Source of the DNA: Sinimarinibacterium flocculans
Lineage (GTDB): Bacteria > Pseudomonadota > Gammaproteobacteria > Nevskiales > Nevskiaceae
Assembly: GCF_003201205.1 (NCBI RefSeq)
Contig: NZ_QICN01000008.1
Coordinates: 52,207 to 116,206, forward strand
Direction: 5' to 3'
DNA: 64,000 nucleotides
Position numbers and translations under genes: made by a program. Shown one piece after another: positions 1 to 64,000 of this stretch (the first letter of the stretch is position 1; each line of letters starts with the position of its first letter). The notes below the pieces were generated by a model. That model saw nothing but the letters and a program-made list of their open reading frames with translations, had not been told where the DNA came from and ran no database searches.

Positions 1-774
1 CTCGACGTCGTGCAGACCAACGTCATGGTCGCCGACGCCGATCTCAACGTGGTCTACGTCAACGATTCGATCAAGCAGATGCTGATGGCCGCCGAGGCCG
101 ACATCCGCAAGGACGTGCCGGCGTTCAATGCGGCCACGGTGGTCGGCACCAACATCGACATCTTCCACAAGAACCCGGCCTACCAGCGCGGGCTGCTGGC
201 GAAGATGACCGGCACGCACAACGCGAAGCTGACGATCGGCGGGCGCACCTTCTCGCTGATCCTCAACCCGATCAACGGCGAGCAGGGCGAGCGTCTCGGC
301 TATGTCGTCGAGTGGAAGGACATGACCGCGGAACTCGCGGCGCAGCAGGCCGAGGCCGAGGCCAAGGCGAAGGAGCTGCAGCGCGCGGCGGACACGGCGC
401 GGATCAAGCAGGGCCTCGACGTCGTGCAGACCAACGTCATGGTCGCCGACGCCGATCTCAACGTGGTCTACGTCAACGATTCGATCAAGCAGATGCTGAT
501 GGCCGCCGAGGCCGACATCCGCAAGGACGTACCGGCGTTCAATGCGGCCACGGTGGTCGGCACCAACATCGACATCTTCCACAAGAACCCGGCCTACCAG
601 CGCGGGCTGCTGGCGAAGATGACCGGTACGCACAACGCGAAGCTCACTATCGGCGGGCGCACCTTCTCGCTGATCCTCAACCCGATCAACGGCGAGCAGG
701 GTGAACGTCTCGGCTACGTCGTCGAGTGGAAGGACATGACCGCGGAGCTGGCGGCGCAGCAGGCCGAGGCCGAG
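1..774 (+). repeat. 414-bp tandem duplication of PAS-domain DNA inside the MCP gene
   Basis: Bases 1-360 recur at 415-774 with only a few, mostly silent, differences (for example gtgccg/gtaccg, ggcacg/ggtacg, ctgacgatc/ctcactatc). The period is 414 bp (138 codons). The third PAS, from about 810, is clearly diverged. The window opens at the repeat boundary, so additional copies may lie upstream. Confidence 0.95.
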
Positions 775-2379
775 CGCCTGGCGGCGGAACGCAAGCTCGC
801 CGACGAGAACCTGCGCATCCGCAACGCGCTCGACAACGTCTCCGGCAACGTGATGATCGCCAACAACGACCGCGAGATCGTCTACATGAACGCGGCCGTC
901 TCGGACATGCTGACGCGCGCCGAGAGCACCTTGCGCCAGGCACTGCCGCACTTCGATGCTCGCAGGCTCATGGGCGCGAACATCGACGTGTTCCACAAGA
1001 ATCCGGCGCACCAGATGCAGATGCTCGCCAACCTGCGCAGCTCGTATCGCACCGAGATCAAGGTCAGCGGCCTGACCTTCGGCCTGATCGCCAGTCCCAT
1101 CGTCAACGACAAGGGCGAGCGGCTCGGCACGGTCGTCGAGTGGAAGAACCGCACGGACGAGGTGGCCGTGGAGCAGGAGGTCGGCGAGATCGTCTCCGCC
1201 GCCGCGCACGGCGACTTCACGCGGCGCGTCTCGCTGGACGGCAAGGACGGATTCTTCAAGGGCCTGGCGGAGAGCATCAACCAGTTGCTCGAGACCAGCA
1301 GCGTGGGCCTGGAGGAAGTGGCGCGCGTGCTGGGCGCACTGGCGCGCGGCGATCTCACCGAGCGCGTGACCGGCGATTTCCAGGGCACCTTCGGCAAGCT
1401 CAAGGACGATGCCAACCAGACGGTCGGCCAGCTCACGCAGATCATCACGCAGATCAAGGGCGCCACCGACACGATCAACACGGCGTCAGGCGAGATCTCC
1501 TCCGGCAACGCCGACCTGTCGGCGCGCACCGAGCAGCAGGCGGCCTCGCTGGAGGAAACGGCGTCGTCGATGGAGGAGCTGACCAGCACCGTCAAGCAGA
1601 ACGCCGAGAACGCCAAGCAGGCCAACCAGCTCGCCGTCGGTGCGTCCGATGTCGCCCGCAAGGGCGGTCAGGTGGTGTCGGAAGTGGTGTCGACGATGAG
1701 CGCGATCAACGATTCGAGCAAGAAGATCGTCGACATCATCAGCGTCATCGACGGCATCGCCTTCCAGACCAACATCCTCGCGCTCAACGCGGCGGTCGAG
1801 GCAGCACGCGCCGGCGAACAGGGTCGCGGCTTCGCGGTCGTGGCCGCGGAGGTGCGCTCGCTGGCGCAGCGCTCCGCTGCGGCGGCCAAGGAGATCAAGG
1901 GCCTGATCGGCGACTCCGTCGAGAAGGTCGGCAACGGCTCCAAGCTGGTCGAGCAGGCCGGGCGCACGATGGAAGAGATCGTCACCAGCGTGAAGCGGGT
2001 CACCGACATCATGGCGGAGATCAGCGCGGCCTCGCAGGAGCAGAGCCAGGGCATCGAACAGGTCAACCAGGCGATCACGTCGATGGACGAGGTCACGCAG
2101 CAGAACGCGGCGCTGGTCGAGGAGGCGTCTGCCGCGGCACGCTCGCTGGAGGAACAGGCCGGCGAACTGGCACGGTCGGTCAGCCAGTTCCGGCTCGCCG
2201 AGAGCGAGCGCCGCGAGATGACGGCGGCGCCGGCACCTGCAGCGACGCCGCGCGCGAAGGCGGCACCGCGTGCGCCGGCACGCCCGGCGGAGGCGCCACG
2301 CCGCACGCCACGGCCGGCCGCGAGCAACGGCACACGTCCGGCGGCGGCGGGTGCCGATGACCAGTGGACCGAGTTCTGA
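1..2379 (+). CDS. methyl-accepting chemotaxis protein with three PAS domains (5' end outside window)
   Basis: Chemoreceptor that signals through CheA/CheW. The frame is open from base 1, so the true start lies upstream; 792 residues are visible. Order: PAS at about 1-115, a near-identical PAS at 139-255, a divergent PAS at 270-385, a HAMP-like stretch (about 395-470), then the signalling hairpin with the conserved tip [19 protein letters not shown]. An Ala/Pro-rich tail ends in QWTEF, which fits the xWxxF pentapeptide that tethers CheR/CheB in other receptors. No membrane segment appears in the visible part, so it may be a soluble receptor, although upstream segments could anchor it. It heads the cheRDB cluster. 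The PAS ligand is unknown. Confidence 0.93.
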
Positions 2380-2392
2380 GACGGAGCCGGAC

Positions 2393-2536
2393 ATGATCCG
2401 CGACCGCATCCGCAACGTGGGCATCACCGGCTGGCTGCGCTGGCTCGGCAACTGGGGTCTGGCGCTGGCCGGACTCGGTTGCCTGCCGGCGGAGCCGGCG
2501 AGCGGTCTCGCGACGGGTGCGGAGCGCATCGGGTGA
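2393..2536 (+). CDS. small hypothetical protein between MCP and cheR (47 aa)
   Basis: No recognised family. ATG at 2393 is preceded by GGAG with 6-nt spacing, right after the MCP stop. The product begins MIRDRIRNVG, has a Trp-rich patch (GWLRWLGNWG) and a short hydrophobic run, LALAGLGCL, and might be a membrane-associated peptide. Its TGA overlaps the GTG start of cheR by 4 nt (GTGA), the same coupling used further along this operon. That and the good ribosome site support real translation. It could also simply act as a coupling cistron for cheR. Confidence 0.45.
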   Translation: MIRDRIRNVGITGWLRWLGNWGLALAGLGCLPAEPASGLATGAERIG

Positions 2537-3390
2537 CGACAACCGGCGACAGTGCGCTGGAGCGCGAGTTCGGCTTCACCACGGCCGACTTCGAGCGGGT
2601 GCGCGGGATGATCCACCGGCGTGCCGGCATCGCCCTGGCGCCGGGCAAGCGCGACCTCGTCTACAGCCGTCTCGCCCGTCGCCTGCGGATCACCGGACAT
2701 CGCCGTTTCGCCGAGTACCTCGACGCGCTCGACGACGCACCGCATACCGGCGAGTGGCAGGAGTTCGTCAACGCCCTGACGACCAACCTGACCTCGTTCT
2801 TCCGCGAGCCGCATCACTTCGATCGTCTGCGCGACCAGCTCGCGAGCTGGCCGCGCGGCCGTCGCATCCTGCTGTGGTCGAGCGCCGCGTCGACCGGCGA
2901 GGAGGCCTACAGCATCGCGATCGCGGCCGCTGAGGCTTTCGGCACGCTGTCGCCGCCGGTGTCGATCCTGGCAACCGACATCGACACCGCGGTGCTCGCC
3001 ACGGCCGCACGCGGCGTGTACGCGGAGGAACGCGTCGCCGGGCTGCCATCGTCGCAGCTGCGCCGCTACTTCCGCCGGGGCATCGGCGCGAACCGCGGTC
3101 AGTGCCGCGTCATCGACGAGCTACGCAGCCTGATCAGTTTCCGTCCGCTGAACCTGCTCGATGCGCGCTGGCCGCTGCGCGGTCCGTTCGCGGCGATCTT
3201 CTGCCGCAACGTCATGATCTATTTCGACAAGCCGACGCAGCGCGCACTGCTGCAACGCTTCATCCCGCTGCTGGCCGACGACGGCCTGCTGTTCCTCGGC
3301 CATTCCGAATCCCTGTTCGAGGCGGGACAGCTACTGGTCTCGGAGGGCAGGACCGCGTACCGGCGTGCCGCGATCGGGCAGGCCGCGTGA
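2533..3390 (+). CDS. cheR: chemotaxis protein-glutamate O-methyltransferase CheR
   Basis: SAM-dependent methylation of receptor glutamates in chemotactic adaptation. An N-terminal all-alpha CheR domain (FTTADFERVRGMIHRRAGI) is followed by the Rossmann methyltransferase: WSSAASTGEEAYSIAI is the SAM-binding motif and IFCRNVMIYFD a conserved strand/loop. GTG 2533 is chosen because it overlaps the preceding stop as GTGA and gives the usual length (285 aa); a TTG at 2479 would add 18 unconserved residues. Its stop overlaps cheD in the same way. The upstream MCP ends in a CheR-docking type pentapeptide. Confidence 0.95.
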   Translation: MTTTGDSALEREFGFTTADFERVRGMIHRRAGIALAPGKRDLVYSRLARRLRITGHRRFAEYLDALDDAPHTGEWQEFVNALTTNLTSFFREPHHFDRLRDQLASWPRGRRILLWSSAASTGEEAYSIAIAAAEAFGTLSPPVSILATDIDTAVLATAARGVYAEERVAGLPSSQLRRYFRRGIGANRGQCRVIDELRSLISFRPLNLLDARWPLRGPFAAIFCRNVMIYFDKPTQRALLQRFIPLLADDGLLFLGHSESLFEAGQLLVSEGRTAYRRAAIGQAA

Positions 3391-4013
3391 GCATCGCCCT
3401 GCGGCATGCCTGGGAAGCGCGTACCGGACAGGGTCTGGCGCCGCGCTATTTCGACCGCCAGCTCGGCTGCGCGGTGGTGAAGGTGATGCCCGGCGAGTAC
3501 GAGGTGGGCGGCGCCGATCTGGCGCTCGTGACCCTGCTCGGCTCCTGCGTGTCGGCCTGCCTGCGCGACCCGGTCGCCGCCATCGGCGGCATGAACCATT
3601 TCATGCTGCCGCAGGACCAGCGCGACGTGGAAGTCGTCGCCAACGCCCGCTACGGCGCCTACGCGATGGAGGTGCTGATCAACGAGCTGCTCAAGCGCGG
3701 CGCGCGCCGCGAGCGGCTGGAAGCCAAGCTGTTCGGCGGCGCCAATGTCATCGCCGGCATGACCAGCCAGCCGGTCGGAGAGCGCAACCTGCGGTTCGCG
3801 CTCGACTACCTGCAGCGCGAATCGATTGCCGTCGCCGCACGCGATCTCGGGGGTCAGGTGGCACGCAAGGTCGCCTACTTCGTCGGCAGCGGCAGGGTGC
3901 TGGTGCGCCATCTGCCGGTCGCGGCCACGGCGGCCGATCTCGCGCTCGAACAGATGTACGGGCAGTCCCTGGCGACGCAGCCGCTCGCCGGTGACGTCGA
4001 GCTGTTCGACTAG
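3387..4013 (+). CDS. cheD: chemoreceptor glutamine deamidase CheD
   Basis: Deamidates specific receptor glutamines to glutamates and often interacts with CheC or CheB. The catalytic Cys54 lies in LLGSCVSACLRDP and His71 in GGMNHFMLP, with the FGGANVIAGM loop downstream. The 208-residue length is normal for the family. GTG 3387 overlaps the cheR stop (GTGA), so translation is probably coupled. The order cheR-cheD-cheB is a common proteobacterial arrangement and supports the call. Confidence 0.95.
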   Translation: MSIALRHAWEARTGQGLAPRYFDRQLGCAVVKVMPGEYEVGGADLALVTLLGSCVSACLRDPVAAIGGMNHFMLPQDQRDVEVVANARYGAYAMEVLINELLKRGARRERLEAKLFGGANVIAGMTSQPVGERNLRFALDYLQRESIAVAARDLGGQVARKVAYFVGSGRVLVRHLPVAATAADLALEQMYGQSLATQPLAGDVELFD

Positions 4014-4022
4014 ATACCGCCC

Positions 4023-5054
4023 ATGACCATCCGCGTCCTCATCGTCGACGACTCCGCGCTCGTCCGCAGCGTGCTCGCTGAGGTGCTGTCGGGCGCGCCC
4101 GACATCGAGGTCGTCGGCACGGCCTCCGATCCGCTGATTGCACGCGAGCGCATCAAGCAGCTGAATCCGGACGTCCTGACGCTCGACGTCGAGATGCCGC
4201 GAATGGACGGACTGACCTTTCTCGACAACCTGATGCGGCTGCGGCCGATGCCGGTGCTGATGGTGTCGTCGCTGACGGAGAAGGGTGCCGAGGTGACGCT
4301 GCAGGCGCTCGAGCTGGGTGCCATCGATTTCGTGACCAAGCCGGCGCTCGACGTGCGCGCCGGCCTCGAAGGCTACGCCGAACTGCTGCGCGACAAGGTG
4401 CGTGCGGCGGCACGGGCGCGGCCGCGCGGTCGCACCGGCGCGCCGACGGCACCGCAACCGTTGCAGCGGCCGCGCAGCCTGCGCACCACGGAGCGCATCA
4501 TCGCGATCGGCGCCTCCACCGGCGGCACCGAGGCGATCAAGGACGTGCTGGCGCTGATGCCCGCCGATGCGCCGGCGATCGTGATCTCGCAGCACATCCC
4601 GGCGATGTTCAGCGCGCCGTTCGCGGCGCGCATGGACCGCAGTTCGGCGATGTCGGTCTGCGAGGCCGCCGATGGCCAGCAGATCGTGCCCGGACACGTC
4701 TACATCGCGCCGGGAAACGCGCATCTGCTGGTCGTGCGCAGCGGCGCGCGGTACCACTGCCGGCTGTCCGATGCACCGCCGGAGAACCGGCACCGGCCGA
4801 GCGTCGACACGATGTTCCGCTCGGTGGTCGACAACGTCGGCGCCAATGCCGTCGCCGCGCTGCTGACCGGGATGGGCGAAGACGGTGCGCGCGGGCTGCT
4901 GGCGCTGCGCCAGGCTGGCGCGCACACGCTGATCCAGGACGAGGCGAGCAGCGTCGTCTGGGGGATGCCCGGTGCCGCCGCGCGCCTCAATGCCGCCGAG
5001 CGGACCCTGCCGCTCGACCGGATCGCTTCACAACTTCTGGAGTGGACGCAGTGA
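4023..5054 (+). CDS. cheB: chemotaxis response regulator protein-glutamate methylesterase CheB
   Basis: Removes methyl groups from receptors and can deamidate them; activated by CheA phosphorylation. The N-terminal receiver carries the acidic pair (VDDSALVRS), phospho-acceptor Asp55 ([12 protein letters not shown]) and the KP lysine in [10 protein letters not shown] basic, Ala-rich linker (about 125-155) joins the methylesterase domain, whose triad is visible as Ser in GASTGGTEA, His in SQHIPAMFS and Asp in [11 protein letters not shown]. 343 aa, normal. It starts 9 nt after cheD, and its stop overlaps the next gene. Confidence 0.96.
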
Positions 5055-6259
5055 ACATGCTCAAGCCTGCGGCCGAACGGCCGATATCAGCCAAAGACGT
5101 CAACCCCTTCCCGGAGCCCCGCATGCCTGCGTCGTCGCTCAAGCCGATCGCCGTGCCCGCGATCATGACGGCCCTCCTCGTCACCCTGCTGCTCGCCGGC
5201 TTCGGCGGCGCCACCGCGTGGGCGGCCGGCGCGCTCACGCTCGCCGCCTGGGCGTGGTCGGCGTGGCTGCAGATGCGCGAACTGGGTCGGGCGCGCGAGG
5301 CGCTGGCCCGGCAGCAGGACGAGCGCGCGACGCGGCGTTCGGAGGTCGCGGCGCTCGGCGGCAGCCTGAGCGGCGAGCTGGACGGGGTGGAGCACGAAGT
5401 GTCCCGGGTGCAGACGCTGATCGCCGAAGCGGTGCGCGACCTGGGTGCGAGCTTCTCGGAGATGAGCCGGCAGTCGCAGGCCCAGCAGGGCGCGGTGTCG
5501 CGCATCCTCAGCCAGACCAGCCACGGCGACGGCGGCGTCGACGTGCGCCGGTTCGCGGAGACCGCCGCCGGACTGATGAACGGACTCGTCGATTCGCTCG
5601 CGCAGGTGTGTCGCCAGAGTTCCGCCACCGTCGGGCAGATCGACGAGATGGTGCGGCAGCTCGATGCGATCTTCGATCTGCTCGGCGACGTCAAGTCGAT
5701 CGCCGACCAGACCAATCTGCTCGCACTCAACGCCGCCATCGAGGCGGCGCGCGCCGGCGAGGCCGGACGCGGCTTCGCGGTCGTGGCCGAGGAGGTGCGC
5801 AACCTGTCCGAGCGGTCCACCAGCTTCAACGAACAGATCCGCAAGCTGGTCGGCAACTCCAAGGACGCCGTGGCCCGCGTGCGCGACACCGTCGGCGCGA
5901 TGGCCTCGCGTGACCTCAGCCTCAGCGAGAACGCGCGCGACGAGGCCGGCCGCCTGCTCGCCCAGGTCGAACGCATCAACCAGGGTCTGGCTTCCGGCAT
6001 CAGCGAGGTCTCCGCGGCCCGCGAGCACATCAGCGACGCGGTGGCGCGCGCGGTGCGCAGCCTGCAGTTCGAGGACATCTCGACGCAGGCGCTGGGCAGC
6101 GCGCTGCGGCACGTCGAACGCGCCGGCAGCATCGGTGCGGAGGTGCAGCAGATGTTCGGCGCCGGGACACCGCCGGCGTCGCGCGTCGACTGGCGCCAGC
6201 CGCAGCACAAGCCGGTGGCGCAGGAGTCGCTGCAGGCCGGAGCGGTCGAGCTGTTCTAG
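5051..6259 (+). CDS. methyl-accepting chemotaxis-type signalling protein
   Basis: Last gene of the chemotaxis operon. After a hydrophobic N-terminal stretch ([20 protein letters not shown] and a following segment, probably two membrane helices with almost no periplasmic loop) comes coiled coil and a signalling domain with [19 protein letters not shown] and [15 protein letters not shown]. The adaptation helices are short, and no sensor domain is visible, so it may sense membrane or cytoplasmic state or integrate other receptors. GTG 5051 overlaps the cheB stop (GTGA). ATG 5123, with GGAG upstream, is a credible alternative. The gene ends in a CTAG shared with the convergent tetR-type gene. Confidence 0.85.
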
Positions 6260-6909
6260 CGCGCGGCGCCGCCGAGCAGGCGCGAGCCGAGCCGGATCAG
6301 CTTCGGCCGGTCCGCCACCTTGGTCAGGCCGTGCAGGAAGAGGTCGGTGACGGTTCGCGCCACGTCCTCCGGCCGGCGCCGGCTGTCCTGTGCGATCAGG
6401 CGTGCGAGTTCGTAGCCGGCGCCGAAGGAGATCGCGGTCAGGGCGTCGACGTCGAGTTCCGGAACGACGCCGCGCACGATGGCGTCCTGCAGGTCGAGCT
6501 TGAGCGACTGCATGATCAGGCCGAAGAAGTTGTCGTTGTAGAACGAGCGAACGATCGGCTCGTTGCGGAACATCAGCTCGAAGAAGTCCGGATCGGTGCG
6601 CACGATCTGCAGCGTCGCCAGATAGGACTCGTAGAAGAACGACTCGATGTCGCGGGCACGCTCGCGCGCGGCGTGGATGCGGTCCTGCAGGTCGCCGAGC
6701 CGCGCCTCGACCAGCGCACGGAACAGCGACTCCTTGTCCGGGAAGTAGTTGTAGAACGTGCCGGCCGCCAACCCCGACAACCGGATGACGTCGCGGATGG
6801 TGACCGCGTCGTAGCCGTGCTCGAGAAAGCAGCGGCGCGCCGCTTCGAGGATCGCGGCGCGATTCGCCCGCTTGTTGCGTGCGCGCTTGCCGTCCGGGGG
6901 AGTTGCCAT
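6256..6909 (-). CDS. TetR/AcrR family transcriptional regulator
   Basis: One-component repressor type. The N-terminal helix-turn-helix is clear ([21 protein letters not shown], followed by [15 protein letters not shown]), and the C-terminal ligand/dimer domain is not identifiable by eye. The start at 6909 ([20 protein letters not shown]) places the HTH at the usual distance from the N terminus. It lies directly upstream of enoyl-CoA hydratase and lipid-hydrolase genes on the same strand, so control of acyl metabolism is a reasonable guess only. A terminator at 6998-7023 separates the genes upstream of it, so it needs its own promoter. Confidence 0.88.
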
Positions 6910-6997
6910 CGTCGTCTCGCCGCGCCCTCGTGCGCCGCCTCGCGGCGGCGCACGGCGGGCCATTGCGCGCATGCTGCAGAAAGGTGACGCCGGCGTC

Positions 6998-7023
6998 AAC
7001 AAAAGCCCCGGGCTCACCGGGGC
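6998..7023 (-). terminator. intrinsic terminator after the enoyl-CoA hydratase gene
   Basis: Read on the minus strand, GCCCCGG pairs with CCGGGGC around a short loop and is followed by TTTTGTTG. It starts 9 bp past the hydratase stop. Confidence 0.8.
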
Positions 7024-7031
7024 CCGGAAGC

Positions 7032-7805
7032 TCAGGAAAAGCTTGAGAAATCCGGCTTGCGCTTGTGGGTGAAGGCGGTCAGCGCCTCGCGCGCTTCGGC
7101 ACCCTGCAGCATCGCCATGAAGTGCTCCGCCTCGAAGCCGATGGCCTCGTCGACCTTCGGATCGGTCCAGCGCTTGAGCAGCATCTTCGTGGTCCGCAGC
7201 GCACCCGGCGCCTGTTGCGCGAGCTTCACCGCCTTGGCGCGCGCGTGCGCGAACACCTCGGCATCGGGCAGCACCGCATTGATCAGGCGCGCATCGAGCG
7301 CGCGCGCGGCGGTGAACGGCTCCGCCAGCATCACCAGCTCGGCGGCCTGCACGTGACCGATCATGCGCGGCAGCAGCAGGCTCGATGCGTATTCCGGGCA
7401 GATGCCGATGTTGACGAAGGGCAGGTGGAAGCGCGTGTTCTCGCCGGCGTAGGCCAGGTCGCAGTGAAACAGCAGCGTGGTGCCGACGCCGACGGCCGGA
7501 CCGTTGATGGCCGCGACCACCGGCTTGCCGACCGCGGCGAGCGCTCGCATGAAGCGCAGGACCGGCGCATCCGGACCGGCGGCCGGCAGGTTCAGGAAGT
7601 CCTGCAGGTCGTTGCCGCTGCAGAAGCAGTCGTCGGTGCCGGCGATCAGCACCGCGCGCACGTCCTTGTCGGCGTCGACCGTTCCGAGGATTTCGGCGAG
7701 GCGGGTGTACATCGCCTGCGTCAGGGCGTTCTTCTTCTCCGGGCGGTTGAGGCGGATGGTCAGGACGCGATCGTCGACGGACGTGAGAATGTGGTCGGTG
7801 CTCAT
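7032..7805 (-). CDS. enoyl-CoA hydratase/isomerase (crotonase) family protein
   Basis: Crotonase fold acting on acyl-CoA thioesters, probably trans-2-enoyl-CoA hydration or isomerisation in fatty-acid breakdown. Visible: N-terminal ILTIRLNRPEKKNALT-type motif, the first oxyanion-hole segment FCSGNDLQDFL (about 61-71) and the second AVGVGTTLLFHCDLAYA. Length is 257 aa. ATG 7805 is preferred over the in-frame TTG at 7811. The exact substrate cannot be read from sequence; the position of the usual catalytic glutamates is not obvious, so an isomerase role is possible. Confidence 0.85.
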   Translation of the reverse strand: MSTDHILTSVDDRVLTIRLNRPEKKNALTQAMYTRLAEILGTVDADKDVRAVLIAGTDDCFCSGNDLQDFLNLPAAGPDAPVLRFMRALAAVGKPVVAAINGPAVGVGTTLLFHCDLAYAGENTRFHLPFVNIGICPEYASSLLLPRMIGHVQAAELVMLAEPFTAARALDARLINAVLPDAEVFAHARAKAVKLAQQAPGALRTTKMLLKRWTDPKVDEAIGFEAEHFMAMLQGAEAREALTAFTHKRKPDFSSFS

Positions 7806-7890
7806 CGGCAACTGGAAAGATGGACAGGGGGCCGGATTCTAGCCCGGTGCGGGTGGGCGCCGGCTGCGTCGTTCGGGTGAGGGTCGCGCG

Positions 7891-8361
7891 TCAGCGCGCC
7901 GCGGGCCGGGCCGAGACGTACATCGTGATGTCTGCTTCCATGACGATCTCGCCGCCCGTGTTGCGCACGCGCGCGGGCACGACCACGTCGCCCTGGAAGT
8001 CCGCGGCGATCGGTGTATCCAGTTCCGTGCGGGCGACGAGGTCGGTATCGGCCTTCTTCACGTAGCGCACGGTCATGCCGCGCGGGATCCAGCGCAGCGA
8101 TTTCGGCAGCGTGGAGTCGATCATCGTGCCGGCCGCGAGCTCGCACATCGCGCACATCGCGATCGCGTTGACGGTTCCCAGATGGTTGTGGACCTTGCGG
8201 CGATTGCGCACGAGAACCTCGGCCAGGCCCGGGCGCAGGTCGAGGAACAGCGGCGAGACCGACGCGAAGTAGGGTGCGCGGCGACAGACGGCGGCGCTGA
8301 ACAGGCGTGCTCCCAGGGGGTAGCCGCGGAACTTCGCGAACAGCTGGGCGGGCGTGGCCAT
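7891..8361 (-). CDS. DUF4442 hotdog-fold protein (PaaI-like thioesterase family)
   Basis: 156-aa single-domain hotdog protein: NHLGTVNAIAMCAMCELAAG is the conserved hotdog helix region and RYVKKADTDLVARTEL the following strand. Related proteins hydrolyse or bind acyl-CoA, but DUF4442 members are mostly uncharacterised. The ATG at 8361 shares its A with the TGA of the upstream hydrolase (TGATG), so the two are translationally coupled. The longer frame running upstream to 8835 is antisense overlap, not coding. Confidence 0.8.
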   Translation of the reverse strand: MATPAQLFAKFRGYPLGARLFSAAVCRRAPYFASVSPLFLDLRPGLAEVLVRNRRKVHNHLGTVNAIAMCAMCELAAGTMIDSTLPKSLRWIPRGMTVRYVKKADTDLVARTELDTPIAADFQGDVVVPARVRNTGGEIVMEADITMYVSARPAAR

Positions 8362-9239
8362 CAGGCGGCCCGCCGTGCGGCGGGGACCGCCCAGGCGCGC
8401 AGACAGTCCGCGGTCTGCTGCCAGAGCTGCCGCGGCATCGCCTCGCGGAAGAAACCGAAGTGCCCGATCGCGGCGATGCCCAGATCGCGCGGTTGCAGGG
8501 TGTGCAGCTCCGGCGTCGTGCCGCGGAAGTACGAGGCCAGACGCGCCACCGCCGCCTCCGGCGCGTACAGCGCGTCGTCGCCGATGGCGTACAGGCGCAG
8601 CGGTGCGCGCCAGCCGTCGAAGTGGCGGCGCAGCGGATGGCCGCGTTCGTCGACGATGAAGTCCGGGTGACGACACCAGCGAGCCCACTGGCGTGCGACG
8701 CCGGCCGGCAGGGCTTCGCCCATCAGGCCGCGCGGCAGCTCGCCGCGCAGCGCGACGAGCGCAGGGATCAGCAGGTACCAGAGTGCGACCATGCGCGGCT
8801 GCAGCGCGCGTGGCCACAGGCGCCAGTAGCCGCACTGCGCCGCGATGCCGATCCCGCCGGCGAGCTTGCCGTTGTTCGGCATCAGCCCGAACAGCTGCCC
8901 GCCGACCGAGTGGCCCACGGCCAGCAGTGGCAGGTGCGGGAAGCGCAGCTGCAGGTGGTCGAGTGCGGCGGCGGCGTCGAGTTCGCCCCAGTTGCGCATC
9001 GTCAGCTGGCCGGGACGGGCCGCATGGAAGCGGCTGTTGCCGATGCCGCGGTAGTCGTAGGTCAGCACGGCAAAGCCCTGCCGGGCGAGAAAGCGCGCGT
9101 AGGCCGCGTAGTAGCGGCGCGGCACGCCGGTGGCGCCGTTGATCAGCACCGCCGCGGTCGGCGGCGCGAGCGGCTCGTAGCGGGTGCCGGCGAGCGGATG
9201 CCCGTCCGCGGCCGCGAAGGTCAGGTGGATGTCGCGCAT
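8361..9239 (-). CDS. alpha/beta hydrolase family protein
   Basis: 292-aa serine hydrolase of the COG4757-like group. The oxyanion region is INGATGVPRRYYAAYARFL, then the strand VLTYDYRGIGNS, the nucleophile elbow GHSVGG with Ser111, and a late AIGHFGFF that supplies the catalytic His. No signal peptide, so cytoplasmic. A GGGAG ribosome site sits about 7 nt before ATG 9239. It is cotranscribed with the DUF4442 gene; together they suggest hydrolysis of acyl esters or thioesters, but the substrate is unknown. Confidence 0.82.
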   Translation of the reverse strand: MRDIHLTFAAADGHPLAGTRYEPLAPPTAAVLINGATGVPRRYYAAYARFLARQGFAVLTYDYRGIGNSRFHAARPGQLTMRNWGELDAAAALDHLQLRFPHLPLLAVGHSVGGQLFGLMPNNGKLAGGIGIAAQCGYWRLWPRALQPRMVALWYLLIPALVALRGELPRGLMGEALPAGVARQWARWCRHPDFIVDERGHPLRRHFDGWRAPLRLYAIGDDALYAPEAAVARLASYFRGTTPELHTLQPRDLGIAAIGHFGFFREAMPRQLWQQTADCLRAWAVPAARRAA

Positions 9240-9331
9240 GCTGCGCTCCCGAGGAATGAGGACCGCCGCAGACTAGGGTCGCGCGAGACCCGCGACAAAC
9301 GAATTCGGGGCGCGTGTCGGATGAATGAAGT

Positions 9332-10237
9332 TCATCCGATAATGCGTTCGCTGCGCAGCAGGTCCAGCAGCCAAGTCCGGAACGCGAGAACTTCGGGACG
9401 CTCGCGATCCTGCGGCCGGTACAGCAGGTAGTAGCCCTGCGGGATGTCCAGCCGCAGCCGCGGCCACGGCATGACCAGCCGGCGACGCGTGATCGACGGC
9501 TGCACCAGCGGCAGCAGGCCGAGCGCGAGCCCGAGGCCCTGTTCGGCGGCGCGCAGGATCGCCAGATAGCTGTCGAGCCAGACGTCGCGCTTCGGCGTGC
9601 CGAGGACGACGCCGGCGGCAGAGGCCCACTGCGTCCAGCCGTCTGGCATCGGCGAGGAATGGATCAGCGTGACCGCGTCGAGTCGCGACGGTCCGCTGCG
9701 GCGCAGGGCCGGCGCGAGTGCGGGCGCGCAGACCGGCACCGCGCTGACCTGCAGCAGTTGCTCGGCGGCGAGCCCCTTCCAGTCGCCGCTGCCGAAGCGC
9801 AGGGCCACGTCCATGTCCTCGTGCAGCAGGTCGATCGGTCGCAGGTCGGTGTCGATGCGCACGTCGATGTCGGGGTGCGCTTCCTGGAACGCCGGCAGCG
9901 CCGGCACGATGATCTCGCTGGCGATGAAGGGGCCGGCGCTGATCTTCAGGTTGGCACGCGCGTAGCGCTGGACGACGCGGGCGCTGCCGCTGCGCAGTTT
10001 CGCCAGCGTGTCGTGGACGACGGCGAGATAGGCGCGACCGCCATCGGTCAGTTCCAGCGAGCGATTGCCGCGGCGAAACAGCGTGAAGCCGAGGAAGGCC
10101 TCCAGCGCCTTGATCTGATGGCTGATCGCCGACGGCGTCAGGTGCAGTTCCTGCGCGGCGAGCTTGAACGACAGGCGCCGTGCCGCGGCCTCGAAGGCCT
10201 CCAGCGTGTGCAGCGGCGGCAGGCGGCGGAACTTCAT
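9332..10237 (-). CDS. LysR family transcriptional regulator (GcvA-like)
   Basis: 301 aa. The N-terminal winged HTH is plain: LHTLEAFEAAARRLSFKLAA, LHLTPSAISHQIKALEAFLG and LFRRGNRSLELTDGG. A periplasmic-binding-protein-like effector domain follows (about 90-290). The N-terminal sequence RRLPPLHTLEAFEAAARRLS resembles the GcvA/AmpR subgroup. Despite a gcv operon elsewhere in the window, nothing ties them together. Its start lies 6 bp from the stop of the upstream lipoprotein gene, so the two may be cotranscribed. Confidence 0.9.
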   Translation of the reverse strand: MKFRRLPPLHTLEAFEAAARRLSFKLAAQELHLTPSAISHQIKALEAFLGFTLFRRGNRSLELTDGGRAYLAVVHDTLAKLRSGSARVVQRYARANLKISAGPFIASEIIVPALPAFQEAHPDIDVRIDTDLRPIDLLHEDMDVALRFGSGDWKGLAAEQLLQVSAVPVCAPALAPALRRSGPSRLDAVTLIHSSPMPDGWTQWASAAGVVLGTPKRDVWLDSYLAILRAAEQGLGLALGLLPLVQPSITRRRLVMPWPRLRLDIPQGYYLLYRPQDRERPEVLAFRTWLLDLLRSERIIG

Positions 10238-10243
10238 GATCTG

Positions 10244-10693
10244 CTAGTGCGGCAGGAAGATGATCGGATAGCTGAAGACGAAATGTCCCGATCCGGGAGC
10301 AGGACCGAAATCGAAGGATCGCACCAGCGCCTCGACGGGCTTGCTGAGGGCCAGGAGATCGCTCGTGGCCGCGGTGACCTGAACGAACTCGACGGCGCCC
10401 GTGTTGCTCAGCACGAGCGACAACACGAGGATGCCGGAGGCGGGCCGGCGCAGCCTGCGCTCGAACTCTCGCGTGATGGCTTGCTTGTGCAGCGCGAACA
10501 CCGACTCCACGTCAGCCAGCGATCGTTGCTGGCTTCCCGGCGGGTAGGCCGCAAGCAACTGCTCGGGAACATCCCGGGTCGGCTCCCAGGGCGGCGCCTC
10601 TTCGAGGGCTGGCGCAGGCTTCGACGCAGGTGCCGCGCATGCCAAGCACAACGAGCAGGCGGCCAGCGCGAGACAGGCCAGAGCGCGGTTCAT
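10244..10693 (-). CDS. lipoprotein with TonB-C/AgmX-PglI-like C-terminal domain
   Basis: 149 aa. The signal sequence ends in a lipobox (LCLAC, Cys about 19), predicting a lipid-anchored envelope protein. Residues about 65-145 (ALHKQAITREFERRLRR...ILVLSLVLSNTGAVEFVQV) look like the C-terminal domain shared by TonB-type energy transducers and AgmX/PglI proteins. Normally that domain follows an inner-membrane helix; here it follows a lipoprotein anchor. Function unknown; perhaps a periplasmic binding module. Confidence 0.6.
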   Translation of the reverse strand: MNRALACLALAACSLCLACAAPASKPAPALEEAPPWEPTRDVPEQLLAAYPPGSQQRSLADVESVFALHKQAITREFERRLRRPASGILVLSLVLSNTGAVEFVQVTAATSDLLALSKPVEALVRSFDFGPAPGSGHFVFSYPIIFLPH

Positions 10694-10742
10694 TCGATTC
10701 GGCCGGCCGGTGTCTCGCGCGATTGCCGCCGCAGGTCGCGGG

Positions 10743-12590
10743 TCAGAACATCTGGGTCGAGCTCACGTCGACCTTGGTCGGCGCGGCGGGGCTGCGCGAG
10801 GGAATCCAGTCGCCGGTGATCATCTGCTCGTAGGACATGCCCGGGCCGACCATCGGGTAGACCGAGGCCATCGGGTCGATCACCACCTCGAGGAAGGCCG
10901 GACCGTCGAAGGCGATGAAGTCGGCGACCGCCTGCGCGAGGTCTTCCTTCTTCTCGACCCGGCGCGCGAAGCGATAGCCGTCCGCCTCGGCCGCCTTGAT
11001 GAAGTCCTTGCGGTGCAGGCTCTTGTCGGAGCCTGCGTAGCGGCTGTCGAAGAACAGGCGCTGCCACTGCTTGACCATGCCGTCGCCGAAGTTGTTGAGC
11101 ACGACGATCTTCACCGGCAGGTTGTAGGTCGTCACCGTCTCCAGCTCGCCGAGGTTCATGCGGATGCTGGCGTCGCCGTCGATGTCGATGACGATCTTGC
11201 CCGGCTGTGCGAACTGGGCACCGATCGCGGCCGGCAGGCCGAAGCCCATCGTGCCCATCGAGCCCGAGGTCAGCCACAGTCGCGGCTGCCGGAAGTCGAA
11301 GTACTGCGCCGCCCACATCTGGTGCTGGCCGACGCCGGTGGCGACGATCGCCTCGCCGCGGGTCAGCCGGTTGATCTCCTCGATGACCGCATGCGGCTGG
11401 ATATGCGTGCCGCCGCGCTCGTAGTTCATCGCGTAGGTCTTCTTCAGCTCGGCGATGTGCGCGTGCCAGGGCGCGTAGTCCGGCTTGAAGCCCTGCGCGC
11501 TCGCGTGTTCGCGCAGGGCGTCGAGCGCCGGCACCAGCTCGCCGACGTGATGCCAGTGCACGCGCTTGACCTTGTTGATCTCCGACGGGTCGATGTCCAG
11601 GTGCGCGATCCACTTCGCGCTGCGCGCGAACTTGCCGGGCACGCCGGCCACGCGATCGTCGAAGCGCGCACCCACCGCGATCAGGAAGTCGCAGTCGTCG
11701 GTCGCGTAGTTGGCGAACGCGGTCCCGTGCATGCCGAGCATCTGCAGGCACAGGGCGTCGGTGGTATCGGCGGCGCCGATGCCCATCAGCGTCGTCGTCA
11801 CCGGAATGCCGAAGGCGCCGGCGAACTCGCGCAGCGCCGTGCTGGCCTCGCCATGGATCACGCCGCCACCGGCGTAGATCAGCGGGCGCCGCGACTGGCG
11901 CAGCATCTCGTAGAAACGCGCGGCCGACTCGCCGGAGATGCGGTTGTCCTGGACGGCCTTGAGCCGTGCGCGGTAACCGGGAATCGGCAGCAGGCCCTCG
12001 CCGCGAAACGGGCCGGACCAGTTCTGCACGTCCTTGGGGATGTCGACGACGACCGGGCCCGGGCGGCCGGTCCGTGCGATCTCGAAGGCCGTGCGCATCG
12101 TCGCCTCGAGCTGCCGGGCATCGGTGACCAGGAACACATGCTTGGCTGCCGCGCCCATGATCGAGCTGATCGGCGCTTCCTGGAAGGCGTCGCTGCCGAC
12201 CGCGGCGGTCGGCACCTGGCCGCAGACGACGACGATCGGGATCGAGTCCGCCATGCAGTCGCGCACCGGCGTGACCGTGTTGGTCGCGCCGGGGCCGCTC
12301 GTCACCAGGCAGACACCGACCTTGCCCGAGGCGCGGGCGTAGCCGGCGGCCATGAAGCCGGCGGCCTGCTCGTTGGCCGGCACGATCAGCGGCATCGGAT
12401 CGTTGCCGTCGGCCTTGCGGTGTTCCGCGTTGTAGCGGAAGACGGCATCGTAGGTCGGCAGGATCGCGCCGCCGGAGTAGCCGAATACGACGTCCGCACC
12501 CTCGTCGGCCAGGATCTGCACGACGATGTCGGCACCGGTCATGGTGGTACCGGCGAGAGGGTGCTGGGCGGCGGGTGCGGCGGCGTTCAT
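10743..12590 (-). CDS. ilvI: acetolactate synthase large (catalytic) subunit
   Basis: ThDP enzyme condensing pyruvate with pyruvate or 2-oxobutyrate, the first common step to Val, Leu and Ile. ThDP pyrimidine domain with the catalytic Glu region (VVQILADEGADVVFGYSGGAI), a central FAD/NAD-like domain, then the ThDP-Mg motif (DIDGDASIRMNLGELETV...VVLNN). 615 aa from ATG 12590; a frame-open extension to 12659 and an inner ATG at 12542 are alternatives. Its regulatory subunit ilvH is not downstream but diverges from the same intergenic region. The symbol could equally be ilvB. Confidence 0.93.
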   Translation of the reverse strand: MNAAAPAAQHPLAGTTMTGADIVVQILADEGADVVFGYSGGAILPTYDAVFRYNAEHRKADGNDPMPLIVPANEQAAGFMAAGYARASGKVGVCLVTSGPGATNTVTPVRDCMADSIPIVVVCGQVPTAAVGSDAFQEAPISSIMGAAAKHVFLVTDARQLEATMRTAFEIARTGRPGPVVVDIPKDVQNWSGPFRGEGLLPIPGYRARLKAVQDNRISGESAARFYEMLRQSRRPLIYAGGGVIHGEASTALREFAGAFGIPVTTTLMGIGAADTTDALCLQMLGMHGTAFANYATDDCDFLIAVGARFDDRVAGVPGKFARSAKWIAHLDIDPSEINKVKRVHWHHVGELVPALDALREHASAQGFKPDYAPWHAHIAELKKTYAMNYERGGTHIQPHAVIEEINRLTRGEAIVATGVGQHQMWAAQYFDFRQPRLWLTSGSMGTMGFGLPAAIGAQFAQPGKIVIDIDGDASIRMNLGELETVTTYNLPVKIVVLNNFGDGMVKQWQRLFFDSRYAGSDKSLHRKDFIKAAEADGYRFARRVEKKEDLAQAVADFIAFDGPAFLEVVIDPMASVYPMVGPGMSYEQMITGDWIPSRSPAAPTKVDVSSTQMF

Positions 12591-12631
12591 CGGCGCGGGG
12601 GCTCCGTGGGCGGCGGGGAAAAAAGCAGGTG

Positions 12632-14288
<1,657 letters not shown>

Positions 14289-14315
14289 TCCTCGCGTTTC
14301 CATGCCGTGACATGA

Positions 14316-14340
14316 GGGCGCCTTCGGGCGCCCTTATGTT
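14316..14340 (+). terminator. intrinsic terminator of the ilvH-ilvC unit
   Basis: GGGCGCC (14316-14322) and GGCGCCC (14327-14333) form a 7-bp stem closed by a TTCG tetraloop, followed by TTATGTTTTG. Confidence 0.85.
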
Positions 14341-14360
14341 TTGCGGGACCCGCCCGTAAG

Positions 14361-15152
14361 ATGCGCAAAACCCTCGAAGTGCCGCCGATGGACCCGACGA
14401 CTCCCGCAAAGTCCCGCCGCAAGGGCATCTACCTGCTGCCGAACCTGTTCACCACCGGCACGCTGTTCGGCGGCTTCTACGCGATCGTGCAGGCGATGGG
14501 CGGGCGGTTCGAAGCGGCGGCCGCCGGTATTCTCGCGGCGATGGTGGCCGATGGCCTCGACGGTCGCATCGCGCGGCTGACCAACACGCAAAGCGATTTC
14601 GGCAAGGAGTACGACTCGCTGTGCGACATGGTGGCCTTCGGTGTCGCGTCGGCCATCGTCGTCTACGCCTTCAGCCTGCATCACTTTTCCGATTACAAGT
14701 GGCTGGGCGGCAAGCTCGGCTGGGCGATGGCCTTCCTGTACTGCGCCTGCGCGGCGCTGCGTCTGGCGCGCTTCAACGTGCTGACCGCGATCGCCGGCAG
14801 CAGCAAGGACTTCTTCGGCCTGCCGAGTCCGTCGGCCGCCGCCACGGTCGTGTTCTTCGTCTGGGCCGCGCACAGCTGGGGGCTCGACGGCAACGACGCG
14901 CTCATTCCGGCGTCGCTGATCACGATCGGCTGCGCGCTGCTGATGGTCAGCAACATCCGCTACGCCAGCTTCAAGCAGATCAAGCTGTCCCGGCGCGGCC
15001 CGTTTCTCTACATGGTGCTATTCATCGGCATCTTCACGCTGATCCTGATCAACCCGCCCAATGTGCTGTTCTGGGGATTCTTCGGCTACACGCTGTCGGG
15101 TCCGGCGCTGACGTTGTGGCGGCGCTACCGGCGGACGCCCGAAACGGTGTGA
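14361..15152 (+). CDS. pssA: CDP-diacylglycerol--serine O-phosphatidyltransferase
   Basis: Integral membrane CDP-alcohol phosphatidyltransferase making phosphatidylserine, precursor of phosphatidylethanolamine. The family signature DGxxAR(8)GxxxDxxxD is visible as [26 protein letters not shown] (split: DGLDGRIAR, then GKEYDSLCD). About six to eight hydrophobic helices follow. 263 aa from ATG 14361; ATG 14388 would remove nine residues. It sits between ilvC and leuA, an arrangement also seen in other proteobacteria; because a terminator precedes it, it must have its own promoter. Confidence 0.93.
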
Positions 15153-15170
15153 CGAACGGCATGAGCGGTA

Positions 15171-15200
15171 TTGGCATCCGCGCAGGGCATGGTCTATAGT
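15171..15200 (+). promoter_or_regulatory. leuA leader promoter
   Basis: TTGGCA (15171-15176), 18-bp spacer, TATAGT (15195-15200). The predicted start site at about 15206-15208 lies just before the leader peptide ATG at 15209. Confidence 0.65.
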
Positions 15201-15208
15201 CCGGGGCC

Positions 15209-15289
15209 ATGCGCGTTTTCAACGGCCAGATGTTCCTTCGCACTGCGGCGTCCGCCCGCGGTCTTGGCCTACTGCTGCTTCTGCCGTAA
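15209..15289 (+). CDS. leuL: leu operon leader peptide
   Basis: 26 codons; the product starts [10 protein letters not shown] and ends GLGLLLLLP. Near its 3' end the codons CTT GGC CTA CTG CTG CTT CTG give six leucines in seven positions, the hallmark of a peptide whose translation stalls when Leu-tRNA is scarce. The stop lies 119 bp before leuA. No Shine-Dalgarno is visible, and the promoter -10 box ends only 8 nt before the ATG, so the transcript may be essentially leaderless. Identified by codon content and position rather than by homology. Confidence 0.8.
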
Positions 15290-15378
15290 GGCAGACCATA
15301 CGCGCCGCGCCGCGCACGGGGCCAAAACCGTGCAAACCCGAACCCGCTGCAACCGACAAGGCTCCGCACGACGCGTGC
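15261..15378 (+). promoter_or_regulatory. leuA attenuator-like leader RNA
   Basis: TCTGCC/GGCAGA form a hairpin over the leader stop codon with a GTAA loop (15280-15295). Further on, GCACGG (15314-15319) pairs with CCGTGC (15328-15333), and GCACG (15366-15370) with CGTGC (15374-15378); the middle segments can instead pair with one another. This gives the mutually exclusive pattern expected of attenuation, but no U-tract follows, so control may be Rho-dependent or translational. Confidence 0.5.
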
Positions 15379-15408
15379 GTGCGTAGTCACCCAGGCGAGG
15401 ACTCCGCC

Positions 15409-17106
15409 ATGACGATGTTGAACACCCCTTCCGACAAGTACCGCCGTTTCGAGCCGGTGCATCTGCGTGATCGCAGCTGGCCCGATGCGGTGATTTCCAA
15501 GGCGCCGGTCTGGTGCAGCGTCGATCTTCGCGACGGCAACCAGTCGCTGATCGAGCCGATGGACCGCACGCGCAAGCTGCGCATGTTCGAGGAACTGGTG
15601 AAGATCGGCTTCAAGGAGATCGAGGTCGGCTTTCCCAGCGCCTCGCAGACCGAGTTCGACTTCATCCGGCATCTGATCGAGAAGGACCTGATTCCGGATG
15701 ACGTGACGATCCAGGTGCTGACGCAGTCGCGCGAGCCGCTGATCCGCCGCACCTTCGAGTCGCTCAGGGGCGCGAAGCGGGCGATCGTGCATTTCTACAA
15801 CGCGACGGCGCCGGTGATGCGGCGCGTCGTGTTCAACATGAGCCAGCAGCAGGTCATCGACGAGCTGGCCGTGCAGCACGCGAAGCTGATCAAACAGCTC
15901 GCGGCCGAGAATCCGGGCACCGACTGGCGCTTCGAGTACTCGCCGGAGATGTTCTCCGGCACCGAGCTGGAGTTCTCCAAGCGCATCGTCGACGCGGTCT
16001 CGGCGGTGTTCGAGCCGACGCCCGAGAAGCCACTGATCATCAACCTGCCGTCGACGGTCGAGCATTCGACGCCGAACATCTTCGCCGACATGGTCGAATG
16101 GATGCACCGCAACCTCGAGCGTCGCGAGGCGATCCTGCTGTCGATCCACCCGCACAACGATCGCGGTACCGGCACTGCCGCCGGCGAGTTCGCGCTGATG
16201 GCCGGCGCCGACCGCATCGAAGGCTGCCTGTTCGGCAATGGTGAACGCACCGGCAACGTCGATGTCGTCAACCTGGCGCTGAACATGTACACGCAGGGCG
16301 TGCATCCGGGCCTGGATTTCTCCGATATCGATGCGGTGCGCCGCACGGTGGAGTTCTGCAACCAGCTGCCGGTGCATCCGCGCCATCCCTACGTCGGCGA
16401 CCTGGTCTTCACCTCGTTCTCGGGCTCGCACCAGGACGCGATCAAGAAAGCCTTCGGCGCGCGCAAGGATGGCGACATCTGGGAGATGCCATACCTGCCG
16501 ATCGACCCGAAGGACCTGGGCCGCAGCTACGAGGCGGTGATCCGCGTGAACTCGCAGTCGGGCAAGGGCGGCATCACCTACCTGCTCGAGGCCGAGTACG
16601 GCCTGAGTCTGCCGCGGCGCCTGCAGATCGAGTTCAGCCAGGTGGTGCAGGCGGCGATGGACGAGAGCGGCAAGGAGATGACGGCCGAGGATATCGGCGG
16701 CATCTTCACGCGCGAGTATCTCGAGGCGGTCGCGCCCTACGGCTACGTTTCGCACCATCTGGTCGAGGACTCGACACGCGACGAGGTGGAGCTGGCGACC
16801 GAGATCAGCGTCGACGGGCGTGCGCAGAAGCTCAAGGGCAAGGGCAACGGCCCGATCGACGCCTTCATCACGGCGCTGTCGCAGGTCGTCGGCGAGCCGA
16901 TTGCGGTGCTCGACTATCACGAGCATTCGATCGGCGCCGGCGCCGGTGCTGCCGCGGTGACCTACATCGAGATGAAGGTCGGTGACGGCAAGCCGCTGTT
17001 CGGCGTCGGTCGCGATGCCAACATCGTCACGGCCTCGCTCAAGGCGATCCTGTCCGGCGCCAACCGCGCGCTGGCGCAGCAGCGCGAGCAGCGTCGCGCC
17101 GCCTGA
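15409..17106 (+). CDS. leuA: 2-isopropylmalate synthase (LeuA type 2)
   Basis: Condenses acetyl-CoA and 2-oxoisovalerate, the committed step of leucine synthesis. DRE-TIM metallolyase domain with the [14 protein letters not shown] motif and the metal-binding HPHNDRGTG; the C-terminal LeuA dimer/allosteric domain (about 440-560) binds leucine. 565 aa, the length of the type 2 branch (as in Pseudomonas and Corynebacterium) rather than the E. coli-type enzyme. ATG 15409 starts [14 protein letters not shown], the usual family N terminus. It is preceded by a Leu-codon leader. Confidence 0.97.
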
Positions 17107-17123
17107 CGCTGTCGGTCGCAGAT

Positions 17124-17151
17124 CCGCTGTCCGCCACCCGGCGGGCAGCGG
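17124..17151 (+). promoter_or_regulatory. 12-bp hairpin between leuA and udg
   Basis: CCGCTGTCCGCC (17124-17135) pairs with GGCGGGCAGCGG (17140-17151) through one G-T wobble. No U-run follows; the next bases are the TACAAT box of the udg start. It could stop or stabilise leuA mRNA. Confidence 0.4.
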
Positions 17152-17152
17152 A

Positions 17153-17158
17153 TACAAT
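17153..17158 (+). promoter_or_regulatory. putative -10 box of a leaderless udg transcript
   Basis: TACAAT followed by exactly 6 nt and then the udg ATG, so the predicted start site coincides with the start codon. No convincing -35 box; its place is taken by the hairpin. Confidence 0.4.
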
Positions 17159-17164
17159 CGCGCC

Positions 17165-17974
17165 ATGGACACGGCGCGCCGCCAACGCTACCTGCACCTG
17201 CTGGGCATCGAGACATGGGCCTTGCGCGGGACGGGCGGGGTGACGGCGGCGCCATCCGTCGAAGAACCGGAACCGCCAGCCGCGATTCGCGAACCGATGC
17301 CACGCAAACCCCGACCCGCTGTCCCGCCGCCGGCCGCTGCCACCCCGACGGCAATGATCGCGGCCGCACCGGCTGCCGCGGCCCCGCGCGAGGTGCCTGC
17401 GGACTGGTCCGGACTGCGCGCGACGGTCAAGGACTGCCAGGCCTGCAAGCTGTGCGCGACGCGCACGCAGACGGTGTTCGGCGTCGGCAGCGAGACTTCG
17501 CCGCTGATGGTGGTCGGCGAGGGGCCGGGCGCCGACGAGGACGCCCAGGGCGAACCCTTCGTCGGTCGCGCCGGCAAGCTGCTCGACGAGATGCTCAAGG
17601 CCATCGGCCGCTCGCGCAAACAGGCCGCGCCCGAGCAGGCGGTGTTCATCGCCAACGTCGTCAAGTGCCGTCCGCCGGGCAATCGCGACCCGGAAGCTGA
17701 CGAGGTCGAAGCCTGCCGGCCCTATCTCGACCGCCAGATCGAACTGGTGAAGCCGAAGCTGATCGTCGCGCTGGGCCGCGTCGCCGCGCAGCGCCTGCTG
17801 GCGACCGACGCGCCGCTGTCGCGCTTGCGCGGCCCCCTGCATCGCTATGGCCCGACGCAGACGCCGGTGTTCGTGACCTACCACCCGGCCTACCTGCTGC
17901 GCAGTCCGCGCGAGAAGGCCAAGAGCTGGGAAGACCTCAAGCGCATCCACCGGCATCTCGCGGAGCCGGCTTGA
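17165..17974 (+). CDS. uracil-DNA glycosylase, family 4/5 type (Fe-S)
   Basis: Removes uracil from DNA in base-excision repair. After an Ala/Pro-rich low-complexity N-terminal region (about 28-78) comes CQACKLC (Cys91, 94, 97), the motif A VVGEGPGADEDAQGEPFVGRAG, the NVVKCRPPGNRDP segment and C-terminal VTYHPAYLLR. The cysteines fit a 4Fe-4S cluster. 269 aa. The flexible N-terminal extension resembles the phage SPO1 polymerase-related N terminus annotated in many family members. The next gene, rimI, starts inside its stop codon. Confidence 0.92.
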   Translation: MDTARRQRYLHLLGIETWALRGTGGVTAAPSVEEPEPPAAIREPMPRKPRPAVPPPAAATPTAMIAAAPAAAAPREVPADWSGLRATVKDCQACKLCATRTQTVFGVGSETSPLMVVGEGPGADEDAQGEPFVGRAGKLLDEMLKAIGRSRKQAAPEQAVFIANVVKCRPPGNRDPEADEVEACRPYLDRQIELVKPKLIVALGRVAAQRLLATDAPLSRLRGPLHRYGPTQTPVFVTYHPAYLLRSPREKAKSWEDLKRIHRHLAEPA

Positions 17975-18435
17975 GCGCGCAGCTCGAACCGTCGTGGCGG
18001 CTGCACCCGATGCGCGCCGAGCACCTGCCGCAGGTGATGTCGATCGAGCGCACCGCCTACGACTTCCCGTGGACCGACGGCATCTTCAGTGACTGCCTGC
18101 GCGTCGGTTACAGCGCCTGGGTGGTGACCGATCCCGAGGACGCAGTGCTGGCCTACGCCATGATGAGCATGGCCGCCGGCGAGGCGCACATCCTCAACCT
18201 CTGCGTCGCGCCGTCGCAGCGTCGACGCGGCCTTGCGCAGTTCCTGCTCAAGCATCTGGCGATGGTCGCGCGTGCGGCCGCCGTCGGTCTCGTGCTGCTC
18301 GAGGTGCGCAAGTCCAACGCGGCCGGGCAGGCGCTCTATACCGGCTTCGGCTTCCGTCCGCTCGGCGAGCGCCGCGGCTACTACCCTGCGCATGACGGTC
18401 GCGAGGACGCGCTCGTGCTCGGACTCGAGCTGTAG
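17971..18435 (+). CDS. rimI: ribosomal protein S18-alanine N-acetyltransferase
   Basis: GNAT enzyme acetylating the N-terminal Ala of ribosomal protein S18. The RimI N terminus is recognisable (MRAEHLPQVMSIERTAYDFP, then WTDGIFSDCL), followed by the acetyl-CoA loop VAPSQRRRGLAQFLLKH and VRKSNAAGQALYTGFGF. 154 aa. It starts at TTG 17971, overlapping the glycosylase stop (TTGA), an unusual start codon supported by the overlap and by family length. Confidence 0.9.
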   Translation: MSAQLEPSWRLHPMRAEHLPQVMSIERTAYDFPWTDGIFSDCLRVGYSAWVVTDPEDAVLAYAMMSMAAGEAHILNLCVAPSQRRRGLAQFLLKHLAMVARAAAVGLVLLEVRKSNAAGQALYTGFGFRPLGERRGYYPAHDGREDALVLGLEL

Positions 18436-19680
18436 GTGAGTGCGCGTAAACGCCGGTGGTCCTGGGCGCTGTACGACTGGGGCAACTCCGCCTTCGCGAC
18501 CACCGTGCTCGCCGGCTTCTTCCCGATCTTCTTCAACGAGTACTGGGCGGCGGATGTCGCGCCGCAGACGCAGACGCTGTATCAGGGTCTGACGGCGACG
18601 GTCGCGAGCATCGTCGTCATGCTGCTGGTGCCGTGGCTGGGGGCCATCGCCGATCGCCGCGCCGCGAAGAAGCGTTTCCTCGGCGCGTTCACGGCGATGG
18701 GCGTGCTGTCGACCGCAGCGCTGTACCTCGTCGCTCAGGGGCAGTGGGGCTGGGCCATCGGCCTGTCGATCGTCGGGCGCATTGGCTTCTTCGGCAGCGT
18801 CTCGTTCTACGACTCGCTGCTCGTGCATGTCGCATCGCCGCGCGAGATGGACCGCGTCTCCGCGCTGGGCTACGGCCTCGGTTATCTCGGCGGCGGCCTG
18901 CTGTTCGCCGTCAACGTCGCAATGGCGCTCAAGCCGGCGTGGTTCGGGCTGCCCGATGCCGCGTTCGCGACCCGTGTCGCCTTCCTGATGGTGGCGGTCT
19001 GGTGGCTGGTCTTCTCCGTGCCGCTGTTCCGCAACGTGCCCGAGGGATCGCCGCGCGCGGGGCAGAGCGGTTGGCGGGAACTGCTGTCGACGCTGCGGCA
19101 GATCCGCCGGCACCGTGCGGTGTGGATGTTCCTGATCGCCTACTGGCTGTACATCGACGGCGTCGACACCATCATCGTCATGGCGGTCGATTTCGGCATG
19201 AAGCTTGGCTTCGAGTCGGGCAATCTGATCGCCGCGCTGCTGATGGTGCAGTTCATCGGCTTTCCGGCAGCGCTGTTCTTCGGCTGGCTCGGCGACCGGA
19301 TCGGCACCAAGCACGCAATCTTCGTGGCGCTCGGCGTCTACGCCGGCGTGACGCTGTGGGCGTACTTCCTGCAGACCGTCATGCAGTTCTATCTGATGGC
19401 CGCCGCGATCGGCTGCGTGCAGGGCGGCATCCAGTCGCTGTCGCGTTCCTACTATGCGCGGCTGATTCCGGCGGACCGCGCGGGCGAGTTTTTCGGCTTC
19501 TACAACATGCTCGGCAAGTTCGCAGCCGTGCTCGGTCCGGCCGTCGTCGGCGTCACCGCACAGCTGAGCGGCAGTCCGCGCCTGGCGATCCTCACGCTGC
19601 TGCTGTTCTTCGTCGCCGGCGGCTGGCTGCTGGGGCGCGTGCGTGCTCCCGAAACGGACGGGGAGGCTGCCGTGCTGTAA
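18436..19680 (+). CDS. MFS transporter, UMF1/Atg22-like family
   Basis: 414-aa membrane protein with about 12 helices. The N terminus WALYDWGNSAFATTVLAGFF and the loop GAIADRRAAKKRFLG are characteristic of the UMF1/Atg22-related branch of the major facilitator superfamily; FGWLGDRIGTKHAIF is the second-half A-like motif. Substrate unknown; eukaryotic relatives export amino acids from vacuoles. GTG 18436 abuts the rimI stop with no gap, and the next start (kynA) overlaps its TAA. Confidence 0.85.
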   Translation: MSARKRRWSWALYDWGNSAFATTVLAGFFPIFFNEYWAADVAPQTQTLYQGLTATVASIVVMLLVPWLGAIADRRAAKKRFLGAFTAMGVLSTAALYLVAQGQWGWAIGLSIVGRIGFFGSVSFYDSLLVHVASPREMDRVSALGYGLGYLGGGLLFAVNVAMALKPAWFGLPDAAFATRVAFLMVAVWWLVFSVPLFRNVPEGSPRAGQSGWRELLSTLRQIRRHRAVWMFLIAYWLYIDGVDTIIVMAVDFGMKLGFESGNLIAALLMVQFIGFPAALFFGWLGDRIGTKHAIFVALGVYAGVTLWAYFLQTVMQFYLMAAAIGCVQGGIQSLSRSYYARLIPADRAGEFFGFYNMLGKFAAVLGPAVVGVTAQLSGSPRLAILTLLLFFVAGGWLLGRVRAPETDGEAAVL

Positions 19681-20501
19681 TGCGCGGCAACCTTCAAGCG
19701 CTAGCCGCCATGGCGTCCAAACCGCTGACATACAGCCACTACCTGCGCATCGACGAACTGCTCGCGCTGCAGTCGCCGCGCTCGGACGGCCCGGAGCACG
19801 ACGAGATGCTGTTCATCGTGATCCACCAGGTCTACGAACTCTGGTTCAAGCAGCTGCTGCACGAACTCGATGCCCTGGAGCAGGCGTTGGGTGCATCGGC
19901 GCTCGATCGTGCCCTGTCGTCCTTGCGACGCATGCTGACGATCCTGAAGACGCTGGTGTCGCAGGTCGACATTCTCGAGACGATGACCCCGCTGTCGTTC
20001 AGCGCCTTCCGCACGCGGCTGGAGGCGGCGAGCGGGTTCCAGTCGGCCCAGTTCCGCGCACTCGAATTCCGTCTCGGCCACAAGCGCGGCGAGGTACTGG
20101 CGCAGCATCCCGCCGGCTCGGCCGGCCGGGCCTTGCTGCAGCAGGCCTGGGATGCCCCGCCGCTGTTCGACCACGTGCTGCGCAGCCTGTCCGCGCAAGG
20201 GCACGCCGTGCCGGAGCATGTGCTGCGGCGCGACGTCACCGCCGCATACGACGGGGACGGCGCCGTGCAGTCGATGCTGGTCGGCATCTACCGGCAGGGC
20301 GGACTGGCGGCACAGCTGTGCGAGCGGCTGGTGGACCTCGACGAAGGGCTGCAGGAGTGGCGCTACCGGCATGTGAAGATGGTCGAGCGCACGATCGGCA
20401 CGCTGCCGGGCACCGGCGGGTCGACTGGGGCCGGTTACCTGCGCAGCACCCTGTTCCGGCCCCTGTTTCCGGACCTCTGGGCAATCCGCGCGCAGCTCTG
20501 A
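19680..20501 (+). CDS. kynA: tryptophan 2,3-dioxygenase
   Basis: Haem dioxygenase opening the indole ring of L-Trp to N-formylkynurenine, first step of the kynurenine route. DEMLFIVIHQVYELWFKQLL holds the distal substrate-side His, and EWRYRHVKMVERTIG the proximal haem His, with the substrate loop GTGGSTGAGYL after it. 273 aa from ATG 19680, whose A is shared with the MFS stop (TAATG); ATG 19710 is an alternative start (MASKPLTYSHYLR). No other kyn genes are nearby. It may form a unit with the upstream transporter. Confidence 0.93.
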   Translation: MRGNLQALAAMASKPLTYSHYLRIDELLALQSPRSDGPEHDEMLFIVIHQVYELWFKQLLHELDALEQALGASALDRALSSLRRMLTILKTLVSQVDILETMTPLSFSAFRTRLEAASGFQSAQFRALEFRLGHKRGEVLAQHPAGSAGRALLQQAWDAPPLFDHVLRSLSAQGHAVPEHVLRRDVTAAYDGDGAVQSMLVGIYRQGGLAAQLCERLVDLDEGLQEWRYRHVKMVERTIGTLPGTGGSTGAGYLRSTLFRPLFPDLWAIRAQL

Positions 20502-20514
20502 GGCCGCGGCCTCA
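20499..20514. other. palindrome spanning both stop codons of convergent kynA and tgpA
   Basis: TGAGGCCGCGGCCTCA is a perfect 16-bp palindrome: its first three bases are the kynA TGA and its last three the complement of the tgpA TGA. It may act as a compact transcription barrier, but there are no U-runs. Confidence 0.5.
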
Positions 20515-22467
20515 GCTCGTGCGGAAGCTGCGTACCGCATGCGCCAGTTCGCGCAGCGGTGCGGTCTCGGGATCCAGCTGATAGCGGCTGTGCAGGTACA
20601 GGCCGGCGATATGTCGTAACGCCGCCGCCCACGACGGCCGCGCCGCGGCAACGCGCTCCACGTAGTCCTGAGGTCCTTCGGCGGGTCGTGGCGGCAGGCC
20701 GGCGCGTGTCAGCTTGCGGGCGAGCCGGTGCCACTCGCGCAGGGCCGCGTCCTCGGTGCGTGCGGGTGCGGCCTTGCGCAGCAGCATCAGGCCGAGGAGC
20801 GCCAGTGTTCCCGTGATGGCGATCGTCAGCGTCAGAATCATCCGCCTCATGTCATCGAGCCCGAACCGGCTGAGGAACTGCTGCTGCAGCTCGGGACCGT
20901 AGGCCAGCACCAGTCCGTTCCACTGGGCGTTGATCAGGTCCCAGCGCGCCTCGAGGTAGTAACGCAGCCGCGTGCGGGCCGACAGGTGACCGGGAAGGCC
21001 TTCGAGTTCGCTCAGGGCGGCCTCGATACTCTGTTCGATGCGCTCGGGTGCGACGGCGGCCGTCGGGTCGATGCGGATCCAGCCGTCCGGGGCGACCCAG
21101 ATCTCCACCCAGGCGTGGGCATCGGACTGGCGTACGACGTAGTAGCCGCCGAATTCGTTGAGCTGACCGCCCTGATAGCCGGTGACGACGCGCGACGGCA
21201 CACCGGCGGCACGCATCAGCACGGCGAAGGCGCTCGAGTAGTGCTCGCAGAAGCCGCGCCGGGTATCGAACAGGAACTCGTCGACGCTGTGCCGGCCGAG
21301 CGCTGGCGGCTGCAGCGTATACACGTAGGGCTGCTCGCGGAATATGCGCAGGATCGCACGGGCGTAGTCGAGATCCTGCGGGTACTGGTCGCGCAGCCGC
21401 TGCGCGAAGTCGAGCGTGCGCGGATTGAAGCCGTCGGGAAGGCGCAGGTAGCGGCGCGGATGCTGGGGCGTCTGCGCCATCCGGTAGTCGGTGAACGAGG
21501 TCAGCGTGTAGCGCCGGCGCTCGCGTACGAGCTTGCGTGCGAGCAGCTGGCCTTCGCGCCCGAGGATCGCATCCTCCGGGATCGACGATTCGTCGGGCAT
21601 GTCCAGTGCGAACAGCCAGCGCGCGCGGTTCGGTTCGAGCGTGATCTCGTAGCGCACCGGACGACCACGCAGATCGACCTCCGGTCCGTAGCCCGGAACC
21701 AGCGTCGCGAACCCTTCCTCCCAGGCGCGGCCATCGAAGTTGTCGAAGACCGGGCCGCGCCAGTAGCGCGCGGCCGGCGGCGGCACCGCGCCGTCGAAGG
21801 TGACGCGAAACGCGGTCTCGTCGGATTCGATCAGGCTGGAGATGTCGCCGGGCGCCATGCGGTCGGACAGGCCGCTGCGTGCGGCGCCAGCGTCGGCGGG
21901 CAGTCCCCACAAGGGACCGGGGATGCGTGGAAACAGGATGAACAGCAGCAGCATCAACGGCAGCGCCTGCAAGGCGATGGCACCGCCCTTGCGCAGGGTG
22001 AAGCGCGGGGCCAGCGCGCCGCGGTGCTGGCATTCGACCAGCACGGCTGTCGTGGCGACGACACAGACAATCAGATAGGCGACGGTCCACAGTTCCTGCG
22101 AGAACAGGAAGTGCGTCATCAGCATGAAGTACATGAGAAATACGACGACCATCACGTCCCGGCGGTCGCGGAACTCGAGCAGCTTGAGCGCGGCCATGAC
22201 GCACAGCAGCGCGGTGCCCGCGTTCTGTCCGGAGATGCGTCCCTGGTAGGACCACAGCACGCCGATGAAGGCCAGCGCCGTGAGGCCCAGCTTCAGCCAG
22301 ACCGGCGGCAGGCGCCATTGCTTGTAGGCAGCGAGGGCGCGCCAGCCGATCACCGCGGCGATCAGTGCCGTCTCCCAGACGGGCAGGCGCAGCACATGCG
22401 GCGAGATCACGAGCGCGAGCACGGCGAGCAGGCGCCACAGCGACACCAGCGGCAGGTACTCGTTCAT
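20512..22467 (-). CDS. tgpA: TgpA-like transglutaminase-domain membrane protein (DUF3488)
   Basis: 651 aa. The N-terminal half has about six membrane helices (DUF3488); a large periplasmic transglutaminase-like domain carries the Cys-His-Asp core: [20 protein letters not shown] (Cys), [15 protein letters not shown] (His) and RIDPTAAV (Asp). One more helix near 550 and a cytoplasmic tail with DUF4129-like features follow. The P. aeruginosa relative TgpA is an essential periplasmic transglutaminase. It is the last gene of moxR-DUF58-tgpA; its ATG overlaps the DUF58 stop by 4 nt. Confidence 0.9.
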
Positions 22468-23465
22468 CCCGCGTCGGCGTCGTACAGCGCCAGTGCCTTG
22501 AGGCAGGCGAAGCGGTGGGCGTCGCCGCGGCCGGGTGGAATCAGCGTCCCGGGCAGCCGCAGGCCGTAATTGCGTCGAGCCGCTTCTGCGTCGAGCACCC
22601 AACGCGTGAGCTGCGACAGGCGGGCCTCGACCTCCAGTGCCGCGAGCGCCGACCAGTCGAGCCACAGGTCCTGCTCCAGCGTTTCCGCGAATTGCTTGAC
22701 CATCGGGTGCTGCAGCTTCGGCAGGCTTTTCCAGTGAATCGAACGCGGCGTGTCGCCGCGGCGATAGCTGCGCAGGCCGGCGAACTCATCCTGACCGCTG
22801 CGATCACTGCTGGCCAGGCCGCCGTGGCCGCCTGCCGCCGGCGGCTCGCCGCCGTGCGCCGCCGGCTTCGGAAACACGAGGCAGCGCATGTCGAGTTCGG
22901 CCCAGGTCCAGGCGTGGAACAGGCCCAGCGGATACTCGGTCGAGACGCTGAACACGCGGCCTTCCAGCCAGCCGCGGTGCCCGGCGGGCAGCGACAGCAT
23001 GAACAGGCCCGAACCGCGTGCGGCCACGTCGCCCGGCACGGCGTGTTCCTCGAGCTTGGGCCAGCTCGCGGCCAGCGAATAGCGCGGCGTCGGCGACGGA
23101 TTGTCGATGCGCAGTTCGAAGTGCGCCGTCTCGCCGGCAAACACCGGCTCGCAGTTGCCGGCGCGCAGTTGCACGCTGACGAGATTGGCGTGCGTGTGGT
23201 GCATGCACACCAGCGCGATCCCGGCGAGCAGGAAGGTCAGCAGGAACGCCATGCTGTTCGAGTAGTTCATCGCGCCGAGCAGCATCACCAGCAGCATCAG
23301 GGCGAAGAAGTAGCCGAACCGCGTCGGCAGGATGTAGACGCGGTTGCGCGTGATCGCGATCGGTCCCGGCTGTCGCTTGACCCGCGCCATCACCCAGGCG
23401 TCGATGCGGTCCTGTGCCCAGCGCAGCGGGTGCAGCAGAATCTTGAAGATGAGCCAGAAGCGCAT
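22464..23465 (-). CDS. DUF58 domain-containing membrane protein
   Basis: 333 aa. Two N-terminal membrane helices ([20 protein letters not shown], then [17 protein letters not shown]), a beta-rich middle part and the DUF58 motif [20 protein letters not shown] near 225-245, where a vWA-like fold begins. DUF58 proteins accompany MoxR ATPases and are thought to be their targets or partners. Start 23465 is 17 nt past the moxR stop; its own stop overlaps tgpA. Confidence 0.88.
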
Positions 23466-23482
23466 GTCGGCACCGTGCGCGA

Positions 23483-24394
23483 CTACGGAATCGCGACCTC
23501 CGCGAGCACCTCTTCGGCGCTGATCGCCGCGCCCTCGCGTTCGGCGGCGGCGACGAGGCGGTGATTGACGACGGCGACGAACACGGCCTGCACGTCCTCG
23601 GGAATCACGCCGCCGCGCCCCTCGATCAGCGCCCAGGCCTGGGCGGCGCGCCGCAGCGCAAGACCGGCGCGCGGTGACAGGCCCTGACGCAGGCCGGGAA
23701 GCTCGCGCGTGCGCTGGATCAGGGCCATCAGATAATCGATCAGCGCCGGTGCGGTGCGCACCTGCTGCACCTGCTGCTGCAGCGCGAGCAGTTCGGCGGG
23801 CGCCAATACCGACGGTGTTTCGGCGAGCAGGTCGCGGCGCTCGCGCTCCTGCAGCAGCGCGCGTTCGGCTTCCGGTGGCGGATAGCCGAGCGACACGCGC
23901 ATCAGGAAGCGGTCGAGCTGCGACTCCGGCAGCGGGAAGGTCCCGATCTGCTGCGCGGGGTTCTGTGTCGCGATCACGAAGAACGGTTCGGGCAGGCGTC
24001 GCGTCGTCCCCTCGACGGTGACCTGGCGCTCCTCCATCGCCTCGAGCAGGGCCGACTGCGTCTTCGGACTTGCGCGGTTCACCTCGTCGGCGAGCACGAG
24101 CTGGGAGAAGATCGGCCCCGGATGGAAGCGAAACGTCGCTTCGCGCGATTCGTAGACGGAGACGCCGAGGATGTCGGCCGGCAGCAGGTCCGACGTGAAC
24201 TGCACACGCTGGAAGTCGAGCCCGAGAACCCTCGCCAGCGCGAGTGCCAGCGTGGTCTTGCCGACGCCCGGGATATCCTCGATCAGCAGGTGGCCGCGTG
24301 CCAGCAGGCAGGTCATCGCCAGCCGAAGCTGCGCCGGCTTGCCGAGAATGATCGTGTCGAGCTTCTGCAGAGCCTGATGCAGCGGCGCGGTCAT
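23483..24394 (-). CDS. MoxR family AAA+ ATPase
   Basis: 303-aa chaperone-type AAA+ ATPase. Walker A is GVGKTTLALALARVLG with Walker B LVLADEVNRASPKTQSALLEAMEE, then sensor 1 FFVIATQNPAQQIGTFPLPE with the arginine-finger region LDRFLMRV. MoxR proteins insert cofactors or remodel partner complexes, typically with vWA/DUF58 proteins encoded next door, as here. A GGGGGA ribosome site lies about 8 nt before ATG 24394. First gene of the three-gene operon; 220 bp of divergent intergenic DNA precede it, in which I see no convincing promoter. Confidence 0.92.
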   Translation of the reverse strand: MTAPLHQALQKLDTIILGKPAQLRLAMTCLLARGHLLIEDIPGVGKTTLALALARVLGLDFQRVQFTSDLLPADILGVSVYESREATFRFHPGPIFSQLVLADEVNRASPKTQSALLEAMEERQVTVEGTTRRLPEPFFVIATQNPAQQIGTFPLPESQLDRFLMRVSLGYPPPEAERALLQERERRDLLAETPSVLAPAELLALQQQVQQVRTAPALIDYLMALIQRTRELPGLRQGLSPRAGLALRRAAQAWALIEGRGGVIPEDVQAVFVAVVNHRLVAAAEREGAAISAEEVLAEVAIP

Positions 24395-24614
24395 GAGTCG
24401 AGTCCCCCGGAACCCATCGAATCAGCGGCAGTGTATTGAAGCGCTTCGGAAAAAGTCCGACCACCCGGCCGATCGCGCGGCGCGCCGGTAGCTGCGGCGT
24501 CTGACGAGCGGCGGCATTGCACCGGACCGGCAGTCGCCGACCTACCCGGCGGGTGGTTGCGGCAGCGGCGATGCGACCGCACCATACCAGTTATTCAATT
24601 CTTCCGAGACGCCG

Positions 24615-26117
24615 GTGAATCGCAACAAGCGACAGCTCACCCGAGATCTGCAGAACGCAACCGACTACGCATCCTGGCGCGGCGCGGCCGAGGAGCTGGA
24701 CCGTCTCGACGGTCGCGACGACTGGCGCGACGACGACACCAGCGCGGACTTCGACTGGCGTCTGATCCGTGCACGCCTGCGGCAGGTACGCCAGTTCCGC
24801 GAGGAAGGGCAGATTGCCAAGCTGGTGCATCACCTGCGGCAGGGGCTGCACTGGAACCTGGGCAATACCGGCAATCCGAGGCTGTACGAACACACGCTGG
24901 TCGGCACCAAGCGCCTGATCGGCGAGTACGTCGCCGAGATCTCCGAGACGCTGAAGTATCTCGCCGACCTCGATTCGCCGGCATTCGATCACGCGGCAAA
25001 GCTCAAGTTCTTCGGCGAGGTCGCGCACAGCTACGGCACTTCGGCCCTGATGCTGTCGGGTGGCGCGACGCTGGGCCTGTTCCATGTCGGCGTCGTCAAG
25101 GCGCTGTACCGAGAAGGGCTGGTGCCGTCGATCATGTCCGGCTCCAGTGCCGGCTCGGTGGTCTGCGCGACCGTCGGCACGCGCGAACCGCACGAAGTCG
25201 AGGAGCTGCTCGATCCGGAGGCCGCGTACTATCACTTCTGGCGCATCCTGCCGTGGCGCGACGTGCTGCGAAATCGCGCACTGATGGACCAGAACCAGCT
25301 GCGCAAGGCGATCGCCGCGAACGTCCGTGACTGGACCTTCGAAGAGGCGTACCAGCGCTCGGGACGCGTCATCAACATCACCGTGTCGCCGGCCGGCTCG
25401 AACCAGCCGCCGCGGCTGCTGAACTACCTGACGTTCCCGTATCTGTACCTGCAGGAAGCGGTGCTCGCCTCGTGCGCGGTGCCGGTGCTGTTTCCGCCGG
25501 TGATGCTGATGACGCAGGACGAGCGCGCACAACGCGTGCCCTACATGCCGCTGCTGCGCTGGAACGACGGGTCGCTCAAGTCCGATCTGCCGATCCTGCG
25601 CATGCGTCGCCTGCACAACGTCAATCACTTCATCGTCAGCCAGACCAACCCGCACGTGCTGCCGTTCGTGTCGCGGCGCGAACCGGGCGACGGCAACGTG
25701 CTGCACGGTGCGCGCGACTTCGCCTACTCGAGCGTGCGCGGTCAGGCCAAGAGCGTGATCGATCTCGTGCGGCATCGCCTGCCGGTCGGAGGCGTCCGTC
25801 GCACGCTGGATCTGGGCTCCTCGATCCTCGATCAGGACTATCGCGGCAACATCAACATCCTGCCGGACGTGAGCCTGTGGCGGTACGCCAACGTCACCGC
25901 CAATCCGTCCATGGAGGCGATCAAGCGCTTCATGCTCGAGGGCGAGCGCGCGACCTGGCCACGGATCGAGATGATCCGCAACCAGACCCTGATCAGCCAG
26001 ACGCTCAACGACTGCCTTGAGCGTGTCGAGCGCGGGCCGGCGGCCCGTCCCGCGGCGCCGACGGGCAGCGGTCGGCCCGACCTGCGCATTGTGCGCGCGC
26101 GCGGCGCGACGAACTGA
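24615..26117 (+). CDS. patatin-like phospholipase with N-terminal DUF3336
   Basis: 500 aa. The N-terminal helical DUF3336 domain (about 10-130, rich in Trp/Asp) is the one found on yeast-type triacylglycerol lipases. The patatin domain follows: glycine-rich oxyanion loop MLSGGATLGLFHVGVVKALY, nucleophile Ser178 in SGSSAGS and catalytic Asp318 in RWNDGSLKSDLP. It probably hydrolyses neutral lipid or phospholipid acyl chains inside the cell; no signal peptide is seen. GTG 24615 is the start with the best family fit. It faces the next gene, with only 9 bp between. Confidence 0.88.
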   Translation: MNRNKRQLTRDLQNATDYASWRGAAEELDRLDGRDDWRDDDTSADFDWRLIRARLRQVRQFREEGQIAKLVHHLRQGLHWNLGNTGNPRLYEHTLVGTKRLIGEYVAEISETLKYLADLDSPAFDHAAKLKFFGEVAHSYGTSALMLSGGATLGLFHVGVVKALYREGLVPSIMSGSSAGSVVCATVGTREPHEVEELLDPEAAYYHFWRILPWRDVLRNRALMDQNQLRKAIAANVRDWTFEEAYQRSGRVINITVSPAGSNQPPRLLNYLTFPYLYLQEAVLASCAVPVLFPPVMLMTQDERAQRVPYMPLLRWNDGSLKSDLPILRMRRLHNVNHFIVSQTNPHVLPFVSRREPGDGNVLHGARDFAYSSVRGQAKSVIDLVRHRLPVGGVRRTLDLGSSILDQDYRGNINILPDVSLWRYANVTANPSMEAIKRFMLEGERATWPRIEMIRNQTLISQTLNDCLERVERGPAARPAAPTGSGRPDLRIVRARGATN

Positions 26118-26126
26118 CGCGACGCC

Positions 26127-27626
26127 TCAGCGCAGCGCGCGGCGGCGCAGCAGCGCCAGCGCGGCAAGCACGAACCCGCCCGAACCGGCCCCGCCACCGG
26201 AAGCACCGGCGTCCGCACCGTCGCATCCCGCGCGGATGTCTTCGCAGGAGTGCCGGCCGCCGCTGCGATCGGCGAAGGCGCGTGCCGAGCGGGAGTAGAA
26301 GCTGAAGCGCTCGACCCAGTCGGCATCCGCGAGCAGGCGCGCGTCGGCGTCGTCGTATCCGGGTTCGCCCGGCTGCTTGAGCCAGCGATCGAACCAGGCC
26401 ACGGTGTAGTGCTCGGCCAGCGGCTGACCCCAGCCGCCGCTGCAGCGGTTGCCGGCCGTGTCCGCGCACCAGGACGTCGACGGAAAGCTCGGAATCAGCG
26501 ACCACTCGAAATGCGTGCTGCCCTGGATCGTCAGCTGGAACACCGGCACGTCGGCGTCCCGCCAGGCGGCAAAGGCGTTCTTGTGCGATTCCGGATCGGG
26601 AGGTGAGGTGAACGCGAGTCCGCCGATGCCGTACTCGCTGGTGTGCCCCATCGCCGGCACACGCGGCACGACCGCCGGCCGTTCGCCGTCGGCGGGACGC
26701 GGCGACGACAGGCTGTCCCAGGCGACGATGACGTCGACCGGATTGTCGGCGTCGAGCAGCCCCGGCCACGGCTGCGCGCCGTCGGCGCCGTAGCTCTGCA
26801 CGACGCTGACACCGGTGGCGCCCAGCGAGTGGCCGGCCAGCCCGAGCCGCGCCGGGTCGATGCGCCCGGCATGCGGGTTGAACGCCGTGACGTCGGTCGG
26901 ATACGTGCCGGCGCAGGCCAGATTGTGCGGATACGGGCGCGCGCCGCCCGAACGGAAGAAGTCGATCGCGTCGACCAGGCCGTCCCAGAACACCGTCGAG
27001 TTCAGGTTGCTGCCCTGGTCGCCGCCCGGCGTCTGCTGGTCCGAGCGCCCCTGGCCGCGCGGATCGAAGGTCATGACGACGTAGCCGGCGCGCAGCAGCG
27101 CCTGCGCGGCCCACCAGTACAGGGTTTCCGGTGCCTGGATCGAACCGTTCTCGATGATCACCGCCGGCAAGCCGTTGCGCGTGTCCCGCGGCGCCCAGAC
27201 GCGGCCCGACAGGCGTGCGCAGGCGCGGTCGTAGAACACGACCGGAACGACCTCGGCTTCGCTGTCGTAGAACGGCGCCCCGTCGGGGCCGTCGACACCA
27301 GGGTAGCGGAACGGATCGCCGGTGCATTGCTCGCCCCAGGTCGCACACAGCGGCGTCAGCGGTGTATCGAGTGCCGGCAGCAGCAGCCAGCTCGGATCGT
27401 CCAGTGCCCGCTGGTTCCACTCGGCGAGGTTGGCGAGACCCTGTGTCTGCCATCGCAACAGGAACGCCGGGTTGGTGGCCTGCTCGGCCGGTGCCTCCAA
27501 GGTTCTCGCGTAGTTCGCCAGCTCGCGTTCGGTCCATTCGGCCGACGGATAGTCCGGCCCTTCCGGAATCGCCTGCGCCGCTGCGCTGGCCAGCAGTACG
27601 GCGGCGCCGATCACAGCCCGTCTCAT
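26127..27626 (-). CDS. exported alpha/beta hydrolase with C-terminal sorting-type tail
   Basis: 499 aa. Sec signal peptide MRRAVIGAAVLLASAAAQA. The hydrolase core has VVMTFDPRGQGRSD, nucleophile elbow GHSLGA (Ser267) and a late Asp/His region (GSTHFEWS). The C terminus is tripartite: Ser/Gly-rich GASGGGAGSGG, a short hydrophobic helix FVLAALALL and the basic end RRRALR, as in GlyGly-CTERM type signals processed by rhombosortase. The ribosome site GGGGGAG lies inside a GC-rich inverted repeat (27639-27658). Substrate unknown. Confidence 0.8.
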   Translation of the reverse strand: MRRAVIGAAVLLASAAAQAIPEGPDYPSAEWTERELANYARTLEAPAEQATNPAFLLRWQTQGLANLAEWNQRALDDPSWLLLPALDTPLTPLCATWGEQCTGDPFRYPGVDGPDGAPFYDSEAEVVPVVFYDRACARLSGRVWAPRDTRNGLPAVIIENGSIQAPETLYWWAAQALLRAGYVVMTFDPRGQGRSDQQTPGGDQGSNLNSTVFWDGLVDAIDFFRSGGARPYPHNLACAGTYPTDVTAFNPHAGRIDPARLGLAGHSLGATGVSVVQSYGADGAQPWPGLLDADNPVDVIVAWDSLSSPRPADGERPAVVPRVPAMGHTSEYGIGGLAFTSPPDPESHKNAFAAWRDADVPVFQLTIQGSTHFEWSLIPSFPSTSWCADTAGNRCSGGWGQPLAEHYTVAWFDRWLKQPGEPGYDDADARLLADADWVERFSFYSRSARAFADRSGGRHSCEDIRAGCDGADAGASGGGAGSGGFVLAALALLRRRALR

Positions 27627-27712
27627 TGTTGTCTCCCCCGGGGAGGTCCCCGGGGCGAGTGTCGCAGAGGCGCGACGGTGCGACCAGCGTCGCCCGCGCA
27701 GTCGGCGGCGGG

Positions 27713-30514
27713 CTAGAGGCTCTGGATGCGGTCGTGCTGTGCGTGCAGTGCGGCGAGATCCTGCGCCTGCCGCGCGGCGAGGTCGCGCGCCTGCTGTTGC
27801 ACGTGTTCCGGTGCCTTGCCGAAATTCGGGTTGGCGACCCGTGCCTGGGTCTTGGCGAGATCCCCCTCGAGCTTGGCGATCTGCCGGGACAGGCGCGCGA
27901 GTTCCGCGTCCTTGTCGATCAGCCCGGCCATTGGCACCAGCAGCGTCATCGCACCGAGCAGGGCGCTGGCGGATTGCGGCGCGGTTTCGCCGTCGGCGAG
28001 CACACGCGGCGGCTCGACACGAGCGAGGAATTCGATGCTCGCGCCCAGACGCTTCAGGCGCTCCAGATCCTGCCCATCGGCGTTCTGCAGCAGCAGCGGC
28101 AGCGGCTTGCCGGGTGCGATGTCCATCTCGCCGCGGATCTGGCGCACGCCGAGGATGAAGCGCTTGAGCCAGTCGATGTCGGCCTCGGCGGCTTCATCGA
28201 TCTTCCCGGCCTGCGACTGCGGATAGTCCTGCAGCATGACGCTGGGGCCCTTGCGGCCGGCCAGCGGGGCGATGCGCTGCCAGACCTCCTCGGTGATGAA
28301 CGGCATCAGCGGATGCAGCAGGCGCATGGCCGCCTCCAGCACGCGCACCAGCGTGCGCCGCGTGCCGCGCTGGGCGGCTTCGCCGCCCTGCTGCAGCGCG
28401 GGTTTGCTCAGCTCGAGATACCAGTCGCAGTACTCGTTCCAGATGAACTGGTAGAGGCTTTGCGCCAGCAGGTCGAAGCGGTAGGTGCGGAAGTGCTCGG
28501 CCGCCTCGGCCTCGACTTTCTGCAAGGTCGAAATGATCCAGCGATCGGCAACCGACAACTCAACCGGTTCGCCGTGCTGCCCGCAGTCCTTGCCCTCGCA
28601 CTGCATCAGCACGAAGCGTGCGGCGTTCCAGATCTTGTTGCAGAAGTTGCGATAGCCCGAAGCGCGCGAGGCATCGAAGCGGATGTCGCGCCCGGTGGAG
28701 GCGAGCGCGAGGAAGGTGAAGCGCAGGGCATCGACGCCCACCGGCTCGATGCCATCGGGGAACTGGCGCCGCGTCGCGGCCTCGATCTTCGCCGCCATCT
28801 GCGGCTGCATCAGGCCGGTGGTACGCTTGGCGACGAGGTCTTCGAGGCCGATGCCGTCGACTAGGTCCAGCGGGTCGAGGATGTTGCCCTTGGACTTGGA
28901 CATCTTGTTGCCTTCGGCATCGCGCACGAGGCCGGTGATGTAGACCTCGCGGAACGGCACCTCGTCCATGAAGTGCAGGCCCATCATCGACATGCGCGCG
29001 ACCCAGAAGAAGATAATGTCGAAGCCGGTGACGAGCACGCTGGTCGGGTACCAGCGCTTGAGATCGTCGGTCGCTTCCGGCCAGCCCAACGTCGAGAACG
29101 GCCACAGCGCCGACGAGAACCAGGTGTCGAAGCTGTCCTCGTCCTGACGCAGGGCGGTGTCGGCGGTGAGCCCGTGCTTCTCTCGCACCTCGGCCTCGCT
29201 GCGCCCGACGTAGTAGTGGCCGGCGTCGTCGTACCAGGCAGGGATGCGGTGGCCCCACCACAGGTTGCGCGAGATGCACCAGTCCTGGATGTTGCCGAGC
29301 CACTGTTCGTAGGTGTTGATCCAGTTCTCGGGCACGAAGCGCGTGCGGCCGTCGCGCACCGACTGCAGCGAGCGCTCGGCCAGGCCCTTCATGTCGACGA
29401 ACCACTGGTCGGTGAGGAAGGGTTCGAGCACGACACCGCTGCGGTCGCCGCGCGGCACCATCAGCTTGTGATCCTGGATTTTCTCGACCAGGCCGAGCTT
29501 GTCGAGGTCCTCGACGACGCGCGTGCGCGCATCGAAGCGATCGAGGCCGCGATAGGGCGCCGGTGCCTCGTCGTTGATATGGGCGGTCGGCGTGAACACG
29601 TTGATCAGCGGCAGGCCGTGTCGCTGGCCGACCGCATAGTCGTTGAAGTCGTGGGCCGGCGTGATCTTGACCACGCCGGTGCCGAACTCGCGTTCGACGT
29701 AGTCGTCGCCGATCACCGGAATCTCGCGGTCGCACAGCGGTAGGGTCACGGTCTTGCCGATCAGGTGCCGGTAGCGCTCGTCCTCCGGGTGTACCGCCAC
29801 CGCGGTGTCGCCGAGCATGGTTTCCGGACGGGTCGTCGCCACGACCAGGTAGCCGGAGCCGTCGGTCAGCTTTCCGTCGACCAGGGGGTAGCGGAAGTGC
29901 CAGAGCTTGCCGTTCTCCTCCTTGCTCTCGACTTCGAGATCGGAGATCGCGGTCAGCAGCACGGGGTCCCAGTTGACCAGGCGCTTGCCGCGGTAGATCA
30001 GCTTCTGCTCGAACAGACGCACGAACTCCTCGGTGACCGCGCGCGACAGCCCGTCGTCCATCGTGAAGCGCTCGCGCGTCCAGTCCACCGAGTTGCCCAT
30101 GCGGCGCATCTGGTTGGTGATGGTGCTGCCCGAGTACTCCTTCCACTCCCAGACCTTCTCCAGGAACTGCTCACGGCCGAGGTCGGTGCGCTTGATGCCC
30201 TGCGCGGCGAGCTGGCGCTCGACCACCATCTGCGTGGCGATGCCGGCGTGGTCGGTGCCGGGCAGCCACAGCGTGTCGCAGCCGCGCATGCGGTGATAGC
30301 GCGTCAGCGCGTCCATCACGGCATGCTGGAACGCATGCCCCATGTGCAGGGTGCCGGTGACGTTCGGCGGCGGAATGGCAATGCTGTACGGCGGGGCCTG
30401 TTCGCGATCCAGTCCGCGGACGGAGGCGACCGTTTCCGGCGTGTACCAGCCGTTCTGCTCCCAGGCCGCGCACCAGCGCGCCTCGATGCTCTTGGGGTCG
30501 AAAGTCTTGTCCAT
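27713..30514 (-). CDS. valS: valyl-tRNA synthetase
   Basis: Class I aminoacyl-tRNA synthetase charging tRNA-Val. HIGH-type motif [15 protein letters not shown] (about 48-62), a CP1 editing domain (about 200-380), KMSKS motif [14 protein letters not shown], an anticodon-binding domain, and a C-terminal coiled-coil arm (about 865-930) rich in Leu/Lys/Arg. 933 aa, normal. The start [14 protein letters not shown] is canonical. Downstream of holC as in many gammaproteobacteria, but 109 bp apart, with a TACAAT box at 30581-30576 that may be its promoter. Confidence 0.97.
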
Positions 30515-30623
30515 GCGCGATCGAAAAGTCCGGCGCGCCGGCCGGTGCCGACACGCAGAGGTGAAAAAGAGGCGAATTGTACCGGCTGGGCCGCGGTACA
30601 GGCCCGTGGGTGCCGCTGCGAGG

Positions 30624-31097
30624 CTATTGGGTACTGCGCCGGGTCCAGCCGCCGTCGGCGCTCTGCTCGAAGGTGTTCAGCTCGTAGCCGCGGTCGCGGT
30701 AGAACTTGTAGTGCGTGCGCGATGCCGCGCGCTGGGCGGCGTCACCGGCCACGATCTCCAGCACCCGTTCGAAGCGGCTGAAGAAGTCCGGCACTTCGGT
30801 GCCCAGGTTGACCAGGACATCATGGTGCGTGTCCGGAGGTTCGGCGCTGCCGATCAGCACGGGCGGCAGCGGGGCTTCGATCGCCTGGCCGTCGTAGCGC
30901 TCGTGGGCGATGAAACCGCCCTGGCGGAAGCTCCACAGGGCCCCGTCGAAGCCCTCCGCGGTGGTGCGGTCGTCGACGTGGGCATAGATCCGCAGTCCGG
31001 CGCCGACGGCCTTTTCGCACAGCCTGCAGGCGGTGATCACGGGACTGTCGGCGGGGCCGGCGCTTTCCGGCAGGATGTAGAAGTCGATGCGCGTCAT
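30624..31097 (-). CDS. holC: DNA polymerase III subunit chi
   Basis: Clamp-loader accessory protein that binds SSB through its C-terminal tail. 157 aa starting [14 protein letters not shown], the family N terminus; [21 protein letters not shown] and [22 protein letters not shown] are conserved chi segments. An in-frame extension to 31199 is rejected because it crosses the BON-gene terminator. Usually pepA-holC-valS is contiguous; here a DUF1328/BON pair and a strong terminator intervene, so holC needs its own promoter within about 50 bp. Confidence 0.92.
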
Positions 31098-31144
31098 CGG
31101 TGGAAACGGAATACAGGGCGCCGGCAGTGTATGACAGGCCGCCA

Positions 31145-31182
31145 GAAAAAATGGCCGCGGCGCCGTTCCGGGCGCCGCGGCC
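31145..31182 (-). terminator. strong intrinsic terminator after the BON gene
   Basis: On the minus strand GGCCGCGGCGCC pairs with GGCGCCGCGGCC (12 bp) and runs into ATTTTTTC. One of the strongest terminators in the window. Confidence 0.92.
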
Positions 31183-31208
31183 ATGGGTCGCCGCTTCACT
31201 GCTGCCGA

Positions 31209-31856
31209 CTAGCGGCGCGCGACGACCAGCGCCGTGTCGTCGACCTTGCGCACGCCCTCGATGCCACGGGCGACGTCGACGGCCTGCCGGTGCTCGGTGG
31301 CGCTGTCGATCTCGCCGCTGAGCGAGACCACGCCCTGCTCCGTGTCGACGTCGATCTTCAGACCCTGGGTCTGCGGATCGGCGAGCAGCGCGGACTTCAC
31401 CTTCGTCGTGATCCAGGCGTCGTCGATCGATTCCCCCGCCTCGCGCGCCGCCGCTTCGGCGCTGTCGGCCATGCCGTCGGCCGGATGCGGTGCGTCGATG
31501 CGATTGTCGACGCCGCGCACCTCCGGGACCATGCGGGCGAGTTCCTCGGCGGCATCGCGGGCCGCAGTACTCGGTGCGGTGCCCTCGAGGGTGACCACGC
31601 CGTTGTTGGTCTCGACCGCGATATCCGCCGCCTGGGTGCGGGCATCGCTTTCGAGCCGGCCCTTCACCTGGGCGGTGATGCCGGTGTCGTCGAGTGCGGC
31701 GGCCAGGTTCTCGCTCTGTCGCGGCATGTCGTCAATGTCCGCGTCGCTCATGCGGGCGTCGGGACGGTCCTTGCAGGCACCGAGCGCGGCGGCCAGCAGG
31801 GTGCCGGCAGCGGCTGCCGCGGCGAGCTTGTGAAACGGGGGTTTGTTTCGCGTCAT
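31209..31856 (-). CDS. lipoprotein with two BON domains (OsmY-like)
   Basis: 215 aa. Signal peptide with lipobox LGAC, then two BON modules: about 55-120 (ITAQVKGRLESDARTQAADI...GVVTLEGTAPS) and about 145-210 (ITTKVKSALLADPQTQGLKI...GVVSLSGEIDS). BON domains bind phospholipid surfaces and are found in stress-related periplasmic proteins such as OsmY and DolP. It follows a DUF1328 gene by 43 nt and is closed by a strong terminator, so the pair forms a separate stress-type unit between pepA and holC. Confidence 0.88.
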   Translation of the reverse strand: MTRNKPPFHKLAAAAAAGTLLAAALGACKDRPDARMSDADIDDMPRQSENLAAALDDTGITAQVKGRLESDARTQAADIAVETNNGVVTLEGTAPSTAARDAAEELARMVPEVRGVDNRIDAPHPADGMADSAEAAAREAGESIDDAWITTKVKSALLADPQTQGLKIDVDTEQGVVSLSGEIDSATEHRQAVDVARGIEGVRKVDDTALVVARR

Positions 31857-31899
31857 GGTTCGATCTCCGTTGATGGACTGTCGGGGAGTGCGCTGCGCG

Positions 31900-32067
31900 C
31901 TATGGCGACGGCGCCCGTCTGCCGAGCAGCAGCGAGATCACGAACAGGACCAGGAACACGAAGAACAGGATCTTGGCGATGCTCGCGGCCGTTCCGGCGA
32001 TGCCGGTGAACCCGAGGACGCCGGCGATCAGTGCGATCACCAGAAACACCACTGCGTAGTACAGCAT
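31900..32067 (-). CDS. DUF1328 small membrane protein (YtjA family)
   Basis: 55 aa, nearly all membrane: [20 protein letters not shown], then [20 protein letters not shown], ending [10 protein letters not shown]. The double-helix pattern with GIAG in the middle is diagnostic of DUF1328/YtjA. A very good ribosome site (GGAGGGAG) stands 3 nt before ATG 32067. It probably forms an operon with the BON lipoprotein; both families are often stress-induced, although their functions are unknown. Confidence 0.9.
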
Positions 32068-32182
32068 GTCGCTCCCTCCATGGTTGCGGATGATCCGGAT
32101 GGGGCTCCGGCCTGCGGACCATTAGAGGGGCGGCGTTCTGAATCGGTGGTGAACTCTGCGGGCGAAGCTGACGCCCGCATGA

Positions 32183-32209
32183 ACAACGGCCGCCTCGATG
32201 GGCGGCCGT
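32183..32209 (-). terminator. probable terminator after pepA
   Basis: ACGGCCGCC pairs with GGCGGCCGT (32186-32209); on the minus strand it is followed by TGTTC, a poor U-run. It would separate pepA from the DUF1328/BON unit. Confidence 0.5.
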
Positions 32210-32221
32210 CGTGCGTGGACG

Positions 32222-33736
32222 CTAGGGCTCGCCGCGGCGGGCGGCGACGTTGAGCAGGTACTGCACGAGCATCGGCACCGGGCGCCCGCTGGCCTTCTTG
32301 CCGACCCATGCGGTGCCGGCGATGTCGAGGTGGGCCCACTTCATCTTCCTGGCGAAGCGCTGCAGGAACACCGCACCGATCGTCGCGCCGGCCTCGCGTG
32401 CACCCTTGGTGGCGATGTTGGCGATGTCGGCGAACTCGCTGCGGATCTGCTCGTCGTACTCCGGCCACATCGGCAGTTCCCACGCGCGGTCGCCGATCTG
32501 CTCGCCGGCGGTCAGCAGGGCGCGACCCAGCGACGAGGTGTTGCTGAACAGGCCGCTGGCGTGGCTGCCGAGCGCGACCACGCAGGCGCCGGTCAGCGTC
32601 GCCATGTCGATGCAGATCGCCGGTTCGTAGGTCTGCTCGGCGTAGGTGAGCGCGTCGCAGAGGATCAGACGCCCCTCGGCGTCGGTATTGAGCACCTCGA
32701 TGGTGATGCCGGCCATGCTGGTGACGATGTCGCCGGGCTTGTTGGCGGCACCGTCGGGCAGGTTCTCCGACGCCGGTACGATGCCGACCACGTTGAGCGG
32801 CAGCTTGAGCTCGGCGAGCGCGGCCATCGTGCCGAAGACGCCGGCACCGCCGCACATGTCGAATTTCATCTCGTCCATGGCCGCTGCAGGCTTGATCGAG
32901 ATGCCGCCGGCGTCGAAGGTCAGTCCCTTGCCGACCAGCACGATCGGCTTGTCGCCCTTGGGGCCCTTCAGGTACTCCATCACGATCAGCTTCGGCGGCT
33001 GGCGCGAGCCGCGGGCGACCGACAGCAGCGCGCCCATGCCCAGGCGCTCCATGTCTTCCTGCTCGAGGATGCGGGTCTTGATGCCGCTGCCGCCTGCCAT
33101 CTTGCGGGCCTGCTCGGCGAGGTAGGTCGGCGTGCAGATGTTGCCGGGCAGGTTGCCGAGATCCTTGGCCAGGCGCACGCCCGTGGCGATTGCGCTGGCC
33201 TCGGCGAGTCCGCGCTCGCCGCCCGGCAGGTCGGAGCGTCGTGGCACGTCGAAGGTGTAGCGCTCCAGCCTCGGCGAGGGAATGTCCGCCCGCGCCTTCG
33301 CCCCGCGGCATTCGTCGAAGCGGTAGAACAGATCCTCGGTCGTCAGCACCGCCTGGGTGACGTTCCACTGGAAGTCGCGATTGCGCACCGGCAGATGCGT
33401 GAGGTAGGACGCGGCGTCGATCGCCCCCGTTGCGCGCAGCGCCCTGGAGGACGCCGTGACCGCCTTGCGGAAGGCGGCCTCGTCGAAGCTGCGCTCGCGG
33501 CCCAGGCCGACCAGCATGACGCGGTCGGCAAAGGTGCCGCTGACGTTGTGGAGGATCAGCGTCGTGCCGAGCTTGCCGTCCATGTCGCCGCGGCGCATGA
33601 CGCCGGAGATCGCGCCGCCGCTGGCTTTGTCGATCGTGTCGGCTGCGGGCGAGGGGCTGCGGCGGTCGAAAATGCCGACGATGAGGCAGGCTACGCGCTG
33701 CTTCTCCGGATTACCGCTCTTGACGAAATATTCCAT
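32222..33736 (-). CDS. pepA: leucyl aminopeptidase (M17)
   Basis: Cytoplasmic hexameric di-zinc/manganese aminopeptidase; in E. coli PepA also binds DNA in Xer recombination and carAB control. C-terminal catalytic domain: VGKGLTFDAGGISIKPAAAM, metal site CGGAGVFGTM, signature NTDAEGRLILCDAL (about 354) and GAREAGATIGAVFL. 504 aa. Start MEYFVKSGNPEKQRV at 33736. Divergent from lptF, the usual gammaproteobacterial arrangement. A sigma-70-like promoter lies about 135 bp upstream. Confidence 0.96.
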   Translation of the reverse strand: MEYFVKSGNPEKQRVACLIVGIFDRRSPSPAADTIDKASGGAISGVMRRGDMDGKLGTTLILHNVSGTFADRVMLVGLGRERSFDEAAFRKAVTASSRALRATGAIDAASYLTHLPVRNRDFQWNVTQAVLTTEDLFYRFDECRGAKARADIPSPRLERYTFDVPRRSDLPGGERGLAEASAIATGVRLAKDLGNLPGNICTPTYLAEQARKMAGGSGIKTRILEQEDMERLGMGALLSVARGSRQPPKLIVMEYLKGPKGDKPIVLVGKGLTFDAGGISIKPAAAMDEMKFDMCGGAGVFGTMAALAELKLPLNVVGIVPASENLPDGAANKPGDIVTSMAGITIEVLNTDAEGRLILCDALTYAEQTYEPAICIDMATLTGACVVALGSHASGLFSNTSSLGRALLTAGEQIGDRAWELPMWPEYDEQIRSEFADIANIATKGAREAGATIGAVFLQRFARKMKWAHLDIAGTAWVGKKASGRPVPMLVQYLLNVAARRGEP

Positions 33737-33870
33737 TGCTTCCTCTCTGCACGCTGCGGGGGCGACCGAGCCAACCTCGCGTGTCTGATTTCAAGCCGGA
33801 CGATCCCAGTTGTCGGGGATTTGGGGGTCTCCGCCGCCGGCATCGGGACCGATGCACCGTAATCCTGCAG

Positions 33871-33898
33871 TTTATAGAAGCCGACGGCTTCGTCGCAA
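33871..33898 (-). promoter_or_regulatory. pepA promoter
   Basis: Minus strand TTGCGA (33898-33893), 16-bp spacer, TATAAA (33876-33871). The predicted untranslated leader is long, roughly 130 nt. Confidence 0.55.
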
Positions 33899-33952
33899 AG
33901 AATTTCCCGCCCGGAACCGCGCCCGCGTCCGGCCGTCTGCGTACATGGCAGG

Positions 33953-33988
33953 CATAATCCGCGCATGTCCCCGATCGCGATGCCGTGA
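33953..33988 (+). promoter_or_regulatory. -10 box plus 7-codon leaderless minicistron overlapping lptF
   Basis: CATAAT (33953-33958), 6 nt, then ATG 33965 opening the frame MSPIAMP, which stops with TGA at 33986-33988. That TGA overlaps the lptF GTG (33985) as GTGA. lptF itself has no Shine-Dalgarno, so ribosomes could arrive through the minicistron. Confidence 0.45.
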
Positions 33989-35070
33989 AGACCACGATTC
34001 TCGACCGCTACCTGCTGCGCGAGGCCGGGGTGTCGTGGTTCGCCGTGACCTTCGTGCTGCTTGCGATCATGCTGTCCACGCGTTTCGCGCGCTTCCTCGC
34101 CCAGGCCGCCGCCGGCGAGCTGCCGCGCGAGCTGCTGTTCCAGGTCGCGGCGCTGTCGAGCCTGCAGTACCTGGTGATCCTCATCCCGGTGTCGCTGCTG
34201 CTGGCCATCATGCTGTCGCTGGGGCGGCTGTACCGGGACAGCGAAGTGTCGGCCATGATGGGCTGTGGCGTCGGCCTGGCGGCGCTGTACCGGCCGTTCG
34301 TGCTGCTCGGCGGCATGCTGGCGCTGCTCACCGCGGCGCTGGCCTTCCAGGTCGGTCCCTGGGCGGGACGCACGGCGGACTACCTGGTCAAGAATGCGGC
34401 GCGCCTGATCCAGTTCAATCCGTTCGAGGAGGGGCGCTTCAAGTCGGTGATGAGCGGGCGCGCGGTCTTCTACACCGAGCAGATGAGCACCGACGGCAGC
34501 CAGCTCGGCACCGTGATTGCGCAGGTGGAGGAGGATGACGGCGGCGTGAGCTTCGTGACGGCGCGCAGCGGTGCGCAGCGTACCGATCCGATCAGCGGCG
34601 AGCGTACCGTGACCCTGGACAACGGCTTCCGCTACCGCGGCGAACCCGGTCGCGCCGACTACGACGTGATGCGCTTCGGCGAGTTCAGCACGCGCGTCTC
34701 GCCGCCGGAGTTCATTTACATCAGCGCCAAGCGCAAGCTGATGCCGACGGCGCAGCTGCTCGGCTCGAACGATCCTCACGACCGCGCCGAACTGGCCTGG
34801 CGGGTGGCGGCACCGATCTCGGTGCTGATCCTGACCCTGCTCGCCGTGCCGCTCGCGCACATCGCCCCGCGGCAGGGACGCTACGGCAAGATCGTCGTCG
34901 GCATCGCGGCCTATCTGCTGTATTCGCAGCTGATCGGCATGGGGCAGGCCTGGATCGCGAAGGGACGCATCAGCGACGCGGTAGGCCTGTGGTGGGTGCA
35001 CGCGCTCATGCTCGTCTGGGCCCTGCTGCTCGTCGCCAAGCGCCAGAACCTGCTGCGGTGGCGCGCGTGA
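33985..35070 (+). CDS. lptF: LPS export ABC transporter permease LptF
   Basis: Inner-membrane permease of the LptB2FGC machine that extracts lipopolysaccharide. 361 aa: N-terminal helices (SWFAVTFVLLAIMLSTRFAR, YLVILIPVSLLLAIMLSLGR), a periplasmic jellyroll (about 135-265) and C-terminal helices. LGRLYRDSEVSAMMGCGV is the coupling-helix region contacting LptB. GTG 33985 gives MKTTILDRYLLREA, the family N terminus. Its stop overlaps lptG (GTGA). Confidence 0.95.
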   Translation: MKTTILDRYLLREAGVSWFAVTFVLLAIMLSTRFARFLAQAAAGELPRELLFQVAALSSLQYLVILIPVSLLLAIMLSLGRLYRDSEVSAMMGCGVGLAALYRPFVLLGGMLALLTAALAFQVGPWAGRTADYLVKNAARLIQFNPFEEGRFKSVMSGRAVFYTEQMSTDGSQLGTVIAQVEEDDGGVSFVTARSGAQRTDPISGERTVTLDNGFRYRGEPGRADYDVMRFGEFSTRVSPPEFIYISAKRKLMPTAQLLGSNDPHDRAELAWRVAAPISVLILTLLAVPLAHIAPRQGRYGKIVVGIAAYLLYSQLIGMGQAWIAKGRISDAVGLWWVHALMLVWALLLVAKRQNLLRWRA

Positions 35071-36131
35071 GCCGTCTCGGGCGCTATCTGATCGGCACCG
35101 TCCTCGGCTTCACCGCCATCGTCGGACTGGCCCTGGTGGCGATCTACACCTTCATCAGCTTCGTCGCGGAGATCGACGAGGCCGGCGAGGGCAGCTTCGG
35201 CATGCTGCAGCTGCTCTGGTACACGCTGATGATGCTGCCGTCCGGGCTCTACGTGCTGATGCCCATCATCGCGCTGCTCGGCACGCTGATGGGGCTGGGG
35301 GCGCTGGCGGCGCAGAACGAGATCACCGCGATGCGCGCCGCCGGTGTCACGCTGGGCCGGCTTGGCGGCTGGACGCTCGCGGCCGGTGCCATTCTCGGCG
35401 TGCTGGCGCTGGTGATCGGCGACTGGCTGGCCCCGGCGGGGACGATGGCGGCGCGCGCGTACAAGTCCCAGGCGCAGCACGATGCTGCCGGCGGCGTGAC
35501 CGAGCAACCGGTCTGGCTGCGCGACGGGCGGCACGTGGTGCACGTGCGCGCGCTGCGCGACGAGAACCGCCTGGCCAACGTCGACATCTACACGCTCGGC
35601 GAAGCGCTGGACATCGAGCGCGTGCTCAACGCCGAGACGGCCGAGTACCGCGACGGCGGCTGGCGTCTGCGCGGCGTCAGGCTGACGCGCTTCGAGGACG
35701 AGCGCGTGATCGCCGAGCGCCACGACGAACTCGACTGGGACGGCCGCCTGTCGCCCGAGGTGCTGCGCCTGTTCGTGCTCGAGGCCGGCAGCCTGACGAC
35801 GCCCGGCCTGATGCGCCTGATCGACTACATGAGCGAGAACGGGCTCGACGCACGCCAGTACGAGCTGTCGCTGTGGCGCAAGCTGGTGGCGCCGTTCACG
35901 GTGATGGCGATGATGCTGTTCGCCGTGCCGTTCGTGCTGGGTCTGCAACGCAGCGGCGGTGCCGGGCAGCGGCTGCTGGTCGGCATCCTCGTCGGCCTCG
36001 CGTTCTACGTGGTCAACGAGGTCGCCGCGAGCTTGGGCCAGCTCTATGGCTGGCAGCCGCTGCTCGCCGCCGGGGCGCCGACGCTGGCGCTGGCGGCGCT
36101 GGCGATGCTGCGATTGCGGCGGGCCCGGTGA
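35067..36131 (+). CDS. lptG: LPS export ABC transporter permease LptG
   Basis: Second permease of the Lpt complex, paired with LptF. 354 aa: MSRLGRYLIGTVLGFTAIVG start region, coupling helix LAAQNEITAMRAAGVTLGRL, a periplasmic beta domain (about 125-265) and four C-terminal helices. GTG 35067 overlaps the lptF TGA, so equimolar production by translational coupling is likely. Confidence 0.95.
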   Translation: MSRLGRYLIGTVLGFTAIVGLALVAIYTFISFVAEIDEAGEGSFGMLQLLWYTLMMLPSGLYVLMPIIALLGTLMGLGALAAQNEITAMRAAGVTLGRLGGWTLAAGAILGVLALVIGDWLAPAGTMAARAYKSQAQHDAAGGVTEQPVWLRDGRHVVHVRALRDENRLANVDIYTLGEALDIERVLNAETAEYRDGGWRLRGVRLTRFEDERVIAERHDELDWDGRLSPEVLRLFVLEAGSLTTPGLMRLIDYMSENGLDARQYELSLWRKLVAPFTVMAMMLFAVPFVLGLQRSGGAGQRLLVGILVGLAFYVVNEVAASLGQLYGWQPLLAAGAPTLALAALAMLRLRRAR

Positions 36132-36214
36132 ACGCAACCGCCCGTGCCGCGGTCTCGTAATACAGGAGCGCTGCCCGCTCAGCCCGTCACGAACAATTGT
36201 CGAGGTGTCGCGTC

Positions 36215-36715
36215 ATGAACAAGCCCTTGATCCGGAACGCCGTCATCCTGTCGCTCGGTGCGGCGCTCGCCGCCTGCGTCACCGCCACGCCGTATCAGCC
36301 GCGCGAACGCGGTTTCGGCTATGCCGAACAGAAGCTCGAATCCAACCGCTTTCGCGTGAGCTTCTCTGGCAACAGCGCGACGCCGCGCGAGATCGTCGAG
36401 AACTACCTGCTCTACCGTGCAGCGGAGCTGACGCTGGCGCAGGGCTATGACTACTTCGTGCTGGCGGCCAAGGATACCGACGCAGACGTGCGCTACCAGC
36501 AGACGTTCAGCGGCTTTCCGGGCTTCGGCTACTACTATTTCTATCCGTACGCCGGTGCCGGCGTGTCGACGACGCAGAGCGAGACGCGGTATGCCGCACA
36601 GGCAGACGTGGTGATGTTCAAGGGCGAGAAGCGCAGCGAGGACACGCGCGCCTTCAATGCCGGCGAACTCAAGGCGAACCTGGAAGCCCTGGTCGTCCGA
36701 CCGCAGGCCTCCTGA
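36215..36715 (+). CDS. CC0125/CC1285-family lipoprotein
   Basis: 166 aa. Signal peptide MNKPLIRNAVILSLGAALAA with lipobox Cys (LAAC). The body matches the pattern of this uncharacterised family: GFGYAEQKLESNRFRVSFSG and REIVENYLLYRAAELTL, then a Tyr-rich stretch GFGYYYFYPYAG near 105-115. Function unknown; probably outer membrane. ATG 36215 is preferred to an upstream GTG at 36197, which would add six residues before the signal peptide. Confidence 0.85.
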   Translation: MNKPLIRNAVILSLGAALAACVTATPYQPRERGFGYAEQKLESNRFRVSFSGNSATPREIVENYLLYRAAELTLAQGYDYFVLAAKDTDADVRYQQTFSGFPGFGYYYFYPYAGAGVSTTQSETRYAAQADVVMFKGEKRSEDTRAFNAGELKANLEALVVRPQAS

Positions 36716-36719
36716 GCGT

Positions 36720-37229
36720 TCAGCGCCTGCTTTCCGCCGGCAGCACGACGAGCTCGGTCCGGCTCAGCCGGTCCTGCGGCGCGCGTCGCCGGGTGTCGAG
36801 CGCCGTCGACAGCAGGCCTGCCGCGACGGCCAGCAGTGCGCCGGCCGCGATGGTGGCGGCGTTCGCCCGGCCGGCCAGTTGCGGCAGTTGCAGCAGGGCC
36901 GGGGTCAGGACGATGCCCCAGCACAGCAGCATCAGCGCGTAGCGCAGGGCCGCATCGAGCCAGCGCAGCGGCAGACCGTTGCTGCGCTGCACGCGCAGCC
37001 GCCAGGTGCGCATGCCCAGCGTCTGTCCGCCGTGCGTCCATGACCAGCTGAAGAAGCACAGACCGACAAGAAACAGGTAGGCGCGCAGCGCCGCCCAGTT
37101 GCGGTCCAGCGCGAAGAGGTCGCGCACCACGGTGTCGATGACCAGCGCCACCATCCACAGGCCGACGAGCAGCAGGCCGTCGTAGACCGCCGCGATGCAG
37201 CGACGCCAGATCGGGGCGGGAAGGTTCAT
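36720..37229 (-). CDS. RDD family membrane protein
   Basis: 169 aa with about four membrane helices. The RDD motif appears as RRCIAAVYDGLLLVGLWM (Arg and Asp of the first helix), and the second signature as WTHGGQTLGMRTWRLRVQ. RDD proteins are small integral membrane proteins of poorly defined function, some linked to ion transport; they are frequently found beside lptFG in gammaproteobacteria. Convergent with the lipoprotein gene, only 4 bp apart. Confidence 0.9.
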   Translation of the reverse strand: MNLPAPIWRRCIAAVYDGLLLVGLWMVALVIDTVVRDLFALDRNWAALRAYLFLVGLCFFSWSWTHGGQTLGMRTWRLRVQRSNGLPLRWLDAALRYALMLLCWGIVLTPALLQLPQLAGRANAATIAAGALLAVAAGLLSTALDTRRRAPQDRLSRTELVVLPAESRR

Positions 37230-37241
37230 GGGGGCGCGAGT

Positions 37242-37276
37242 ATAAAAAGCCCGGCGATGCGGCGCATCGCCGGGCT
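37242..37276 (-). terminator. intrinsic terminator after the acyl-CoA dehydrogenase gene
   Basis: GCCCGGCGATGC (37249-37260) pairs with GCATCGCCGGGC (37264-37275); the minus-strand transcript then reads TTTTTATAC. A 12-bp perfect stem with a U-run. Confidence 0.92.
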
Positions 37277-37296
37277 GCCCGGTGGGTCCGCCGCGA

Positions 37297-39084
37297 TCAG
37301 AAGCTGGCGGCTTCGAGCTCCATCAGCGACTGGCTGCCGGCGCGGGCCTGGGCGATCAGCGCCGCGGTCTCCGGATACAGCTTGGCGAAGTAGAAGCGCG
37401 CGGTGACCAGCTTGGTCTTGTAGAACGCATCGCCCGAGTCCTGCTTGCGCAGCGCGACGCCGGCGGCGTAGCACCACGCGAACGAGAACACCAGGTGGCC
37501 GATCAGGCGCAGGTACGGCACCGCGGCGGCGCCGACCTCGTCCGGATTCTTCATCGCGCGCTGGCCGATCTCCATCGTCAGCTTCTGCACCTCGCTCTGC
37601 AGCGCGTTGAACGGCGCCAGGAACTCCTGCATCTCCGACATCTCGCCGAAGGGCGCGAGCGCGGCCTGCATCGCCTTGCCGAACTTCATCAGTCTGGCGC
37701 CCATGTCACCGAGCACCTTGCGGCCGAGCAGGTCGAGCGCCTGGATGGTGTTGGTGCCCTCGTAGATCATGTTGATGCGCGCATCGCGCACATGCTGCTC
37801 CAGGCCCCACTCGGAGATGTAGCCGTGGCCGCCGAGCACCTGCATGGCCAGCGTGGTGCTCTCGTAGCCGTTGTCGGTGATGAAGCCCTTGACCACCGGC
37901 GTGAGCAGGGCGACCAGATCGGCGTTGTCCTTGCGCACCTTCTCGTCCGGATGCTTGTGCTCGACATCGATCGCCAGTCCCGCCCAGTAGGTGAAGGCGC
38001 GGGCGGCTTCGACATAGGCCTTCTGCGTGAGCAGCATGCGACGCACGTCCGGGTGGACGATGATCGGGTCGGCCGGCTTGTCCTTGAGCTTGGGACCGGT
38101 CAGCGAGCGCGACTGCAGGCGCTCCTTCGCGTAGGCGAGCGAGTTCTGGTAGGCGACTTCGGCGAGGCCCAGCGACTGCATGCCCACGCCCAGGCGCGCG
38201 CTGTTCATCATCACGAACATCGCCATCAGGCCCTTGTTCGGCGCGCCGACCATCCAGCCGGTGGCGCCGTCGAAGTTCATCACGCAGGTGGCGTTGCCGT
38301 GGATGCCCATCTTGTGTTCGATGGCGCCGCACTTGAACGTGTTGCGCTCGCCCAGCGAGCCGTCGGCCTCGGGGATGAACTTGGGCACGATGAACAGCGA
38401 GATGCCCTTGGTGCCGCCGGGCGCGTCCGGCAGGCGCGCGAGCACCAGGTGCACGATGTTCTGCGCCATGTCGTGCTCGCCGGCCGAGATGAAGATCTTG
38501 GTGCCGGTGATGCTGTAGCTGCCGTCGGCGTTGGGCTCGGCCTTGGTCTTGAGGATGCCCAGGTCCGTGCCGGCATGCGGCTCGGTGAGGCACATCGTGC
38601 CGGTCCACTCGCCGGAGACGAGCTTGGGCAGGTACAGGTTCTTCTGTTCGTCGGTGCCGAAGGCATGCAGCGCGTTGTAGGCGCCATGCGACAGACCCGG
38701 ATACATCGTCCACGCCTGGTTCGCGGAGTTCATCATCTCCATGAACGCGCTGTGCACGACGTGAGGCAGGCCCTGGCCGCCATAGTCCGGATCCATGCCC
38801 AGACCGCCCCAGCCGGCCTCGACGAACTGCTGGTAGGCCTCCTTGAAGCCCGTCGGCGTGGTGACGACGCCGTCGCCGTGGTAGGTGCAGCCTTCGCGGT
38901 CGCCGACGCGGTTGAGCGGGTACAGCACCTCGGCGCAGAACTTGCCGCCTTCCTCGAGCACCGAGTCGATGGTCGCGGCGTCGATGTCGGCGTGCGGGGG
39001 CAGTTTCTTGAGCGCGCCCTCGACGTTGAGCATCTCGTGCAGGACGAACTGCATGTCGCGCAGCGGCGGAGTGTACTGAGGCAT
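37297..39084 (-). CDS. acyl-CoA dehydrogenase (long, C-terminally extended type)
   Basis: FAD enzyme introducing the alpha,beta double bond into acyl-CoA. 595 aa, longer than classical enzymes (about 380) and typical of the FadE5/DmdC-like branch with a C-terminal extension. Visible: LTEPHAGTDLGILKTKA and GTKIFISAGEHDMAQNIVHL (flavin region), YKNSLAY-like YQNSLAYAKERLQSRSL, LGGHGYISEWGLEQHVRDAR and the catalytic Glu region NMIYEGTNTIQALDL. A GGAG site precedes ATG 39084. Upstream lie a TACAGT box and a palindrome, suggesting repressor control. Confidence 0.93.
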   Translation of the reverse strand: MPQYTPPLRDMQFVLHEMLNVEGALKKLPPHADIDAATIDSVLEEGGKFCAEVLYPLNRVGDREGCTYHGDGVVTTPTGFKEAYQQFVEAGWGGLGMDPDYGGQGLPHVVHSAFMEMMNSANQAWTMYPGLSHGAYNALHAFGTDEQKNLYLPKLVSGEWTGTMCLTEPHAGTDLGILKTKAEPNADGSYSITGTKIFISAGEHDMAQNIVHLVLARLPDAPGGTKGISLFIVPKFIPEADGSLGERNTFKCGAIEHKMGIHGNATCVMNFDGATGWMVGAPNKGLMAMFVMMNSARLGVGMQSLGLAEVAYQNSLAYAKERLQSRSLTGPKLKDKPADPIIVHPDVRRMLLTQKAYVEAARAFTYWAGLAIDVEHKHPDEKVRKDNADLVALLTPVVKGFITDNGYESTTLAMQVLGGHGYISEWGLEQHVRDARINMIYEGTNTIQALDLLGRKVLGDMGARLMKFGKAMQAALAPFGEMSEMQEFLAPFNALQSEVQKLTMEIGQRAMKNPDEVGAAAVPYLRLIGHLVFSFAWCYAAGVALRKQDSGDAFYKTKLVTARFYFAKLYPETAALIAQARAGSQSLMELEAASF

Positions 39085-39145
39085 CAAAGGTCTCCGGAGG
39101 ATCGGGAAAGGACCGGCGTCACTAGGGGCGCCGTTCAAAACGGCC

Positions 39146-39161
39146 CATACTGTACCGTATG
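39146..39161. promoter_or_regulatory. operator-like palindrome upstream of acyl-CoA dehydrogenase
   Basis: CATACTGTACCGTATG has one mismatched pair and overlaps a minus-strand TACAGT (-10-like) box about 70 bp before the gene. A second inverted repeat, CCGTT/AACGG (39131-39143), lies just downstream. Typical size for a TetR-type operator; the regulator is unknown. Confidence 0.45.
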
Positions 39162-39273
39162 TTGCAGTGCAAACCCACTGACCCTGACGCCACTGGGGAC
39201 TGGCCGGCATGAGCGGCCGTTCCGGTCGGATCGGCGGTTGGCCTGGCGCCGGGCCGGCCGCTGCGGCGAAAGC

Positions 39274-39999
39274 TCAGCGCCAGTCGCCCCAGCGCCCCTG
39301 CAAGGCCGCGAGCAGCGCCACCGCGGCGGTTTCGGTGCGCAGCACGCGCGGGCCGAGTCGCAGACCGGCGAAGCCCGCATCGCGCGCAGCCCGGATCTCC
39401 CGTTCGCTGAGTCCGCCCTCCGGCCCGGCGAGCACGGTCAGCGGTCCGGCAGGCGTCTGCAGGCCGGCGAGGCCGGACGCGGCGAGCGGATCGAGCACCA
39501 CGCCGTCGCCATCGAGGCCGGCGGCGAGCCACGTCGCCAGTGGCACCGCCGGATCGAGTGCGGGAATCCGCGTCCGCCCGCTCTGCTCGCAGGCCGAGAT
39601 CATCACGCCGAGCCAGTGATCGAGCTTCCTGTTCCAGCGCTCGGCATCGAGCCGCACGACACTGCGTTCGGAGATCAGCGGCGTGACCCGGGTGACGCCC
39701 AGTTCCACGGCCTTCTGCAGGGTGTAGTCCATGCGCTCGCCCTTGGACACGCACTGGGCCAGGCGCAGGTCCAGCGGCGATTCGCGGTCGACGGGATCGT
39801 GGGCGGCGAGGCGGGCGGTGGCCTGTCGCCTGTCGACCTCGACCAGCGTGGCCGGGTACTCGCCGCCGCAGCCGTCGAAGGCGACGAAGTCGTCGCCGGG
39901 CCGCTGACGCAGGACCTGGACGAGATGGCGGAACGCCGGCTCCGGCAGCGCCAGTTCCAGACCTTCGGCCAGCGGCGGCGGCAGATGGATGCGGGTCAC
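39274..39999 (-). CDS. rsmE: 16S rRNA (uracil1498-N3)-methyltransferase
   Basis: SPOUT-class methyltransferase modifying U1498 in 16S rRNA. N-terminal PUA-like domain (RHLVQVLRQRPGDDFVAFDG), then ERMDYTLQKAVELGVTRVTPL, and the trefoil-knot SAM site LAGPEGGLSEREI and RLGPRVLRTETAAVAL. 241 aa from GTG 39999, which lies 10 nt after the bioA stop; an extension to 40029 would overlap bioA. Last gene of argA-bioA-rsmE. Confidence 0.95.
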   Translation of the reverse strand: MTRIHLPPPLAEGLELALPEPAFRHLVQVLRQRPGDDFVAFDGCGGEYPATLVEVDRRQATARLAAHDPVDRESPLDLRLAQCVSKGERMDYTLQKAVELGVTRVTPLISERSVVRLDAERWNRKLDHWLGVMISACEQSGRTRIPALDPAVPLATWLAAGLDGDGVVLDPLAASGLAGLQTPAGPLTVLAGPEGGLSEREIRAARDAGFAGLRLGPRVLRTETAAVALLAALQGRWGDWR

Positions 40000-40009
40000 G
40001 GCCGCTGCC

Positions 40010-41419
40010 TCAGTCCGCGGTGGCGGCACGCACGGCCTCGAGCGTCACCTGCGCGAGCCATTCGATCTCCCGGGGGGCGATCACGTAGGGCGGCATGAAA
40101 TAAAGCACGTTGCCGAGCGGGCGCAGCAGCACGCCGCGGTCCTTCGTCGCTCCGAGTGCATGGCGGTAGGCGCGCAGACCGCGACGTTCCGCTGCCGGAT
40201 ACGGCGTCTTGCGGTGCACGTTCTTCGCCAGCTCGATTGCCAGGATCATGCCCTGCTGGCGCACCTCGGCGACGTGCGGGTGTGCACGCAGCTCGGCGGT
40301 CTGCGTCCACATCAGATTGGACAGCAGGCGGTTCGAGGCCAGCGGCTGCTCGCGTTCGAACAGGTCCAGCGTCGCCAGCGCGGCGCGGCAACCGATCGGA
40401 TTGCCGGTGTAGGAATGCGAATGCAGGAAGGCCTTGCCGGCGGCATAGTCGTCGTAGAAGGCCTCGAAGATCGTTTCGCGCGTCAGCGTCACCGCCAGCG
40501 GCAGCGTGCCCGCGGTCAGGCCTTTCGACAGGCACAGGAAATCCGGTGTGATGCCTCGCTTCGCTCCCGTCCCGTACTGGAGCGGCGGAGCCAGCTCGCA
40601 CGCGAACATCGTTCCGGTGCGACCGAAGCCGACGGCGATCTCGTCCGCGATCAGGTGCACGCCGTGACGGTCGCAGGCCTCACGCAGCAGGCTCAGGTAG
40701 ATCGGGTGATACATGCGCATGCCGCCGGCGCATTGCACCAGCGGCTCGACGATGACCGCGCAGACCTCGTGCGCATGTCGTTCGAGCGCCAGCTCCATGT
40801 GCTGGAACTGGCGGCGCGTATAGTCCTCCCAGCTCTCGCCGGGGCCACGTTCGTAGCAGTCCGGCGAGGGAACGTGGATGGGCGACAGCAGCAGCGGCGC
40901 GTAGGTATCGCGGTACATCGACGGCCCGCCGACCGCGAGCGCGCCGAGCGTTTCGCCGTGATAGCCATTCTCCAGCGCGATGAAGCGGGTCTTGCCCGGC
41001 TTGCCGGTGTTGCGCCAGTAGTGGAACGACATCTTCAGCGCGACCTCGACCGCCGACGAGCCGTTGTCGGCGTAGGTGCAGCGGCTGAGTCCCGGCGGCG
41101 CCAGCTTCACCAGGCGCTCCGACAGCTCGACGACCGGCGCGTGGGTGAAGCCGGCGAGCATCACGTGGTCGAGCGTGTCGAGCTGCTGCTTGAGCTGCTC
41201 GACGATGTACGGGTGGCGGTGGCCGAAGATGTTGGTCCACCACGAGCCGACCGCGTCGAGGTAGCGCCGGCCTTCGAAGTCCTCGAGCCAGGCGCCTTCG
41301 GCCGAGCGGATCGGCACCAGCGGCAGCGGCGCTGCATCGCCGCCGTCGTGGTCCTTCATCTGCGTGCACGGATGCCAGACGTGTGCGCGCGAGCGCGCCG
41401 CCCAATCTGCGTTGTTCAC
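40010..41419 (-). CDS. bioA: adenosylmethionine-8-amino-7-oxononanoate aminotransferase
   Basis: PLP enzyme of biotin synthesis that uses SAM as amino donor to make 7,8-diaminopelargonate. VWHPCTQMKDH at the N terminus is a BioA signature; SWWTNIFGHRHPYI, the DEIAVGFGRTGTMFA segment and the PLP lysine in CLSKGLTAGTLPLA follow. 469 aa. GTG 41419 overlaps the argA stop (GTGA). No other bio genes lie nearby, so biotin genes are dispersed in this genome. Confidence 0.95.
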   Translation of the reverse strand: MNNADWAARSRAHVWHPCTQMKDHDGGDAAPLPLVPIRSAEGAWLEDFEGRRYLDAVGSWWTNIFGHRHPYIVEQLKQQLDTLDHVMLAGFTHAPVVELSERLVKLAPPGLSRCTYADNGSSAVEVALKMSFHYWRNTGKPGKTRFIALENGYHGETLGALAVGGPSMYRDTYAPLLLSPIHVPSPDCYERGPGESWEDYTRRQFQHMELALERHAHEVCAVIVEPLVQCAGGMRMYHPIYLSLLREACDRHGVHLIADEIAVGFGRTGTMFACELAPPLQYGTGAKRGITPDFLCLSKGLTAGTLPLAVTLTRETIFEAFYDDYAAGKAFLHSHSYTGNPIGCRAALATLDLFEREQPLASNRLLSNLMWTQTAELRAHPHVAEVRQQGMILAIELAKNVHRKTPYPAAERRGLRAYRHALGATKDRGVLLRPLGNVLYFMPPYVIAPREIEWLAQVTLEAVRAATAD

Positions 41420-42735
41420 AGATCCTTCACCAGCACCAGCGAGTTGCGCTGGTAGTTGTAGAGGCGCTGCTTCTGCATCGGCAGCTCGTCGATGCTGCCT
41501 TTGCGGAAGCCGTGCTCGATGAACCAGTGCGGCGTGTGCGTCGTCAGGCTGAACAACTGTCTGAGGCCGAGCGCCCGCGCCTCGGCCTCGACACGCTTGA
41601 GCAGTGCACCGGCGCGGCCGGCCCTCTGGTAGTCGGGGTGTACAGCGACACAGGCCAGCTCGCCCATCTGGTTCTGGGGGAACGGGAACAGCGCGCAGCA
41701 CGCGATCGCCATGCCGTCGCGGACGATGACGTTGAAGTGCTGGATGTCGAGTTCGAGCTGCTCGCGCGAACGCGGCACCAGCACGCCCTGCTGTTCCAAC
41801 GGCTCGATCAGCGCGAGCACGCCGCCGACATCCTCGATCGTCGCGTCGCGCGTGGCCTCGTAGTCGGCGTCGGAATAGATCATCAGGCCGACGCCGTCGC
41901 GCGTGTACAGCTCGCGCAGCAGCGCACCGTCGGCGTCCTGGCCGACCAGGTGCACGCGCTTGACGCCACCGCGGGTGGCCGCGAGCGCCGCAGCCAGGTA
42001 GACGCGGTCGACGCCGTCGAGCGTGCTGTCGGCAAGCAGTTGCTCGGCCTCGGGAGCCGACAGCTGGCCGGCATCGCCGGTGCTGTCGGCACTGCGCCAG
42101 CGGTCCGGGCTGCTCGGCGTCACGAACACCAGCTTGTCGGCGCCCAGCGCAGTCGCCGTTGCGGTCGCCACGTCCTCGGCACGCACGTTGAAGATCTCCC
42201 CGGTGGGGGAGTAGCCGACGGGCGAGAGCAGGGCGATGCGTTCCTGGTCGAGCACCTGGCGGATGCTGTCGACGTCGACGCGCCGGACTTCGCCGGTGAA
42301 CAGGAAGTCCACGCCGTCGCGCACGCCGACCGGGCGCGCGGTGATCCAGTTGCCGGCGGCGACGCGGATGCGCGCGCCGCCCATCGGCGTCGATGCGAGC
42401 GAGGTCGACAGCCGCGCTTCGATGTCCATGCGCAGGCTGCCGGCAGCGGACTTGACGCAGTCCAGCGCGGGGCGGTCGGTGACGCGCAGGCGGTTCACGA
42501 AGCGGGGTTCGAGACCCTGCGAGCGCAGACGCTGGTCGATCTGCGGGCGCACGCCGTGTACCAGCACCAGCTTGGTCCCCAGGCTCTGCAGCAGCGCGAT
42601 GTCGTAGATGAGCTGGTCGAAGCCCGGGTGTTCCGCGGCCTCGCCGCCGAAGGCGATCACGAACACGCGCCCGTTGTGCGCGTGGACGTAGGGCGCGCAA
42701 CTGCGGAGGACGGAGACGAAATCGGTGCTGCTCAT
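41416..42735 (-). CDS. argA: amino-acid N-acetyltransferase (classical ArgA)
   Basis: First step of arginine synthesis: N-acetylglutamate from glutamate and acetyl-CoA. 439 aa: an amino-acid-kinase-like domain (about 1-280; FVIAFGGEAAEHPGF, LVLVHGVRPQIDQRL), which binds inhibitory arginine, followed by a GNAT domain (CVAVHPDYQRAGRAGALLKRVEAEA). The classical bifunctional architecture is typical of gammaproteobacteria. A perfect TATAAT lies exactly 6 nt upstream of ATG 42735 and there is no Shine-Dalgarno, so the mRNA is probably leaderless. Confidence 0.95.
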   Translation of the reverse strand: MSSTDFVSVLRSCAPYVHAHNGRVFVIAFGGEAAEHPGFDQLIYDIALLQSLGTKLVLVHGVRPQIDQRLRSQGLEPRFVNRLRVTDRPALDCVKSAAGSLRMDIEARLSTSLASTPMGGARIRVAAGNWITARPVGVRDGVDFLFTGEVRRVDVDSIRQVLDQERIALLSPVGYSPTGEIFNVRAEDVATATATALGADKLVFVTPSSPDRWRSADSTGDAGQLSAPEAEQLLADSTLDGVDRVYLAAALAATRGGVKRVHLVGQDADGALLRELYTRDGVGLMIYSDADYEATRDATIEDVGGVLALIEPLEQQGVLVPRSREQLELDIQHFNVIVRDGMAIACCALFPFPQNQMGELACVAVHPDYQRAGRAGALLKRVEAEARALGLRQLFSLTTHTPHWFIEHGFRKGSIDELPMQKQRLYNYQRNSLVLVKDL

Positions 42736-42741
42736 CGGCGG

Positions 42742-42747
42742 ATTATA
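42742..42747 (-). promoter_or_regulatory. argA -10 box (leaderless type)
   Basis: TATAAT, then CCGCCG, then the argA ATG. The usual 6-7 nt from -10 box to start site puts +1 on the start codon. -35 element not recognisable. Confidence 0.55.
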
Positions 42748-42834
42748 GAGGCGCCGCTCCCGTTTCATGCCGCTGAAACAGCCACGCCATAAGGTCCGGT
42801 CGCAATTCCCGACTGTCCTCACGGAGTGTCTGCG

Positions 42835-44853
42835 ATGTCCAACCCGTTCCGCTGGCTGGCTGCCGGCCTGGTCTGTCTTCCGCTGATGCTCGCCGGCTGC
42901 GACGGTGACGACGGCGCCGCCGGTGCGCCGGGACCCGCCGGTCCGCAGGGCCCGGAAGGTCCGGCCGGCGAGGCGCCCGCGACGCCGCTGAAGCTGACGA
43001 TCCTGCACATCAACGACCACCACTCGCACCTGCTCGAGGAAAGCTTCGACTTCGACGTCAGTGCCCTGGAGCTCGGTCAGGCGGCCAACGGCGACGGTGA
43101 TCCGATCACCGAGGTGGAGGTGTCGTACGGCGGCATGCCGCGGCTGGTCGAGCTGTTCGGCCGGCTCGAGGCCAACCGCGACAACGTCCTGAAGATCCAC
43201 GCCGGCGATGCGATCACCGGCACGCTGTTCTACACGCTGTACGAAGGCACGGCGGACGCGCAGCTCATGAACCTGGTCTGCTTCGACGTGTTCGAACTCG
43301 GCAACCACGAGTTCGACAGCGGCGATGCCGGGCTCGCGTTCTTCCTCGATGAACTCGCCTCGGGGATCTGCGAAACCGACGTACTCGGCGCCAACGTCGT
43401 GCCGGGCGAGAACTCGCCGCTCGCCGCCAGGGACTACATCAAGCCCTACGTGATCAGGGACGTCGGCGGGCAGAAGGTCGGCCTGATTGGCATCGACATC
43501 GCGCAGAAGACCCAGGTGTCCTCGCGCCCGGACCCGGGCACGGTGCTGCTCGACGAACTCGAGACCGCGCAGGCCAACATCGATCTCCTCACGGCCGAGG
43601 GCATCGACAAGATCATCCTGGTCACGCACCAGGGCTACCTGGCGGACATCGCGCTGGCCGAGGCGCTGACCGGCGTCGACGTCATCGTCGGCGGCGACTC
43701 GCACACCCTGCTCGGTGGCGAGGGGCTGGAGCAGCTCGGCTTCGCGCCCGAGGGCGACTATCCGACCATCGTGCAGAACGCCGACGGCGACGACGTCTGC
43801 ATCGTGCAGGCCTGGGAGTATGCGCATGTGCTCGGCGAGCTCAATGTCGAGTTCGACGAGGACGGCGTCGTGACGTCCTGCGCCGGCGTGCCCTATCTGC
43901 CGACCGGCACGCGCTTCAACTACGAGTTCGATCCCGACACCGCGGTGGACGGTGACGAGCAGACGCGCACGCTGACGGTCGCCGATGCCGACGGCTTCCT
44001 GATCGGGCAGGCGCTCGACGCCTTCCGCGAAGTCGTGCTGGTCGACGAGGATCCGTTTGCCCGCGAGCTTCTCGCCGGCTTCGGTGCGCAGGTGGACGTG
44101 CTGACGCAGCAGGTCATCGGCTCCGCCGCCGAGAACCTCTGCCTGGCCCGCTTCCCGGGCGACACGCGCGGCCAGCCGCTGTGCACGCCGGCTGATACCT
44201 ACGAGAAGGGCTCGGACATCTCCAACGTGGTCGCCGAGGCCTTCATGTCGGTGACGCCGACGGCGGACATCGGCTTCCAGAACGGTGGCGGCGTTCGCAT
44301 CAACGTTCCCGCCGGCGACGTCACCATCGCCGACGTGTACACGCTGCTGCCGTTCTCGAACACGCTGGTAGTGCTGACGCTGAGCGGCCAGGAGATCGTC
44401 GATTCGCTCGAAGAGGGCCTGTCCAACGTGATCGAGGCCGGCGGCTCCGACGGGGCCTATCCGTACGCGTCCGGCCTGCGCTACGAAGTGGACATGTCGA
44501 AGGCGGCCGGCAGCCGCATCTCCAGCGTGGAGATCAACCGTCGCCTCGGCGAGACCTGGCAGCCGATCGACCTCGATGCCGACTACACGGTCGTCACCAA
44601 CGACTTCCTCGCGGCCAGCGGCGGCGACGGTTACCAGACCTTCAAGCTCGCGTTCGACGAAGGGCGGGTCGAGGACACGCAGACCGAGTACGCGCAGGGC
44701 TTCGTCGACTATCTGCAGCAGCTCACCGGCAACGGCGGCGCGCTGACCAAGCCGGACGACGCCGAGTACAGCACGCAGAACTACGTCGACATCGACGGCT
44801 GCGACCACGGCGCCAGCCCGGATTGCGGCCTGCCGCGGACGCCCAGCCCCTGA
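42835..44853 (+). CDS. lipoprotein 5'-nucleotidase/UshA-like metallophosphatase
   Basis: 672 aa. Lipobox LAGC (Cys about 22), then DGDDGAAGAPGPAGPQGPEG and PAGE: about seven Gly-X-Y triplets, a collagen-like stalk. The metallophosphatase domain has TILHINDHHSHL, KIHAGDAITGT, ELGNHEFDSGD, VTHQGYLADI and GGDSHTLLG (metal ligands Asp/His/Asn). The C-terminal 5'-nucleotidase domain shows FQNGGGVRINVPAGDVT and VYTLLPFSNTLVVLTLSG. Probably dephosphorylates nucleotides at the cell surface or in the periplasm. GGAG precedes ATG 42835 with 8-nt spacing. Followed by a terminator. Confidence 0.92.
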   Translation: MSNPFRWLAAGLVCLPLMLAGCDGDDGAAGAPGPAGPQGPEGPAGEAPATPLKLTILHINDHHSHLLEESFDFDVSALELGQAANGDGDPITEVEVSYGGMPRLVELFGRLEANRDNVLKIHAGDAITGTLFYTLYEGTADAQLMNLVCFDVFELGNHEFDSGDAGLAFFLDELASGICETDVLGANVVPGENSPLAARDYIKPYVIRDVGGQKVGLIGIDIAQKTQVSSRPDPGTVLLDELETAQANIDLLTAEGIDKIILVTHQGYLADIALAEALTGVDVIVGGDSHTLLGGEGLEQLGFAPEGDYPTIVQNADGDDVCIVQAWEYAHVLGELNVEFDEDGVVTSCAGVPYLPTGTRFNYEFDPDTAVDGDEQTRTLTVADADGFLIGQALDAFREVVLVDEDPFARELLAGFGAQVDVLTQQVIGSAAENLCLARFPGDTRGQPLCTPADTYEKGSDISNVVAEAFMSVTPTADIGFQNGGGVRINVPAGDVTIADVYTLLPFSNTLVVLTLSGQEIVDSLEEGLSNVIEAGGSDGAYPYASGLRYEVDMSKAAGSRISSVEINRRLGETWQPIDLDADYTVVTNDFLAASGGDGYQTFKLAFDEGRVEDTQTEYAQGFVDYLQQLTGNGGALTKPDDAEYSTQNYVDIDGCDHGASPDCGLPRTPSP

Positions 44854-44875
44854 GCGGGCGGCGCGCAGCACGCAC

Positions 44876-44905
44876 GAGGGGGCCGGTCAGGCCCCCTCGT
44901 CGTTT
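44876..44905 (+). terminator. terminator after the 5'-nucleotidase gene
   Basis: GAGGGGGCC pairs with GGCCCCCTC around GGTCA (44876-44898), followed by GTCGTTT, a weak U-run. Confidence 0.7.
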
Positions 44906-44937
44906 CCGGGGCGGTCGGTCGCGGGCAGTCGCGGACT

Positions 44938-44943
44938 TATAAT
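44938..44943 (+). promoter_or_regulatory. ygfB -10 box (leaderless type)
   Basis: TATAAT, CCGCCG, then the ATG at 44950. The 19 bases TATAATCCGCCGATGAGCA are identical to the argA start region. Confidence 0.55.
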
Positions 44944-44949
44944 CCGCCG

Positions 44950-45504
44950 ATGAGCACCCCGATGGATTACGACGCCCTCAGCGACACGCTGGCCGCACTC
45001 GGCGAACCCGAGGCAGCGGCCGAGTACCACGGCGCCCTGTGCGGCGCCTTGTGCGTGCTGGAACCCGAGAAGATCGACCTGCTGCATCTGGTCGAGTCCG
45101 ATCGTGCGCTGCCGGCGAGCGTCCGCCCGGCGCTGGAGCGCCTGCGCGCCGACACGCTCGCGGCGCTGACCGACGAGGCGATGAGCTTCCAGCCGCTGCT
45201 GCCCGACGACTCGGTGGCGCTGGTCCCGCGTGCCACGGCGCTCGCATCCTGGTGCAGCGGGTTCCTGTTCGGGCTCGCGAGCCGGCGGCTGGATCTGGAG
45301 CGGTGCTCGGAAGAGGCGCGCGAGATCGTCGGCGATCTCACCGAGTTGACCCGTGCCGCAGTCGGCGACGAGGCCGATGCGAACATTGAGGAAGGCGCCT
45401 ACGCCGAACTGGTCGAGTACGTGCGCGTCGGCGCGCAGCTGGTCTTCATGGAGATGCATCCGCGGCCGACGCTCGACCCCACCGACTCGCAACACCTGCA
45501 CTGA
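44950..45504 (+). CDS. ygfB: UPF0149 (YgfB/YecA) family protein
   Basis: 184 aa all-alpha protein. EYHGALCGALCVL near 25-37, then RATALASWCSGFLFGLASR and the C-terminal VEYVRVGAQLVFMEM are conserved in the family. YgfB in Pseudomonas affects AmpDh3/beta-lactam response regulation; in most bacteria its role is unclear. It leads ygfB-pepP-ubiH-ubiI, a typical gammaproteobacterial cluster, and lies 5 bp ahead of pepP. Confidence 0.92.
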   Translation: MSTPMDYDALSDTLAALGEPEAAAEYHGALCGALCVLEPEKIDLLHLVESDRALPASVRPALERLRADTLAALTDEAMSFQPLLPDDSVALVPRATALASWCSGFLFGLASRRLDLERCSEEAREIVGDLTELTRAAVGDEADANIEEGAYAELVEYVRVGAQLVFMEMHPRPTLDPTDSQHLH

Positions 45505-45509
45505 TTGAC

Positions 45510-46841
45510 ATGACCGGATTCGCCCAGAAGGAATTCGTCGCGCGGCGCACGCAGCTGATGCGGCTGATCGGCAACGACGGCATCGCCATCGTGCCGGCGG
45601 CGCACGAGGTCGTGCGGTCGCGCGACACGCACTACCGCTTCCGCCAGGACAGCGACTTCGCCTACCTCACCGGCTTTCCCGAGCCGGACGCCATCGCCGT
45701 GCTGGCACCGGGACGCAAGGACGGCGGACGCAAGGCCGAGTACCTGCTGTTCGTACGCAGCCGCGACCCGGAGCGCGAAATCTGGGACGGGCGCCGTGCC
45801 GGCCCCGAGGGCGCCGTGCGCGACCATGGCGCGCACGAGGCCTATCCGATCGAGGAGTTCGAGGCGCAGCTGCCGGCGCTGCTCGGCGGCCGCACCCACC
45901 TGCACTACACCCTGGGCGAGCATCCGCAGCTCGATACGCGGATCAATGCCTGCGTGCGCGAGATCCGCGAGGTTTCGCGCCGCGGTGCCGCGGCGCCGGT
46001 GGCCGTGACCGCGCTCGAGACCACGCTTCACGAGATGCGGCTGCACAAGTCGGCGGCCGAACTCGATGTCATGGCGAGCGCCTGCGCGATCAGTGCCGAG
46101 GCGCACTGCATCGCGATGCGGACCGCGCGTCCCGGGCTCTATGAATGGCAGGTCGGCGCCGAGCTGCATCACCATCTCGCGCGTCACGACATGGAGCCGG
46201 GCTACGGCAGCATCGTCGGCGGCGGCGAGAACGCCTGCATCCTGCACTACACCGAGAACGATGCCGAGCTGCGCGACGGCGATCTGCTGCTGATCGATGC
46301 CGGCGGCGAGCTGCGCGGCTACACGGCGGACATCACGCGCACCTTCCCGGTCAACGGCCGGTTCAGCGCCGCCCAGCAGGCCGTCTACGAGGTCGTGCTC
46401 GAGGCCAATCGCCAGGCGATCCGCACGCTCAAGCCGGGTACGCCATCGTCGCGTCCGCACGAGGTCGCCACGAGGGTCCTGACCGAGGGCATGGTCGAAC
46501 TGGGACTGCTCAAGGGCAAGCCGGCAGACCTGATTCGCGAGGGCCGGCACCGGCAGTTCTACATGCACGGCACCGGGCACTGGCTGGGCATGGACGTGCA
46601 TGACGTCGGACGCTACCGACTGGACGGCAAGCCGAGGCCCTTCGAGCCCGGCATGGTCATGACTGTCGAGCCCGGGCTGTACATCCCACCCGGAACGCGC
46701 GGCGTGCCGCAGAAGTACTGGGGCATCGGCGTGCGCATCGAGGACGATGTCGTCGTCACCGCGGACGGTCCGCGCGTGCTCACCGACGGTGTGCCGCGAA
46801 CGGTGCGCGAGATCGAGGCGCTGATGGCGGGCAGGGCCTAG
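45510..46841 (+). CDS. pepP: Xaa-Pro aminopeptidase PepP (M24B)
   Basis: Removes N-terminal residues preceding proline. The N-terminal creatinase-like domain (FRQDSDFAYLTGFPEPDAI) is followed by the pita-bread catalytic domain, with metal ligands in LLIDAGGELRGYTADITRTF (two Asp), HGTGHWLGMDVHDVG (His), MTVEPGLYI (Glu) and GIGVRIEDDVVVT (Glu). 443 aa, usual. Second gene of the ygfB cluster. Confidence 0.95.
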   Translation: MTGFAQKEFVARRTQLMRLIGNDGIAIVPAAHEVVRSRDTHYRFRQDSDFAYLTGFPEPDAIAVLAPGRKDGGRKAEYLLFVRSRDPEREIWDGRRAGPEGAVRDHGAHEAYPIEEFEAQLPALLGGRTHLHYTLGEHPQLDTRINACVREIREVSRRGAAAPVAVTALETTLHEMRLHKSAAELDVMASACAISAEAHCIAMRTARPGLYEWQVGAELHHHLARHDMEPGYGSIVGGGENACILHYTENDAELRDGDLLLIDAGGELRGYTADITRTFPVNGRFSAAQQAVYEVVLEANRQAIRTLKPGTPSSRPHEVATRVLTEGMVELGLLKGKPADLIREGRHRQFYMHGTGHWLGMDVHDVGRYRLDGKPRPFEPGMVMTVEPGLYIPPGTRGVPQKYWGIGVRIEDDVVVTADGPRVLTDGVPRTVREIEALMAGRA

Positions 46842-46885
46842 AAACGTGTCACGACGATCTGGCGGCGGGCTGGACCGGAGTGCGC

Positions 46886-48091
46886 GTGGCTGACACCGCG
46901 ATGGTCGATGTCGCGATCGTTGGCGGTGGCCTGGTCGGCGCCAGCGTCGCATTGGGCCTGGCGGGTTCGCGTCTGCGCGTCGCGCTCATCGAACCGGCGC
47001 CACTGGACGCCAGGCCGCCGCAGTGGGACGAACGCTGCATCGCGATCAACCATGCGAGCGTGCGGGTGCTGCAGGGTCTCGGTGTCTGGCCGCAGCTTGC
47101 GCTGCAGGCGGCGCCGATCCTGTCCACGCACGTTTCCGAGCGTGGGCGCTTCGGTGTGGCGCGCTTCTCGGCGGCAGAGTCCGGGCTCGATGCGCTGGGC
47201 TACAACCTGCCGGTGCGGCAGCTGGGCGAGGTGCTCTGGCAGCGCGCCGCGCAGGCGCCGGTGCAGGTGGTCGCGCCGATGCGCCTGACCGGCGCGAGCC
47301 CCGGCGACGACCACGTCGGCCTGACGCTCGCCGATGGCCGGCGCATGACGGCACGCCTGCTGGTCGCCGCGGACGGCGCGCAGTCACCGGTCCGCGGCTG
47401 GATGGGCGTCGGTGCGCAAACGCACGACTATCGCCAGTCGGCGATCGTCACGGCCGTCCGCTGCAGCCGCCCGCATCGCGGCTGCGCCTACGAGCGCTTC
47501 ACCCCCGAGGGCCCGATCGCGCTCTTGCCCAAACCCTGGGCGCAGGAGGACCGGCTGTGCTCGCTGATCTGGACCACACCGTCGCCGCTCGTCGCCGATC
47601 GCATGCAAACGGATGACGCGCGCTTCCTGTCGCAGGCGCAGGAGGTGTTCGGCGGACGGCTGGGCCGTTTCGAGCAGCTCGGCCGGCGACAGGCGCATCC
47701 GTTGCAGCGCGTCGTCGGCAGCAGCCTGACCGCGGCGCGCACCGTGTTTGTCGGCAACGCCGCGCAGGCGCTGCATCCGGTGGCAGCCCAGGGCTTCAAT
47801 CTCGGCCTGCGCGATGCCGCGACGCTGACGGAGCTGCTCGCCACAGCCGACGATCCCGGCGATGCCGCGCTGCTGCGCGCCTACGGGCAGCGCCGCGAAG
47901 CCGATCGCAGGAGGATGGCCGGCTTCACGGATGGCGTGGTACGCCTGTTCTCCAACCGGGTGCCGGGCCTGAGCGGCCTGCGCCATCTGGGGCTGCTGGC
48001 GCTCGATCTGGTGCCGGGACTCCACGAGACGGTGCTGTGGCAGAACCTGGGATACGCCGGCCACAGCCCGCAGGCCGCGCGCGAACCGTGA
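46886..48091 (+). CDS. ubiH: 2-polyprenyl-6-methoxyphenol 4-hydroxylase UbiH-type
   Basis: FAD monooxygenase of ubiquinone synthesis. FAD motif VDVAIVGGGLVGASVALGL, the middle RRMTARLLVAADGAQSPVRG (DG motif) and GNAAQALHPVAAQGFNLGLRDA (second FAD motif; the usual GDAAH is GNAAQ here, a common UbiH variation). GTG 46886 has GGAG 5 nt upstream; GTG 46880 and ATG 46901 are alternatives. The first of two adjacent paralogues; its stop overlaps the next start. Confidence 0.92.
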   Translation: MADTAMVDVAIVGGGLVGASVALGLAGSRLRVALIEPAPLDARPPQWDERCIAINHASVRVLQGLGVWPQLALQAAPILSTHVSERGRFGVARFSAAESGLDALGYNLPVRQLGEVLWQRAAQAPVQVVAPMRLTGASPGDDHVGLTLADGRRMTARLLVAADGAQSPVRGWMGVGAQTHDYRQSAIVTAVRCSRPHRGCAYERFTPEGPIALLPKPWAQEDRLCSLIWTTPSPLVADRMQTDDARFLSQAQEVFGGRLGRFEQLGRRQAHPLQRVVGSSLTAARTVFVGNAAQALHPVAAQGFNLGLRDAATLTELLATADDPGDAALLRAYGQRREADRRRMAGFTDGVVRLFSNRVPGLSGLRHLGLLALDLVPGLHETVLWQNLGYAGHSPQAAREP

Positions 48092-49254
48092 CGCCCGCCG
48101 TCGACTGCGACGTTGCCATCGTCGGTGCCGGCCCTGCCGGCGCTGCCGTTGCCGTTGGCCTGCATCGCGCTGGCCTGCGCGTCCGCCTGCTCGATCGCGA
48201 ACCCGTGCGCCCGCTGCCAGGCGACTATGACGCCCGGGTCTATGCGCTCTCGCCGGCCAGCGTGGATCTGCTCGATGTCCTCGGTGTCTGGCCGGCCGTG
48301 TCGGGCGTGCGCGCGAGTCCCTACACGCACATGCAGGTCTGGGAGAACGAGCCGGCACAGTCCCTGCACTTCGATGCCGCCGACGCCCGGCGCCCGCTGC
48401 TCGGCCACATCGTCGAGCATGGCGTGCTCGTGCAGGCCCTGCTGGCGGCACTGCCACCGGCACTGTTGCAGGTCCCTGCCGAGGTGACGGGATGTCGCAT
48501 CGATGCCGACGCCGCGGTGCTCGAACTCGGCGACGGCAGTCGTCTGCGTGCGCGGCTGGTGGTTGCGGCCGACGGCCCGCAATCGGCCCTGCGCGGGATG
48601 CTCGGCGTGGACCTGTTGCGCAGCGACTACGACCAGACCGCGGTGGTCTGTCACGTGAGCACGGAGCGGCCACACCAGCAGGCGGCGTACCAGCGCTTCC
48701 TCGACACCGGCCCGCTGGCCCTGCTGCCGCTGGCCGACGGACGCAGCTCGCTGGTCTGGTCCACGACCGAGGCGGCCGCATTGCTGGCGATGGACGAGAC
48801 GGCGTTCTGCGCGACGCTGGCCGCGGCGTCGCAGCATGTTCTGGGTGGCGTGCTGGCGTGTTCGCCGCGGCGCAGTTTCCCGCTGCAACTGCAGCAGGCA
48901 GAGCGCTACGCCGGCGAACGCTTCGCCCTCGCGGGGGATGCCGCGCACGTGGTCCATCCTTTGGCCGGCCAGGGGCTGAACCTCGGGTTCGGCGACGCCC
49001 GGGTGCTGGTCGAGACCCTGACGGCGGCGCGCGAGGCGCGTCGCGATCCGGGCAGCGCGCGTGTGCTCGGCCGGTACCAGCGCGCGCGCCTGGCGGCGAC
49101 GCACGAAATGATGGCGATCACCGATGGCCTGTATCGCGCCTGGCGCCTGCAGCTGCCCGGCTGGCGCTGGCTGCGGCAGCGCGGGCTGCAGTCGGTCAAC
49201 GCCCTCGCGCCGTTGCGCCAGGCGCTGGTGCGACGCGCCTGCGATCTGTCCTAG
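48088..49254 (+). CDS. FAD-dependent ubiquinone hydroxylase, UbiI/UbiF-like
   Basis: 388-aa paralogue of UbiH, hydroxylating another position of the quinone ring (C5 for UbiI, C6 for UbiF). CDVAIVGAGPAGAAVAVGLH, RARLVVAADGPQSALRG and ALAGDAAHVVHPLAGQGLNL, then LGFGDA, are the three canonical motifs. GTG 48088 overlaps the ubiH stop. Position next to ubiH favours UbiI, but regiochemistry cannot be read from sequence. Confidence 0.9.
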   Translation: MTPAVDCDVAIVGAGPAGAAVAVGLHRAGLRVRLLDREPVRPLPGDYDARVYALSPASVDLLDVLGVWPAVSGVRASPYTHMQVWENEPAQSLHFDAADARRPLLGHIVEHGVLVQALLAALPPALLQVPAEVTGCRIDADAAVLELGDGSRLRARLVVAADGPQSALRGMLGVDLLRSDYDQTAVVCHVSTERPHQQAAYQRFLDTGPLALLPLADGRSSLVWSTTEAAALLAMDETAFCATLAAASQHVLGGVLACSPRRSFPLQLQQAERYAGERFALAGDAAHVVHPLAGQGLNLGFGDARVLVETLTAAREARRDPGSARVLGRYQRARLAATHEMMAITDGLYRAWRLQLPGWRWLRQRGLQSVNALAPLRQALVRRACDLS

Positions 49255-49431
49255 GAGCCGGGGCGGCAGAAACGCGCGCGGCGCCGGCTTCGCCATTTCG
49301 GCCATCTTCCGCGGCCTCTCGGCCAATAGTCCGCAGCTGTTGGCCTCGCATCAACGCGAAACCTGTCTCGAAATGGGTTTGCCTCGCTTGCGCTGTGCCT
49401 ACCGCCCAGACTCCTAGCGGGCAAGGCGGTC

Positions 49432-50622
49432 TCAGGCCCGGCCGGCCGCCAGCGCCAGATCGAGCAGCGTCGTGGCGATGCCCGCGCGCGGCGCAGCGTC
49501 GGCGTGACGGGCGGCAAAGGCGCGGGCGGCGTCGGCGTGGCCGGACGATTCGAGCAGCGCCAGCAGGCGGTCCGCACTGTCAGCGGCCGGGCGCTCCGGC
49601 AGCACGATGCCGGCGCCGAGTGCGCGCAGGCGTTCGCCGGTCATCAGGTGGTCGGGGTTCTGGGCGATCAAGGCCATCGGCTTGCCGGCCAGCAGCGCCT
49701 CGCAGACGAGGTTGTGCGAGCCGTAGCCGATCACGGCGTCGCAGTCGGCGATGGCCTGCGCGAAGTCGACCGGCCCATCGGCGACCGCGAGCGACGGCGG
49801 CAGCGGTCCGGTGCTGACGGCCGGGCCGCTGAATCGCAGCAGCGCACAGACCGGCAGCCGGGCCAGGATATCCAGCCAGCCGCGCGTGCCGTCGTTCACC
49901 GGCAGCGATGCGAACAGGCGTGGACGTCGCGGCGATGCAGGCCATCGCGGCGGCGTGCCGTAGCTTGTGAGCGGCAGGCCGAGGCGACGCAGCGGCTCGC
50001 GACGCGGGTAAGGGTCGAGCTCGGGATAGGTCAGCAGCGCGGTCGGCAGCGGCGCGAAGAGCTCGGCCATCGCAGGCAAGGCCGGCGCGCCCAGCTGATG
50101 CAGCGCCGCGTTGGTCGTCGCCAGGACCCTCTGCTCGTTCGCGGCGAGCCGGGGGTCATCCTCGGCGATGTCCGGGCGAAACGCGGGCCATGGCGTGCGC
50201 GCCGGCGGAATCGAGAAGCCGGTGCCGTAGTGCAGCACCGGGATGCCGGCGGTGCGCGCGGCGAGCACCGCCGTGGGGCTGTGCCGGGCCAGCAATCGCT
50301 CGATGCCGAAGGCCTGGAACAGGGCGCGCCAGGCCTGCAGTCGGGCGACGAGGGATTGCGGATCGGCGAACCCGCGGTTGTGCAGCAGCGTGGCATAACT
50401 GGTCTGCACGCGGACCGGCGGTATGCGTGAGGCGGTGGCGACGGGCGCCTGCACCACGGTCAGCGCCGGGAGATCCGCGAGCAGGGGTGCGCTGGCGTGC
50501 AGGTCGCGGACGATGGCGACGCAGCGGTGGCCCTGGCGCATCGCCGCGAGGACGATCTGGCGCATCACGGCGGCGTAGCCGCTGGCGGCGCCGAGTTCCC
50601 AGCTCAGGCCGAGGCAGGCCAT
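49432..50622 (-). CDS. GT-B fold glycosyltransferase in two-partner secretion operon
   Basis: 396 aa, cytoplasmic. The C-terminal half has the nucleotide-sugar site of GT1/GT28-like enzymes: DCDAVIGYGSHNLVCEALLA, then GKPMALIAQNPDHLMTGERL and RALGAGIVLP. The N-terminal half (GAASGYAAVMRQIVLAAMRQ, GHRCVAIVRDL) is an acceptor domain. It lies 19 bp after the fecR-type gene, the last gene of tpsB-tpsA-fecR-gt. By position it could glycosylate TpsA before export, as HmwC does for Haemophilus HMW adhesins, although it is not recognisably GT41. Donor and acceptor unknown. Confidence 0.75.
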   Translation of the reverse strand: MACLGLSWELGAASGYAAVMRQIVLAAMRQGHRCVAIVRDLHASAPLLADLPALTVVQAPVATASRIPPVRVQTSYATLLHNRGFADPQSLVARLQAWRALFQAFGIERLLARHSPTAVLAARTAGIPVLHYGTGFSIPPARTPWPAFRPDIAEDDPRLAANEQRVLATTNAALHQLGAPALPAMAELFAPLPTALLTYPELDPYPRREPLRRLGLPLTSYGTPPRWPASPRRPRLFASLPVNDGTRGWLDILARLPVCALLRFSGPAVSTGPLPPSLAVADGPVDFAQAIADCDAVIGYGSHNLVCEALLAGKPMALIAQNPDHLMTGERLRALGAGIVLPERPAADSADRLLALLESSGHADAARAFAARHADAAPRAGIATTLLDLALAAGRA

Positions 50623-50641
50623 GTCGACGCGCCGTCGCGAC

Positions 50642-51469
50642 TCAGGCGTCGCAGAGTTCGGTCGGGTCGGGGATCGGATTGAGCTTGAGGAAGCCCGGGG
50701 GTTGCGGCAGCAGGATCTGCGTGCCGTCGGTCAGGGTCAGCAGGAACTGGCCGGGGCCGACCTCGACCTCGCGGCCGTCGATGTTGGCCGTGACGACCCG
50801 ACCGCTGATGACGCCGACGACGATACCGCCGAGGGCCGACAGGCCTTCGGGCAGCGGCATGTCGCACAGGGTTGCGGTGTTCTCGGGGCAGCCGGGCAGC
50901 AGGCTGGCGAGAATGACCGGGTCGCTGGCGCAGGCCGCATCGCAGATGATGGCGAGATAGTCGGTGCCGCGGATGCCGATCGTCGCGACCGGCGTGCTGA
51001 TGCGGTACTCGGCCGGGTCCGAGCGTCCGATCAATCCGGTGACGGCACGAAAGCCGCCCTTGAGCAGCCGGAAGAAGGCCTGCCCACGTCCGGCTGGCGC
51101 TGGCGTCGCCGCAATCGCCTCGCCGTTGGCCGCAGGGGCGGTCGTCGCGCTCGGCGCGTCCGCCGCAGCAGGTTCGTCGGGGGCGCGGTAGGCCTCGATC
51201 TCGAAGCGTGTATTCGGCCGAATCAGGACGAAACTGCCGTCGGTGAACTTGAGATTGACGTAGGTGTTGGGCCCCGCGGAGACGATGTCGCCGGAGTAGA
51301 CCGGGTCGCCTTTTTCCAGTGCCCGCAGGTCCAGCGTCGCCTGGTTCGAGGCCTGGGCCTGGCCGGTGACCAGCGCGACCTCGCCGGCCGGCACCGTCGC
51401 GGCCTCGGCGCGAGCGAGTCCCGCCACCAGCAGTGCCAGGGTCATTGCGCGACGCAGGATCGGTCCCAT
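50642..51469 (-). CDS. exported FecR-domain protein
   Basis: 275 aa. Signal peptide around MGPILRRAMTLALLVAGLAR, then GEVALVTGQAQASNQ and VYSGDIVSAGPNTYVNLKFT, the FecR fold, continued by ATIGIRGTDYLAIICD after an Ala/Pro linker (about 113-135). Five to six Cys lie in the C-terminal half, perhaps disulfide-bonded. Unlike sigma regulators it lacks an inner-membrane helix, so it is probably a periplasmic or surface partner of the exoprotein. GAGGA site 8 nt before ATG 51469; 10 bp after tpsA. Confidence 0.8.
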   Translation of the reverse strand: MGPILRRAMTLALLVAGLARAEAATVPAGEVALVTGQAQASNQATLDLRALEKGDPVYSGDIVSAGPNTYVNLKFTDGSFVLIRPNTRFEIEAYRAPDEPAAADAPSATTAPAANGEAIAATPAPAGRGQAFFRLLKGGFRAVTGLIGRSDPAEYRISTPVATIGIRGTDYLAIICDAACASDPVILASLLPGCPENTATLCDMPLPEGLSALGGIVVGVISGRVVTANIDGREVEVGPGQFLLTLTDGTQILLPQPPGFLKLNPIPDPTELCDA

Positions 51470-51479
51470 CGCGCGGTCC

Positions 51480-54400
51480 TCAGAGCTGGTTGCAGGAGAG
51501 TTCGCCGAGTTCATACGACGTCTCCAGGATATCGATGCGATCGGCGGTCTCGCCGTTCTCGTCCACCGGCTTCTTCGGTGGATCCTTCGGTTGCGTGGCG
51601 AGATTGAGGACCGTGTCGATCTCGTCGACCTCCTCCTGCGACGGCGTCGGCAGCGGTGTCGGCGTGGGAGCCGGGGTCGGCGTCGCTGTCGGCAGCGGTG
51701 TCGGTGTAGGCGCCGGGGTCGGCGTTGCGGTCGGCAGCGGCGTCGGCGTGGGAGCCGGGGTCGGCGTCGCGGTCGGCAGCGGTGTCGGCGTGGGAGCCGG
51801 GGTCGGTGTCGCGGTCGGCAGCGGCGTCGGCGTGGGCGCCGGGGTTGGTGTCGCGGTCGGCAGCGGCGTCGGCGTGGGTGCCGGGGTTGCGGTCGGCAGC
51901 GGCGTCGGCGTGGGCGCCGGGGTCGGGGTTGCGGTCGGCAGCGGTGTCGGCGTGGGCGCCGGGGTCGGTGTCGCGGTCGGCAGCGGCGTCGGTGTGGGCG
52001 CCGGGGTCGGTGTCGCGGTTGGCGACGGCGTCGGTGTGGCCGTTGGCGTCGGAGTCGGGGTCGCCGTTGGCGTTGGCGTTGGCGTTGGCGTTGGCGTTGG
52101 CGTTGGCGTTGGCGTTGGCGTTGGCGTTGGCGTAGGTGTCGGCGTGGGCTCCAGGACGTTGCCGCCGAGCACGATCACTTCGCCGGTCGTGCTCACGTTG
52201 TCGAGGTTGGCGATGTCGCCACCGGTGAGCAGCACGTAGTTCGCCGAACCCAGATCCTTCTCGACCGTGTCGAGTCCCGGTGCCAGATCGATCGTGCCGG
52301 CGAAACCGGTGCCGCCGAGAAGATAGGTGAGCACGTCCGTCGTCAGGGCACCGCCGAGTGCCGCGAGCAACAGCGGGTCACTGTCGCCGTAAGGGCGGAA
52401 GTTGAAAGCCTGCAGCGGGCTGCCGATGCTGCCGGCCGATGCCGCAGGGGCCTGGATGAACAGGTATCCGCCCTCGATCGTCAGGCTGCCGAGTTGTACG
52501 GCATTCGGCGAGACGAAGCTGGCGTTGGCGATCGAGGGCAGCGGCGAGGGCAGCGGATTGGCGCGAGCATCACCCGGGAAATTGTTGGCCGCGTCGACGA
52601 AGTCCGGGTCCTGCCCCCGAATGGCGCTGCCGCTGCCGATCTCCAGGTTCGCGCGGGACAGGTCGATGGTGTTGGCGAAGACGTCGATCGCGCCGCTGCG
52701 GATCTGCGTATCGGCAGCATTGGCGACGACGGCGCCGCCGGCAAAGATCTCGATGGTCGTGGCATCGGTCCCCGGCGGGCCGATCAGTGCGCGGTCGATC
52801 AGGACATCACCCTCGAAGCTGTCGATGATCAAGGCCGTCGACGGCGGGTCGGACTCGGCGTCGACGTTGACCTCGAGGTCCAGCCCCTGACCGACGCCGG
52901 CGCCGCGGATATCGTTCTGCGCGGCGAGCGCCAGGAGGGTCTGGTAGCCCAGGCCGGTTCCGCCGACACGCACCGGTCCGACCGCGATGTTGCCGCCACC
53001 GGCGAAGAACTGCTCTCCGCTCTCGTCGAAGAAGTTCGCGGTGTTGCCGATCTCGATACTGGCGGTGCCGCCGCTGCCGGTGAAGCCGCCGTCGTCGAGC
53101 GTCACGTCGATGGAGCCGATGGTGACGTCGCCGCCGGTGGCATTGGCGTCGTAGTAGGCGTTGCCGATGGCCGCGACCCCTGCATTGAGATAGCCGATGC
53201 CGACGGTGTCGATCGCGATGGAGGTCAGCGCGCCCGCCGAGATGCCGTCGCGGGCATAGAGCTCGATGCAGGCGCTGGAGTAGAAGTTGCAGTACTCGCT
53301 GCCCTTGTCGGCACTCTCGTACTCGCCGTAGTCGGAGGTCCAGGTGGCGCTGACGTTCTGCACATTCAGTGCGCCGCCGCGTGCTTCCAGCAGCACGGCG
53401 CCGTTGCTCGCCGTGACGTCGAGCAGCGTCAGGTCGCCAAGCCCGCTGTAGATCTTGATGCTGCCGGCCATGAGGGCCTGCAGCGGAATGTCGAGACTCA
53501 TGGCGGCATAGATGCCCAGCGGCCCCATGAGATCCGGCAGCAGGTTGGCGATGCTGATGCCGCCGCCACCGGCATACAGGTCGAGCTGCTGCGTGGCGGC
53601 CAGGGTCGAGAAGCTCAGGTCTCCGACCTCGCTGCTGACCGACAGGTAGTCGGCTGCCAGCGTCGCAGCCGGCAGCCCGACCTGGCCCTGTGCGGCGATG
53701 TCGAGCGTGCCGAGCATCGGCGTGCTGTATCCGGAGAGCAGGATGTCGCCGCCGCCGCTGTAACTGTCGCTGCCGGTCTCCGCGTCGTAGGCGTATGCCG
53801 CCAAGTTCTGCAGATAGGCATAGAGTTCGACGTAGGCCGGCGAGAAGCCGTTGTCCGCGAAGACGATGTCCACGTCGCCGAGGTCGACGGCGCCACCGGC
53901 GCCGATGGGCGAGCCGGAGGCGAAGGCGCTGCCGTTGACGTCGAGCCCGGCGGTCAGGAACTGGTCGGGCGCATCGGCCTGCAGCAGCAGGTTGACGGAA
54001 GTCGTCTGGACGCCGTCGCGGGCATAGAGCAGCACGCCCTGGTTGCAGTAGTAGTAGCAGCCGCCGTAGGGACTTGAGTCGCCGGTCAGGGTGGCGCTGA
54101 AGTTGCCGCCGATGATGCGTCCGCCAAAGGCAACGACCTCGATGCTGCCGTCCAGGCTCGTGAGGTCGGAGAGGACCAGATCGCCGGCGCCGCTGTAGAT
54201 CTGCAGGGTCTGTGCCGTCAAGGACGGGGCACTCGACAGCGGCAGGCCGCCATCGACGAAGCTCAGGGTGCCGCCGGCGTCCACGCGCAGGAAATCGAGC
54301 GTGGTGGTCTGCAGGCCGATCTCGACGTCCGCCGAACCCGGTAGCGGCTGTCCGGTACCGGCATCGGTGAGCGCCGTCGACATCAGCGTCACCGCAGCGT

Positions 54401-56501
54401 TTGTCCCCATCGTGATCGAGGGCAGCCGGATGTCGCCCCCGGCGAAAGTGCCGACGTCCAGCTCGCTGTAGGTCTCGAGACCGCTGGCGACGACACGCAC
54501 GTCGGCGGCTTCGACGTCGCCGTCGGCCTGGATCTGCAGGGTGGCGATGGCGTCCTCGGTGCCGCTCAGCTTGCCGCCGGGGGATGCGCCGGCCTCGAGC
54601 AGGCCGACGGCCGGCAGGGCATTCGCCTCGACCGTGACGCCGTTGACGATGGTCACGGCGCCGCCACTGCGGCGACCGTCCGCGGAGTAGGGCCCGCCCG
54701 TCGGCGTGCTGTCGATCCGTGCCTGGCTGTTGGCGCTCACACCGTTGAAGCTGCCGGCCTCGGTCGAGACGCTGATGCGGTCGATGGTGATGTCGCGCGA
54801 GGCGCCCGGGTCCGGCGCCGACTCGTCGACCGGCACGTTGTTGGCCATCACGTAGACGCTGGCGTAGAGCGCGTCGCCGTCAAATTCCGCCGTGTCGCTG
54901 GCCTGCAGGTGTCCGGCGGTGACGCCGTCGTGCGCGATCAGCTCGATCTGCGTCGCACTCACGTCGCCCACGCGGATGTCGCCGCCCGACAGCACGCTCA
55001 CGGTACCGCTGTCGCCGGCGTTGAGTGTCGCCGCAACGTCGACGTCGCCGCTGGTGCGGTTGTCCAGGCGGATGTCGCCGTCGATGTTGAAGACGTCGTC
55101 GGCACCGAGGATGTAGATGCCGGGCGCATTCGGTTCGCCGGGAACCGGCTCGACGCAGTCGGGATTGCAGCCGGCGATCACCTGGAGGCTGCCGCCATAG
55201 TCCGGACTGGCGCCAAAGCCGTTCAGCTCGTTGTCGGCGATGTCTTCGAAGGTGACCGAGTTCTCGCCCTGGATCGTGATCGTCGAGCCGAAGGCGTTCT
55301 GCAGCATCGCCTCGAGCGTGCTGTAGGTGAGATTGCCGCCGCCGTAGTCCTCGCTGACGACGAAGTCGTAGGGATCGATCAGCAGCGCACCGCCGCGACC
55401 GAGGTCCACCGTGTCCTGGATCAGCACGTCGTGACCCGAGAGCTCGGCGAAGCCGCCGAGTCCGCCCGGTCCGTCGCCCGCGACGCTGATGCCGGCGCCC
55501 TGCGCGTACACCAGGCGATCGCCGGCAACCGCGGTGACCTCGCCGCCATTGCGCCCGCGCGCCGCGGCGAGTGATCCGCTTGCGATCTCGATGCTTGCAT
55601 CCGACCGCAGGCCGATCGTGCCGCCGTCGGATGCGGCGCTCGAGGCGTCGAGCGTGCCGTGCTGTTCGAGGTTGCCGCCGTTGGCTACCAGCCAGATCTC
55701 GCCGCCGCGTTCCTCGACCGCGTCGGCGCGGACGACGCCGCGGTTGTTGACGACGGTGCCGAGCAGATCACGCGCCACCTGAGCATGCATCACGACGGCG
55801 CCGCCGCGCGCGACGATCTCGCCGAGGTTCTCGATGCCGGCTGCGTCCGACGCCGCCGCGGCATCGACGGTGTAGGACACCAGGCCCTCGGCATCGGTGT
55901 GCAGCGTCAGGCGACTGCCGGCCGCGAGCACGACGTCGCCCGCCGGTGCCTCGATCGTGCCGCTGTTGTGGATATGGTCGGCCGACAGTACGACGAAGCC
56001 GCCGTCGCCGCTGCGGATCTCGCCTTCGTTGCGGATGCCGGCGGTGCTGTCGCCGGCGAAGACGTAGCGGCCCTCGGCAAAGTCGCGGTCGCTGATGTCC
56101 TGCGTGCTGGTCATCAGCGCCCCGACGTCGACGCGCGCCCCCGCGCCGAACAGGATGCCCTGCGGGTTGATCAGGAACACGCGCCCGTTGGCCGTCAGGT
56201 CGCCTAGAATCTCCGACGGCAGCTGACCGATGACGCGGTTGAGCACGGCCGCTGACGCCGACGGCTGATTGAACACGACGTACTCGTTGGCGCCGATCGA
56301 GAAGCTCTGCCAGTTGATGATGGCGGCGTCGGACTGCTGGTCGATGACCAGCGCGCCCGGGTCCGGGCTCGTCAGGTTGACCTGGCCGTGGACGATCTCG
56401 GCGCCGCTCGGTCCGCCGCTGGCGGCCGCCGGCGCCAGCAGGCTCGCCAGCGCGGCACGGCGCAAGGCCAGGGCAATCGGCGTCAGGCGTGGCGTGGTCA
56501 T
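51480..56501 (-). CDS. large two-partner-secretion exoprotein (TpsA, filamentous haemagglutinin-like)
   Basis: 1673 aa. Signal peptide, then the TPS/haemagglutination domain (about 33-290: [40 protein letters not shown], and [16 protein letters not shown], the NPNGI-type motif with Gln). The middle 1100 residues are beta-helix-like repeats rich in Gly, Asp and Ser. Then a Pro/Thr stalk of about 165 residues (TPTP repeats, nine APTPTPLPT units) and a C-terminal tail ending SCNQL. Start at 56501 gives [16 protein letters not shown]. The longer frame to 56741 overlaps tpsB. Probably a surface fibre/adhesin. Confidence 0.92.
51645..52003 (-). repeat. 42-bp minisatellite coding the tpsA stalk
   Basis: Nine copies of the peptide APTPTPLPT separated by ATPTP, a 14-residue (42-bp) unit. 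One spacer is ATP, making a 36-bp unit, so every length change remains in frame. Copies differ by a few silent changes (ggagcc/ggcgcc, gtgtc/gcgtc). Confidence 0.9.
52065..52130 (-). repeat. eleven tandem copies of hexamer CGTTGG (Thr-Pro codons)
   Basis: A perfect (CGTTGG)11 tract; on the coding strand each unit is ACG-CCA in frame. Uniform codon use contrasts with the varied Pro/Thr codons around it, a sign of recent slippage expansion. Confidence 0.95.
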
Positions 56502-56511
56502 GACGGGCTCC

Positions 56512-58146
56512 TCAGAAGCTGGCGGCGAGCGAGCCGAACAGGCGGCCGGAGTCGCGGCCGTCGCTGGCCTCGCGGCTGCCGAGCGGGTAGGCCCAGTCGA
56601 CGCGCAGCGACAGGGGGTTGCGCGTGATGTCGAAACCGAGTCCGGCACTCGACAGCGAGCCGGCATCTGGCGCGTCGACCGAGAAGGCCTCGCCGCCGTC
56701 GAAGAACAGCCGGCTGCGCAAGGCCACGCCGGACACGGCACTCAGGTGCTGAAGGCTGACGCTGCCGAAATAGCCGTAGTCACCGCGCACTTCGGCGCTC
56801 GGGAAGCCGCGCACGCTGCCCGGTCCGCCCAGCGAGAACTTCTCGGTGTCAGCCAGCGGGTCGGGTGACCAGGTGCCCGCAGCCCGCACATAGAGCTGCA
56901 GGCTGCGCGCGAGCGGCATCAGGTGCTGCACGTCCAGATCCCACTTCAGGCGCTGGTTGCCCTCGACTTCGCCGTCGGCGAAGTCTTCAATCGACAGCGA
57001 GTCGAAATTCGATGACACGGAGCTGCCTACCTGCGTCACGGCGGCGTTGTCGTGCGTACGAGTGTAGGCAAGCCCCGCGCGCAGCAGTGTGATCGAGGTC
57101 TGGTTGAAGATCAGGCCGCTGAAATCGGCATTGGACAGCGTGCGGGTGGCACCGACCGAGAGCATCAGCCGCTGGCGGGCGTCCAGCAGCAGCGGGTGTT
57201 CCACGGTGAGCTCGCCGTTGCGGCTGCGACCGCCCACCGGCGAGCCGTCGATTTCGAACTCGGCGTGGCTGTAGCCGATGCGCACGCGCGTGCCGCGGTA
57301 ATTCAGAGGTACCGAGTACAGCACGGACCCGTAGCGCGTCAGTGCCTCCTCGGACACGAGGCCGGTGAGCTGCAGCTGATCCTCGACCCGCAGCGGGTTG
57401 TTGAGTGTCGCCGAGGCAGTCAGGCGGATCTCGCCGACGCTTTCCCGGCCGAAGTTGTCGAGGGTCAGGCCGCCCTCGATCGGGCGTTCGTCGAGGCTCA
57501 CCAGCACGTCGCTGTCACCCGGCGCCGCGCCGGGTCGTATCGTGGCCCGGGCCTCGAGTCCGGGGAGCGCGCTGAGGGCACGCAATCCCTGCTGCAGGGA
57601 ATCGGCGCGATAGATCTCGCGGGGCCGGAAAGCACCGAGATAACGGCGGACATGCTCCGGCTGGTAGCGTTCGGCACCTTCGATCTGCACGCTGGCGACG
57701 CGGCCTTCCGACACCTGCAGCAGCACCACGCCGTCGCTGACCTTCTGCGGCGGCAGGTTGACCGTTGCCAGCGTGTAGCCGCGCTCGCTGTAGAAGGCGG
57801 CGATGCGATCCGCCGCCTCGTACAGCTCGCCCAGCGTCACGCGGCGGCCGAGGTAATCCTTGAGCTGCGCCGACAGGTGTTGCTCAGAGAACAGGGCATG
57901 GCCGGTGAACTCGAACCGCTGCACGACGAGCGTGCCTTCGCCCGGCGCCAGCACCGGCACGACGCGGGGTTGCTGGGGTGCTGAAATGGCGGGTTCCGAG
58001 GACTGTGGCGTCGCCAGCCCGGGCGAGGGCTCCAGCGTATTGCCCAGTTCGCCAGGCGCTACCGTCTGCGCGTGTACGACCATGCAGGCCGACAACCCGA
58101 AGGCCGCCGCGACCGTCTGCCTGAGCTCCCTTCGAGACCTGCGCAT
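56512..58146 (-). CDS. TpsB outer-membrane transporter (ShlB/FhaC/HecB family)
   Basis: 544 aa Omp85-superfamily pore that secretes TpsA. Signal peptide [20 protein letters not shown], a proline-rich plug linker, two POTRA domains (about 75-235; [20 protein letters not shown] and [20 protein letters not shown]), then a 16-strand barrel with the conserved loop motif [14 protein letters not shown] (VRGY type). The last residue is Phe, as for BamA substrates. GGGGA site 6 nt before ATG 58146. tpsA starts 10 bp after its stop. Confidence 0.95.
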
Positions 58147-58198
58147 CTGTTTCCCCTGGCGATCGGCTGACCCTGCGCAACCGACGGAAAGCCCGGGC

Positions 58199-58204
58199 AC
58201 TATA
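58199..58204 (-). promoter_or_regulatory. possible -10 box of the tpsB operon
   Basis: Minus-strand TATAGT about 53 bp before the tpsB ATG; no good -35 hexamer. Confidence 0.35.
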
Positions 58205-58330
58205 GCTCAGCGTTTCGAAAGGGATCGCGACAGCCATCACGTCCGCGCCCTAGCCCGGTGCCGGTCTGGCGCGAGCCCGGGACGTGCCGACAGGCCGGTC
58301 GAGCGGAACCCCATCTGGTAAAGTAGGTTG

Positions 58331-58398
58331 GAAGCATCGCGCGAGAGACCACCTTCAGTGGTGGCGCCGAAGGCGCAAACCGCCCGGAATCGCTCAGG
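58331..58398 (+). promoter_or_regulatory. extra partial glycine aptamer I (68-nt exact duplicate)
   Basis: Identical over all 68 nt to 58534-58601: from GAAGCATCGCGCGAGAGACC through the GGCGCCGAAGGCGCAAAC core to GGAATCGCTCAGG. After that the sequence diverges, so the 3' side of the aptamer (CAAACGGAGCGCGATGT, which closes P1) is missing. Both copies are preceded by GGTAAA(G/C)TA. Confidence 0.9.
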
Positions 58399-58533
58399 GT
58401 GAGCCGGGGCCTTCGTGAAGCAAAGCTTCACGCCGGCGAACGCCCGGCCATGGATGGCCGGGCCGGGGCTGGATCGAAGCGGTGAAGTCGCGCCAAGGAC
58501 GGCCGGGGTAAACTAAAGCTGTAGTCGTTAAAC
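58399..58533 (+). repeat. REP-like hairpin segment between the aptamer copies
   Basis: Contains two perfect hairpins: CGTGAAGC/GCTTCACG (58414-58432, loop AAA) and GCCCGGCCAT/ATGGCCGGGC (58442-58463, 2-nt loop). No ORF and no U-runs. It looks like an interspersed palindromic repeat unit, but no second copy occurs in this window. Confidence 0.5.
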
Positions 58534-58716
58534 GAAGCATCGCGCGAGAGACCACCTTCAGTGGTGGCGCCGAAGGCGCAAACCGCCCGGAATCGCTCAG
58601 GCAAACGGAGCGCGATGTCGCAGCAAAACTCTGGAGAGCGTCCGCGCTTGCGCGGACCACCGACGAGGCAGAGGCGGTCCGCCGCTTTCGAACTTTCAGG
58701 TTCCCGGACAGAGGGG
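58534..58716 (+). ncRNA. tandem glycine riboswitch
   Basis: Two adjacent glycine aptamers upstream of the glycine-cleavage operon. Aptamer I (58534-58620): GAGAGACC, the CGCCGAAGGCGCAAA core, GGAATCGCTCAGG and CAAACGGA; P1 forms between GCATCGCGC and GCGCGATGT. Linker GCAAAA. Aptamer II (58629-58716): CTCTGGAGAGCG, a P2/P3 region, AACTTTCAGGTTCCCGGACA, then GAGGGG. This parallels the B. subtilis gcvT riboswitch segment by segment. Glycine binding normally switches the gcv genes on. Confidence 0.93.
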
Positions 58717-58753
58717 CGGTTCGTACCGAAGTCACTTCCATCGGCAGAACCGC
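58716..58753 (+). promoter_or_regulatory. riboswitch expression platform abutting gcvT AUG
   Basis: GCGGTTC (58716-58722) can pair with GAACCGC (58747-58753), the seven bases directly before the ATG, masking the initiation region. Alternative inner pairing CGGT/ACCG (58717-58728) would free it. G58716 is shared with the end of aptamer II, linking ligand binding to this hairpin. No U-run, so translational control is favoured. Confidence 0.55.
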
Positions 58754-59836
58754 ATGCTCAAGCACACCGCGCTGCACCCCGAACACGTCCGCCTCGGTGC
58801 CCGGCTGGTCGATTTCGCCGGTTGGGACATGCCGATCCAGTACGCTTCCCAGCTCGACGAGCATCACGCCGTGCGCCTGAGCGCCGGCATGTTCGACGTG
58901 GCGCACATGTCCGCCGTCGACCTGCACGGCGCCCGGGTGCGTGAGTTCCTGCGTCGCCTGCTGGCCAACGACGTGGCCAAGCTGACAGTCGGCGGCAAGG
59001 CCCTCTACACCTGCATGCTGCGCGACGACGGCGGCGTGATGGACGACCTGATCGTGTATTTCATCGACGAGTCGTGGTTCCGGCTCGTCGTCAACGCCGG
59101 CACGACGGACAAGGACCTGGCCTGGATCCGCCGGCATGCCGCGGATTTCGGCGTCGATGTCCATCATCGCGACGATCTGGGCATCCTGGCGGTGCAGGGA
59201 CCCGAGGCGCGGGCAAAGGTCGAGCCGCTGCTGCCGGCCGCGCTGCGCGCAGCGGCCGGGACACTGGAGAACTTCCAGGCTGCCGTCGATGGCGACGTTT
59301 TCGTTGCGCGCACCGGCTACACCGGCGAGGACGGTTTCGAGCTGATGCTCCCGCACGCCGCCCTGATCGCGCTGTGGAAACAGTTGCTGGACGCCGGCGT
59401 GAAGCCCTGCGGGCTGGGCGCGCGCGACACCCTGCGTCTCGAGGCCGGCATGAACCTGTACGGCCAGGACATGGATGAATCCACGCACCCGCTCGAATCC
59501 GGGCTGGGCTGGACCGTGGCTTGGACACCGGAGGATCGCGATTTCATCGGCCGTACGGCGATCGCGCCGCTGCGTGGCGCGTCGCCGCGCAAGCTGGTCG
59601 GGCTGGTGATCGAGGGGCGCGGCATCGCCCGTGCACACATGAAGCTGCGCTTTGCCAACGGCGCTGCCGGCGAGACCACCAGCGGCGGCTTCGCGCCGAC
59701 GATGAAGCAATCCATTGCGTTGGCCCGCGTCGACGCGACGGCGGAGGGCGCCTGCGAGATCGAGATCCGTGGTCAGTGGGTGGCGGCGCGGGTGGTGAAG
59801 CCGCCGTTCGTGCGCCACGGCAAGGTTCTGGTTTGA
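58754..59836 (+). CDS. gcvT: glycine cleavage system T protein (aminomethyltransferase)
   Basis: Transfers the methylene unit from the lipoyl arm of H protein to tetrahydrofolate, releasing ammonia. 360 aa: RLVDFAGWDMPIQYASQLDE and SAGMFDVAHMSAVDLHG at the N terminus (folate cup), YTGEDGFELMLP and GLGARDTLRLEAGMNLYGQD in the middle, and a C-terminal barrel domain. ATG 58754 is the family start. First gene of gcvT-H-PA-PB under the glycine riboswitch. Confidence 0.97.
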   Translation: MLKHTALHPEHVRLGARLVDFAGWDMPIQYASQLDEHHAVRLSAGMFDVAHMSAVDLHGARVREFLRRLLANDVAKLTVGGKALYTCMLRDDGGVMDDLIVYFIDESWFRLVVNAGTTDKDLAWIRRHAADFGVDVHHRDDLGILAVQGPEARAKVEPLLPAALRAAAGTLENFQAAVDGDVFVARTGYTGEDGFELMLPHAALIALWKQLLDAGVKPCGLGARDTLRLEAGMNLYGQDMDESTHPLESGLGWTVAWTPEDRDFIGRTAIAPLRGASPRKLVGLVIEGRGIARAHMKLRFANGAAGETTSGGFAPTMKQSIALARVDATAEGACEIEIRGQWVAARVVKPPFVRHGKVLV

Positions 59837-59857
59837 AATTTCAGGGAGCAGATAGAG

Positions 59858-60247
59858 ATGAGCAAGGTTCCGGCTGAACTGAAGTACGTGAAGTCCCACG
59901 AGTGGCTGCGCGTCGAATCCGACGGCACGGTCACGATCGGCATCACCGACCACGCACAGGCGGCGCTGGGCGACCTGGTGTTCGTCGAGGTGCCGGCGGT
60001 GGGGCGCACCCTCGCGGCCAACGAGGCCTGCGCGGTCGTCGAATCGGTGAAGGCGGCGTCGGACGTCTACGCGCCGGTGGCCGGCGAAGTCGTCGCCGCC
60101 AACGAGGCGCTGGGCACCGGGCCCGAAATCCTCAACACCGATCCCTATGGCGACGGCTGGATGTGGAAGATGAAGCCGGCCGGCGACGCCGATCTCGGCG
60201 CGCTGCTCGATGCCGCGGGCTACGAAGCCTATCTGAAGACGCTCTGA
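59858..60247 (+). CDS. gcvH: glycine cleavage system H protein
   Basis: 129-aa lipoyl carrier shuttling the aminomethyl group between P, T and L proteins. Lipoylated Lys65 in [20 protein letters not shown], preceded by [19 protein letters not shown]. Start ATG 59858 with GGGAG about 12 nt upstream. 21 bp after gcvT. Confidence 0.97.
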
Positions 60248-60264
60248 GCCGACTGGATTTCCCC

Positions 60265-61623
60265 ATGCCGTTCATTCCCCATACCGAGGCCGACGTCAAA
60301 GGCATGCTCGGTGCCATCGGCGCGTCGAGCATCGACGCGCTGTTCGACGAGATCCCGGCGGCCTTGCGCTGCGGGCCGCTGAAGCACGTGCCCGAGGGCC
60401 TGCCGGAGATGCAGGTCTCGCGGCTGATGTCGGAGCGTGCGGCGCTCGACGGCGGCGCGCTGAACTTCATCGGCGCCGGCGCCTACGAGCATCACATCCC
60501 GGCGGCGGTCTGGGAGATCACCACGCGCGGCGAGTTCTACTCGGCCTATACGCCGTACCAGGCCGAGGCGAGCCAGGGCACGTTGCAGGTGCTCTACGAG
60601 TACCAGACGATGATGACGGCGCTGACCGGCATGGAGGTGTCCAACGCCTCGATGTACGACGGCGCCTCGGCACTCGGAGAGGCGCTGCTGATGGCGCTGC
60701 GCGCGAACCGCAAGAACGGCTCCGGCCGCGTGCTGATGCCGCGCACGGTGCATCCGTACTACCTCGATGTCGTCCGCGCAACGACGCCGGCACAGGGCAT
60801 TGCCGTCGAGTATCTCGACTATTGCCCGCAGCGCGGGGTCACGCTGGCCGATGCGCTGACGGCACATGAAGGCAGCGCACCGACCGCGGTCGTCATCCAG
60901 CAGCCGAACTTCTTCGGCCAGCTCGAGGATGTCGATGCGATCACCGACTGGGCGCAGGCCCAGGGTGCGCTCGTCGTCGCCGTCGTCAATCCGGTGTCGC
61001 TGGCGCTGCTCAAGCCACCGGGCGAGTGGGGCGCGCAGGGCGCCGACATCGTCTGCGGCGACGGCCAGCCGCTGGGCTCGCCGCTGTCCTCGGGCGGGCC
61101 GTACTTCGGCTTCATGACCACGAAGATGGCCTATGTGCGCGAGATGCCGGGCCGCATCGTCGGGCGCACCGTCGACCTCGACGGCAAGCCGGGCTTCACG
61201 CTGACGCTGCAGGCGCGCGAGCAGCACATCCGCCGCGCCAAGGCCAAGTCCAACATCTGCACCAACCAGGGCCTGCTGGTGACGGCGGCAACGATCCACA
61301 TGTCGCTGCTGGGCCCCGAGGGGCTTGAGCAGGTCGCGTCGGCGAGCATGGCCAACACGCGCACGCTGGTCGAGGCGTTGACCTCGATTCCGGGCGTGAC
61401 CCGAGCATTCGAAGGGGCGGGCTTCCACGAGGCCGTGATCCGGCTGCCGCAGCCGGTGGCGCCGCTGCTGGAGCGGCTGTCGCAGCGCGAGATCTTCGGC
61501 GGCTTTGATCTCTCGGCGCATCACCCGCAGCTTGGCAACGCCCTGCTGGTCTGCGCGACCGAGACCAAGACCGGCGCCGATATCGAGACCTACCGGCGCA
61601 CGCTCGCCGAGCTGCTGGCCTGA
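60265..61623 (+). CDS. gcvPA: glycine dehydrogenase (decarboxylating) subunit 1
   Basis: Alpha half of the two-subunit P protein, which decarboxylates glycine with PLP bound in the partner subunit. 452 aa: [21 protein letters not shown] terminus, [36 protein letters not shown] and [18 protein letters not shown] are canonical. Many gammaproteobacteria have a single fused GcvP; the split form seen here is found in Xanthomonadales-like and other lineages. 17 bp after gcvH, 8 bp before gcvPB. Confidence 0.96.
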
Positions 61624-61631
61624 GAACGCCC

Positions 61632-63113
61632 ATGACCCCAGAAACGACCGAAAAGCTGATTTTCGAAGTCTCGCGTCCGGGCCGTGTGGCCCATGCGCAG
61701 ACGCCGGGCACTGCCGTCGACGCCTCGGCGATCCCCGAGTCGCTGCGTCGCAAGGCGCGTCCCGGGTTGCCCGAAGTCTCCGAGATGCAGGCGGTGCGCC
61801 ACTTCACGCGCCTGTCGCAGAAGAACTTCTCCATCGACACGCACTTCTACCCGCTGGGTTCGTGCACGATGAAGTACAACCCGCGTGCCTGTAACCGGCT
61901 GGCGATGCTGCCGGGCTTCCTCGGCCGCCATCCCTTGGCGCCGGAGTCGCATTCGCAGGGCTTTCTCGCCTGCATGTACGAGCTGCAGGAAATCCTCAAG
62001 GACGTCACCGGCATGGCCGGCGTGTCGCTGACGCCGATGGCCGGCGCGCAGGGCGAGTTCGCCGGCGTGGCGATGATCCAGGCCTACCACCGGTCGCGCA
62101 ACGATCACGCCCGCACCGAGATCCTGGTGCCCGACGCGGCGCACGGCACCAATCCGGCAACGGCGGCGATGCTCGGCTGCACGGTGCGCGAGATCCCGAC
62201 CAATGCCGAGGGCGACGTCGATGTCGAGGCGCTCAAGGCGGCGGTCGGGCCACAGACGGCCGGCATCATGCTGACCAACCCGTCGACCTTCGGCGTGTTC
62301 GAGCGGCGCATCAAGGAGATCGCTGGCATCGTCCACGAGGCGGGCGGTCTGCTGTACTACGACGGCGCCAATCTCAACGCCATTCTCGGCAAGGTGCGGC
62401 CCGGCGACATGGGCTTCGACGTCATCCACATGAACCTGCACAAGACCTTCTCGACGCCGCACGGCGGCGGCGGGCCGGGCGCCGGTGCGGTGGGCGTATC
62501 GGAGCGGCTCAAGCCGTTCATGCCGATCCCGGTGGTCGGCAAGCGCGGCGACGCCTATCGCTGGCTGGATGAAAAGGATCTGCCGCAGAGCATCGGCCGC
62601 CTGTCGGCGTGGATGGGCAATGCCGGCGTGCTGCTGCGCGCCTACATCTATGCCCGGCTGCTGGGCCGCGACGGCATGCACCGCGTCGGCGAGTTCGCGA
62701 CGCTCAATGCCAACTACCTCGCCGCGCGGCTGCGCGAGAAGGGCTTCGACCTTGCCTTTCCCCGGCGCCGCGCCAGCCACGAATTCATCATCACGCTGAA
62801 GAAGCAGAAGGCCGAGCTGCAGCTCACGGCGACCGATGTCGCCAAGCGCCTGCTCGACTACGGCTTCCATGCGCCGACGATTTACTTTCCCTTAACGGTC
62901 CCTGAATGCCTGCTCATCGAGCCGACGGAGACCGAGGACCGCGAAACCCTCGACGCCTTCGTCGATGCGCTGGCGGCGATCTGGGACGAGGCGCGGCAGG
63001 ACATCGGCCGGGTCAAGGGCGCGCCGTACACCATGCCGGTGCGCCGGCTCGATGATGTGAGGGCTGCGCGGCAACTCGATCTCCGCTTCCAGCCGGTGGC
63101 GCAGGCGTCCTGA
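61632..63113 (+). CDS. gcvPB: glycine dehydrogenase (decarboxylating) subunit 2
   Basis: Beta half of P protein carrying the PLP lysine, Lys271, in [40 protein letters not shown] and [18 protein letters not shown] are further signatures. 493 aa. It ends the gcv operon before a bidirectional terminator. The L protein (lpd) is not encoded here. Confidence 0.96.
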
Positions 63114-63121
63114 GGCGCAAC

Positions 63122-63155
63122 GCAAAGAGGCCCGCGACGGGCGGGCCTCCTTTGC
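63122..63155. terminator. bidirectional terminator between gcvPB and the small membrane gene
   Basis: GAGGCCCGC (63127-63135) pairs with GCGGGCCTC (63141-63149); GCAAA and TTTGC flank it on the two sides, giving a short U-run in both directions. Confidence 0.7.
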
Positions 63156-63214
63156 ACAGGCTCTTTGAGGCAGGCACGGGCGCGCGGCGGCGCCCCGGCG
63201 CATGAGCGGCGGGC

Positions 63215-63415
63215 TTACGCCGCCTTCGGCAGCGAGGGGCGTTCTTCGACGAGCGCCACCGGCTGGCGGCGAGCGGACGGGTTCATCAGGCTGTCGTTGG
63301 CCGCACGATGCTGGCGCTGAAACTTCAGCTCGTCGTGCGCGATCAGTCCGAGAAGGGCAAAGGCCAGTACGGCGGTGCTGACGACAATGAAGCTTACAAG
63401 CGGTAGGACGGACAT
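63215..63415 (-). CDS. small single-pass membrane protein (66 aa), hypothetical
   Basis: Not recognised. One helix at about 4-25 (LPLVSFIVVSTAVLAFALLG), then a charged tail with HDELKFQRQHRAAND and a C-terminal Pro/Ala end. A GGAG site lies 7 nt before ATG 63415, and a sigma-70-like promoter about 55 bp upstream carries a palindrome, so it is probably expressed. Function unknown. Confidence 0.65.
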   Translation of the reverse strand: MSVLPLVSFIVVSTAVLAFALLGLIAHDELKFQRQHRAANDSLMNPSARRQPVALVEERPSLPKAA

Positions 63416-63471
63416 GGTCAGACTCCGGTTTCACGGCATGCCGCGGTCATGCGGCTTACCGGTCTGACCTC

Positions 63472-63500
63472 AATGTAAGGGCATTGTTGCGTCGCAACAA
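63472..63500 (-). promoter_or_regulatory. promoter with overlapping palindrome for the 66-aa gene
   Basis: Minus strand TTGTTG (63500-63495), 17-bp spacer, TACATT (63477-63472). The perfect inverted repeat TTGTTGCGTCGCAACAA (63484-63500) covers the -35 box and part of the spacer, a position suited to repression. Confidence 0.55.
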
Positions 63501-63639
63501 ATGAGTATTTTTGGTCTATAAGATAGAAAAACTAAATAGATCGCTCCGGAGCGACCGGCGATGAGCCGCCGCTACGCGACCGTTCCACTATGCTGACGGC
63601 TTTGGCGCATGTTCACCTACGACGACTACTGGAAACTCA

Positions 63640-64000
63640 ATGTCTGCTCTCATCTGCGGCTCGCTGGCCTTCGACACGATCATGGTTTTCCCCGGGCGCT
63701 TCAAGAACGAGATCCTCCCGGACAAGGTGCACATCCTGAACGTCTCGTTTCTCGTTCCGCAGCTGCGTCGTGAATTCGGCGGCACGGCCGGCAACATCGC
63801 CTACAACCTCAAGCTGCTGGGTGGCCAGCCCTTGCCGATGGGGACGGTGGGCAAGGACTTCGATCAGTACGGCGACTGGCTGGACCGGCACGAGATTCCG
63901 CGGGACTTCATCAAGGTGATCGGCGAGGCCTACACCGCCCAGGCCTACATCACGACCGACCTCGACGACAACCAGATCACGGCGTTCCACCCCGGCGCGA
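63640..64000 (+). CDS. PfkB family carbohydrate/nucleoside kinase (3' end outside window)
   Basis: 120 codons visible, with no stop. MSALICGSLAFDTIMVFPGR, then LRREFGGTAGNIAYNLKLLG (the PfkB glycine motif) and VGKDFDQYGDWLDRH. The ribokinase-like fold and FPGRFKNEIL region resemble bacterial adenosine kinase-type members. Substrate cannot be settled without the C-terminal anion-hole motif. Start ATG 63640 with GGAAA upstream. The AT-rich stretch 63505-63540 lies before it; only a weak TATGCT (63589-63594) suggests a promoter. Confidence 0.88.
   Translation, partial: MSALICGSLAFDTIMVFPGRFKNEILPDKVHILNVSFLVPQLRREFGGTAGNIAYNLKLLGGQPLPMGTVGKDFDQYGDWLDRHEIPRDFIKVIGEAYTAQAYITTDLDDNQITAFHPGA

What the first reader, a model, noticed from the sequence alone, without database searches (positions are those of the whole stretch)
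58331..58716. Glycine riboswitch with a third, exact half-aptamer copy upstream
A 68-nt segment (aptamer I 5' side plus conserved core) occurs twice, identically, 203 bp apart. The downstream copy continues into a complete tandem glycine riboswitch; the upstream copy lacks its 3' closing strand. Only one GCGCGATGT strand exists to close P1, so if both copies are on one transcript they could compete for it and create a long-range alternative fold. Perfect identity implies either a recent event or selection. Known glycine riboswitches are single or double; two and a half aptamers would be unusual. The competition model is inference.
Basis: partly seen in the sequence, partly recalled or inferred. 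Interest (0 to 1): 0.75.

Follow-up and report, generated by a model that had tools for sequence, protein, structure and literature searches.

The report
Mobile hairpin element split a riboswitch
The extra half riboswitch is most likely not a third sensor but a copy left behind when a small dispersed hairpin element inserted into the switch and duplicated its target; the same element leaves such partial copies beside tRNA genes and other genes in related bacteria.

Summary
The repeat is real: 58331-58398 and 58534-58601 are identical (68/68). Only the second copy continues into a complete tandem glycine riboswitch ahead of gcvT. The 105 bp after the first copy (58399-58503) belong to a dispersed, covarying hairpin element, here called X, with 42 matches in this genome and no Rfam 15 family above its cut-off. 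Elsewhere X also often carries, on its 5' side, a truncated copy of what lies on its 3' side: 32 of 119 copies tested, against 19 of 4000 mismatched controls. Examples are the starts of mutL, ddl and mtnC and the 3' ends of typA and nadE. Relatives have empty sites that match the joined flanks. G013 has X 11 nt away in the same aptamer, with its own half copy. At 10 of 16 chosen loci of distant Gammaproteobacteria X follows a tRNA 5' part ending in the D-loop. So the half-aptamer is best read as a target duplication left by X. The machinery is unknown. Both copies stay near-identical within species, so they are being homogenised; a regulatory role is not excluded.

The parts
58331..58398 (+). 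left (truncated) copy of the target: 5' half of glycine aptamer I, ending CTCAGG
   Evidence: 68/68 identical to 58534-58601; RF00504 33.6 bits
58399..58503 (+). element X (starts GTGAG, ends GGACGGC); dispersed structured repeat
   Evidence: 93.8 bits with model R1, match 58397-58503; 42 matches in own genome
58399..58441 (+). X hairpin 1 (GTGAG ... GAAC; outer pairs covary among copies)
   Evidence: alignment A2 and RNAalifold
58442..58463 (+). X hairpin 2 (GCCCGGCC-ATGGAT-GGCCGGGC)
58492..58503 (+). X hairpin 3 (GCC-AAGGAC-GGC), 3' end of X
58504..58533 (+). 30-nt stretch between X and the right copy; holds -10-like TAAACT at 58509-58514 (by eye)
   Evidence: no consensus promoter
58319..58324 (+). 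-10-like TAAAGT just before the left copy (by eye)
   Evidence: not found
58534..58601 (+). right copy of the target, part of the complete aptamer I
58533..58622 (+). glycine riboswitch aptamer I, complete
   Evidence: RF00504 67.8 bits
58621..58721 (+). glycine riboswitch aptamer II
   Evidence: RF00504 44.1 bits (G000:C8:110827-110927)
58754..59836 (+). gcvT (aminomethyltransferase of glycine cleavage)
   Evidence: ORF; gene name from my reading of the translation, recalled; tblastn relatives are named by record only

Best explanation
A small non-autonomous mobile element (X, about 105 bp, three hairpins, near-constant 5' end GTGAG) inserted into aptamer I right after CTCAGG and duplicated the DNA to the left of the insertion point. 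The right copy kept a complete tandem glycine riboswitch. The left copy stayed behind as a truncated half-aptamer. Shown here: the repeat, the element family, the same scar at unrelated genes and tRNAs, empty sites in relatives, and an insertion at another point of the same aptamer. Inferred: that insertion uses a staggered cut (one strand usually after GG, the other strand some 20-110 bp upstream), and that the X+target unit then expands and contracts in tandem, which keeps the two copies alike. The enzyme is unknown.
For: 32 of 119 X copies have a flanking direct repeat whose left copy ends at the start of X (same offset in 24 of the 32); mismatched flanks 19 of 4000 (26 of 113 without the six gcv loci). 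Examples: mutL 109/109, ddl 90/90, G008 gcv 92/93. Empty sites: the joined flanks of ddl, typA, HAD and nadE align across the junction in 18 of 18 comparisons, 11 of them without gaps, e.g. ddl G006 vs G008 129 identities and 15 mismatches, typA G003 vs G007 103 and 11, typA G010 vs G007 85 and 19. typA was hit at two different points in G003 and G010. G013 has X after CCGCCCGG in the same aptamer, 55/55 duplicated. In distant Gammaproteobacteria 16 of 25 X copies at 16 chosen loci show the scar, 7 of the 16 with the right copy starting 0 nt after X. Three-copy arrays at gcv in G024 and mtnC in G010.
Against: 87 of 119 X copies show no recognisable duplication. Duplications vary from 18 to 109 bp, unlike most transposases. 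A stretch of 0-76 nt of unclear origin lies between X and the right copy, more where an array intervenes. Left copies at gcv, and at mtnC in several species, track the right copy within species, so simple decay of an old scar does not fit and homogenisation must be added. No machinery found: RVT_1 is present in the X-rich G000, G010, G011 and G013 but missing in six other X-bearing genomes and present in some without X; Y1_Tnp is missing in G003, G010, G011 and G013. At every gene I could name, the intact gene lies on the 3' side of X; insertion geometry explains part of this, not clearly all.
Confidence: 0.77

Rival explanations
1. Local tandem duplication: X was already upstream of the riboswitch; replication slipped at its hairpins, using the GG that precedes GTGAG as microhomology, and duplicated X plus the following DNA. 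The left X was later lost.
For: X-Y-X-Y arrays exist at mutL (G010), ddl (G003) and nadE (G010), with shared spacers in both X copies. The target ends in GG in 23 of 32 cases, which is also the microhomology. It explains why the intact copy is on the 3' side of X.
Against: At ddl (G006, G007), typA (G003, G010) and HAD (G000) the left copy keeps the native junction with the upstream gene, no X is seen before it, and relatives have the empty site. The left copy ends at the same base relative to X in 24 of 32, where random slippage should scatter.
Confidence: 0.15
2. Functional half-aptamer: the left copy, perhaps with a substitute P1 strand from X, is kept by selection because it competes for the P1 3' strand or otherwise tunes the glycine switch.
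For: Left and right copies differ by 0-1 nt within each of six same-genus species but by 4-9 between species, the close pair G006/G007 apart (0-2). Half copy plus X passes the Rfam cut-off in seven species (33.6-41.1 bits).
Against: The substitute P1 is poor and uneven: 6 of 8 standard pairs in the window, 5 of 8 in G008, 4 of 8 in G003; G013 falls below the cut-off (21.8 bits). Within-species likeness is also seen at mtnC, not a riboswitch. G013 cuts elsewhere. G024's outer copy differs from the inner ones by 3 nt. G002, G005, G009 and G010 keep the riboswitch without the copy.
Confidence: 0.06
3. Assembly artefact.
For: In G003 the contigs break at the two copies.
Against: The layout lies inside contigs of G000, G001, G006, G007, G008, G013 and G024 with species-specific sequence.
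Confidence: 0.01

Closest known systems
Glycine riboswitch, RF00504 / RF03166 (tandem)
   Same: 58533-58721 is an ordinary tandem glycine riboswitch ahead of gcvT
   Different: the extra upstream half ends where X begins and follows X, not the riboswitch family
MITEs and other small non-autonomous bacterial repeats (PMC2229807; start of abstract seen in the listing only)
   Same: about 100 bp, dozens of copies, no gene, insertion duplicates the target
   Different: no inverted repeat of 12 nt or more joins the ends of the window copy; long and variable duplications; covarying RNA-like hairpins
IS1549 / IS1634 (IS1634 family; passages of PMC2266710)
   Same: long, variable target duplications, reported there as 8-514 bp with no mechanism proposed
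   Different: those are full insertion sequences with a transposase; X has none, and a link to that family was not tested
REP / RAYT elements (PMC2817692; start of abstract seen in the listing only)
   Same: dispersed palindromic repeats; head-to-head X pairs occur in G141
   Different: no Y1_Tnp match in X-rich G003, G010, G011, G013; I do not recall REPs leaving long direct repeats

Membership tests
Glycine riboswitch aptamer (58533-58622) | RF00504 score above gathering, P1 and conserved junctions present | tested here: met
   67.8 bits, cut-off 32
Glycine riboswitch aptamer (58331-58398 plus X) | RF00504 score above gathering | tested here: met
   33.6 bits, cut-off 32; barely
Glycine riboswitch aptamer (58331-58398 plus X) | P1 closed by a 3' strand | tested here: inconclusive
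   native strand absent; model pairs X sequence, 6 of 8 pairs standard in the window, 5 of 8 in G008, 4 of 8 in G003
Glycine riboswitch aptamer (58331-58398 plus X) | conserved junction after CTCAGG (CAAAnGGA) | tested here: not met
   replaced by X sequence in the alignment
Mobile element (X) | filled and empty orthologous sites | tested here: met
   ddl, typA, HAD, nadE
Mobile element (X) | target duplication at the insertion | tested here: met
   32 of 119, 16 of 25; not visible in the rest
MITE | terminal inverted repeats | tested here: not met
   no inverted pair of 12 nt or more joins 58399 with 58503 (window copy only, shorter ones not tested)
MITE | autonomous parent with the same ends | not tested
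   only two protein families were searched
REP/RAYT | Y1 transposase in genomes rich in the repeat | tested here: not met
   no match in G003, G010, G011, G013; one sub-threshold match in G000; matches in G001, G006, G007, G008, G012
Retroelement | reverse transcriptase in X-bearing genomes | tested here: inconclusive
   RVT_1 found in G000, G010, G011, G013 (X counts 23, 27, 14, 11) but not in G001, G003, G006, G007, G008, G012 (9, 14, 7, 6, 14, 10), and found in G009 and G014 without X at E 1e-10
Known Rfam RNA | covariance match at X | tested here: not met
   seven X loci, E up to 5: none above a cut-off; one sub-threshold CRISPR-DR9 match (21.1 bits, cut-off 45, E 0.87) overlaps an X copy in L080
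IS1634 family derivative | IS1634-type transposase in trans | not tested
   no search made

The most novel reading that the evidence does not exclude
X is a bacterial SINE-like retroelement: an RNA with a precise 5' end is copied into DNA at a nick after GG, preferring structured RNA genes (tRNA D-loops, a riboswitch, a terminator) and gene ends, with target duplications of about 20-110 bp as in target-primed reverse transcription, using a host or passing RT. Its spread across Gammaproteobacteria would make it a general source of new leaders and of partial tRNA and riboswitch copies.
Probability: 0.1. Interest if true: 0.9.

Novelty: new variant of a known kind. Interest (0 to 1): 0.66.

Why it matters
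It explains an apparent 2.5-aptamer riboswitch as a mobile-element scar, a warning for RNA surveys, since the scar still passes the Rfam cut-off. It also points to a structured mobile element found in 10 of 20 sampled genera of related families and 17 of 222 sampled genera of the class, own genus included. X rewrites the leaders of core genes and splits tRNA genes while leaving an intact copy. I know of no mechanism for its long, variable target duplications, and close species with filled and empty sites make the question testable.

Tried and rejected
Competition for P1 by folding: the minimum-energy fold of 58320-58760 was not informative. X as a known RNA: no Rfam family above its cut-off at seven X loci. 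X carried by phages or plasmids: an exact 26-letter core pattern had 0 matches in viral contigs; the window X had no match in phages and only a 34-nt piece in one Xanthomonas sacchari record among plasmids; one tRNA-locus X had none in phages, another none in plasmids. RT and Y1 transposase as the machinery: mixed or negative (25 genomes each). The gcv tail as DNA carried from another X copy in the genome: none of the 45 weaker matches runs past query position 178 (X ends at 173). Literature: ten searches of open PMC papers, judged from the listings, showed no description of X or of tRNA D-loop repeats of this kind; apart from passages of PMC2266710 no paper was opened, and subscription papers are mostly not held. 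Judging by ORF length which copy is the intact one was useless because long spurious ORFs abound in this G+C-rich DNA. On the required check I corrected the G013 offset (11 nt), the number of gap-free empty-site alignments (11 of 18), the RVT_1 account and the P1 account; some searches were made for that.

Full report
OBSERVATION. In the weak match the conserved stretch after CTCAGG is gone, and P1 is drawn with letters of the following element, 6 of 8 pairs standard. Aptamer II follows (44.1 bits), then gcvT, gcvH and the two gcvP halves (gene names by my reading of the translations).

WHAT LIES BETWEEN. A search of the own genome with 58331-58533 gave the locus itself, the second copy, and 45 weaker matches, all within query positions 65-178, i.e. 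the stretch after the half-aptamer. An alignment of 19 copies (17 from this genome, one each from G024 and G008) shows a shared plan: GTGAG, a hairpin with variable arms, GAAC, a GCCCGGCC-ANGGAT-GGCCGGGC hairpin, a spacer, and a GCC-ANGGAN-GGC hairpin. In the RNAalifold structure 7 of 17 pairs have two-sided changes that keep the pair; one pair is CG in 10, GC in 7 and AU in 2 copies. No Rfam family passes its cut-off at seven X loci; one sub-threshold CRISPR-DR9 match overlaps an X copy in L080. Model R1 finds 42 copies in this genome at E up to 0.01. At E up to 1e-10 it finds X in 18 of 41 genomes, the own one included, and in 10 of 20 genera (stricter filters, so probably undercounts). In the own genus G002, G004, G005 and G009 show none at that threshold, though by eye remnants or a shortened X stand before mtnC in G002, G004 and G005.

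THE SCAR. At several X loci the left flank repeats the right flank. I tested 41 of the 42 own-genome copies; 8 had such a repeat with the left copy ending at the start of X. I tested 42 of 43 copies from other genomes (one too short), three of them gcv loci chosen on purpose; 7 had it at score 30 or more. I tested 56 of 58 more copies from G010, G003, G008 and G001 (two had short flanks; two further loci at contig ends were left out beforehand); 19 had it. A combined set, without overlaps and without the weakest own-genome copies, holds 121 loci, 119 testable: 36 have a repeat scoring 30 or more, and in 32 of these the left copy ends at X, 24 times at the same offset. Of 4000 mismatched left/right pairs, 114 reach the score and 19 also end at X; some of those may be orthologous loci. 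Three gcv loci (G007, G024, G013) were added as known cases; without all six gcv loci the count is 26 of 113. The duplicated target ends in GG in 23 of 32. Named cases, by my reading of the translations: starts of mutL, ddl, mtnC, a HAD-type hydrolase and a metallo-hydrolase; 3' ends of typA, nadE and leuS; a terminator; a tRNA-like stretch in L117 that ARAGORN does not call as a tRNA.

EMPTY SITES. One search for orthologues in 11 genomes and further stretches gave the regions of seven loci; not every genome yielded every locus. ddl: a single ddl start after the upstream gene, without X, in G000, G001, G002, G008, G009 and G010; X inside the ddl start with a duplicated start in G006 and G007; an X-Y-X-Y array in G003; G004 and G005 not seen. 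typA: X at two different points in G003 and G010, empty in the nine others. HAD: filled in G000 and, decayed, in G003; X without a clear repeat in G008; empty in eight. Joining the left flank up to the end of the left copy with what follows the right copy restores the empty site: 18 of 18 comparisons span the junction, 11 without gaps (all six of ddl, five of six of typA); typA G003 vs G001 has 5 gap positions, HAD 11-42 and nadE 2-23.

AT gcv. Copies differ by 0 or 1 nt within G000, G001, G003, G006, G007 and G008 and by 4-9 nt between these species, except G006 vs G007 (0-2). G024's outer copy differs by 3 from its two identical inner copies. On a tree of seven gene pieces the layout is in a five-species clade and in G000, with G010, which lacks it, as sister of the clade (several nodes weak). 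G013, of the same genus as G024, carries X 11 nt further upstream, after CCGCCCGG, with 55/55 nt duplicated. So the aptamer was hit at least twice. G024 at gcv and G010 at mtnC have three target copies with two X, which suggests that tandem expansion and contraction homogenise the copies; this is inference. The half copy plus X passes the Rfam cut-off in seven species (33.6-41.1 bits), but the substitute P1 is uneven, with 5 of 8 standard pairs in G008 and 4 of 8 in G003, and G013 scores 21.8 bits, below the cut-off. I read this as the intact P2/P3 core scoring alone.

BEYOND THE FAMILY. In a class-wide sample X is in 19 of 274 genomes, the own one included, and in 17 of 222 genera. I fetched 16 loci of my choosing, arrays and pairs among them, so proportions are not unbiased. 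In 10 of 16 the left copy is a tRNA 5' part ending at or near the D-loop GG (L401-L407, L410-L412). In 8 of these ARAGORN calls the complete tRNA in the locus (L401, L403-L407, L410, L412); in two the contig ends first. L399 has the scar at a tRNA-Arg 3' end. Of 25 X copies there, 16 pass the repeat test (one more misses by a base); in 7 of the 16 the right copy begins 0 nt after X, with 37-42 nt duplicated. The aptamer target CGCTCAGG resembles the tRNA D-arm GCTCAGTTGG, which may be why the glycine riboswitch is hit (inference).

MECHANISM. Shown: near-constant 5' end, duplication, empty sites, recurrence. Inferred: staggered cutting with one cut usually after GG and a loose second cut. IS1549 and IS1634 are a precedent for long variable duplications (passages of PMC2266710). 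Machinery: of 25 genomes searched, RVT_1 is in the X-rich G000, G010, G011 and G013 but not in X-bearing G001, G003, G006, G007, G008 and G012, and it is in G009 and G014, which have no X at E 1e-10; Y1_Tnp is missing from X-rich G003, G010, G011 and G013. So neither is required as far as these models see, and a partial link with RT-bearing genomes remains. The main rival, hairpin-driven slippage, explains arrays and the GG but not single X copies with native left junctions.

WHO. The nearest named gcvT relatives are Stenotrophobium rhamnosiphilum, Hydrocarboniphaga and Nevskia-type records (78% identity at best), so the window is from a gammaproteobacterium near Nevskia (family name recalled); its own genus was not named.

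VERDICT. The half-aptamer is best read as the left target duplication of a mobile hairpin element. The riboswitch is ordinary; the element is the interesting part.

Noticed in passing
L398 (G141:C1:753022-753254), L400 (G141:C1:1675345-1675578): X copies in head-to-head pairs 6 nt apart, REPIN-like, at three places of one genome; in the two pairs examined no X passed the repeat test.
   Followed up: partly
X hairpins 2 and 3, e.g. 58450-58455 and 58495-58500: Both loops read ANGGAN, as in recalled CsrA/RsmA binding sites; dozens of copies could act as such sites. Not tested.
   Followed up: no
L085/L127, L092, L123, L126: A long X variant (about 150-160 bp) with extra sequence inserted after the start of hairpin 2.
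   Followed up: no
mutL leader in L291 (G001), L336 (G008) and L265 (G010): The mutL leader holds about 20 nt (GCTCGACGACTTCGCCGG) complementary to mutL codons around the X insertion point, a possible leader hairpin (by eye).
   Followed up: no
L059:1156-1264 (G012): A weak X match (23.1 bits) right after aptamer II of the gcv riboswitch.
   Followed up: no
upstream of the left copy in L041 (G003), L045 (G006), L048 (G007): A GACCACC...GGTGGC-like hairpin that may be an older, decayed half-aptamer copy (by eye).
   Followed up: no
L047 (G006:C5:246215-246788), L050 (G007:C2:44724-45297): Other glycine riboswitch clusters with a third aptamer match about 280 nt from a tandem pair; not analysed for X.
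   Followed up: no
window 51480-56741 (-) and 56512-58200 (-): Large haemagglutinin-type exoprotein ORF with long PT-rich repeats next to a ShlB-type transporter ORF (two-partner secretion), by reading the translations.
   Followed up: no
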